Shown: positions 1 through 36,893 of the stretch, piece by piece
How the letters are laid out: each line of letters begins with the position of its first letter
How positions within the stretch are numbered: position 1 is the first letter of the stretch
From: Eubacteriales bacterium
Lineage (GTDB): Bacteria > Bacillota > Clostridia > Tissierellales > Dethiosulfatibacteraceae
Assembly (NCBI GenBank): GCA_030694905.1
Contig: JAUYTY010000219.1
Location: 1-36,893 of the forward strand
Length of the DNA: 36,893 nucleotides
Direction of reading: 5' to 3'
Position numbers and translations under genes: made by a program
The notes under the pieces: model-generated
Databases searched by the model: none
Told to the model about the DNA's origin: nothing
The model's input: the letters and a program-made list of their open reading frames with translations, nothing else

Positions 1-362
1 TGATAAATACAATCATTTAAGGATTTTTCAACATATTAAATATTATAGAAAAGTTTGGAACGGGTATAGCAAGAATCAAGGATGAATATTCACATAGCAT
101 TCGTAAGCCTGGTTTTGATGTAAGCGAAAACAGAATTAGAATAATCTTGCCTGTTGTTGAAATTGATACATTAGATCTGTCTCAAGACGAACTCTCTATT
201 TATACTTTACTAAAGGAAGATCAAGAGCTCTATAGAATTGATATAGATTTAAAAACCGGATTTACAAAGTCGAAAACCATTAGAATTCTAAATGGTCTTG
301 CAGACAAAAATGTTATTATAAGAGCTGGAAGCGGAACTGCAGTAAAGTATAAATTGAAGTAA
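1..362 (+). pseudogene. 3' end of an ATP-binding (AlbA_2/HATPase_c_4-type) transcriptional regulator, with in-frame stop
   Basis: The frame that ends at 362 can be read back to the window edge. It gives INTII, then a TAA at 18-20, then GFFNILNIIEKFGTGIAR. The IIEKFGTGI motif is the conserved end of the ATPase-like domain of 'ATP-binding protein' regulators that carry an N-terminal AlbA_2 (Schlafen-like) DNA-binding domain. A winged-helix-like tail follows (LSIYTLLKEDQELY, then SKTIRILNGLADKNVIIR), as is usual for that family. The TAA falls inside the conserved block, where homologs have a sense codon, so I read this as a nonsense-inactivated gene whose 5' part lies outside the window. A TTG at 147 could start a 71-aa protein, but no convincing ribosome binding site precedes it. 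Confidence 0.6.
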
Positions 363-461
363 AAAACAATTCAAGATTTGCGGTACAATTATTATATCAA
401 ACAACATTTGGCAATCAAAAATACAATACCAATTGCCAGAGAGCGAGCCTCTAAATTTCAA

Positions 462-490
462 TTGTGCCTATGTTATATACATAGTATAAT
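462..490 (+). promoter_or_regulatory. Sigma-A-type promoter with dyad in the spacer
   Basis: TTGTGC (462-467) is followed by exactly 17 bp and TATAAT (485-490). The 17-bp spacer is itself a dyad, CTATGT-TATAT-ACATAG, so a dimeric repressor or activator could sit between the -35 and -10 boxes. It would drive the lipoprotein/DUF4230 pair downstream. Confidence 0.6.
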
Positions 491-514
491 CAAGGAGTAT
501 AGCTTAAGAGGTTG

Positions 515-580
515 ATGAAACCCTTGTTCTTTTTGAGCGGGGGTATTTTTGTAGATAGCATAGTGAAGTGGATAATCTGA
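515..580 (+). CDS. Possible 21-aa leader peptide
   Basis: An ATG at 515 preceded by AAGAGG opens a 21-codon frame (begins MKPLFFLSGG, ends VKWII) that stops at 578-580, shortly before the lipoprotein start. It runs through the hairpin at 520-550, the arrangement of a translated leader. No homolog is recognised and the frame could be fortuitous. Confidence 0.25.
   Translation: MKPLFFLSGGIFVDSIVKWII
520..550 (+). terminator. Terminator-like leader hairpin (possible attenuator)
   Basis: ACCCTTGTTC (520-529), loop TTTTT, GAGCGGGGGT (535-544), then ATTTTT. The 10-bp stem includes several G-U pairs. It lies between the promoter at 462-490 and the first gene, so it could attenuate transcription. 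Confidence 0.45.
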
Positions 581-597
581 AGCTGGGGTGGATGAGT

Positions 598-1875
598 ATG
601 AAGAAACGTATTTTGTTAATCATTATAGGCATCATGTTATTGCTTACGGCTTGTAAGAGTGCGGAGGTAAAAGTTGTTGAGCAACAAATATCCTCCATTG
701 GAAGCGTGACGGAAGAAAGTGATATGCTGATTCAGGATGTCCGACGAGCCTATGACAATTTGTCCAATAAGGATAAGAGAAGAATCTCCAACTATTCTGT
801 CTTAGAGGAAGCGGAGCTTGCATATAACACCATTTTTTCAGGGAAAGTGGACAAAATGATTGAGGCTATCGGTCCCATAGATGATGACAGCAAAGTAGCA
901 ATTGACTTAGCAAGATCGGAATATGACAAGCTGACAAAAGCCCAGAAAGCCATTGTCAATAATTTTGGCAATCTAATTGCAATTGAAAAGGAATATGACG
1001 AATATATCGTAAACAGATCTATTGAGACCCTTGATGCATTAAAAGACATTTCTCCAGAGGATGCAGAGGCCATTGTACTTGCTGAAAATATTTATGATAA
1101 ACTAACAGCTGAACAGAAGATCCGCGTATCGAAAGAGAAAGGGGATGTCGCTGTGCTGATCCAGAAGGCAAAGGTTCAGATTGTCGAAATACTCATTAAA
1201 CGAATTGCATATAGGAGAGACGAACCGAGCAGGGATGACTTGATAGCAATGATTAGCGCCTTGGCTGCTTTTTCAGAGCTTAACGAAGATGCACAGTCCC
1301 AAGTGACAAACTATAGAACAGCAGAGAGAGCATTGGATGGCTTTTCTAGCTATATGCAAAAAAGGGCTAGGACGGACAAATTGTTTATCAGAGATAATTA
1401 TATAAAACAGAGCAATACGGTGTCTTATGATGATTTGATGGTTAATTCAAATTCTTACAAGTGGCAGCGGTTGCGTGTTGAAATACAGATAGTAGGGATA
1501 AAAAAGGACGGCTTTCTGCAACCGGATAGTATAGCTGCTATTGAAGTTGGAACTGAGAATGTCTTTGAGCTTGTAGATAATCGGTGGTTCAAAGAGCCTA
1601 TTATTTCTGTAGAAGATACGTTCACAATATATGGTACATTTGGAGGAACGACAACAGTAACTGTCACAGAAGAAGGCTCCGGCTTATGGGGAACGCGTTT
1701 TTTTCAAAATGTCATCGACAAGTATGAAATTCCGATAATCAAGTTTGTTTATACCAGTATTGATAATCTTGGACTGATCGCTACGGGAAATCCCTATGCG
1801 ACAGATGTAGGGATGGATAAAAGGAAGGAAGAACTGATAGATCAATTGAATGGAATGATTGGACAGATGCAATAA
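598..1875 (+). CDS. Lipoprotein with tandem helical repeats
   Basis: The protein begins MKKRILLIII and has a lipobox LLTAC with Cys at residue 19, so it should be exported and lipid-anchored on the outer face of the membrane. Three to four imperfect repeats of about 40 residues follow, of the form ARxxYDxLTxxQKxxVxN (for example RSEYDKLTKAQKAIVNNFGN and ENIYDKLTAEQKIRV). This repeat is common in clostridial and Paenibacillus surface proteins and is probably helical. The last third (from about residue 270) is a different, beta-rich segment resembling an OB-fold-like lipoprotein tail. The start at 598 is chosen for its signal peptide and the GGGG at 585-588; an ATG at 592 is also possible. It is followed 15 bp later by the DUF4230 gene, probably in one operon. 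The function is unknown. Confidence 0.75.
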   Translation: MKKRILLIIIGIMLLLTACKSAEVKVVEQQISSIGSVTEESDMLIQDVRRAYDNLSNKDKRRISNYSVLEEAELAYNTIFSGKVDKMIEAIGPIDDDSKVAIDLARSEYDKLTKAQKAIVNNFGNLIAIEKEYDEYIVNRSIETLDALKDISPEDAEAIVLAENIYDKLTAEQKIRVSKEKGDVAVLIQKAKVQIVEILIKRIAYRRDEPSRDDLIAMISALAAFSELNEDAQSQVTNYRTAERALDGFSSYMQKRARTDKLFIRDNYIKQSNTVSYDDLMVNSNSYKWQRLRVEIQIVGIKKDGFLQPDSIAAIEVGTENVFELVDNRWFKEPIISVEDTFTIYGTFGGTTTVTVTEEGSGLWGTRFFQNVIDKYEIPIIKFVYTSIDNLGLIATGNPYATDVGMDKRKEELIDQLNGMIGQMQ

Positions 1876-1890
1876 ATCGGAGGAATTGGA

Positions 1891-2499
1891 ATGAAAAAGA
1901 GTGGTATGTTTTTTTCGGGTTTCATGGTATTGATAGTTATTGCAGCGATAGCCAGCGCATTTTTTATTGGTTTTAAGATTGCTAGGGATAAGCAGGAACC
2001 CGCAATTATTGCCATTATGAATATTGAGGGAACAATAAAGGATATTGGCGAATTGGCTACGGCGGAATATGGTTATACAATTGCTCAGACAACTGACAAG
2101 CCTAATATGAAGGTGGTGGGATTCGAGATACCATTCACGAGCAGCAAGGTTATATATAGCTATGAGGGCCTCATTAAGGCTGGAATAGATTTCAATAAGA
2201 TAGAAGTGACAGTGAATGAAGCGAATAAGACTATTTTTATCGAATTGCCGGATGCGGAGATACTGAGTTCCGAAGTGGATTTTGATAGCTTGATTGTATA
2301 TGATGCGAAGTACAACCCATTTAATGTATTTACATTTTCAGATATGAATTTAGGTCTTACTGCTTTAAAAGAGAAAGCGGAAGAGTCTGCTATAACTAAT
2401 GGACTATTGATCAGGGCGGCTGATAATGCACAGAGCATTCTCAAGACCACAGTTATGAGCTTCTATGATCCAGGAGAATATAAGATAGAGTTTTATTGA
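1891..2499 (+). CDS. DUF4230-family membrane-anchored protein
   Basis: This is a 202-aa protein with one N-terminal membrane segment (about residues 8-28, FMVLIVIAAIASAFFIGFKI) and an extracytoplasmic domain. The pattern matches DUF4230 proteins: an ELATAEY motif followed by a beta-rich domain with VNEANKTIFIELPDAEILS. The biochemical role of this family is not established. The start is supported by GGAGG eight bases upstream. It probably forms a two-gene cell-envelope operon with the preceding lipoprotein. A GGGACGG palindrome immediately downstream (2509-2542) could act as its terminator. Confidence 0.75.
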   Translation: MKKSGMFFSGFMVLIVIAAIASAFFIGFKIARDKQEPAIIAIMNIEGTIKDIGELATAEYGYTIAQTTDKPNMKVVGFEIPFTSSKVIYSYEGLIKAGIDFNKIEVTVNEANKTIFIELPDAEILSSEVDFDSLIVYDAKYNPFNVFTFSDMNLGLTALKEKAEESAITNGLLIRAADNAQSILKTTVMSFYDPGEYKIEFY

Positions 2500-2508
2500 T
2501 TTAAACCC

Positions 2509-2542
2509 AAAAAACAAAAGGGACGGTTCCTTTTGTTTTTTT
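2509..2542. repeat. GGGACGG palindromic repeat, copy 1
   Basis: Left arm AAAAAACAAAAGG (2509-2521), loop GACGGTT, right arm CCTTTTGTTTTTTT (2529-2542). The same sequence recurs at 9187, 10033 and 23061. It can act as a bidirectional terminator-like hairpin. Repeats with this core are common in clostridial genomes, often near REP-type Y1 transposases, but no transposase is present here. Confidence 0.8.
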
Positions 2543-2695
2543 GCATATGTTATCCAAAGATCATTCTTGAAACAATATATGATGAAGCAGGTTTATTGTT
2601 AAACGAACAATTGTCAGATATACTTAATCTGTACTATGGTAAGTAAAATTGGAAAAATCAAATATACTATTCTGCGTGAGAAGGACGGATCTGAA

Positions 2696-2815
2696 GTGAA
2701 TAAATCCAAAATAAGAAAATTAACAAGGATAGAAATAAAAGAAGCATTATTCTCAAACTTCAATCGTGATCAGACAGTCACCAAATGCTGGAGAAAAACT
2801 AATGAAAATTGTTAA
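2696..2815 (+). pseudogene. Truncated 5' remnant of a GNAT acetyltransferase gene, copy 1
   Basis: A short frame from a GTG at 2696 encodes about 39 residues including RKLTRIEIKEALFSNFNRDQ and VTKCWRK. From memory this matches the extreme N-terminus of a clostridial GNAT family that begins this way, with the CoA-binding body missing. The remnant breaks off at the start of the fucosyltransferase gene at 2802. A second copy with about four differences over 77 bp lies at 9351-9427. Upstream, 2545-2643 also reads open (CYPKIILETIYDEAGLLL..., ending at 2643) and may be another gene remnant; I do not recognise it. Confidence 0.5.
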
Positions 2816-3671
2816 AGTTACTGGGGGATTAGGAAACCAGATGTTTCAGTATGCGTTTTATAAAAGTCTTAAAAATAAAGATTCCAATGTTAAATTAGAT
2901 ATTTCAGTTTTTAAAAGCTATAATGCACATAATGGATATGAATTAAATCGGGTTTTTGGAATTGAAGAGGACTTTTCTTCCTTAGAGGATGTAGAACGCT
3001 TAGGCGATTGTAAAACTCATTTCTTATCTAAGGTTAGAAGACGAATATTTGGATTAAAGAATAGTCACTATATTCAAAAAAAATTTGAGTATGATCCAGA
3101 GGTGTTTAAATTTGATAATATATACCTTGATGGTTATTGGCAGAGTGAAAAATTCTTCGAAGATATCAAGGATGATGTAATTCGTGATTTTGCCTTTGTA
3201 GAAGAGCTTAGTGAAAAGAATATTGAAATAAAAACTATTGCCGAAAGTGAAAATTCGATAAGTATTCATATTAGACGCGGAGATTATGTAACTGATACAA
3301 AGGCTAATAAAGTACATGGGAATATTTGTGACTTAGACTACTATGAGAAGGCGATAAATTTTTTGATTGGCAAAATAAACAGCCCAATATTCATTGTGTT
3401 TTCTGATGATATAGAGTGGGCTAAAAGCAATTTAAAATTAAATAACTGTCATTTTGTGTCTTGGAATAAAGGAAATCACAGCTATAATGACATGAGGTTA
3501 ATGAGCTATTGTAAGCACAATATAATTGCCAATAGTTCATTTAGTTGGTGGGGAGCATATCTTAATAAAAATCCTAACAAAATAGTAGTTGCACCAAATA
3601 AGTGGTTTAATGATACAAGTTTGAATACAATAAATTTAATTCCAAATAATTGGCATCAAATAAGTGGCTAG
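2802..3671 (+). CDS. GT11 alpha-1,2-fucosyltransferase-like glycosyltransferase
   Basis: This 289-aa protein carries the hallmark GT11 motifs in order: TGGLGNQMFQYAF at the N-terminus, HIRRGDYV in the middle (GDP-fucose binding), FSDDIEWAK, and NSSFSWWGAYLN near the C-terminus. GT11 enzymes transfer a sugar, usually L-fucose from GDP-fucose, to a galactose-containing acceptor in cell-surface glycans. The length is normal for the family. The start at 2802 is preferred over an upstream in-frame ATG because the GT11 fold begins there and GGAG lies at 2790-2793. No GDP-fucose biosynthesis genes occur nearby, so this looks like an isolated cargo gene. It is flanked by a repeat and a GNAT fragment upstream, and both suggest insertion. 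Confidence 0.85.
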   Translation: MKIVKVTGGLGNQMFQYAFYKSLKNKDSNVKLDISVFKSYNAHNGYELNRVFGIEEDFSSLEDVERLGDCKTHFLSKVRRRIFGLKNSHYIQKKFEYDPEVFKFDNIYLDGYWQSEKFFEDIKDDVIRDFAFVEELSEKNIEIKTIAESENSISIHIRRGDYVTDTKANKVHGNICDLDYYEKAINFLIGKINSPIFIVFSDDIEWAKSNLKLNNCHFVSWNKGNHSYNDMRLMSYCKHNIIANSSFSWWGAYLNKNPNKIVVAPNKWFNDTSLNTINLIPNNWHQISG

Positions 3672-3686
3672 ATCTGTCATAATTGG

Positions 3687-4262
3687 TTACTGGACTAACG
3701 TCAGCATTTCATTAAGGATACGGTTGATTTCGTTAAGCTGTTCATTTCTCCAGCCTTGAATCCGGGCAATGTCTGCATACATGCTTTCTAATACTTCATA
3801 ATCCAAGCTTTTAAGAGACTCCCTATTGGATTCAATATAACTCCGAATGGAGCCCTTGGAGTTCATCAACGCATTTCTTATATCTCTAATCTCTTGACGA
3901 TAGCTGGAAATCTGCTCTAAAGTGGAAGCATCCAATGTCAGACCGTTTGCCTTCATATCGGCATAGATTGCAGCCAAGTCTTTTCTTGTAGTTCTGACTA
4001 ACTGAAGAAGGGCTTTGTTTTCATCCCTGGCAGCTTCGACTAAAGCGCGTTTTTCTTGAACAGCGTCTTTAAAGTCTGATACGTCTTGTCTCTTTCGTTC
4101 GATTTGAGTTTGACGCGTTGCTGTTCTTTCCTGAACCTGGGGTAAGCGCGTGAACCACTTGCCCGGAGTGGGCTGTGTCTCGGATTCCACGGCAAAAGCT
4201 GTCATTGACAGGGACAATACAAGCATACTTACAATAATTATAGATGATAAAAGTTTTTTCAT
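3687..4262 (-). CDS. Secreted coiled-coil protein of unknown function
   Basis: The protein has 191 aa with a classical signal peptide (MKKLLSSIIIVSMLVLSLSM then TAFA, cleavage likely after AFA-V at about residue 24). The rest is charged and predicted helical, with heptad-like stretches (QERTATRQTQIERKRQDV; RTTRKDLAAIYADMKANG). No enzymatic motif is seen. The start is supported by AAGGAGATG upstream. It is divergent from the two-component system at 4400 across a 137-bp gap that contains a direct repeat suited to an OmpR-type regulator. It may therefore be a target or a periplasmic partner of that system, by analogy with Spy/CpxP-like helical envelope stress proteins. The link is inference from layout and shape, not homology. 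Confidence 0.7.
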   Translation of the reverse strand: MKKLLSSIIIVSMLVLSLSMTAFAVESETQPTPGKWFTRLPQVQERTATRQTQIERKRQDVSDFKDAVQEKRALVEAARDENKALLQLVRTTRKDLAAIYADMKANGLTLDASTLEQISSYRQEIRDIRNALMNSKGSIRSYIESNRESLKSLDYEVLESMYADIARIQGWRNEQLNEINRILNEMLTLVQ

Positions 4263-4292
4263 AAAAACATCTCCTTTTCTTAACTTGGTTTA

Positions 4293-4322
4293 ATTATAAT
4301 AAAAGTGCCATTGGAAAAACAA
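4293..4322 (-). promoter_or_regulatory. Promoter for the secreted coiled-coil gene
   Basis: Read on the minus strand: TTGTTT (4322-4317), 18 bp, TATAAT (4298-4293), about 30 bp upstream of the ATG at 4262. Confidence 0.5.
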
Positions 4323-4331
4323 AGGGCAAAC

Positions 4332-4349
4332 TGTGGCAAAGTTGTGGCA
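4332..4349. promoter_or_regulatory. Direct repeat, candidate OmpR-type response-regulator box
   Basis: TGTGGCA occurs at 4332-4338 and again at 4343-4349, an 11-bp period, in the intergenic region shared by the two-component operon and the divergent secreted protein. Tandem 7-bp half-sites at one helical turn are the usual site architecture for OmpR/PhoB-family regulators. Confidence 0.5.
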
Positions 4350-4399
4350 GTTGTTTATTAATCAATACCTGTATGATAAAATGTCTTGAGGTGATTTTA

Positions 4400-5089
4400 A
4401 TGGGACAATCTATTTATATAGCTGATGATGAGAAAAACATACGAGAGCTGATTAATAGCTTTTTATCCAATGAAGGATACACAGTAACCGCTTTCGAAAA
4501 CGGCGATGATCTGCTTGTGGAATTTCTAGATAATCCTTGTGATATGGTGATTCTGGATATTATGATGAATGGTACCGACGGACTTTCAGTCTGTTCTCAG
4601 ATAAGGCAAAAGCATAATGTGCCAATCATAATTGTTTCTGCAAGAGATAGCGAGCTTGACCGTATAACGGGAATCTCTATAGGGAGTGATGATTATCTTG
4701 TAAAGCCCTTTTCAACCCTGGAGCTTGTCGCAAGGGTAAAAGCGATTTTTAGGCGCATGGCATTTGACAGGGAGATTAAAAAAACCTCAACATTAAAATA
4801 TGGAAGTATTGTCTTAAACCTTAATACCAGAGATGCTTTTTCAGATGAAAAACCTCTTGACTTAACGCCGACTGAATTTGCCTTTATGGTCTATTTGTTT
4901 GAGAACTCTGAAAGAGCTGTATCTCGTGAAGAGCTGTTAAAAAATGTTTGGAAATTCGACTTTGAAGTCGATACCAGAGCTATAGACGATGTATTGAAAC
5001 GCTTACGTAAAAAACTCCTTTTTAGCAATGTGAAGATTGAATCGGTTTGGGGTTTTGGGTTTAAGCTCTCACAGGAGGGCAATGTATGA
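4400..5089 (+). CDS. OmpR/PhoB-family response regulator
   Basis: This 229-aa protein has an N-terminal receiver domain: the acidic pair in IADDEKN, phospho-acceptor Asp53 in VILDIMMNGTDG, the switch Ser in IIIVSARDS and Lys in DDYLVKPFS. A C-terminal winged helix follows (LTPTEFAFMVYLFENSERAV, then VWGFGFKL). The start at 4400 is chosen over an upstream in-frame ATG because GAGGTG sits 7-8 bases ahead and the receiver begins directly. Its stop overlaps the kinase ATG by 4 bases (ATGA at 5086-5089), so it is translationally coupled to the kinase. It is likely to bind the TGTGGCA direct repeat upstream and to regulate itself and the divergent secreted protein. Confidence 0.9.
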   Translation: MGQSIYIADDEKNIRELINSFLSNEGYTVTAFENGDDLLVEFLDNPCDMVILDIMMNGTDGLSVCSQIRQKHNVPIIIVSARDSELDRITGISIGSDDYLVKPFSTLELVARVKAIFRRMAFDREIKKTSTLKYGSIVLNLNTRDAFSDEKPLDLTPTEFAFMVYLFENSERAVSREELLKNVWKFDFEVDTRAIDDVLKRLRKKLLFSNVKIESVWGFGFKLSQEGNV

Positions 5090-6483
5090 AAACCATCAGT
5101 CAAAAAATAGCCACATCATTTTTGCGGTTGATCATTATATCCCTTCTTGTGATTATGCTCCTATTCAATATTGCTGTGCGTATCTATTCGCATAGCATGG
5201 CGCAAAAGGAGCTAAAAAACACAGTTGAGAATGTAGAGATCCTGATACGACAACGGTTTTCATTGGACGACCAAAACCAGAGGGACATTGAAACCATGCT
5301 TGATAATTTGAAACTGATACGGGGAATGCTCAGAATATCCAGCCTGTCTTCCTCAATTGAGTATATGATTGTGGATGCCAAAGGTCAGATTCGCTTTCCC
5401 CTGGATTTTTCGGACAGCTTTTTGTCATATAGGGTTGTGGAAAAAGCGGTCGAGACTGTTGAAGGCAAAGAGCCGGGACGGGTATATTCATTTAGATCAA
5501 CAGGTATTAAGTATTACGTAATCAGTAAGTCCTTTTCAAACAACCGCGTTCCAGCCTTTAAGCTCGTTTTTATATCTGGAAGCAGCGGGTTCTGGGGTTT
5601 CGTAAGGGTAATTAACATCATCCTGCTGTCAATAATAGCTTTAGCTATTGCGTTTGGGAGTTATGTGGCTGTAAAGCTTTCTAAAAGCATTACAAAGCCC
5701 ATATCGGATTTATCGAAGTATGCAAAAGAGATTGGACAAGGCAAATTCGTGGTCTTGCCAACTGACGAAAGCAGTGCGGAAATAAATGACCTCACAAACA
5801 ATATGAATGATATGTCAAAGCGACTGATGGATTACGATCGAACTCAAAAAATGTTTTTACAAAACGCCTCTCACGAGATTAGAACACCGCTTATGAGCAT
5901 TCAGGGATATGCCGAGGGAATATCTAAGGGTATTTTTTCTGACACAGCCAAAACAGCAGAAATCATTTGCGAAGAAAGCAAACGCCTAAATTCCCTTGTT
6001 GAAAATCTTTTAACTTTATCAAGAATTGAAAACAACACATATGAACAGGAGCTTTCGGCAATCAACCTCTCTGATAACATAAAGGAGTATATTCAAAAAA
6101 TAACGGGATACACAATAAAGGAAAACAAGATACTGAAACTGAACATAAAGGATAACAACCTTACAGTTAATGCGAACGACACCCTATTATCCACTGCAGT
6201 TATCAATATTGTTTCGAACTGCATCAAATATGCCCGCAGCGAAATAGAAGTTTCTTTATTCAAACAAGGCGATTATGCCATAATAAGAATCAAGGATGAC
6301 GGAGAAGGTATTTCTAAAAAAGACTTATCTTATATCTTTGACCGATTTTACAAAGGCAAAAATGGTAACTTTGGATTAGGACTCTCTATTGCAAAATCAG
6401 CGGTTGAGGTTATGAGTGGAAACATAAAGGCATACAATGACAATGGAGCAGTGTTTGAAATAGAACTCCCATTATTGACTTGA
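5086..6483 (+). CDS. Membrane sensor histidine kinase (HAMP)
   Basis: This is a 465-aa HisKA-type kinase. TM1 spans about residues 12-35 and an extracytoplasmic sensor about residues 36-165. TM2 (INIILLSIIALAIAFGSYVA) covers about 176-195 and is followed by a HAMP domain with KSITKPISDLSKYAKEIGQG. His263 in NASHEIRTPLMSIQG is the phosphorylation site. The ATPase domain shows the N box (NIVSNCIKYAR), G1 (DDGEGI) and G2 (FGLGLSIAKS). It pairs with the overlapping response regulator. The signal is unknown. The neighbouring secreted coiled-coil protein and downstream surface-glycan genes point to envelope sensing. Confidence 0.92.
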   Translation: MKTISQKIATSFLRLIIISLLVIMLLFNIAVRIYSHSMAQKELKNTVENVEILIRQRFSLDDQNQRDIETMLDNLKLIRGMLRISSLSSSIEYMIVDAKGQIRFPLDFSDSFLSYRVVEKAVETVEGKEPGRVYSFRSTGIKYYVISKSFSNNRVPAFKLVFISGSSGFWGFVRVINIILLSIIALAIAFGSYVAVKLSKSITKPISDLSKYAKEIGQGKFVVLPTDESSAEINDLTNNMNDMSKRLMDYDRTQKMFLQNASHEIRTPLMSIQGYAEGISKGIFSDTAKTAEIICEESKRLNSLVENLLTLSRIENNTYEQELSAINLSDNIKEYIQKITGYTIKENKILKLNIKDNNLTVNANDTLLSTAVINIVSNCIKYARSEIEVSLFKQGDYAIIRIKDDGEGISKKDLSYIFDRFYKGKNGNFGLGLSIAKSAVEVMSGNIKAYNDNGAVFEIELPLLT

Positions 6484-6506
6484 TGAAAAAACAAAGGAAG
6501 AACCCA

Positions 6507-7379
6507 ATGATTAAAATTTTTCTTATCAAAAGAGCGCACTTCATACCCGATAAGTTGTATTTGAAGATAGTGTTCTTTATGCGCTTTCATAGGATGTTAA
6601 GCTTCAAGAGGCCGGAGACACTGAATGAAAAGCTCCAATGGCTTAAGATCTATGACCGAAGACCGGAATACACGAAGCTTGTGGATAAATATGAAGTCCG
6701 CAAGGTTATTGCCGATGCTATAGGGGAAGATCATCTAATTCCCCTGTTGGGGGTATGGGATTCAGCAGATGAGATTGATTATGACAGGCTTCCCAATCAG
6801 TTTGTCCTGAAATGCACCCACGATTCAAAAAGCATTGTCATATGCAAAGACAAGAAGAACTTTGATTTTGAGGCTGCAAAAAAGAAGCTGAACAAAAAGC
6901 TGAAAACAGACTTCTACTTGATGGGACGGGAATGGCCTTACAAGGATGTAAAACCACGGATAATTGCAGAGAAATATATGGTGGATGAGTCTGGCGTGGA
7001 ACTGAAGGACTATAAAATCATGTGCTTCAATGGCAATCCCGATAATATGATGGTCTGCTATAATAGAACGGATGACCATACTGATTTTAAGTTCTTTGAC
7101 TTATCCTGGAACTGGTTAAACTATATTTGCGGCGATGAAGATTTGGGCGGAGTGGATCTGCCTGAAAAACCCAAGGGTTACAATGAGATGATGACTATAG
7201 CTAGACAACTGTCCAGAGATTATTATTTCACTAGAATTGATTTGTATGATATCAATGGACATATCTATTTTGGGGAGATAACCCTGCATCCAGCCAGTGG
7301 ATTGGGCAAAGTGATCAATAGTACTGCTGATCGAGAATTGGGTAAGAAGTTGATCCTGCCTTTGCTGGATGAGAATTGA
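6507..7379 (+). CDS. TupA-like ATP-grasp glycan-modification protein
   Basis: The sequence matches the TupA-like ATP-grasp family found in polysaccharide and teichuronopeptide clusters: ETLNEKLQWLKIYDRRPEYT, LVDKYEVRKVI, LIPLLGVWDS, PNQFVLKCTHDS, PRIIAEKYMVD and LKDYKIMCFNGNPD. These proteins are thought to form amide links between amino acids and sugars in cell-surface polymers; direct biochemistry is sparse. I place the start at 6507 because AGGAAG lies about 8 bases upstream. An ATG at 6483 that overlaps the kinase stop by one base is the alternative. The gene lies directly after the kinase and overlaps the next glycosyltransferase frame, so sensor and glycan genes may be co-transcribed. 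Confidence 0.8.
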   Translation: MIKIFLIKRAHFIPDKLYLKIVFFMRFHRMLSFKRPETLNEKLQWLKIYDRRPEYTKLVDKYEVRKVIADAIGEDHLIPLLGVWDSADEIDYDRLPNQFVLKCTHDSKSIVICKDKKNFDFEAAKKKLNKKLKTDFYLMGREWPYKDVKPRIIAEKYMVDESGVELKDYKIMCFNGNPDNMMVCYNRTDDHTDFKFFDLSWNWLNYICGDEDLGGVDLPEKPKGYNEMMTIARQLSRDYYFTRIDLYDINGHIYFGEITLHPASGLGKVINSTADRELGKKLILPLLDEN

Positions 7380-7398
7380 TGGAGATGGGTGGATTGCT

Positions 7399-8289
7399 AT
7401 GAATGATTTAAATCAAATAGAAATCACAGTTGTTACACCAACTTATAATCGAGGACATCTATTGGAAAACTGCTATGCATCATTGCAAATGCAAACAAAT
7501 CCCAGGTTTGTCTGGATGATTGTTGATGATGGATCAACTGATGGTACTGATGAAGTAGTGTCACAATGGAAATTGGAGAGAAAAATTGAAATCGAGTACT
7601 TTAAAAAACAAAACGGTGGCATGGCTTCTGCTCTAAACATAGCGTTAGACAGAGCAACCACCAAATATTTTGCATACATTGATTCGGATGATACACTATC
7701 TGAGCGGGCCATAGAAATGGCTCTTGAACAGTTGCGTGGTATAGAACATGATGATAGCTTAGCAGGGATTTTGGCGCTACGCACCAATCCTGACGGTACT
7801 GTATTAGGTGGGAAGCTAATCCCGAAAAATATTACAAGGATCAACTTACCCCGGCTTGGTGAAATGAGGATTAAATCAGAATTGATAATCTTTTTTAAGA
7901 CAGATATCATCAAACAATTCAGGTTTCCTGAAATACCAGGCGAGAAATTTATAACACCTGCTTATATTGAATATAAGGTTGGTGAAAAACATGATTTCCT
8001 GGTCTCTGGAGATACTTTTTGCTATTGCGAGTACAATGATGATGGCATAACGAAAAATATACGTTCTATTATAAAATCAAATCCCAAAGGCTATACAATG
8101 GTGAAAAGACAATCCTATGAATTAATAAAGGGAGTTATTCCAAAGAGCAAACATGGGATCATGTTCATTGCCGGTAGTATTTTGAGTGGCGATAAAAATA
8201 TTGTAAAAAATTCTCCGAATAAACTGATGACTTTGCTTTTATATCCTTTAGGATGGTTAGTTAGCAAGATAAGATTTCGTGATATATGA
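7399..8289 (+). CDS. Family 2 glycosyltransferase (GT-A)
   Basis: This GT2 enzyme of about 296 aa shows VVTPTYNRGHLLENCYASLQ, the nucleotide-sugar site DDGSTDGTDEVV, KQNGGMASALNIALDRATTK and the DxD-type motif YIDSDDT. Start 7399 is preferred because GGGTGG is 6 bases upstream and the fold begins there. An upstream ATG at 7369 would overlap the preceding gene. It probably adds a sugar to an envelope polymer made with the TupA-like neighbour. Sugar specificity cannot be read from sequence. Confidence 0.88.
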   Translation: MNDLNQIEITVVTPTYNRGHLLENCYASLQMQTNPRFVWMIVDDGSTDGTDEVVSQWKLERKIEIEYFKKQNGGMASALNIALDRATTKYFAYIDSDDTLSERAIEMALEQLRGIEHDDSLAGILALRTNPDGTVLGGKLIPKNITRINLPRLGEMRIKSELIIFFKTDIIKQFRFPEIPGEKFITPAYIEYKVGEKHDFLVSGDTFCYCEYNDDGITKNIRSIIKSNPKGYTMVKRQSYELIKGVIPKSKHGIMFIAGSILSGDKNIVKNSPNKLMTLLLYPLGWLVSKIRFRDI

Positions 8290-8374
8290 ACATTGCACTT
8301 AAAACGTAGAAGCATTTATATCTGGCTAAACATAAATAATCTGCACAAAATATATCATACCAGGAGAGTTGGCA

Positions 8375-9187
8375 GTGAAAAAAACCCCTTTAGTTAGTGT
8401 TCTGATACCAACATATAAGAGCACCAGTTCATTAAAAATGTCAGTTGAATCAGTATTATCCCAAACCTATGAAAATTATGAAATTATAGTTATAGACGAT
8501 AATAATCCTGATACAGAGTATCGAAGAAGAACAGAAGCAATAATGGATAGATATATACATAATCCTAAGATTATGTATATAAAGCATTCAAAGAACAAGA
8601 ATGGAGCGGCTGCAAGAAACACAGGATTTAAAAATTCCAAAGGGGAACTTATATGCTTATACATGGAGATACCAAAAGGGCAAGACTATTGGGTTTTTTA
8701 AAGAAGGCAATTTGACAAAAGAGATTCTGAGCTTGGAGTATACGCCATATACAAGTTCTATTATGTTAAAAAGAGAGTGTTACGAAGATCTCAATGGCTT
8801 TGATGAGCGGTATAACCGGCATCAAGATTATGAATTCTTATTGAGATTTTTCAAGAAATTTAGAATAGGTGTAGTAAAAGAGCCTTTATTGGAAATTAGA
8901 GGCAATGATATAGATAATAAGCTATATGGTCGTCAACTAGAAGAATTAAAAGATAATTTTCTTGAACAGTTTAAGGAGGAGATTCAAGAAATTGAACTGA
9001 ATGAAAAAAATTTCTACAAAAAAGTATTGGCTAGACACTATTCAGTCGTATTCGTCACTTATTTGAAAAAAAATCAATTAGTGATGCTATGCGTGTAATG
9101 ACTAAATACACTAGGGAAAGTGGTTTTTTGTTTTACTTAGCACTCTTAAGAAAAACTGTTAAGCATATTGAAACAAGATATAAGTGA
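8375..9187 (+). pseudogene. Degraded family 2 glycosyltransferase
   Basis: GTG at 8375 with AGGAGAG upstream opens a normal GT2 start (PLVSVLIPTYKSTSSLKMSV, VIDDNNPDTE, GAAARNTGFKNSKGELICL). Where the DDDD/DxD catalytic motif should follow, the frame jumps. The next recognisable part (GFFKEGNLTKEI, SSIMLKRECYEDLNGFDERY, HQDYEFLLRF) is in another frame, and roughly 50 expected residues around the DxD are missing. A second shift near 9045-9055 moves the C-terminus to a frame reading RIRHLFEKKSISDAMRVMTK down to a TGA at 9185-9187. The deletion and two frame changes make it non-functional. The stop abuts a GGGACGG palindrome. Confidence 0.8.
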
Positions 9188-9217
9188 AACAAAAGGGACG
9201 GTTCCTTTTGTTTTTTG
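9187..9217. repeat. GGGACGG palindromic repeat, copy 2
   Basis: AAACAAAAGGGACGGTTCC followed by TTTTGTTTTTTGC; the same core as 2509-2542. It begins at the last base of the broken glycosyltransferase stop codon. Confidence 0.8.
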
Positions 9218-9350
9218 CACAGATCACACAAAGAAAACACTATTGCAGGAATCGCGAAGGATGCCAAACAAGATAACAACCAAGATACCAACCAAGATGA
9301 TGAGGTTATGCAAAATCAGGCAGAAAGAAATACGATTTGGAGGATGTATT

Positions 9351-9457
9351 TGAATAAATCGAAAATAAGAAAATTAACAAGGATAGAAATAAAGAAAGCA
9401 TTATTCTCAAACTTCAATCGCGATCAGGAAGTATTTAGAGGTTGGAGTTACTCTTAG
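9351..9457 (+). pseudogene. Truncated 5' remnant of a GNAT acetyltransferase gene, copy 2
   Basis: This frame encodes NKSKIRKLTRIEIKKALF, SNFNRDQEVF and RGWSYS, then stops at 9455-9457. It matches the remnant at 2697-2773 with about four differences in 77 bp and then diverges, so each copy was cut at nearly the same point. Like copy 1 it lies about 135-155 bp downstream of a GGGACGG palindrome. The rest of 9218-9350 reads as low-complexity coding-like sequence (QDNNQDTNQDD) with no recognisable domain. Confidence 0.5.
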
Positions 9458-9549
9458 AAAGCTAAAACCGAGCTGTAATGCAACGATAAATACAACGATA
9501 ATAAACAACTGAGATTAGGGATTTATCTGGTAGGGATTGAGGTAAATAG

Positions 9550-10101
9550 ATGAGATATCAATTTTTAAATATGAATGAGACGTATGCAGGTGAAATACGG
9601 AAATGGGCATATGAGGGAGAATACGCGATCTACAGCTATGCAAACTCTGAGAGCCTCTTTGATGTGGCTAACTGGCAAAATATATATGCAGTTTTGAATG
9701 AGGATGATGATTTAGTTGGTGAAGTAACCTTTTACAATAATACATCTGATGGATTAGAAAATTCATTTGAAACAGGCGACATGTTTTACGGCCAAGGTAT
9801 GAGACCAGACTTAATTGGAAAAGGATATGGTCCAGAGTTAATACTACAGGCTTTACAATTTGGAATCGATAAATATGATTATAGACGGGAATGTATTTTT
9901 TTAGATGTGCTTTCTTTTAACGTGCGGGCAATAAAGGCTTATGAAAAATGTGGATTTAGATTTGATAGAAGACATAGCAAGGAATATGACGGTGTTCAAT
10001 ATGACTTTGTTAGAATGTATTACAAGAATTCCAAAAAAACAAAAGGGACGGTTCCTTTTTTTTTTGAATATAATAATAATATAGGAGATTCTATAATATG
10101 A
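9550..10101 (+). CDS. GNAT (RimJ/RimL-like) N-acetyltransferase
   Basis: The 183-aa protein has a GNAT core: strand YAVLNEDDDLVGEVTFYN, the acetyl-CoA loop region DLIGKGYGPELILQALQFGI (motif A, Gly-Lys-Gly-Tyr-Gly), and FLDVLSFNVRAIKAYEKCGF (motif B), then FVRMYY. It is predicted to acetylate an amine on a protein N-terminus or small molecule; the substrate is unknown. The start has GAGG about 8 bases upstream. The last 24 or so residues (KKTKGTVPFFF and onward) are encoded by an inserted GGGACGG palindrome and following DNA, so the native C-terminus appears to have been replaced. The stop overlaps the next ATG by 4 bases. Confidence 0.82.
   Translation: MRYQFLNMNETYAGEIRKWAYEGEYAIYSYANSESLFDVANWQNIYAVLNEDDDLVGEVTFYNNTSDGLENSFETGDMFYGQGMRPDLIGKGYGPELILQALQFGIDKYDYRRECIFLDVLSFNVRAIKAYEKCGFRFDRRHSKEYDGVQYDFVRMYYKNSKKTKGTVPFFFEYNNNIGDSII
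10033..10066. repeat. GGGACGG palindromic repeat, copy 3 (inside a CDS end)
   Basis: AAAAAAACAAAAGGGACGG then TTCC and a T tract with the G of the right arm lost (CCTTTTTTTTTTG). It overlaps the 3' end of the GNAT gene and is read as KKTKGTVPFFF. Confidence 0.75.
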
Positions 10102-11087
10102 GCGAATTTAAAAATTTTGATCTGGAGAAAGAGATTGAAACCCGAGGCAGAAAAATCCATGGGTTTGTGAACATTGCCGCAAAGCCTGACGGATCCTATG
10201 TCAAATTGCCTGTCTTGATGGCAATTGGCAAGGAAGACGGGCCAATCGTCCTTGCCGATGGCTGCAATCACGGCGATGAGCACGAGGGCGCAGAGGCTAT
10301 TATTTCGGCGTATCACGCTTTGGACGTGGACAGAATGAAAGGTACCTTTGTAGGCGTGCCGGTCATAAACATGGAGGCCTTTAACAACCTGTCCAGATAT
10401 GGGACATCGGATTTTGTGCCTGTTGACATGAACAGAATTTTTCCGGGAAACGACAAAGGTACAATCAGTCAATACGTTGCGCATTTTTATGCCGAAAACT
10501 TTGTGAGGAAAGCAAATGCGCTTATAACAATTCACGGCGGAGGAAACTATCTCTATCTTGAGCCCATAACGCTGTACCAGGACAATAACGATGAAATAAG
10601 CAAGAAATCGGCTGAAATGGCAAAGGTCTTTGGATTTAAGTATCTATGGAAAAATAAAGATTATTCGGAAGACAGCGGATTTTTGGATGAGGTGTCATAC
10701 CGCTTGGGCGTACCATCCATCACGCCTGAAATTGGCGGACAGACAACAAGAAACGGTTCGAGAGAGAAAAACATTTCCGATACCCGGGATGGCATCATGA
10801 ATGTGCTGAGAGTGTTTGAAATCATTGACGAACCGGTTAAGCCCGTTCAGCAACAAATAAATGTGGAAGTGGACTATCTGTTCATCAAGGAAGGTGGATT
10901 CAACAAGCCGCAAAAACGCCCGGGCGAAAGGGTGAAAAAAGGCGAATGCCTTGCAATTATCACTAATCTTTTCGGAGAAGAAATCGATCGCCTGGAGGCA
11001 CCTTACGACGGCGTAATTGTGGGATACTGGGCATACTCTGTCTGCCAGCCCCGTTCATGGATTTGCATGCTTGGAAAGGTAGAATAG
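10098..11087 (+). CDS. Succinylglutamate desuccinylase/aspartoacylase (AstE/AspA)-family deacylase
   Basis: This 329-aa M14-like zinc hydrolase has GCNHGDEHEGAEA, giving the HxxE zinc ligands, and ITIHGGG as the third His about 90 residues later. The C-terminal half (PGERVKKGECLAIITNLFGE, APYDGVIVG) resembles the barrel/biotinyl-like tail of AstE/AspA-family proteins. The family removes acyl groups from N-acyl amino acids or related amides. The start has AGGAG about 10 bases upstream and overlaps the GNAT stop by 4 bases, so the pair may be co-translated: an acetyltransferase with a deacylase. It is followed by a strong terminator, so it is separate from the GntR cluster. Confidence 0.82.
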   Translation: MSEFKNFDLEKEIETRGRKIHGFVNIAAKPDGSYVKLPVLMAIGKEDGPIVLADGCNHGDEHEGAEAIISAYHALDVDRMKGTFVGVPVINMEAFNNLSRYGTSDFVPVDMNRIFPGNDKGTISQYVAHFYAENFVRKANALITIHGGGNYLYLEPITLYQDNNDEISKKSAEMAKVFGFKYLWKNKDYSEDSGFLDEVSYRLGVPSITPEIGGQTTRNGSREKNISDTRDGIMNVLRVFEIIDEPVKPVQQQINVEVDYLFIKEGGFNKPQKRPGERVKKGECLAIITNLFGEEIDRLEAPYDGVIVGYWAYSVCQPRSWICMLGKVE

Positions 11088-11097
11088 TTATTGATGT

Positions 11098-11157
11098 AAA
11101 AAAAAGCGTTGGATTACCCGCAATGACCATTGAATGCGGATATTTCAACGCTTTTTA
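11098..11157 (+). terminator. Rho-independent terminator
   Basis: AAAAAGCGTTG (11101-11111) pairs with CAACGCTTTTT (11146-11156). A smaller inner stem, CCGCA/TGCGG, sits in the loop. It ends the deacylase transcript and may be bidirectional. Confidence 0.75.
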
Positions 11158-11210
11158 AATGGGCGCTATCCCATACATATTTATACAATTGTACAGATAA
11201 AAAAAATTTT

Positions 11211-11226
11211 TTGAAAACGATTGCAA
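11211..11226 (+). promoter_or_regulatory. Candidate CcpA cre site
   Basis: TTGAAAACGATTGCAA fits the Bacillus cre consensus WTGNAANCGNWNNCWW at every position. It lies about 235 bp upstream of the GntR gene that heads the carboxylate cluster, which suggests carbon catabolite control. Confidence 0.5.
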
Positions 11227-11235
11227 TAGAGCGAG

Positions 11236-11279
11236 AAATAATATAATATATTATTTAAGAAGAATATATTATATTATTT
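11236..11279. repeat. Perfect 17-bp AT-only inverted repeat
   Basis: AAATAATATAATATATT (11236-11252), 10-nt spacer, AATATATTATATTATTT (11263-11279). It holds -10-like TATAAT sequences and may overlap the promoter of the GntR operon or be its operator. The remainder of 11280-11461 shows no gene. Confidence 0.6.
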
Positions 11280-11461
11280 TAGAGGAAGAAAATCCCTAAT
11301 TGACAACGCTTTAATCGTGAAATAAATAACATGGAGTACGGTCCAATAATGGAAATCTCCGGGAGTCACATAGGAATGCCAACACGATAAAGTGAGACGA
11401 CAAGGAATGCATAAAACAAAAAAATACTAAATATTTAGTCATTTAATAAGAGGAGTGTTAT

Positions 11462-12142
11462 ATGAAAGCACAGCAGGAAGTTAACAATAAAGAAATCAAG
11501 AGCAAACTGGTATATGACAAACTCTATCGAAAAATAATCTACGAAGAAATCCCTGACGAGACCAAGCTGGTTTCCAGGCATATTGCTATCGAGTACGGTG
11601 TCAGTGAGATTCCCGTGAGAGAGGCTTTGAAACGTCTTAATTCAGAGGGTCTTATAGATTATATTCCCTATCGTGGCTATGTGGTCACGAATTCTTCATT
11701 GGAAAAGCTCAGGGACCTTTGGGTGATAAAGGTCAATCTGGAGCTGTTTGCATGTAAGCTTGCGGTAGAATCGGTTAACGATAATGACATTAAAAGACTT
11801 AATGATAACATCAGTATGGCTAAAGATCTGATCCAAAAGAAAGAGTTTCATAAGTATTATAGGTTAAACAAAGATTTTCATCTGATATTCTGCGGGATCT
11901 GTAGAAACACCTTGATGGTGGACATGATAAAAAACCTGTGGGTCAGAACTGAAAAGCTAAGAGGCCCGTATCCCTTTTCCGAGGAGGAAATATTGGACTC
12001 GGTCAGTGAACATGAAGAGATGGTAAAAACGCTGGAAACTAAAGATGTTGAACGGTTGGAACATCTTTTATATAAGCAAAGAGACAAGATTTGGGATAAG
12101 TATTTGGGGATGTTTGAAAGACGTAAGTACTTATTGAGATGA
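11462..12142 (+). CDS. GntR-family (FadR/FCD) transcriptional regulator
   Basis: This is a 226-aa protein. The N-terminal winged HTH shows SRHIAIEYGVSEIPVREALKRL and YRGYVVTN. The C-terminal all-helical FCD effector domain carries likely metal ligands in NKDFHLIF and SVSEHEEM. FCD regulators usually sense carboxylates or acyl-CoAs and repress the adjacent catabolic operon. It is the first gene of a rightward cluster (38 bp to the DRE-TIM gene) and probably controls it. GAGGAG lies about 6 bases before the ATG. Confidence 0.88.
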   Translation: MKAQQEVNNKEIKSKLVYDKLYRKIIYEEIPDETKLVSRHIAIEYGVSEIPVREALKRLNSEGLIDYIPYRGYVVTNSSLEKLRDLWVIKVNLELFACKLAVESVNDNDIKRLNDNISMAKDLIQKKEFHKYYRLNKDFHLIFCGICRNTLMVDMIKNLWVRTEKLRGPYPFSEEEILDSVSEHEEMVKTLETKDVERLEHLLYKQRDKIWDKYLGMFERRKYLLR

Positions 12143-12179
12143 AACACTTGAATGTCAAATTTGAAAATGGGAGGATAAT

Positions 12180-13391
12180 ATGTTGAAAAAGGAAAACTAT
12201 TACAAAGAGAATGCATGGTGGGCCAGTCCGTATAATGATGAGCCAGAGGTAAGAGATGGCATGGCTATAGCGGATAAGGTTGAGATTCATGACGCGACAC
12301 TGAGGGACGGGGAACAAACCCCAGGCGTTGTGTTCTCTGTTGACGATAAGATCCGTATCGCTGAAATGCTAAGCGAAGCAGGCGTTGAAAGAATTGAAGC
12401 TGGAATGCCGGCTGTTTCCAAAGTGGATTATGAGGCGGTTAAAAAGATATCCCGACTTAATTTGCCTTCGAAGATATTTGTTTTTTCCAGGGCAATGGAG
12501 ATTGATATCAATATGGCCGTTGAAAGCGGGGCGCAGGGCGTTGTCATTGAAGTGCCTATAGGCTATCCGAAATTGAAGCACCAGTTTCATTGGACGTGGG
12601 AAGACGTCCTTGAAAAAAGCATTGCCAGCATCAATTATGCAAAAAAACAAGGACTATATACTGTTTATTTTCCATACGACACAACAAGGGCCCGCTACGA
12701 GGACCTGGTGAATCTTATGGATGGAATCATGAAGTACTCCCCGCCGGACTCGGTTGGTGTGGTTGACACTGTGGGTTGCGCGCTTCCAGAGACCATCAAA
12801 TATCTGGTTAGAAAAATGAAGAAGCTGACAGGTGGCTTGCCAATAGAGGTTCACACGCACAATGATTTTGGAATGGGTGTTGCAACTGAGATCGCCGGGG
12901 TAGCCGCTGGCGCTGAGGTCATACATTCCTGCGTCAACGGGTTGGGAGAAAGAACCGGTAATGCCGCCACTGAGGAGCTGATGGTTGCCCTCAAAATCAT
13001 GATGGGGATCAATCACCATTACAAGCTTGATAAACTAATGGATCTGTGCAAGATGGTTGAGGAGATTTCCGGTGTGAAACTGGCGGAGAACAAGCCTATA
13101 TCAGGTGCCAGGAATTATGTCAGGGAATCGGGAATCGGAATTGATTTGGTTCTGAAAAATCCGTTGGCAATGTTCGCGACTGATCCCAAGCATTTTGGCA
13201 GGACAGGCGAGATTGTTCTGGGGAAAAAGAGCGGCAAGGCTTCAGTCGATTACTTTTTGGATAAGCTAAACATCCAGGTCAGCGAGCAGGCTATTGACGG
13301 GATTCTAGACCAGGTAAAGAAAATGGGCACCGAGAAAAAGGGTCTTGTGACGCTGGAAGAATTCCAACACATAGTTGAAGAGTATAAATAG
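12180..13391 (+). CDS. DRE-TIM metallolyase/synthase (homocitrate/isopropylmalate synthase-like), paralog 1
   Basis: The 403-aa protein has a barrel starting with HDATLRDGEQTPGV (about residue 37), the metal site HTHNDFGMG (about residue 225) and VNGLGERTGNAATEEL. These are the signatures of the family that joins or splits acetyl-CoA and a 2-oxoacid (LeuA, NifV, CimA, Re-citrate synthase, HMG-CoA lyase). A pre-barrel N-terminus WWASPYNDEPEVR is shared with the paralog at 20245. It has no LeuA regulatory domain (about 400 rather than 510 aa), so feedback control is unlikely. Both paralogs read LGKKSG where many homocitrate/isopropylmalate synthases have GKHSG. The position between a GntR regulator and SucCD-like subunits argues for a catabolic role. 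The substrate is unknown. Confidence 0.8.
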   Translation: MLKKENYYKENAWWASPYNDEPEVRDGMAIADKVEIHDATLRDGEQTPGVVFSVDDKIRIAEMLSEAGVERIEAGMPAVSKVDYEAVKKISRLNLPSKIFVFSRAMEIDINMAVESGAQGVVIEVPIGYPKLKHQFHWTWEDVLEKSIASINYAKKQGLYTVYFPYDTTRARYEDLVNLMDGIMKYSPPDSVGVVDTVGCALPETIKYLVRKMKKLTGGLPIEVHTHNDFGMGVATEIAGVAAGAEVIHSCVNGLGERTGNAATEELMVALKIMMGINHHYKLDKLMDLCKMVEEISGVKLAENKPISGARNYVRESGIGIDLVLKNPLAMFATDPKHFGRTGEIVLGKKSGKASVDYFLDKLNIQVSEQAIDGILDQVKKMGTEKKGLVTLEEFQHIVEEYK

Positions 13392-13403
13392 AGGTGGTTT
13401 AGT

Positions 13404-14528
13404 GTGAGATTATTCGAGTATCAGGCAAAGGCGATATTTGCCAAATATGGAATTGATATACCGAACGGACAGCTTGTCGATTCACATGATTCGATAGGCG
13501 ATTCCGCCAAAAAGATAGGGTACCCTGTGGTTTTGAAGGCACAGGCATTGGCAGGTGGCAGGGGTAAGGCAGGCGGTATCAGGTTTGCCAAGGATGACAT
13601 GGAAGCTGAAGGGAATGCCGGTATATTACTGGGCATGAACATCAATGGCGCAGCTGTCAGTTCGATACTGGTTGAAGAAAAGGTTGACATTGAAAAAGAG
13701 ATATATTTTTCAATCACCATGGATAGGGCTGCGAAAAGGCCGGTTGTGATCGTCTCCGCTGAGGGCGGCATGGACATTGAAGAGATTGCCAAATCGGAAC
13801 CAGATTCTATTTTAAAGGAATGGATTGATCCAACCCATGGATTTCATTCCTATCATGCGATCGATTTATTCAAACGAGCCGGCTTTACCGGAGATACTTT
13901 GCGAAAACTGTCTCAGCTGGCCGCCACATTGTACAAAATATTTTCGGAGTATGAGGCAGAGCTCGTTGAGATAAATCCCCTGGTAATAACGAGAAATGGA
14001 AGAGTTCTTGCGGTAGATGGCAAAGTGATTCTTGATGAGAACGGAAAAGGCGTCAAAGAATTTCAAATCCAGATCGACGCTGTGAGAGATGAGGACCTGA
14101 TGCGTTACGTTCCGCTTGAGGGTGACGTTGGCATACTGGCAAATGGCGCAGGCCTGACCATGATGACCATGGATGTTGTGGCCCACTATGGCGGCAATCC
14201 GGCTAACTTCATGGAAATTGGCGGAGAATTGTATAAGAAATCTGAAGAGGCGCTGGATTTTCTTCTGACCAGAAAGGATTTGAACGGTGTCTTGGTCAAT
14301 CTGTTTGGCGCCTACGCCAGGACGGATGTCATCATTGAAGGGATTTTAAGAAGCCTTGAGAAGCATGATACCGACATTCCCTTTGTATTCCGGGTGAGAG
14401 GAACAGGAGAGGAAAGGGCGAGAAAACTCTTAATGGAGAACCTGAACGTTGAGGCGCATGACGAGTTGGATGAAGCGGCAAAAGAGATTGTAATGAAAGC
14501 GGAAGATTATAGAAAGAGAAGGGTGTAG
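13404..14528 (+). CDS. ADP-forming acyl-CoA ligase, SucC-like beta subunit
   Basis: The 374-aa protein has an ATP-grasp N-terminal domain (LFEYQAKAIFAKYGI, GYPVVLKAQALAGGRGKAGG, ELVEINPLVIT) and a C-terminal ligase domain (LANGAGLTMMTMDVVAHYGG, NPANFMEIGG, DVIIEGILRSL). It is about 14 residues shorter than typical SucC, because the stretch before LANGAGL is compressed. ATP-grasp plus CoA-ligase subunits make an acyl-CoA, ADP and phosphate from a carboxylate. Family members include succinyl-CoA synthetase, malate-CoA ligase and citryl-CoA synthetase. GTG start with GAGGTGG upstream, 12 bp after the DRE-TIM gene. No other TCA-cycle genes are adjacent, so I doubt plain succinyl-CoA synthetase. 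Confidence 0.85.
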   Translation: MRLFEYQAKAIFAKYGIDIPNGQLVDSHDSIGDSAKKIGYPVVLKAQALAGGRGKAGGIRFAKDDMEAEGNAGILLGMNINGAAVSSILVEEKVDIEKEIYFSITMDRAAKRPVVIVSAEGGMDIEEIAKSEPDSILKEWIDPTHGFHSYHAIDLFKRAGFTGDTLRKLSQLAATLYKIFSEYEAELVEINPLVITRNGRVLAVDGKVILDENGKGVKEFQIQIDAVRDEDLMRYVPLEGDVGILANGAGLTMMTMDVVAHYGGNPANFMEIGGELYKKSEEALDFLLTRKDLNGVLVNLFGAYARTDVIIEGILRSLEKHDTDIPFVFRVRGTGEERARKLLMENLNVEAHDELDEAAKEIVMKAEDYRKRRV

Positions 14529-14530
14529 AG

Positions 14531-15397
14531 ATGTTGCTGTCAAAGAATAAGAAAGTCCTGGTCCAAGGAATAACAGGCAAGGAAGCGCAATACTGGGTTG
14601 AAAAAATGAATGATTACGGGACAGACATTCAGGCAGGCGTGGCTCCTGGCAAGGGTGGCCAGTCCATATTGGGAATTCCAGTTTATGACAGTGTCAAAGA
14701 GGCGGTAGAACAGCATGATATAGATACCACGTTAATGTTTGTTGCGCCATCTCTGGTAGAAACGGCAACAATGGAAGCGATTGATGGCGGGATCAAAGAG
14801 ATTGTGATACTCGCGGATGGCGTTCCTGTGCATGATATTATGAGAATGCTGTCCTATGGAGCAAAGAATGGCGTAAGAATAATAGGACCCAACACACCCG
14901 GATTGGTCTATCCGGGATTCAGCTCCATTGGCATTATGCCAAGCTGGCTACCGCATGTATTTCAACCGGGAGAGATTGGGGTCGTCAGCAGAAGCGGCAG
15001 CTTGGGCAACGAGGCATCATATCAGGTTGTGCAGGCAGGCTTTGGCATATCCCATTTCATCGGAATAGGCGGTGATCTCCTGGTGGGAACAACCACAGTG
15101 GAGGTATTGGAAGAATTTGAAAGAAATGATGATATCAAAGGCGTGGTGTTGATAGGCGAATTAGGTGGCAACATGGAAGAACAGGCAGCCCGCTTTGTCA
15201 AAACAATGAGCAAGCCTGTGGTAGCGTTGATTGCGGGGAAATCATCTCCGATAGGTGTTTCAATGGGGCATGCGGGAGCGATTGTCGAAGGAACTGAAGG
15301 CTCCGTGGAAAGCAAACAAAAAATCCTGGCGGACAATGGCGCTCATATTGCCAATACACCGATGGAAATAGGGAAATTGCTAAAAATTCTGGTTTAG
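14531..15397 (+). CDS. ADP-forming acyl-CoA ligase, SucD-like alpha subunit
   Basis: This 288-aa partner has the CoA-binding motif GVAPGKGGQSILGIPVYDSV, an IIGPNTPGLVYPG segment, SRSGSLGNEASYQVVQAG and the phosphohistidine motif SMGHAGAIVEGTEGS. The active-site His of the family is therefore present. It begins 2 bp after the beta-subunit stop, so the two are co-translated. The enzyme should transfer phosphate from ATP through His to the carboxylate and then to CoA. Which carboxylate cannot be read directly; the neighbouring DRE-TIM lyases and tricarboxylate transporters suggest a 2-hydroxy-di/tricarboxylate rather than succinate. Confidence 0.85.
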   Translation: MLLSKNKKVLVQGITGKEAQYWVEKMNDYGTDIQAGVAPGKGGQSILGIPVYDSVKEAVEQHDIDTTLMFVAPSLVETATMEAIDGGIKEIVILADGVPVHDIMRMLSYGAKNGVRIIGPNTPGLVYPGFSSIGIMPSWLPHVFQPGEIGVVSRSGSLGNEASYQVVQAGFGISHFIGIGGDLLVGTTTVEVLEEFERNDDIKGVVLIGELGGNMEEQAARFVKTMSKPVVALIAGKSSPIGVSMGHAGAIVEGTEGSVESKQKILADNGAHIANTPMEIGKLLKILV

Positions 15398-15410
15398 GAA
15401 GTGATTGATT

Positions 15411-16862
15411 TTGGCAAATAAAATTCTTGTTAAAAAAAATCTTTATATTATCTTAGCGATTGCAGCCTTGCTGATCATTCATTTTTTACCGCAACTACCT
15501 TCATTGATGAGAAATGGTGAAGAAATCGCATTGACCAAAGAAGGAAAGTCAACGTTGGCCATTCTGGTCTTTGCTGTGATTCTTTGGGTAACCGAAGCTA
15601 TTCCATTTCCTGTTACAGGACTGGTCTCGCTTTTATTGCTGCCTCTGTTCGGTTCAATAAAGTTCAGTCAGGCTGTGAATATGGGTTTTGGCAATACAAT
15701 TGTCGTATTCTTCATTGCTGTCATGACAATCTCTGCCGCTTTGACATATTCCGGATTGACCAATCGCTTGGCATTGATGATGCTAAGCAGGATTGGATTA
15801 AGGTCGGATTTGGTATTATTATCGTTTTTTATTGTTGGGGCGACGCTTTCGATGTGGGTGACAAACATGGCGGTTGCGGCTATGCTGCTTCCCGTTGGCA
15901 TTGGCATTCTCAAGGAAGCGAAGATGGAGCCGCTCAAGAGCAATTTTGGAAAGTGTTTGATGATTTCGATAGCCTGGAGCAGTGCCATAGGCGGTATTGC
16001 GACGCCGGTTGGAAACGGCGCGAATATTTTAGCGATGGGTTATCTGAGGGATTTGGCGGGTGTCGAGATCACTTTCATCAAATGGATGTCGGTTGGATTG
16101 CCTGCAGCCATTCTTATCATCATACCGGCCTGGTATAGTTTACTGAAAATCTTTCCGCCAGAGGTGAAGATACTGCCTCTTTCTCAGGATAAGATCAGTA
16201 AGGATTTAAAAGAATTGGGCGCTTTGAACCATAAAGAGAAGTGGACTTTGATTATTTTTTCCTTGGCGGTATTCCTATGGCTATTTGATCCCTTGCTAAA
16301 AAGCGCATTCGGCTTTTCACTTCCCACAGAAGTGGTGGCTTTGATGGCAGCGGTTCTGCTGTTTCTGCCAAGTGTGAATGTCTTATCTTGGAAAGAGGCT
16401 GAAAGGATCATTGACTGGGGTGCCATCGTTCTTATCGCATCGGGTCTGTCAATAGGGATGAGCCTTTATGAAACAGGGGCTGCCAGATGGTTGGCCTGGG
16501 CCACATTATCCAATATCGGATCGCTTTCGGTTCCTGTTAGGATATTTGCGGTTGTGCTGATAGTGGAAATACTAAAAATAAGCTTTTCCAGCAATACTGT
16601 CACCGGACTCATCATCATACCAATTGTTATCGCATTATCGGTTGAATTAGGGCTTGAACCATGGTTGGTGGCTGGACCTGCCGCTATCGCCACATCACTG
16701 GCTTTCATACTGATCACATCAAGTCCGACAAATGTTATACCATACTCGTCAGGGTATTTTACCATCAGAGATTTCGCCAAAGCGGGTATAGCGATCACAT
16801 TCATTGCAGCCGTTTGCGTGACCATATCATTTGTCGTTTTCGGTGTTTTAATTGAGTTTTAG
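15411..16862 (+). CDS. SLC13/DASS-family carboxylate:cation symporter
   Basis: This is a polytopic protein of about 483 aa with the paired family signatures: ATPVGNGANILAMGYL in the first half, and SNTVTGLIIIPIVIALSV with ITSSPTNVIPYSSGYF in the second. The SxT/N hairpin motifs bind sodium and carboxylate in DASS proteins. It probably imports a di- or tricarboxylate. AGGAAG at 15396-15401 favours the TTG at 15411 over the TTG at 15405. It lies 13 bp after the ligase alpha gene, so it belongs to the same operon. Confidence 0.85.
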   Translation: MANKILVKKNLYIILAIAALLIIHFLPQLPSLMRNGEEIALTKEGKSTLAILVFAVILWVTEAIPFPVTGLVSLLLLPLFGSIKFSQAVNMGFGNTIVVFFIAVMTISAALTYSGLTNRLALMMLSRIGLRSDLVLLSFFIVGATLSMWVTNMAVAAMLLPVGIGILKEAKMEPLKSNFGKCLMISIAWSSAIGGIATPVGNGANILAMGYLRDLAGVEITFIKWMSVGLPAAILIIIPAWYSLLKIFPPEVKILPLSQDKISKDLKELGALNHKEKWTLIIFSLAVFLWLFDPLLKSAFGFSLPTEVVALMAAVLLFLPSVNVLSWKEAERIIDWGAIVLIASGLSIGMSLYETGAARWLAWATLSNIGSLSVPVRIFAVVLIVEILKISFSSNTVTGLIIIPIVIALSVELGLEPWLVAGPAAIATSLAFILITSSPTNVIPYSSGYFTIRDFAKAGIAITFIAAVCVTISFVVFGVLIEF

Positions 16863-17082
16863 ATTTCGTGTGGTTGATCGAATTGGAGGAGGTGTTAACT
16901 TCGCTGGTAACGCGCTAGAGTTTTCAACGGATACTTAATTGTATATTTTAGAGGAGGAATGCTGTAACGTGAAAGGGGAGATGATGAACTTCTACCAGAC
17001 TTAAGTCAAACAATAATAGTTGGAAGAAAAACAAACTTTCTAGACATTTATGTTTAGAGAAAATCGAAAGGAGTTTATTACA

Positions 17083-18117
17083 ATGAAAAAACTTATGAGT
17101 ATCATTTTAGTCGTCACAATGATTTTGACAATTTTTATGCTACCAGGTTGCGGCAATACAGCAGCTCCTGCAACCACAGCAGCTCCTGCAACCACAGCAG
17201 CTCCCACAACAGCACCACCACCAACTTACCCAACTGGCAATATCACAGTTCTGGTTCCTTTTTCAGCCGGTGGCAGTACCGATTTAGTGGCGCGTATAAT
17301 AGCAGAGCCTCTTGGCAAGCTGTTGGGACAATCTGTAGTTGTTGAAAACAAACCGGGTGGTGGCGGCGCCATAGCGATGAATGCATTGGCCACTGCTAAG
17401 AAAGACGGTTACACAATTGCCCTGACATCTCTAGGTCCTGCGATACTAACACCAAACCAGGGTGAAGTTGGCTATACAAATAAGGAATTTCAACCCATCA
17501 GTCAGATTTCAGCTTTGCCAAGTCTTCTGTTTGTCGGCGTAGACAAGGGCTACACTACCTTGGCAGAGCTTGTTGCAGCAGCTGAGGCAAAACCAGGCGA
17601 AATGACATATTCCGTTTCGGGAGCTGGTGGAACGGGTCATGTGGCTTGTGAAAGATTCTTGTTAGAATTGGGACAGCCGGGGCTATTCAATATGGTGCCT
17701 TTTGACAGCGGTACTGAGGCAACAACAGCTGTCCTGGGTGGACATATTGATTTCAGTTTTGGTGATGACGGTGATACTGCAGACTATTTAGCGGATTGAT
17801 CCTTGATAGCTCTGTCAGTTGCTGCAGATGTAAGTGATCCTATTTTGCCGGATGTGCCTACATTTAAAGAGCTCGGATATGACCTTGTTATGGGGCCTTG
17901 GTGGGGTTTTGTAGCACCTGCAGGAACACCAGCAGAGATTATCACTATTCTGGAAGAAGCAATCAGGGAGGTTCTAGATGATCCGACAGTTGGCGAGCAA
18001 ATGTTGTTGGTCAATAGTCCTATTGTATATCTCAATTCAGCTGATTTTGCCGCCAAATGGATGGGTGATTTCGAAATATACGGAACTATTATTAAAGCTA
18101 TCCAGGCAGCTCAATAA
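17083..18117 (+). pseudogene. tctC: TctC/Bug-type solute-binding lipoprotein with one in-frame TGA
   Basis: ATG 17083 (AAAGGAG upstream) encodes a lipoprotein signal MKKLMSIILVVTMILTIFML-PGC with lipid-anchored Cys23. An Ala/Thr/Pro linker follows, built from an 18-bp DNA repeat (GCAGCTCCTGCAACCACA), and then a full TctC domain (ITVLVPFSAGGSTDLVARII, VVVENKPGGGGA, PILPDVPTFKELGYD). The reading frame is interrupted once, by TGA at 17797-17799, in TADYLAD-stop-SLIALSVAADV. Homologs usually have Gly here, so GGA to TGA is the likely change. The frame is otherwise intact to 18117. It is either a recent nonsense mutation, a sequencing error or readthrough. TctC binds a carboxylate for TctAB. Confidence 0.8.
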
Positions 18118-18158
18118 TCCCCTGTTTATTTTATAAACGTTCATATCCAAACATGTAT

Positions 18159-18206
18159 CCCGTAGCAGCCAAAAATACAATCACATGAATATTTTGGCTC
18201 TACGGG
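18159..18206 (+). other. Intercistronic hairpin between tctC and tctB
   Basis: CCCGTAG (18159-18165) pairs with CTACGGG (18200-18206). Inside, AGCCAAAAAT pairs with ATTTTGGCT. There is no T tract, so it is more likely an mRNA-stabilising or processing stem that raises tctC over tctBA than a full terminator. Confidence 0.6.
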
Positions 18207-18238
18207 TACTGAGATAAATATTAAGAGAAGGTGGTTTT

Positions 18239-18691
18239 ATGAAAAAAATATCAGTAGGGTTTATGGTTGCAATGATGTTCTTTATTGGTGGGTTGGGAAT
18301 GTTAAGTGTAGCAATGCAATTATCATACAAATCCGCCGTTACGACAATAGGGGGTCCAGCTACTTTTCCAACATTTGTTCTAGTTATTTTAGTGTTCTTT
18401 TCTGGCGTCTTGGTGCTTACTGAATATAAAAAAATACGTAGTGGAACTTACGATACTTTTAAATATGAGCCGGGAGATTTTAAAAGAATCCTGTCCGTGA
18501 TTGTCGCTTCATTTTTTTATTTGCTTGTCATTGAGGCAACAGGCTACCTGATTGCTACTTTTATCTTTACAGCTGTGCTGATGTGGTTGTTTGGCGTCAG
18601 AGAAAAGACGCCTTTCATTGTGATTACGGTTATATACCCGATTCTTATTTTCTTTACCTTTAAAACATTGCTTAATATTCCATTACCATAA
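18239..18691 (+). CDS. tctB: Tripartite tricarboxylate transporter small membrane subunit TctB
   Basis: This 150-aa protein has four predicted membrane segments (VGFMVAMMFFIGGLGMLSVA; FPTFVLVILVFFSGVLVL; ILSVIVASFFYLLVIEATGY; FIVITVIYPILIFFTFKTLL), the layout and size of TctB. It sits between the binding protein and TctA as in standard tct operons and forms the membrane complex with TctA. AAGGTGG lies just upstream of the ATG. Confidence 0.82.
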   Translation: MKKISVGFMVAMMFFIGGLGMLSVAMQLSYKSAVTTIGGPATFPTFVLVILVFFSGVLVLTEYKKIRSGTYDTFKYEPGDFKRILSVIVASFFYLLVIEATGYLIATFIFTAVLMWLFGVREKTPFIVITVIYPILIFFTFKTLLNIPLP

Positions 18692-18712
18692 TAATAAGGA
18701 GGTGAATATGTG

Positions 18713-20167
18713 ATGTTTACATTAGCAAGTGTATTATTTTGTTTTATTGGCACCTGTATCGGGATAATTTTTGGCGCGATTCCGGGATTAACCACTACAA
18801 TGGCAATTGCACTGTTTTTACCTTTTACATTTGGTATGGAAGCGATACCGGCATTTGCCCTTTTGTTGGGACTTTATTGTGGGGGAGTTTACGGTGGATC
18901 AATCACAGCCATTCTAATCAATACGCCAGGCACGCCGGCAGCGGCAGCAACAGCCCTTGACGGCTACCCGCTGGCAAGGCAGGGAAAGGCGCTTGAGGCT
19001 TTGTCATTGGCAACACTCGCATCATTTATAGGGGGGATGTTCAGCTGCATCGTATTGATTCTTGTGGCACCACAACTGGCTAAGGTGGCTTTAAGCTTCG
19101 GACCACCGGAGTATTTCGCCATCAGCTTCTTTGGATTGAGTATGGTTGCAACCCTTGCCGCTGACAACATAGTCAAAGGTGTCATTGCAGCCTGTTTCGG
19201 ACTGTTTATAGCCATGATAGGTATAGATCCCATAGGTGGCTCGTTGAGATTTACTTTCGGCACCATTCATCTGATAGCAGGAATAGATCTGATTTGCGCA
19301 TTGATCGGTTTGTTTGCCATCTCCGAGGTCTTTTCCAAGCTAGAAACAATTTACAGGGACAAAGGTCTAGGGCATATGGAGCAGATCAAAGGTAAATTTG
19401 TAACTCTGAAAATATTAAAGGCGAATGCGTTTAACTTTCTAAGATCCTCTATCATTGGAACAATCATCGGGATAATTCCAGCCACAGGCGTCGGTATGGC
19501 CAACTGGGTTTCCTATAACGAGGCAAAAAGAGCGACCAGGCATCCCGAGCTTTTCGGTAAAGGCTCCTATGAGGGCGTCGCCGCTTCGGAAGCCGCCAAC
19601 AACGCGGTTACAGGCGGTGCGATGGTTCCGTTGTTGACACTGGGTGTACCCGGTGACACTATGACCGCGATTTTGCTGGGTGCTTTGATGATTCAGGGTT
19701 TGGCGCCTGGACCTAAGTTGTTTATTGATCATCCGGAGGTTGTAACTGGCATCTATGGTATGCTGGCGCTTGCCAATTTCTTCATGCTGGCTGTAGGACT
19801 CGGATTGATCAATCTGTTTGTTAAAATCATAAAGGTTCCTGCCAAGGTGTTGATGCCTCTTGTTTTAATCATGTGCTTTGTCGGATCTTATGCGATTCAG
19901 AACAGTCTTTTCGATGTTTATGTAACTTTAATCTTTGGCATAATAGGATACTTATTGGTTAAGGCAAAATTTCCTATTCCCCCGATTTTACTTGGGATAA
20001 TTCTGGGACCATTGATTGAATCCAACTTCAGGCGATCGATTACCATGTCACGTGGCGACATGAGCATTTTCTTCACACGCCCGATCTCAGCGGTATTCAT
20101 CGGAATAGCACTGATAGCGATGGTTGCCCCAATTTTAAGAGAGAAACTCACCGCGAAGAAGGCTTAA
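18713..20167 (+). CDS. tctA: Tripartite tricarboxylate transporter large membrane subunit TctA
   Basis: A polytopic protein of about 484 aa with the conserved TctA motifs: FGAIPGLTTTMAIALFLPFT, INTPGTPAAAATALDGYPLA, GTIIGIIPATGVGMANWVSY, SEAANNAVTGGAMVPLLTLG and MIQGLAPGP. It forms the translocation path of the TctABC carboxylate uptake system and uses the ion gradient. AAGGAGGTG precedes it; ATG 18713 is chosen, with GTG 18710 as an alternative. A terminator follows immediately. Confidence 0.92.
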   Translation: MFTLASVLFCFIGTCIGIIFGAIPGLTTTMAIALFLPFTFGMEAIPAFALLLGLYCGGVYGGSITAILINTPGTPAAAATALDGYPLARQGKALEALSLATLASFIGGMFSCIVLILVAPQLAKVALSFGPPEYFAISFFGLSMVATLAADNIVKGVIAACFGLFIAMIGIDPIGGSLRFTFGTIHLIAGIDLICALIGLFAISEVFSKLETIYRDKGLGHMEQIKGKFVTLKILKANAFNFLRSSIIGTIIGIIPATGVGMANWVSYNEAKRATRHPELFGKGSYEGVAASEAANNAVTGGAMVPLLTLGVPGDTMTAILLGALMIQGLAPGPKLFIDHPEVVTGIYGMLALANFFMLAVGLGLINLFVKIIKVPAKVLMPLVLIMCFVGSYAIQNSLFDVYVTLIFGIIGYLLVKAKFPIPPILLGIILGPLIESNFRRSITMSRGDMSIFFTRPISAVFIGIALIAMVAPILREKLTAKKA

Positions 20168-20171
20168 GATG

Positions 20172-20205
20172 AAGACTGGTGGGGTCACTTAACGCCAGTC
20201 TTTTT
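20172..20205 (+). terminator. Rho-independent terminator after tctA
   Basis: AAGACTGGTG (20172-20181) pairs with CGCCAGTCTT (20193-20202, one G-U pair), followed by TTT. It implies that the second DRE-TIM gene is only partly co-transcribed or has its own promoter. Confidence 0.7.
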
Positions 20206-20244
20206 CAGACTTATACAATAATATTATGGATAGGGAGTGAAACA

Positions 20245-21432
20245 ATGAACAAAGAAGGCTTTTGGCTGAGTCACTTCAATGATGCCGAGGAAGTTAGAAA
20301 TCAATATGTTAAAATGAAAAAGAAAATCATGATCTACGACACAACACTTCGGGATGGGGAACAAAGCGTTGGCGTAAGCATGAACGCCGATGCCAAGGTT
20401 AGAATTGCGAAGGCGCTCGCCGATGTTGGCGTTGATCGAATTGAAGCTGGGTTTCCATCTGTTAACGATGAGGACAAATCAGCTATGGCAAGGATTGTCA
20501 GAGAGATTAAGAATAGCGAAATCTGGGGTTTTGGAAGATGCAATGTGGATGATGTGAAAGCCAACATGGAAATTGGCATAAAAAGCATGGTCTGCGAAAT
20601 AATGACAAGCCCTGAGAAAATGAAAGCATGGGGCGTGACGGAAGATGTTGTTCTGCAAAGGATAAGGGATGCGGTCAGCTACGCAAAACAGGAAAATATC
20701 TACACGTCATTCTTTGCAGTGGATGCTACCAGAGCAAATACTGAATTTTTGAAAAAAGTCTATCAGACCGCGGTTAAAGATTGCGGTGCCGACGAAATTG
20801 TAATCGTTGACACCCTAGGTGTTGCATCGCCTGAAGCTATTGCCCATCTGACAAGAATGGTAAAGGGCTGGGTTGATGTGCCGGTTGGGATACATTGCCA
20901 TAATGATTTTGGATTGGCACTGGCATGCACACTTGCGGGCATTAAGGAAGGCGCTGATTCCGCACATGTTACGGTGAATGGTCTTGGTGAGAAAACCGGA
21001 AACACCGATTTGGCTGAACTTGCATTGGCATTGTACGGATTATATGATGTAGAGACAAACATCAAATTGGACAAGTTGGTGGACCTCAGCAAACTGGTGG
21101 AAGAAATCACTAGGGTTCCTGTATCGTCAATGCGCCCGGTTGTTGGAGATAAAGTGTTTACCAGGGAAAGCGGTTTGGTAATCGCACAGATGCTGGCATA
21201 TCCCCCTTCTATCGAAGGATATGCGCCTGAAGTTGTTGGAAGAACAAGAAAAATCGTATTGGGCAAGAAAAGTGGCAAGAAATCCATTGAATACGCTTTG
21301 AGTGAAATCGGGCGTACTGCAGATGACAAAATGATGGATATTCTGTTGGATAAGGTTAAGGAACTGAGCATGACTAACAAAAGAGAGGTTTCAATCGAAG
21401 AATTTGAGACTATTGCTGCTAGTCTGATGTAG
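20245..21432 (+). CDS. DRE-TIM metallolyase/synthase, paralog 2
   Basis: This 395-aa homolog of the 12180 gene shares its architecture: pre-barrel FWLSHFNDAEEVRNQ, YDTTLRDGEQSVGV (about residue 31), metal site HCHNDFGLAL (about residue 216), VNGLGEKTGNTDLAEL and VLGKKSGKKSIEY. It also lacks the LeuA regulatory domain. Start 20245 is chosen because the shared N-terminus begins there and AGGGAG lies upstream; an in-frame ATG at 20179 falls inside the terminator. Two diverged paralogs in one cluster suggest two substrates, two stereoisomers or a synthase/lyase split. The product is uncertain beyond acetyl-CoA/2-oxoacid chemistry. Confidence 0.8.
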   Translation: MNKEGFWLSHFNDAEEVRNQYVKMKKKIMIYDTTLRDGEQSVGVSMNADAKVRIAKALADVGVDRIEAGFPSVNDEDKSAMARIVREIKNSEIWGFGRCNVDDVKANMEIGIKSMVCEIMTSPEKMKAWGVTEDVVLQRIRDAVSYAKQENIYTSFFAVDATRANTEFLKKVYQTAVKDCGADEIVIVDTLGVASPEAIAHLTRMVKGWVDVPVGIHCHNDFGLALACTLAGIKEGADSAHVTVNGLGEKTGNTDLAELALALYGLYDVETNIKLDKLVDLSKLVEEITRVPVSSMRPVVGDKVFTRESGLVIAQMLAYPPSIEGYAPEVVGRTRKIVLGKKSGKKSIEYALSEIGRTADDKMMDILLDKVKELSMTNKREVSIEEFETIAASLM

Positions 21433-21444
21433 AGGTGGTGTAGC

Positions 21445-21993
21445 GTGATCAGATGTTATGATGACAGTCATCAGGAAATAAACCCGAAGGTTCATATCGC
21501 TGACGGGGTCAAGATAATAGGTGCTGTGAAAATTGATGAATATGCAAGTATCTGGTATAATTCGGTACTGCGCGGAGATATCAATCGGATTCAAATTGGC
21601 AAATATTCCAACATTCAGGATGGGTGCATTGTGCATGTTGCGGATGACAATCCCACCATAGTGGGAGATTATGTGACAGTCGGACACAACGCAGTCTTGC
21701 ATGGCTGCACCATTGAGGATCACTGCCTGATAGGAATTGGTGCTATCATTCTGAATGGAGCAGTCGTTGGAAGGGGCAGCATCATCTCGGCAGGAGCAGT
21801 TGTCAAAGAAGAGGAACAAATACCGCCTCATTCATTGGCGGCAGGTGTTCCGGCGAAAGTAATCAAGACATTGCCGGATAAAATTGACAGCATTCACGCA
21901 CAGGCCGTAAAATATAAAACCGTATGGACCGAAGGCTATGGAATTGATCCTGATGCCGATGGTGAAAAGTACCATGGGGAAAAAATAATATAA
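21445..21993 (+). CDS. Gamma-carbonic-anhydrase-like left-handed beta-helix protein
   Basis: This 182-aa protein has hexapeptide repeats (SIWYNSVLRGDINRIQIG, NIQDGCIVHVADDN, VGHNAVLHGCTIEDHCLIG, IGAIILNGAVVG). The three metal-ligand His of the gamma-CA fold are present, in HVADD and in GHNAVLHG. Family members are carbonic anhydrases or maturation/acyltransferase-like proteins (YrdA, PaaY). PaaY-type members act as thioesterases in CoA-dependent catabolism. GTG start with GAGGTGG upstream, 12 bp after the DRE-TIM gene. In this context it could supply or remove bicarbonate at a carboxylation or decarboxylation step, or clear CoA thioesters; neither role is proven. Confidence 0.8.
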   Translation: MIRCYDDSHQEINPKVHIADGVKIIGAVKIDEYASIWYNSVLRGDINRIQIGKYSNIQDGCIVHVADDNPTIVGDYVTVGHNAVLHGCTIEDHCLIGIGAIILNGAVVGRGSIISAGAVVKEEEQIPPHSLAAGVPAKVIKTLPDKIDSIHAQAVKYKTVWTEGYGIDPDADGEKYHGEKII

Positions 21994-22192
21994 CATCTTA
22001 TATGCCAAAGGAAAATGATATTAACCTTGTAATTGAAATACTTAAATTATTTGAACTTTAGTATCAAAATATATGAATTATTATAATGATGAAAGACTAC
22101 AATACAATCTAAAGAGCAGGTATCTATGAAATATAGGTATTAGCTCCAACTATGCAAAAAAAAATAATAGACTAAAACTGGAGGTTAATATC

Positions 22193-23026
22193 ATGAAACT
22201 AATGACTTATAAATTTGAAAATGAAGAAAAAATTGGTGTATTAAAGGAAGACAAAGTATTTGAAATTATTAATTATCAATCAATGAATGACGTTATCCTA
22301 GGAAAAGAGTCAATCATTGAAAGTGAGAACGGTATTGACTTAAGTAAAGTCAAAATGCTGGCTCCAATTCCTACTCCAGCTCGAAATATCTTCTGTCTTG
22401 GTAGAAATTATGCAGCTCATGTGAAAGAGATGGGAAACAGGATTGCTAATCTTAGCGATATGCCATCTGATCCCATTTACTTTGCGAAAATAACTAATGG
22501 AATTGTTGGAGACAAAATGGATGTTGAATCTCATTTTGAGATATCGAAGTCATTGGATTATGAAGTTGAACTAGCTGTAATCATTGGGAAGAAAGGTAAA
22601 AACATTAGTAAAGAAGAAGCTAAAGACTATATTTTTGGATATGCGGTTGCGAACGACTTCAGCATGAGAGATTTGCAAAAAGAACGTTTCCAGTGGATGA
22701 AAGGTAAGGGTCTTGATACACATATGGCTTTGGGACCAGTAATCCTAACGGTTGAAGAAGTAGCGTATCCACCAGCTCTGGACATGAAACTTTATGTCAA
22801 TGACGAGTTGAGACAATCATCTAACACGGATCAATTGTTCTTTGATATCGATCACATTATCTGCGATTTATCAAATGGAACGACTCTTTTTCCAGGCGAT
22901 ATTATTCTGACTGGCACTCCAGGCGGTGTCGGTATGGGATTCACGCCACCCATTTTTCTAGTGGCTGGTGACATAGTTAAATGTGAAATCGAACAAATTG
23001 GTGAACTGGTAAATTATATTAAGTAA
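22193..23026 (+). CDS. Fumarylacetoacetate hydrolase (FAH)-family protein
   Basis: The 277-aa protein has IFCLGRNYAAHVKEMG, PIYFAKITNGIVGD, the metal-binding acidic set in LDYEVELAVIIGK (Glu-x-Glu) and VANDFSMRDLQ (Asp), and GDIILTGTPGGVGMG. FAH enzymes of this length act on 2-oxo or 1,3-dioxo acids (acylpyruvate hydrolase, oxaloacetate decarboxylase, 2-oxohept-3-ene-dioate isomerase types). As the last gene of the rightward cluster it could decarboxylate or hydrolyse the 2-oxoacid released by a DRE-TIM lyase; oxaloacetate to pyruvate would fit. GGAGG lies 8-9 bases upstream. The 199-bp gap before it contains no gene. Confidence 0.88.
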   Translation: MKLMTYKFENEEKIGVLKEDKVFEIINYQSMNDVILGKESIIESENGIDLSKVKMLAPIPTPARNIFCLGRNYAAHVKEMGNRIANLSDMPSDPIYFAKITNGIVGDKMDVESHFEISKSLDYEVELAVIIGKKGKNISKEEAKDYIFGYAVANDFSMRDLQKERFQWMKGKGLDTHMALGPVILTVEEVAYPPALDMKLYVNDELRQSSNTDQLFFDIDHIICDLSNGTTLFPGDIILTGTPGGVGMGFTPPIFLVAGDIVKCEIEQIGELVNYIK

Positions 23027-23060
23027 GGGAACAATAATAATGTAACAGCAAAAAAACACA

Positions 23061-23092
23061 AAAAACAAAAGGGACGGTTCCTTTTGTTTTTT
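23061..23092. repeat. GGGACGG palindromic repeat, copy 4
   Basis: AAAAACAAAAGGGACGG then TTCCTTTTGTTTTTT, in the 97-bp gap between the convergent FAH and etfA genes, where its T-rich arms on both strands suit a bidirectional terminator. Confidence 0.8.
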
Positions 23093-23123
23093 GCTTTTGT
23101 TTATTGATTCATTTACATCTATC

Positions 23124-24140
23124 CTATAAAGCCATTTCACTCAATTGATTGCTCTTATACCTTTTGATTTCCTCTATCAGCTTGGGAATTATGACTTTTA
23201 CATCGCCAACAATTCCTATATCCGCTACATCAAAAATACTGGCGGTGTCATTTTTATTGATGGCAATTGTGCATTCGGAATCTTCCATTCCAGCAATATG
23301 CTGAATAGCGCCAGAAATTCCACAGGCCATATACAATTCAGGTCTTACTGTTTTTCCGGTCTGACCTACCTGTCTGTCTTTTTCAATCCAACCGGCATCA
23401 ACGTTGGCTCTAGAGGAGGAAACCTCTCCGCCAATCAAAGCGGCCAATTCTCTCAATATATTGAATGCTTCAGGGGTACCGATTCCACGTCCACCTGATA
23501 TCAGACATTTTGACTCTGTGATATCAGTATTTTTTTTGCTCATCTTTACGATATCTCTAATGACAACATTCATATCTTCGGGGCTGAAATCAACTTTGAA
23601 TTCCTTAACAGTTCCTGTTCTTGTCTCATCCTTATCCAACCTTCTCATAACACCAGGTCTGACTGTCGCCATCTGAGGTCTGTATTCCTTGCACAGAATG
23701 GTTGCCATTATGTTTCCACCAAATGCCGGTCTAGTCATCCTTAACAATTTTGTTTCCGGATCAATATCAAGTTTTGTGCAATCAGCGGTCAGTCCCGTAT
23801 CTATTCTAGAAGCTATTCTTGGCGCTAAATCCCTACCAATAGAGGTTGCGCCGATCAGGACGATTTCCGGATCGTACTCTTTTAAAACCAATGACAATGC
23901 TTTCGTATAAGGTTCTGTGACATACTCTTCCAGAATTGGATCATCTATGTATATTACTTCATCAGCACCCACTGAAATCAACGAATGGGCCTTATCCTTA
24001 ATTTTGCTGCCCAGCAACACGGCAACTACCTTTTGTTCCAAGTCCTTGGCAAGCTTTGTCGCTTCTCCGATCAACTCAATTCCTACCTTAGAAATGATAC
24101 CGTCTCTTTGCTCAACTATAACAAAAATATCTTTACTCAT
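23124..24140 (-). CDS. etfA: Electron transfer flavoprotein alpha subunit
   Basis: This 338-aa protein has an N-terminal ETF domain (DIFVIVEQRDG; LIGATSIGRDLAPRIASRI) and a C-terminal FAD-binding domain (CLISGGRGIGTPEAF, SRANVDAGWIEKDRQVGQTG, YMACGISGAIQHIAGM, NDTASIFDVADIGIVGD). It carries electrons between acyl-CoA dehydrogenase and its redox partner. It has no N-terminal ferredoxin domain, unlike the caffeyl-CoA reductase EtfA. It is the last gene of the leftward acyl-CoA dehydrogenase-etfB-etfA operon. Confidence 0.93.
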   Translation of the reverse strand: MSKDIFVIVEQRDGIISKVGIELIGEATKLAKDLEQKVVAVLLGSKIKDKAHSLISVGADEVIYIDDPILEEYVTEPYTKALSLVLKEYDPEIVLIGATSIGRDLAPRIASRIDTGLTADCTKLDIDPETKLLRMTRPAFGGNIMATILCKEYRPQMATVRPGVMRRLDKDETRTGTVKEFKVDFSPEDMNVVIRDIVKMSKKNTDITESKCLISGGRGIGTPEAFNILRELAALIGGEVSSSRANVDAGWIEKDRQVGQTGKTVRPELYMACGISGAIQHIAGMEDSECTIAINKNDTASIFDVADIGIVGDVKVIIPKLIEEIKRYKSNQLSEMAL

Positions 24141-24159
24141 TTTATACGCTCTCCCTTAT

Positions 24160-24948
24160 CTATATTATGTTTCTTTCTATTAGCTTGTCCATTATTATCT
24201 GAACCGCTTCGTCAGGACTGCTTTCCGTATAGAGTGTCCCTTTTCCCTTTGCCTGCTTCACAAAGGATTTATATACATTTGTAGGAGATCCTTTCAATCC
24301 GATATGCTCAATGCTTAAAAGATCTTTCAAATCTTCATAACTCAATACCTTAATGTCTTTTTCATAGGCTTCAACGATTCCTCTGACACTCATATATCTT
24401 GGTGTTGCAAGCTCACTGAGTGCAGTCAATAGACACGGTGTATTGACTTCGATAATATGGTATCTGTCCTCAAACTGTCTTTTTGCGATGACTTTTCCAT
24501 TTTCAATCTCAACATTTTCCACATATGAAACTTGAGGTATTCTCAAATTCTCAGCTATTTGCGGACCTACTTGCGCAGTGTCGCCATCAATTGCCTGTCG
24601 TCCGGTTATGATCAAATCATAATCCATCTTTTTCAAAGCGGCCGCTATTATTTTGGCAGTTGACCACGTATCCGAGCCTCCGAATTCTTTTCCGGAAATC
24701 AATATCGCTTCATCACAACCCATAGCCAGTGCTTCTCTTAAAGCCACATCCGCTTGCGGTGGTCCCATACATACAACGGTAACTTTGCCGCCGTTTTTTT
24801 CCCTTAGCATCAACGCTGCTTCTATTCCTGACTTGTCGTCATGATTGATTATGCTGGGAACGCCTTCTCTGATTAATGTATTTGTTACTGGATCAAGTTT
24901 AACCTCGTTTGTGTCTGGAACTTGCTTTATACATACAACAATATTCAT
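24160..24948 (-). CDS. etfB: Electron transfer flavoprotein beta subunit
   Basis: This 262-aa protein has the ETF-beta signatures: VCIKQVPDTNEVKLDPVTNT at the start, VVCMGPPQADVALREALAMG, DLIITGRQAIDGDTAQVGPQ and TPCLLTALSELATPRYMSVR. It lies 19 bp upstream of etfA and pairs with it. Clostridial EtfAB of this type can be simple electron carriers or bifurcating; sequence alone here does not decide. Confidence 0.93.
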   Translation of the reverse strand: MNIVVCIKQVPDTNEVKLDPVTNTLIREGVPSIINHDDKSGIEAALMLREKNGGKVTVVCMGPPQADVALREALAMGCDEAILISGKEFGGSDTWSTAKIIAAALKKMDYDLIITGRQAIDGDTAQVGPQIAENLRIPQVSYVENVEIENGKVIAKRQFEDRYHIIEVNTPCLLTALSELATPRYMSVRGIVEAYEKDIKVLSYEDLKDLLSIEHIGLKGSPTNVYKSFVKQAKGKGTLYTESSPDEAVQIIMDKLIERNII

Positions 24949-24971
24949 TATCTCTTCTCCTTTAACTCGAT

Positions 24972-26114
24972 TTAATTAATTTCCAATGAACCCGAAATAA
25001 CCATTTTCATAGCTTCCGATGTTCCTTCGTATATCTCGGTAATCTTAGCATCTCTCATCATTCGCTCTACAGGATATTCTCTGGAATAGCCATATCCGCC
25101 CATCAGCTGGACACAAGCTCGCGTGACGTCGTTTGACATCTCAGAGGCGAACAGCTTTGCCATTGCAGCCAGGGGACCAAAATTCTCCTTATTGTCCTTG
25201 GCAACTGCAGCTCGCCATGTCATTAATCTGGCCGCGTCAACTACTGTCTGGAGCTCAGCAATTTTGAATTGAGTGTTCTGGAACTGAGAAATTCGCTTGC
25301 CAAACTGTTTTCTTTCCTTAACGTACTTAATGGTTTCGTTTATTGCACCTTGGGCGATTCCTACCGCTTGGGCAGCAATACCGATTCTTCCGGCATCGAG
25401 AGCTTTCATGGCAATCTTGAAGCCGTCGCCTTCTTTTCCAATACGATTTTCAACCGGTATTCTGACATCGACATAAGCGACTTCGCAGTTGGAGGCTGCT
25501 CTAATACCCATTCTGTGGATGTTTTTACCGACAACAAGGCCTTCTGTATCTTTATCTATTACAAAGGCAGATATCCCTTTTGTCCCTTTCTGCTTATCGG
25601 TCATTGCAAAGACTATAAACGTATCTGCAATCCCTGCATTGGTGGTAAATATTTTTGAACCATTGATAATATACTCATCTCCTTGAAGAACGGCTTTGGT
25701 TTGTTGACCTGAGGCATCTGTCCCGGCATTGGGTTCAGTTAATCCAAAGCACCCAACCTTTGATCCATCAACCATTGGTCTTAGCCATTTTTCCTTTTGC
25801 TCTTCAGTACCAAAATCATTTATGCATGAACAAGCCAAGGAGGTATGAACAGAAATGGTAATTCCTGTACTGGCATCTACCTTGGATATTTCCTCCATAC
25901 ATAATGCATAACCTAAATAATTGCTGCCTGCGCCACCGTACTTTCTTGAATATGGTATCCCCATAAGTCCATATCGTTGCAGCTTTTTTACAAGGTCCAA
26001 ATTAAATTCTTCGGTTTCGTCCATTTCTTCTGCGATTGGTCTAACCTCATTTTCTGCAAATTTGGTGTAAAGTTCTTTTTGTAATAACTGTTCTTTGTTT
26101 AATTTAAAATCCAC
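24972..26114 (-). CDS. Acyl-CoA dehydrogenase (butyryl-CoA dehydrogenase-like)
   Basis: This 380-aa flavoprotein has the family order: N-terminal helical domain (VRPIAEEMDETEEFNLDLV), CFGLTEPNAGTDASGQQT (first ACAD signature), GAINETIKYVKERKQFGKRI, and QLMGGYGYSREYPVERMMRD with EIYEGTSEA holding the likely catalytic Glu. It oxidises an acyl-CoA to an enoyl-CoA, or runs in reverse, with EtfAB. I choose the GTG at 26112-26114 because GAGGAGG lies 9 bases upstream; a longer frame to 26165 has no ribosome binding site. The natural acyl chain is not readable; short-chain is likely. It may process a CoA intermediate of the convergent carboxylate cluster. Confidence 0.9.
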   Translation of the reverse strand: MDFKLNKEQLLQKELYTKFAENEVRPIAEEMDETEEFNLDLVKKLQRYGLMGIPYSRKYGGAGSNYLGYALCMEEISKVDASTGITISVHTSLACSCINDFGTEEQKEKWLRPMVDGSKVGCFGLTEPNAGTDASGQQTKAVLQGDEYIINGSKIFTTNAGIADTFIVFAMTDKQKGTKGISAFVIDKDTEGLVVGKNIHRMGIRAASNCEVAYVDVRIPVENRIGKEGDGFKIAMKALDAGRIGIAAQAVGIAQGAINETIKYVKERKQFGKRISQFQNTQFKIAELQTVVDAARLMTWRAAVAKDNKENFGPLAAMAKLFASEMSNDVTRACVQLMGGYGYSREYPVERMMRDAKITEIYEGTSEAMKMVISGSLEIN

Positions 26115-26208
26115 CTTTTGTTTCCTCCTCAAAATAATGTTTGTTAAAAAAATATTTAATGCCATCCTACATTAAACTACGCTTTGTAACAAGTACGCAC
26201 TTTTTTGT

Positions 26209-26237
26209 ATTATAGTATCTTGAAAGATACCGATAAA
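26209..26237 (-). promoter_or_regulatory. Promoter with palindromic operator for the acyl-CoA dehydrogenase/etf operon
   Basis: On the minus strand TTTATC (26237-26232), 17 bp, TATAAT (26214-26209). The spacer holds a perfect palindrome at 26215-26230, GTATCTT-TC-AAGATAC as read on this strand, abutting the -10 box: a good repressor operator. Confidence 0.5.
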
Positions 26238-26386
26238 CCTGTTAAGCTATGGAATTACAGAATGTCAGGCGCTTTTGAAGAGGTTTCATTCTAAATATCA
26301 GTTAAATTTTTGTCTTGTTACTTTAATCATTTAGTGTTTCTGGATTCTTTATCGACCCTAATTTATGTGATATTCATAACAATCAA

Positions 26387-26423
26387 GGGACCAGCAGATA
26401 AGTTATTCTTATTTGCTGGTCCC
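26387..26423 (-). terminator. Long hairpin downstream of the epimerase-like gene
   Basis: GGGACCAGCAGATAAG (26387-26402) pairs with CTTATTTGCTGGTCCC (26408-26423) with one non-Watson-Crick position. The T-run on the minus-strand side is weak, so termination is likely but not certain. The rest of 26238-26386 holds nothing I recognise. Confidence 0.5.
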
Positions 26424-26435
26424 AAATTAGTTTAT

Positions 26436-26516
26436 TTACAGTTCCATAGCCCAATTCTTTAATAGACTCTGAAGGGTCAAAGTAGCAAGTTTTGCATTGA
26501 ATATCACCCAATCCAT
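26436..26516 (-). CDS. Possible 26-aa small protein or gene remnant
   Basis: On the minus strand, MDWVIFNAKL-ATLTLQSLLKNWAMEL ends at 26436, 12 bp before the hairpin. The open frame continues upstream past the ATG (KKYAIGDVN) to a GAAGGAGG ribosome binding site near 26552 that has no fitting start in that frame. It could be a tiny protein or a decayed gene end. No family is recognised. Confidence 0.25.
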   Translation of the reverse strand: MDWVIFNAKLATLTLQSLLKNWAMEL

Positions 26517-26560
26517 ATTAACATCACCGATAGCATATTTTTTGCCTCCTTCACTATTTG

Positions 26561-28012
26561 CTATTCGTATATGTTATTTTCGTTTTTCTCATGGTCAGCG
26601 TAGTAAACCTGTGCTATAAATGGGTTTGTCTTTGCAATCTCATCATATCGCCATGGGGCAGCTGAGCATTCCTCGCACCAGTGACCAGTCTTTAGAATCA
26701 GCTTGGGGCTGGCCTCAAATTCATGACCACACGCGCATTTAAATTCAAGTTTTGCAGATAGGTCGCCTTTGTTCATTTTTACAGATGTGCATTGGCCTCC
26801 TCTGAACTTTGCAGCAGCTTGCACATCGGCTAAATCTAGATCTGAATCATTTTTATTTTCATCATATCCATGGTCAAGCACAATATGTGGTGGATCTTTA
26901 ATAATTTCAAAATGCTCCCAGTCTTTTATTTCTTTCCATTTTTCCTTAGTGCCAAAAAAGGCGGCTATCTTACCCTCGATATTGTGTTCCAACCAATAGA
27001 GGGGAGAATTTTCACTCATTGCTGTTTTTTTCATTACATTTTCCTTTACATAGTTAAGAGGCATGAATTTTAAAATTTTTGATGAAAAAGGTAATTTTTT
27101 CTTCATTTGTTCAACAAAATCATCCAATCCTTCACTTCTAAAGTCAAGATAGTCATTAAGTTTATCGGAGTCTAAGTAGAACTGTCCGTGAAAGTTTCGC
27201 AAAGCGTACCAGTTAGGTTCGGATATTTTTTTAAAGTCAACGCCCAGCAAACCATACAGTTTCGTCGTAAACTCATATGCGGTTGCTCTGCACGCCGCGC
27301 CACCGCCAATATTATATACATTGCCCCAGAAATCTTCAGGGATCCCATTTCTGCAAACATTTGCAAGCAGCACGCCAGAATCGTGAGAGGTTATCCATTC
27401 TAAATGGTTGTTAATAGGTTGGTGATAGCCAATGCCATCATCCACGCCCATAATGCCGTGATGCAAAATTCCTGTTTGACGCAAAGACACCCATTGTTTA
27501 ATGGATGACTCGATAACAAGCCTTTCTGCCGCAATTTTGGATACCGCATAGTAGTCATACGCACTTGGCAAAATAGGATCGCCAACTCTGCCCCAATGCA
27601 CAGGTACAGGTCTGTTGCCGGTTTCTGCGACAGTGCCGATGTACACAAGTTTTATATCTTTGGTTTTTTGTAAAGAGCAAATGGCATCCACAATATTTTT
27701 TGTGCCGCCATAGTTGATTTTCCATGCAATTTTAGGATTTCTATCAGCTTCAGGCGAAACAAACGCCGCTACGTGCAACACGATATCGACTTGTTCAACG
27801 GCCTTTAACACATCATTATAATTGGTCAAATCGCCCCACACAATGGATACGCTCTTATCATTCTCATATTTTTTCAAGCTTTTGATGTTTTTCTCTGAGG
27901 GTCTTGCAAGTAGAACTATATCATACATATCCTTGCATTTGTATAACTCAATAAGCCCTTCTTTTCCCATAGAGCCTGTTGCGCCTGTTAAAAGAATCTT
28001 CACCTTTTGCAT
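26561..28012 (-). CDS. NAD(P)-dependent epimerase/dehydratase-like protein with C-terminal zinc ribbon
   Basis: This protein of about 483 aa has an extended-SDR N-terminal domain: LLTGATGSMGKEGL (cofactor loop), DIVLHVAAFVSPEADRNP, and the active-site YxxxK in AYDYYAVSKIAAERL. It acts on a nucleotide sugar or other alcohol/ketone substrate, unknown here. Beyond about residue 330 it carries an extra region that ends in a Cys4-type ribbon (FKCACGHEFEAS, then GHWCEECSAAPWRYDEIA), so it is about 150 residues longer than a plain epimerase. The start at 28012 has GGAGGTG upstream and the Rossmann fold begins there. It is divergent from the MerR-methyltransferase gene. Confidence 0.78.
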   Translation of the reverse strand: MQKVKILLTGATGSMGKEGLIELYKCKDMYDIVLLARPSEKNIKSLKKYENDKSVSIVWGDLTNYNDVLKAVEQVDIVLHVAAFVSPEADRNPKIAWKINYGGTKNIVDAICSLQKTKDIKLVYIGTVAETGNRPVPVHWGRVGDPILPSAYDYYAVSKIAAERLVIESSIKQWVSLRQTGILHHGIMGVDDGIGYHQPINNHLEWITSHDSGVLLANVCRNGIPEDFWGNVYNIGGGAACRATAYEFTTKLYGLLGVDFKKISEPNWYALRNFHGQFYLDSDKLNDYLDFRSEGLDDFVEQMKKKLPFSSKILKFMPLNYVKENVMKKTAMSENSPLYWLEHNIEGKIAAFFGTKEKWKEIKDWEHFEIIKDPPHIVLDHGYDENKNDSDLDLADVQAAAKFRGGQCTSVKMNKGDLSAKLEFKCACGHEFEASPKLILKTGHWCEECSAAPWRYDEIAKTNPFIAQVYYADHEKNENNIYE

Positions 28013-28072
28013 TCCACACCTCCAAATAAAAATCCCATTACTTTTATTACTGTTATTGTACCATGTATCGCG

Positions 28073-28088
28073 TTGTAAGAACTTACAA
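28073..28088. promoter_or_regulatory. Palindrome in the divergent epimerase/MerR intergenic region
   Basis: TTGTAAG-AA-CTTACAA is a perfect 7+2+7 palindrome. It lies 13 bp upstream of a TACAAT -10-like box (minus strand, 28060-28055), so it overlaps the -35 region of the epimerase promoter. Candidate operator. Confidence 0.45.
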
Positions 28089-28279
28089 TTCAACACATTT
28101 TTAAGCGTTTTCTTTCACCCAATGGTTGAAAGCCGAACTTCGGAAAGAACTCTGTTAATCAAGGCTTTAGGGTGTTTTTAAAGTACTGACGTAGAATCCA
28201 GGTAGTATATTATTTACAACAGACAGAATATGATATAATGTAGAAATGGTAGGTTATCTTATATTTTTTGGAGAAGCAT

Positions 28280-29548
28280 ATGAGAATAGGACAATTTGCA
28301 GCTATAAACAATACCAGCATTGATACGATCAGGCATTATATGTCACTTGGATTATTGGTCCCGGAAAAGCTTAATGCTCAATTTGAGTTCGATGAGAATT
28401 GCGCCGATGATTTTCAAGAGATTGTGGCGCTTAAGAAGATTGGCTTTTCTTTGTCTGAAATCCAGCAGCTGACGCTGTATAGACGGATCGGAAAATTGAC
28501 AGAGTACGATAGGCGCATGACTTACAAGACCTTTTTCGAAAAGAAGAAAGAGCGCATAGACCTGGAAATAGAGAAACTCAATGAAATGAAACACAACCTG
28601 AATAAAGAACTGGAAAAGATGAGAGTCAGACAAAACGAGGACAAGGCTTCAGGATATGAAACGATCGGTCTATCATTAAGCTCACTGGAAATGTTTGCCT
28701 GTCCGGTTTGCCAAGGATCCTTTGAGATCATCGAGGGAAGCATCCATCATGACACGTTGATTGATGCCACCTTAGCCTGTCACTGTGATTACCAAATCCG
28801 CATTGCTGATGGCATTATTTTCACACCGGACCTCATCAATGAATATGAGAATGTGAGAAACACCGATTTAAGCCAATACAGCGAACACTATATCGATGAG
28901 TATATCAACACAACGCATGTTGATTATCTGCAAAAGCTTCACTCAGGATTGCAATGGTCTACGAGACATATTTCAACTGTCCCTTTGGATAACGCAATTG
29001 CATTGGAGCTTGGCAGCGGTTATGGGTATTATATGCGCCATATGCTGGACCGTTTTCCAGAGACCAGCACTTATATCGCGGTGGATCATGATCCACTCAA
29101 AATCATGTGGCTAAAAAAAATAATCGAAAGAAGCCAGCCAAGATGCAAGATCATATTTGTTTGCGCGGACTTTATCAAACTGCCTTTGAAGACGGGTTCT
29201 ATCGATATTCTGCTGGATATATCGGGCTCAAGCAATTATTCGTTTGAACACCCTGAATTCCTGCTGTATGAGATTGACCATCTGTTGAAAAAGAACACCC
29301 GCATCCTCGGGTATTATATTTTGTTTGAAAATTTTGTCGCACAGTCAAAAGTACCAGCTTCACTTCGAAAAGGATTTCAGATCCAGCATATCAAATCACA
29401 TCTGAAGGCCCTTCAATTTGCTTGTGTGGATGACTTTATCTCCGAGACGGTGGATAAAGCCGGTCCGTTGGAGGACTACTTCGTAAATGGCGAGCGGGTG
29501 TGTACCTACTTTTATAGCGGTGTGAAATCGATAAGACCATTGGGTTGA
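28280..29548 (+). CDS. MerR-type HTH fused to a zinc ribbon and SAM-dependent methyltransferase
   Basis: The protein has about 422 aa in three parts. Residues 1-70 form a MerR HTH (MRIGQFAAINNTSIDTIRHY, EIVALKKIGFSLSEIQQL), followed by a dimerisation coiled coil (about 85-120, EKKKERIDLEIEKLNEMKHN). Residues about 135-180 form a Cys-rich ribbon (FACPVCQGSFE, then ACHCDYQIR). A class I methyltransferase domain follows (IALELGSGYGYYMRHML as motif I, YIAVDHDPLKI, FVCADFIKLPLKTGSIDILL). The zinc ribbon plus methyltransferase resembles RlmA/UbiE-like enzymes. ATG 28280 has GGAG upstream. The MFS exporter follows, with a MerR-type promoter between them. Possibly the effector domain is a degenerate or working methyltransferase that senses a substrate or SAM. 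Confidence 0.8.
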   Translation: MRIGQFAAINNTSIDTIRHYMSLGLLVPEKLNAQFEFDENCADDFQEIVALKKIGFSLSEIQQLTLYRRIGKLTEYDRRMTYKTFFEKKKERIDLEIEKLNEMKHNLNKELEKMRVRQNEDKASGYETIGLSLSSLEMFACPVCQGSFEIIEGSIHHDTLIDATLACHCDYQIRIADGIIFTPDLINEYENVRNTDLSQYSEHYIDEYINTTHVDYLQKLHSGLQWSTRHISTVPLDNAIALELGSGYGYYMRHMLDRFPETSTYIAVDHDPLKIMWLKKIIERSQPRCKIIFVCADFIKLPLKTGSIDILLDISGSSNYSFEHPEFLLYEIDHLLKKNTRILGYYILFENFVAQSKVPASLRKGFQIQHIKSHLKALQFACVDDFISETVDKAGPLEDYFVNGERVCTYFYSGVKSIRPLG

Positions 29549-29570
29549 CCCGATGGTTTTTATTTTTTTG
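29536..29570 (+). terminator. Rho-independent terminator overlapping the MerR-fusion stop
   Basis: ACCATTGGG (29536-29544) pairs with CCCGATGGT (29549-29557), one T-G pair, then TTTTATTTTTTT. The stop codon TGA lies in the loop (29546-29548). Confidence 0.7.
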
Positions 29571-29604
29571 ACAAAAATAACTGAATTTTTTTAAAAATAG
29601 CCTC

Positions 29605-29635
29605 TTGAAGTCGCCTCGACCCAACGTTGTAAACT
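29605..29635 (+). promoter_or_regulatory. MerR-type promoter of the MFS exporter
   Basis: TTGAAG (29605-29610), a 19-bp spacer, TAAACT (29630-29635). Spacers of 19-20 bp are the mark of promoters activated by MerR proteins through DNA untwisting. GTCG-CCT-CGAC (29610-29620) in the spacer is a small dyad. Confidence 0.5.
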
Positions 29636-29659
29636 AAGGATAGATCAAGGAGGCATATC

Positions 29660-30922
29660 ATGGAAATCAAGATTAAAGAAAACAAAACGCCAAGCAGGCA
29701 TGAGCTGAAAAACATATATCTGTTTACTTCAGGGAAAGCGGTGTCCATACTGGGCTCATCAATCTATACCTTTGCCATAGGGTTATATGTATTGAAGATG
29801 ACCGGCTCGGCACTCAATTATGCGACTACGCTGATGCTGAGCATCGTTCCATTGATTGTCATCAGCCCTATCGCAGGTGTCATCGCAGACAGGATACCCA
29901 AGAAGTGGCTGGTTGTCGGGATGGACCTGGCAAATGGATTATTGTTTGCAATGCTATATTTTTACGCAAAGGCAAGGACGTTGGACCTGACTATCATTTA
30001 TATGACCACCGTATTGCTAAATGTTTTCACAACCTTCTTTGGAATAGGCATGGAAGCGGCCAAGCCCTCGCTGGTCACATCTGACAGATTGATCAGACTC
30101 AATTCCCTAAGCAAGCTGATCGATTCGGCGGCGTCGATATTGGGTCCGGTTATCGGGGGATTGGTGTTTGCGCTGATTGACATACGCGCCTTTATACTGT
30201 TTAATTCAGTATCGTTTATTTTTTCTGCCATAACGGAATGGTTTATCGATTATTATCTGAACCAGGATGAGATGAAGGGAGCAAGAATACCCGGTTCCAA
30301 GGCAAACAGTTTTATAAAGGATCTAAATGATGGATGGCGTTTTTTCTCTCATAACCGCTCTATTCTGGAGCTTTTCTTTGTGTTTGTATCCCTTAACTTC
30401 CTGCTTGGATTCTCTGTGAATGTACCTGCACCCTATATCATCAATCAATTGCTGAAGATGCCTTCTGCCAGCTTCGGGATCATCAACGGCATGTTCCCGG
30501 TTGGCTTGATTATTGGAACGCTTACCGTTGAAGGGGTGATGAAGCGTTTTGAGTTCAGAAAGCTGCTGATTACAATGAATGCCTTCATTGCCATACTGGC
30601 TGGATTCATTGGACTTCCTCTAATATTGAATTTGAACAACACCTATAATTTGCTCTTTTACGCAGTGCTTAACACGCTTATGGGTATCGCAATCGCTTAT
30701 GTGGATGTGCCCATTATGACCATATTGCAGAAAGAGACTCCCCGGGTGCTGTTAGGAAGGGTATTGAGCCTGATTATGAGTCTGGTCAAGGTCGTATTGC
30801 CAGTAGCGCTTATTGCTTCCGGGTTGCTGATTAACATTGTTCCTGTTGGAATCATACCGATTTTCGGCGCAAGCGTCGCATTCTTTTATAGTGCTTTTCT
30901 GTTGAAGCGGCTGAATGGATGA
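29660..30922 (+). CDS. MFS multidrug-type exporter
   Basis: This 420-aa protein has 10-12 membrane segments. The N-terminal half shows LFTSGKAVSILGSSIYTFAI and SPIAGVIADRIPKKWLVVGM, the classical MFS loop 2-3 motif (G-x3-DRxPKK). It resembles the MacA/MefA-like and tetracycline-type efflux clade. GGAGG lies 8 bases upstream of the ATG. It is preceded by a terminator and by a MerR-type promoter, so it is probably induced by the upstream MerR-methyltransferase when a toxic compound is bound. Confidence 0.85.
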   Translation: MEIKIKENKTPSRHELKNIYLFTSGKAVSILGSSIYTFAIGLYVLKMTGSALNYATTLMLSIVPLIVISPIAGVIADRIPKKWLVVGMDLANGLLFAMLYFYAKARTLDLTIIYMTTVLLNVFTTFFGIGMEAAKPSLVTSDRLIRLNSLSKLIDSAASILGPVIGGLVFALIDIRAFILFNSVSFIFSAITEWFIDYYLNQDEMKGARIPGSKANSFIKDLNDGWRFFSHNRSILELFFVFVSLNFLLGFSVNVPAPYIINQLLKMPSASFGIINGMFPVGLIIGTLTVEGVMKRFEFRKLLITMNAFIAILAGFIGLPLILNLNNTYNLLFYAVLNTLMGIAIAYVDVPIMTILQKETPRVLLGRVLSLIMSLVKVVLPVALIASGLLINIVPVGIIPIFGASVAFFYSAFLLKRLNG

Positions 30923-31013
30923 GTTCGTTAAATAATTAATTATTAGAATGTTTAGGTCAAGTGTCTTATAATGAAACTATAATCCGATGACTTTGATTAT
31001 CTGGAGGTTAGCA

Positions 31014-32936
31014 ATGAAGAATAAGATTGAACAATTGAAGAAAAACTGGGAATCTTACATCCTGCATAATAAACTTTCAGAAGATACGAGACCCTTGGTC
31101 AAAGAGGCATGGGACAGATGCCTGGCTTCAGGAGCTGATTACAACGGCGGCTACGGCGACATCATCCCCGAAGGGGAGCTGAACGGAATACTTGAAACAA
31201 AAGCAAGCCTGATCAGTATTGCCGAGCCTGTCATGGAGAACGTCTTTGAGATTATAAAGCAGACTAGCTTCAGTCTGGTCCTGACCGATGAAAACGGGGT
31301 CATCATACACGTTATAGAAAACGAAAGCATCCACAAAAAACACAACTCCCTTAGATTCATAAGAGGCACCAGGTGGGATGAAAAGAGTGTTGGCGCAAAT
31401 GCCATAGGAACCGCACTGGCCGCAGCTACAGATGTACATATGGTTGGGGCTGAACACTTCTGCATATCCCACCACCCGTGGACCTGCAGTGCCGCACTGA
31501 TCAGAAACAGCCTTGGAGAGATCATCGGATGCATCGATATTTCAGGAAGCGTGGAAGACGATCATATACATACCTTTGGAATAGTGACCTATGCCGCCAG
31601 GATCATTGAGAAGCAGATGGATCTCACCGCTTCCTACGAGCTCATAGAAACGGCCATGGATTCTGTCATAGATGGATTGTTTGTTATCGATAAAAACTTT
31701 AGAATCACCAACGCAAATAAGAAGATTTTGGAAATATTCAATGTGGATCGGAAAGAATTTGACAATATCAACATAATGGAAATGTTTGAGGATCTGGATA
31801 TAAAGGGCAAGGTCTTTGAAAAGGGAGAAAGCATAGGGATAAGCGACTATACAATTAACTTCAAGAACAGCAAGCACGAATGCCTTCTGAACATATCGCC
31901 TACAAAAATATCATCACATGTGACAGGCGCTGTATTCTTTGTTAAGGAAGCACAGCAGGTCAGGAAGGTCGTCTCTCATATAGCGGGATATCAGGCATCC
32001 TATGAATTTGAAGATATACTGACGGAAAATGAGGAGATGTGCAGAATCATAAGATTTGCGAAAAAGATCGCTAAAACCAATTCAACTGTTCTGATACAGG
32101 GTGAATCGGGTACCGGCAAGGAGTTGTTCGCTCACGCCATACACAATTACAGCAGAAGAAGCAGCTGGCCTTTTGTGGCTGTGAATTGTGCCGCTCTGCC
32201 AAAAGATCTGGTTGAAAGCGAGCTTTTTGGATATGAGAAGGGATCCTTCACCGGGGCTTCAAGGGAAGGAAAGCCGGGTAAATTTGAGCTTGCCAACGGC
32301 GGAACCATATTTTTGGATGAGATAGGAGAGCTCCCTTTGGAAATGCAGTCCAAGCTATTGCGGGTCATAGAAAGCAACAAGGTCAACAGAATCGGAAGCC
32401 GATACGAAAGAAGCATAGATGTAAGGATAATAACAGCCACAAACAAAAATCTAAGGGAAGAAATAGACCAAAAGTCATTCAGAGAGGATTTGTTCTTCAG
32501 ATTGAATGTCATCAATATAACCCTGCCGCCTCTTAGAGAAAGAAAAGAGGATATAATCCATTTGGCGTATCATTTTTTGAATCAGCTGAACGAAGAGAGC
32601 AAAAGCGTCAAAAGATTCTCCCAAGGCTTTATAGACTACCTCAATAAAAACCAGTGGCGGGGCAATGTAAGGGAACTGAGGCATTGCATACAGAGAGAGT
32701 ATTATCTTAGCGAGGATGAATATGTAAGGGCTTCAAGCGCCAATGACATCAAACAGAGAAAAGAGATAAACATTGATAGCGCGGGTTTGAAGGAAGTGGA
32801 AAAAATCTATATTGAAGAAGCCTTGAAGGATGAAAGCGGGAATGTGATAAAAGCCGCTAAGAGATTGAATATTGGCAAATCAACTGTCTATAGAAAGATT
32901 AAAGAATTCAATATCAATACAGAGGCATACAAATAA
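31014..32936 (+). CDS. acoR: Sigma-54-dependent transcriptional activator, AcoR-like
   Basis: This 640-aa protein has the acetoin-type layout. The N-terminal GAF-like sensor covers about residues 60-200 (VLTDENGVIIHVI, GTRWDEKSVGANAIGTALAA, ISHHPWTCSAALI) and a PAS domain about 210-310 (DSVIDGLFVIDKNFRITNAN). The AAA+ domain follows, with GESGTGKELFAHAIH (Walker A), GSFTGA (sigma-54 contact loop) and GGTIFLDEIGELPLEMQ (Walker B). A Fis-type HTH ends it (NVIKAAKRLNIGKSTVYRKI). ATG 31014 has GGAGG seven bases upstream. It sits just upstream of a -24/-12 promoter and the aco operon, which it should activate in response to acetoin or a similar compound. Confidence 0.9.
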   Translation: MKNKIEQLKKNWESYILHNKLSEDTRPLVKEAWDRCLASGADYNGGYGDIIPEGELNGILETKASLISIAEPVMENVFEIIKQTSFSLVLTDENGVIIHVIENESIHKKHNSLRFIRGTRWDEKSVGANAIGTALAAATDVHMVGAEHFCISHHPWTCSAALIRNSLGEIIGCIDISGSVEDDHIHTFGIVTYAARIIEKQMDLTASYELIETAMDSVIDGLFVIDKNFRITNANKKILEIFNVDRKEFDNINIMEMFEDLDIKGKVFEKGESIGISDYTINFKNSKHECLLNISPTKISSHVTGAVFFVKEAQQVRKVVSHIAGYQASYEFEDILTENEEMCRIIRFAKKIAKTNSTVLIQGESGTGKELFAHAIHNYSRRSSWPFVAVNCAALPKDLVESELFGYEKGSFTGASREGKPGKFELANGGTIFLDEIGELPLEMQSKLLRVIESNKVNRIGSRYERSIDVRIITATNKNLREEIDQKSFREDLFFRLNVINITLPPLRERKEDIIHLAYHFLNQLNEESKSVKRFSQGFIDYLNKNQWRGNVRELRHCIQREYYLSEDEYVRASSANDIKQRKEINIDSAGLKEVEKIYIEEALKDESGNVIKAAKRLNIGKSTVYRKIKEFNINTEAYK

Positions 32937-32945
32937 TCAAATATC

Positions 32946-32973
32946 ATCGGTGGCGGGAGCTGCCGATTTTTTT
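32946..32973 (+). terminator. Rho-independent terminator after acoR
   Basis: ATCGGTGGC (32946-32954), loop GGGA, GCTGCCGAT (32959-32967), then a run of T. Two G-U pairs. Confidence 0.75.
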
Positions 32974-33005
32974 ATCCTGTAGAGTCGCTGGATAACGGTT
33001 TCTAA

Positions 33006-33038
33006 GGTTCAGATGGCGTTTGAAACGCCACCTGAACC
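33006..33038. repeat. 33-bp palindromic element, copy 1 (upstream of acoA)
   Basis: GGTTCAGATGGCGTTT, G, AAACGCCACCTGAACC: near-perfect hairpin with 16-bp arms. The same element is at 35253-35285 inside the operon. Flanks also match (TTTCTAAGGTTC before; CCAAGAA and TGATGT/CGATGT after). Confidence 0.8.
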
Positions 33039-33062
33039 CAAGAACCCTGTTGATGTCTAAAA

Positions 33063-33106
33063 TTCCCATAATGGGATTCCCATAATGGGAATTCCCATTA
33101 TGGGAA
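33063..33106. promoter_or_regulatory. Three abutting 15-bp palindromes, candidate AcoR enhancer (UAS)
   Basis: TTCCCATAATGGGA (33063-33076), TTCCCATAATGGGAA (33077-33091) and TTCCCATTATGGGAA (33092-33106) lie head to tail 57-100 bp upstream of the -24/-12 promoter. That distance and multiplicity suit a sigma-54 activator. Confidence 0.75.
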
Positions 33107-33162
33107 TAAGGTTAAAATCTCTGTATAGCCTTGAAAATGAGGATTATGGAGCGATGATTTTT

Positions 33163-33178
33163 TGGCACGGTATTTGCA
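33163..33178 (+). promoter_or_regulatory. Sigma-54 (-24/-12) promoter of the aco operon
   Basis: TGGCACGGTATTTGCA matches the consensus TGGCAC-N5-TTGC exactly. It is about 104 bp upstream of acoA. An orphan AAAGGAGGT at 33212-33219 follows it without a usable start codon nearby. Confidence 0.88.
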
Positions 33179-33281
33179 AAATAGTTAGGTACACATAAGA
33201 TGATAAAAAGAAAGGAGGTCATATAAGAAGCATCACGGGTTTTGTCCAACAATCAACATATTAATTAAGGGAGGAATAACT

Positions 33282-34262
33282 TTGAAATTAGAAAATGAAA
33301 AGATCCTAAACATGTATGAAAACATGCTTAAAATCAGAAGATTCGAAGAAAAGGCACAAGACTTATTTGCGGCGGGAGAGATCCCGGGATTTGTCCACCT
33401 TTATATAGGGGAAGAAGCGGTGGCGACCGGTGCCTGTGCTAATCTCAATGAGGATGACTATATCACCAGCACCCACAGGGGCCACGGTCATATCGTATCC
33501 AAAGGCGGAGACCTGAAGCTAATGATGGCAGAGCTTTACGGCAAGAAAACAGGATACTGCAAAGGCAAAGGTGGATCGATGCACATTGCCGACGCCACCA
33601 AAGGCATACTAGGCGCAAACGGAATAGTAGGGGCAGGACACAATATCGCAGCTGGCGCAGGACTGAGCATCAAATACAGAAAAACAGATCAGGTCTGTGT
33701 GTGTTTCTTTGGAGATGGTTCAACCAACCAGAGCACCTTCCACGAGGCGCTGAATCTTGCGAGCATATGGAAGCTTCCTGTGGTGTTTGTATGTGAGAAC
33801 AACGGATACGGCATATCCTTAAGTCAAAAGAACCATCAGGCTGTCAAGGATATTTCCGACAGGGCGGTTGCCTACAACATTCCTGGTGTCACAGTAGATG
33901 GGAACGATGTGTTTGCGGTATATGAAGCCGTGGGAGAAGCGGTGAACAGGGCGAGAAAGCAACAGGGACCTACCCTGGTAGAATGCAAAACCTATAGGCA
34001 CAGAGGACACTTTGAAGGCGACCCGGTCAACTACAGAAGCAAAGAGGAATTGACGGAGTGGATGGAAAAGGATCCTATAGACAGAATGGAAAAATACCTG
34101 CTTGAGAATGATATTGCTTCAAAAGACAAAATCAAGGAAATAAGCGATAAACTGGATTCTGAAATACAAGAGGCGGTAAATTTTGCAAAGGAAAGCCCAT
34201 TCCCGGATGTCGAAGCTTCTGTTGAAGACGTCTATTCAGATATCTTAGAGGAGGTTAAGTAA
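33282..34262 (+). CDS. acoA: Acetoin dehydrogenase E1 alpha subunit (TPP-dependent)
   Basis: This 326-aa alpha subunit of a 2-oxoacid-dehydrogenase-type E1 has the TPP/Mg motif GDGSTNQSTFHEALNLASIW...N (positions about 145-173) with CENNGYGIS, and the substrate-channel segments STHRGHGHIVSKGGDL and GKGGSMHIADA. AcoA/AcoB cleave acetoin to acetaldehyde and an acetyl group passed to lipoyl-E2. TTG start with GGGAGG seven bases upstream. It is the first gene after the sigma-54 promoter and abuts acoB. The AcoR-like gene and acoX support acetoin over pyruvate or branched-chain oxoacids. Confidence 0.88.
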   Translation: MKLENEKILNMYENMLKIRRFEEKAQDLFAAGEIPGFVHLYIGEEAVATGACANLNEDDYITSTHRGHGHIVSKGGDLKLMMAELYGKKTGYCKGKGGSMHIADATKGILGANGIVGAGHNIAAGAGLSIKYRKTDQVCVCFFGDGSTNQSTFHEALNLASIWKLPVVFVCENNGYGISLSQKNHQAVKDISDRAVAYNIPGVTVDGNDVFAVYEAVGEAVNRARKQQGPTLVECKTYRHRGHFEGDPVNYRSKEELTEWMEKDPIDRMEKYLLENDIASKDKIKEISDKLDSEIQEAVNFAKESPFPDVEASVEDVYSDILEEVK

Positions 34263-34263
34263 T

Positions 34264-35238
34264 ATGAGAAAAATGACATATGCTGAAGGAATACGAGAAG
34301 GAATGAGAATCAGGATGCAGGAAGACGATTCTGTCCTTATTTTTGGAGAAGATGTTGGCCAATTTGGAGGCTGTTTCGGTGTTACGACTGGAATGCTTGA
34401 GGAATTCTCCGGCGAAAGGGTAAAAGACACACCCATATCCGAAGGTGTTATAATAGGTGCGGCTGTCGGCGCTGCTGCAACAGGACTGAAGCCTATAGCC
34501 GAATTGATGTTTGTTGATTTTGTCACAGTCGGTATGGATCAGCTGGTCAATCAAGCAGCTAAGATGAGATATATGTTTGGTGGAAAAATCTCCCTGCCTA
34601 TGGTCGTCAGGTTGCCTGGAGGAGCTGGCGTAAGAGCGGCAGCCCAGCACTCCCAATCACTTGAGAGCTGGATGACCCACGTGCCGGGACTTAAGGTGGT
34701 CTATCCCAGCAATGCGGAGGATGCGGCAGGACTGATGCTGACCGCAATCGATGACGACAACCCGGTAATCTATTTTGAGCACAAGATCCTGTATGCCATG
34801 GAAGGCGAGGTGCCGGATAAAATAGAGCCGATACCATTTGGAAAGGCAAAGGTAAAAAGAGAAGGAAAAGACGTCACCATCATCACCTATGCAAAACAGG
34901 TTTATGACTCGTTGGAAGCGGCTAAAATCCTGAAAGCAGAGGGAATAGATGTGGAAGTGATAGACCTTAGAACCCTTTTCCCGTTGGATAAGGAAGCCAT
35001 CGAAAAATCAATCAAAAAGACCAATAAGGTGGTCCTAGTATCAGAGGAAGTGAAAAGAGGCGGATACATTGGAGAAATAGCTGCCATGATAGCGGAAGAG
35101 TTTTTCTATGAACTGGATGCGCCTGTCGTAAGAGTCGGCACGCTGAACGTGCCCATACCATTCTCTCCGGTGTTGGAGGATTATGTGGTGCCAAGAGTCG
35201 AGGACATTGTCAAGGCTGTTAAAAAATTGATCGGATGA
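34264..35238 (+). CDS. acoB: Acetoin dehydrogenase E1 beta subunit
   Basis: This 324-aa transketolase-like beta subunit has SVLIFGEDVGQFGGCFGVTT, FVDFVTVGMDQLVNQAAKMR, GGAGVRAAAQHSQSLESWMT and EEVKRGGYIGEIAAMIAEE near the C-terminus. It pairs with AcoA to bind TPP at the interface. GGAGG upstream; one base separates it from the acoA stop, so it is translationally coupled. Length is normal for the family. Confidence 0.9.
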   Translation: MRKMTYAEGIREGMRIRMQEDDSVLIFGEDVGQFGGCFGVTTGMLEEFSGERVKDTPISEGVIIGAAVGAAATGLKPIAELMFVDFVTVGMDQLVNQAAKMRYMFGGKISLPMVVRLPGGAGVRAAAQHSQSLESWMTHVPGLKVVYPSNAEDAAGLMLTAIDDDNPVIYFEHKILYAMEGEVPDKIEPIPFGKAKVKREGKDVTIITYAKQVYDSLEAAKILKAEGIDVEVIDLRTLFPLDKEAIEKSIKKTNKVVLVSEEVKRGGYIGEIAAMIAEEFFYELDAPVVRVGTLNVPIPFSPVLEDYVVPRVEDIVKAVKKLIG

Positions 35239-35252
35239 TTAACAGTTTCTAA

Positions 35253-35285
35253 GGTTCAGATGGCGTTTGAAACGCCATCTGAACC
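35253..35285. repeat. 33-bp palindromic element, copy 2 (between acoB and acoX)
   Basis: GGTTCAGATGGCGTTT, G, AAACGCCATCTGAACC: identical to 33006-33038 except one T/C that keeps pairing (G-C versus G-U exchange in the stem). It lies 14 bp after the acoB stop. Confidence 0.8.
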
Positions 35286-35356
35286 CAAGAATCATGTCGA
35301 TGTAAACTAAATACGCATGCGGTGTGAAAGCCGCGCGTTAACGATAGGGGAATGAT

Positions 35357-36355
35357 ATGTCTGCCATAGGAATAATAGCAAACCCTGCATCAGGGAAAGA
35401 TATAAGAAGGCTTGTATCCCATGCAACGGTTATCGATAACAACGAAAAAGTGAATATCTTGGAAAGAATAATTCTCGGCGCCCAGAGCTTTGGCGTGGAT
35501 AAGATCTACATTATGCCCGACTCCTATATGATGGGGTATAAGGCACAGGACCAGCTCAACCTGTCCAAGGAGCTGACTGCAGACATAGAAGTCCTGGACA
35601 TGATCATAAAAGCGTCACCAAAGGATACAGAAAGGGCTGCCCAGATCATGGAGGAGAAAAAGCTGGGATGCGTGGTTGTGCTGGGAGGAGACGGCACCAA
35701 CAGGCTTGTCGCCAAATACCTCAAGACGGTACCTCTCATAGGGGTATCCACGGGGACGAACAATGCCTATCCCAAGATGCTTGAGGGAACAATCGTTGGT
35801 GTGGCGGCGGCGGTCATTGCCTCTAAAGGCTATGATACCCATCTAAGCTGCAGAAGGGATAAGATCATAGAGATCTATAAGAGTGGAGAATTCATAGACA
35901 TATGCCTGATGGATGCTGTCATATCAATCGAGCAGTACATAGGATCAAAGGCCATATGGGACCTGTCCAATATCAAAAAAATCATCGTCTCCAACTGCCA
36001 TCCGGCATCCATAGGATTTTCAGCTATCGTGGGTGTCAATAAATACATAGACGAGAAAGATGACTTTGGGGCCGCCCTTGATTTGAATTGCGGTGAAAAC
36101 AGGTTTATGGCACCCGTTTCCGCAGGAAAGATTGAAGCATTATCCTCAGGAGAATTGGAAATAATTCAGTTGAATCAATCCATACAATGGGAACCAGGAT
36201 TTAAAGGCATTATAGCTGCTGACGGTGAAAGAGAGATAGTCTTCAATATAGGCGACAGCTTTGAATTCAAACTGACACGCAACGGACCGATACACGTGGA
36301 TGTCAGGAAAACCATGGAGGCGGCAGTAGCCGAGGGCTTTTTTAAAATGAAATAA
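35357..36355 (+). CDS. acoX: ATP-NAD kinase-fold protein, AcoX-like
   Basis: This 332-aa protein has the NAD/diacylglycerol kinase fold: IGIIANPASGKDIRRLVSHA at the N-terminus, the nucleotide motif VVVLGGDGTNRLVAK, and PLIGVSTGTNNAYP. AcoX proteins of this kind accompany acetoin dehydrogenase operons; their reaction is not established, and they may phosphorylate a dinucleotide or related cofactor. A 118-bp gap containing the second hairpin separates it from acoB. The ATG at 35357 has AGGGG about 7 bases upstream. Confidence 0.82.
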   Translation: MSAIGIIANPASGKDIRRLVSHATVIDNNEKVNILERIILGAQSFGVDKIYIMPDSYMMGYKAQDQLNLSKELTADIEVLDMIIKASPKDTERAAQIMEEKKLGCVVVLGGDGTNRLVAKYLKTVPLIGVSTGTNNAYPKMLEGTIVGVAAAVIASKGYDTHLSCRRDKIIEIYKSGEFIDICLMDAVISIEQYIGSKAIWDLSNIKKIIVSNCHPASIGFSAIVGVNKYIDEKDDFGAALDLNCGENRFMAPVSAGKIEALSSGELEIIQLNQSIQWEPGFKGIIAADGEREIVFNIGDSFEFKLTRNGPIHVDVRKTMEAAVAEGFFKMK

Positions 36356-36372
36356 CACAGGGAGGAAGATAT

Positions 36373-36893
36373 ATGGGACAATTATTGGTCATGCCTAAAC
36401 TAGGCCTTACAATGACAGAGGGAACCATCATGGAATGGTTCAAGAAAGAAGGAGACGAGGTCAAAAAAGGTGAGAAACTGTTTGCGGTGGAGACATCGAA
36501 GCTGACAAATGAGGTGGAATCTCCCGCCAGTGGTGTCTTGAGAAAAATCATACATCAGGATGGTAAATTGCAGGTATTGGAGCCCGTAGCCATACTGGCC
36601 GGCGCCGATGAGGATATATCGGATCTGTTGGCAAAAATCGGGTCAGGCGGTGAGAAGGTGGTGGAAAGGAAAGCAGAAAAACAGGAAGAACAGCAGGAAG
36701 CACCAACGGTAGAACAGGAACAATCCGAACATGCCGGTGCGAGAATAAGCGCGTCGCCAAAAGCCAAGAGACTGGCAAAGGAACTGGGAGTGGATCTGTC
36801 TGATGTGACAGGGACCGGACCGGGAGGCGCCATATCGGAAAAAGACGTGGAGGATTACAGACCTGAGGAAAAACAAAAGGTGAAAGCATCTCC
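36373..36893 (+). CDS. acoC: Dihydrolipoamide acyltransferase E2 of the acetoin complex, 5' part
   Basis: ATG 36373 (GGAGGAAG upstream) opens a frame that runs off the window after 173 complete codons. Residues 1-76 form a lipoyl domain (MPKLGLTMTEGTIMEWFKKE, with lipoyl-Lys in ETSKLTNEVES). A charged Glu/Gln linker follows, then a peripheral subunit-binding domain (ISASPKAKRLAKELGVDLSD, TGTGPGGAISEKDVEDY). The catalytic domain lies beyond the edge. It would carry the acetyl group from AcoAB to CoA. ETSKL is a mild departure from the usual ETDKA/ETDKV lipoylation context, but the Lys is present. Confidence 0.88.
   Translation, partial: MGQLLVMPKLGLTMTEGTIMEWFKKEGDEVKKGEKLFAVETSKLTNEVESPASGVLRKIIHQDGKLQVLEPVAILAGADEDISDLLAKIGSGGEKVVERKAEKQEEQQEAPTVEQEQSEHAGARISASPKAKRLAKELGVDLSDVTGTGPGGAISEKDVEDYRPEEKQKVKAS

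Follow-up and report, generated by a model that had tools for sequence, protein, structure and literature searches.

tctC interrupted by an in-frame TGA

The gene tctC, for the solute-binding protein of a tripartite tricarboxylate transporter, is interrupted once by an in-frame TGA, at codon 239 of 345 (17797-17799, translating from the ATG at 17083), and we take this stop to be probably a recent nonsense null allele, carried by this strain or by the dominant strain of the sample. Unless the base is wrong, the gene is a broken member of the TctC family. The main rival, which we hold to be fairly unlikely, is an erroneous consensus base in a draft and probably metagenome-derived assembly, tctC being intact in the organism itself. 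The analysis gave no hint of an unusual genetic mechanism; the explanation is most likely an ordinary one, null allele or consensus error.

The window, by which we mean the whole stretch of DNA analysed (36,893 nucleotides), is contig C120 of a draft genome of 2.81 Mb in 221 contigs, 99% complete with an estimated contamination of 2.34%. The genes of the plus-strand cluster that contains tctC follow one another in this order:

11462-12142, plus strand: GntR/FCD regulator, first gene of the cluster (PF00392, PF07729)
12180-13391, plus strand: isopropylmalate/homocitrate synthase-like enzyme, first of two (PF00682; below all NCBIfam cut-offs listed)
13404-15397, plus strand: succinate/malate-CoA ligase-like beta and alpha subunits (NF001913, 376 bits, above cut-off; TIGR01019, 331 bits, below cut-off)
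15405-16862, plus strand: DASS (SLC13-type) sodium:anion symporter (TIGR00785, 244.9 bits, cut-off 198.6)
17083-18117, plus strand: tctC, interrupted solute-binding protein, 345 codons (PF03401, 163 bits with read-through)
17797-17799, plus strand: in-frame TGA, codon 239 of tctC, from translation
17800-18117, plus strand: 3' part of tctC, TctC-like and conserved as in intact relatives (PF03401, 49 bits)
18239-18691, plus strand: tctB, small membrane subunit, intact (PF07331, 60 bits)
18710-20167, plus strand: tctA, large membrane subunit, intact (PF01970, 528 bits, profile positions 2-423 of 423)
20245-21432, plus strand: second isopropylmalate/homocitrate synthase-like enzyme (PF00682; likewise under every NCBIfam cut-off listed)

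Genes for a gamma carbonic anhydrase-like and a fumarylacetoacetate hydrolase-like protein come after these on the same strand.

The frame that begins at the ATG at 17083 has stops only at codons 239 (TGA) and 345 (TAA). Judged from the ggag about 9 bases upstream, this ATG is most likely the start; the mechanical open reading frame begins earlier, at 17050. In Pfam profile searches the part before the stop scores 99 bits against PF03401 (TctC), the part after it 49, and the translation across it 163 (cut-off 27 bits), covering profile positions 1-272 of 274. Because both halves share frame, order and family, chance is ruled out as the source of the split. Like other TctC/Bug solute-binding proteins, the read-through product fills the whole family profile, and its gene adjoins tctB and tctA; unlike theirs, its frame is cut. 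Relatives of solved structure, among them BugD (2f5x), 2dvz, 4x9t and 25hk, align over most of the mature part. An earlier note made from the window had described a single in-frame TGA in a binding-protein gene intact on both sides in one frame, within an operon otherwise whole, and all of this is borne out: uninterrupted frames with their domains are found for tctB, tctA, the DASS/SLC13 symporter and the enzymes encoded nearby.

In a structural model of the read-through translation (mean pLDDT 91, pTM 0.81), residue 239 lies in the turn between a helix (229-237) and a strand (241-247). In the model, termination there removes strands 241-247, 273-279 and 314-317 together with the helices from 284 to 343. 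Release at codon 239 would leave a 238-residue lipoprotein precursor missing its last 106 residues and, since core strands and C-terminal helices are lost in the model, such a product should neither fold nor bind ligand.

Relatives and the age of the stop

Among 44 distinct relatives (a set that leaves out the two rows belonging to the window itself, identical duplicates, and any match that begins after query residue 100 or stops short of residue 260), the alignment column of codon 239 holds Gly in 39, Glu in one, a gap in four and Cys in none. Three relatives found later have Thr (L100), Gly (L093) and Ile (L094) at the counterpart, the alignments of L100 and L094 being loose around this position. 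The earlier note's statement that the residue is normally Gly therefore stands as a family trend, and does not hold for the nearest relative, L100, at 45% identity. Loss of a Gly codon, as that note had it, is accordingly the simplest guess and not a certainty.

No match to the tctC protein above 45% identity was found among 60 relatives, 249 genomes of the order and 391 of the class (the last two searched with strict E-value limits of 1e-45 and 1e-52), GTDB contigs or plasmids. The best GTDB contig match is 37% identical; plasmid matches all lie under 60%, the best among the matches listed being 37%; and the viral contigs searched held none. The closest protein, that of L100 (45% identical by genome search, 42% by tblastn), comes from another family of the same class and from an operon that is evidently orthologous, with the order GntR regulator, synthase, tctC, tctB, tctA. 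The L100 synthase is 74% identical to the product of 20245-21432 and its TctA is 61% identical, with a carbonic anhydrase-like protein (64%) encoded beyond tctA, past two intervening genes. Here tctC is open, so that an intact orthologue exists elsewhere, which supports a null allele in our genome, although a best protein match of 45% counts on the other side.

Of 39 TctC matches in the organism's own genome and the 60 relatives, two contain a stop, one being tctC of the window and the other a partial match of 114 residues that has a TAG. The stop thus appears, as far as can be seen, private to this genome. Identity downstream of the stop relative to that upstream averages 0.82 over the relatives, with 23 of the 44 intact relatives lower and 21 higher; against L100 the identities are 107/218 before the stop and 36/101 after it. 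The 3' part shows no sign of relaxed constraint, a comparison that at such distances would detect only long decay.

Such a downstream part accords with a recent null allele, and also with a consensus error, since the rest of tctC looks functional and the operon is otherwise whole. It agrees as well with near-cognate readthrough of the UGA yielding enough full-length TctC, a reading that we nonetheless regard as improbable. No relative keeps the stop, which makes a conserved readthrough device unlikely, and the basal leak at UGA would give only little protein.

Selenocysteine and the genetic code

The possibilities listed in the earlier note (recent loss, sequence error or readthrough) prove to be the right ones; what its author could not see is how the rest of the genome treats TGA. 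A profile search of the genome finds SelB (358.8 bits, cut-off 242); tRNA-Sec is encoded too (68 bits, gathering threshold 47), and the GrdB and GrdA genes carry in-frame TGA codons (stretch L092, 244-246 and 1017-1019 respectively, contig C35), GrdB bearing the Rfam element SECIS_4 (52 bits). GrdB was named by gene order, a thioredoxin-like gene and GrdA following it, by a Cys two codons after the TGA and by its SECIS. From these genes, the organism very probably decodes TGA as selenocysteine (Sec) and probably uses glycine reductase, and recoding of tctC therefore had to be considered. If recoded, tctC would encode a new TctC-family selenoprotein, with Sec in place of a former Gly in the turn that leads into a core strand.

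In carrying an in-frame TGA within a genome that has the Sec machinery, tctC resembles the bacterial selenoproteins GrdA, GrdB and SaoX. A review names SaoX, an ABC substrate-binding subunit, as a selenoprotein, a precedent for a substrate-binding member of this class; the terms "TctC" and "tricarboxylate" are absent from its main text (PMC13188914). Unlike these selenoproteins, tctC has at codon 239 a non-redox site, usually Gly, outside any redox motif context, with neither Cys-containing relatives nor a supported SECIS. Cys occupies the place of Sec in none of the 44 aligned relatives and none of the three further ones. It is this lack of Cys in 47 relatives, together with the non-redox character of the site, that counts in the case against Sec and makes the reading, to our judgment, very improbable, even though GrdA is a known exception to the rule of Cys for Sec in relatives (PMC1088965).

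Evidence from RNA folding is less discriminating. Rfam detects no SECIS at tctC, in a search that detected the one of GrdB and missed that of GrdA. With bSECIS criteria that we coded from the review (PMC13188914), the 64-nt fold at tctC passes and the 50-nt fold fails, while both controls, GrdA and GrdB, fail, and arbitrary TGAs pass in 321 of 4000 cases (50 nt) and 457 of 4000 (64 nt), i.e., 8-11%, which leaves this comparison without weight for or against Sec. Fold-energy z-scores lie close to 0 for tctC, as they do for the two selenoprotein controls. The local hairpin at tctC is within the top 4% for stability among 13,830 TGAs, yet it is more stable than those of the real controls, and its loop, UUG, has no G at either of its first two positions, where one is expected. 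More generally, an in-frame TGA in a Sec-decoding genome needs a check for Sec before the gene is labelled a pseudogene.

A changed code, in which TGA stands for Gly or Trp genome-wide, would fit the Gly that is usual at this position in the family. It is excluded as a global code by the use of TGA as an ordinary terminator: TGA ends 10 of the 33 other open reading frames listed in the window and 42 of 167 long coding-like frames in the sample (16/84 and 26/83), and among surveyed genes it splits none except tctC. An RF-2-type release factor gene, which likewise argues against such a code, was recognised by a CTTTGA near its start (stretch L062, about 17300-17320, minus strand, contig C44), a site resembling that of the known autoregulatory frameshift of prfB. 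A null allele in turn calls for a genome in which TGA ordinarily terminates translation, as it does here.

Null allele or consensus error

Same-frame stops were surveyed in the window and 40 further stretches, about 557 kb of readable sequence or some 20% of the draft, with coding potential as the filter. The window and the first 20 stretches (305,794 bases, 2,518 of them N) gave 13 same-frame pairs, and the other 20 stretches (253,494 bases) gave six. The 13 comprise tctC, nine pairs scanned as read-through translations and three within the window judged by gene positions; the later six were all scanned. Across the surveyed sequence, tctC alone among the 19 pairs proved to be one gene in two pieces. 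In 13 of the 15 scanned pairs other than tctC, separate families end before and begin after the stop; of the remaining two, one (L071:6015-6599) matched no family and the other (L113) matched only after its stop. All 2,518 bases of one stretch (L063, contig C55) are N, its length equalling the N count of the sample.

The surveyed sequence gives no sign of an assembly rich in errors, nor of nonsense decay on a wide scale. The survey favours neither of the two main readings, and so does not separate a null allele from a consensus error: same-frame stops are not in excess over the roughly 557 kb, which argues against error, and no other gene in the sampled fifth of the genome was found split by a same-frame nonsense codon, which argues against a null allele. 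A draft of 221 contigs with estimated contamination of 2.34% is one in which a wrong base could stand. On the other hand, the assembly holds this tctC in a single copy, with no second, differing copy, which speaks for the null allele and against an error. In its single stop, absence of a frameshift, two family-matching halves and conserved remainder, tctC is like recent bacterial nonsense pseudogenes and differs from them in nothing we can name, its stop being known here from the consensus. Gene decay also seems to occur on this contig, a second gene being broken by an apparent internal deletion, and the further Tct copies described below would make the loss tolerable. While these points lead us to favour the null allele, a consensus error would give the identical picture, and sequence alone cannot tell the two apart.

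Consequences for transport

Four TctA and four TctC proteins are encoded in the genome; the three other TctC genes are open, each with a TctA no more than about 1 kb away. The earlier note had proposed that the TctAB pair is left lacking its binding protein. That the truncated product misses core strands in the model agrees with this, while the three other intact TctC proteins qualify it, as substitution by one of them is possible from the gene content. The TctAB pair would then be idle or served by another binding protein. Orphan binding proteins have been described, while orphan TctA is rare (PMC5812351), and a Variovorax strain deleted for one particular tctC could no longer grow on the substrate of that protein, whereas deleting a different tctC had no effect (PMC8102459). 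On the strength of that deletion result and the rarity of orphan TctA, loss of this TctC would probably silence its transporter, barring substitution by another binding protein. The adjacent DASS symporter, a putative and plausible back-up, may take over transport of the substrate. If the stop is real, it adds one more case in which a membrane partner persists after its solute-binding protein has been lost, and with three other intact TctC proteins in the genome one could test whether TctAB pairs exchange binding proteins.

Other features of the neighbourhood

Between the two synthase-like genes (12180-13391 and 20245-21432) lie the CoA-ligase pair and carboxylate transporters of two kinds; synthases, CoA ligase and transporters could possibly together constitute an uncharacterised dicarboxylate pathway. 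Elsewhere in the window, a family 2 glycosyltransferase gene (8369-9098) is split into two frames, with PF10111 positions 87-150 (about 64) absent between the halves. This break suggests an internal deletion with frameshift, and would represent either decay of a kind unlike that of tctC or a misassembly.
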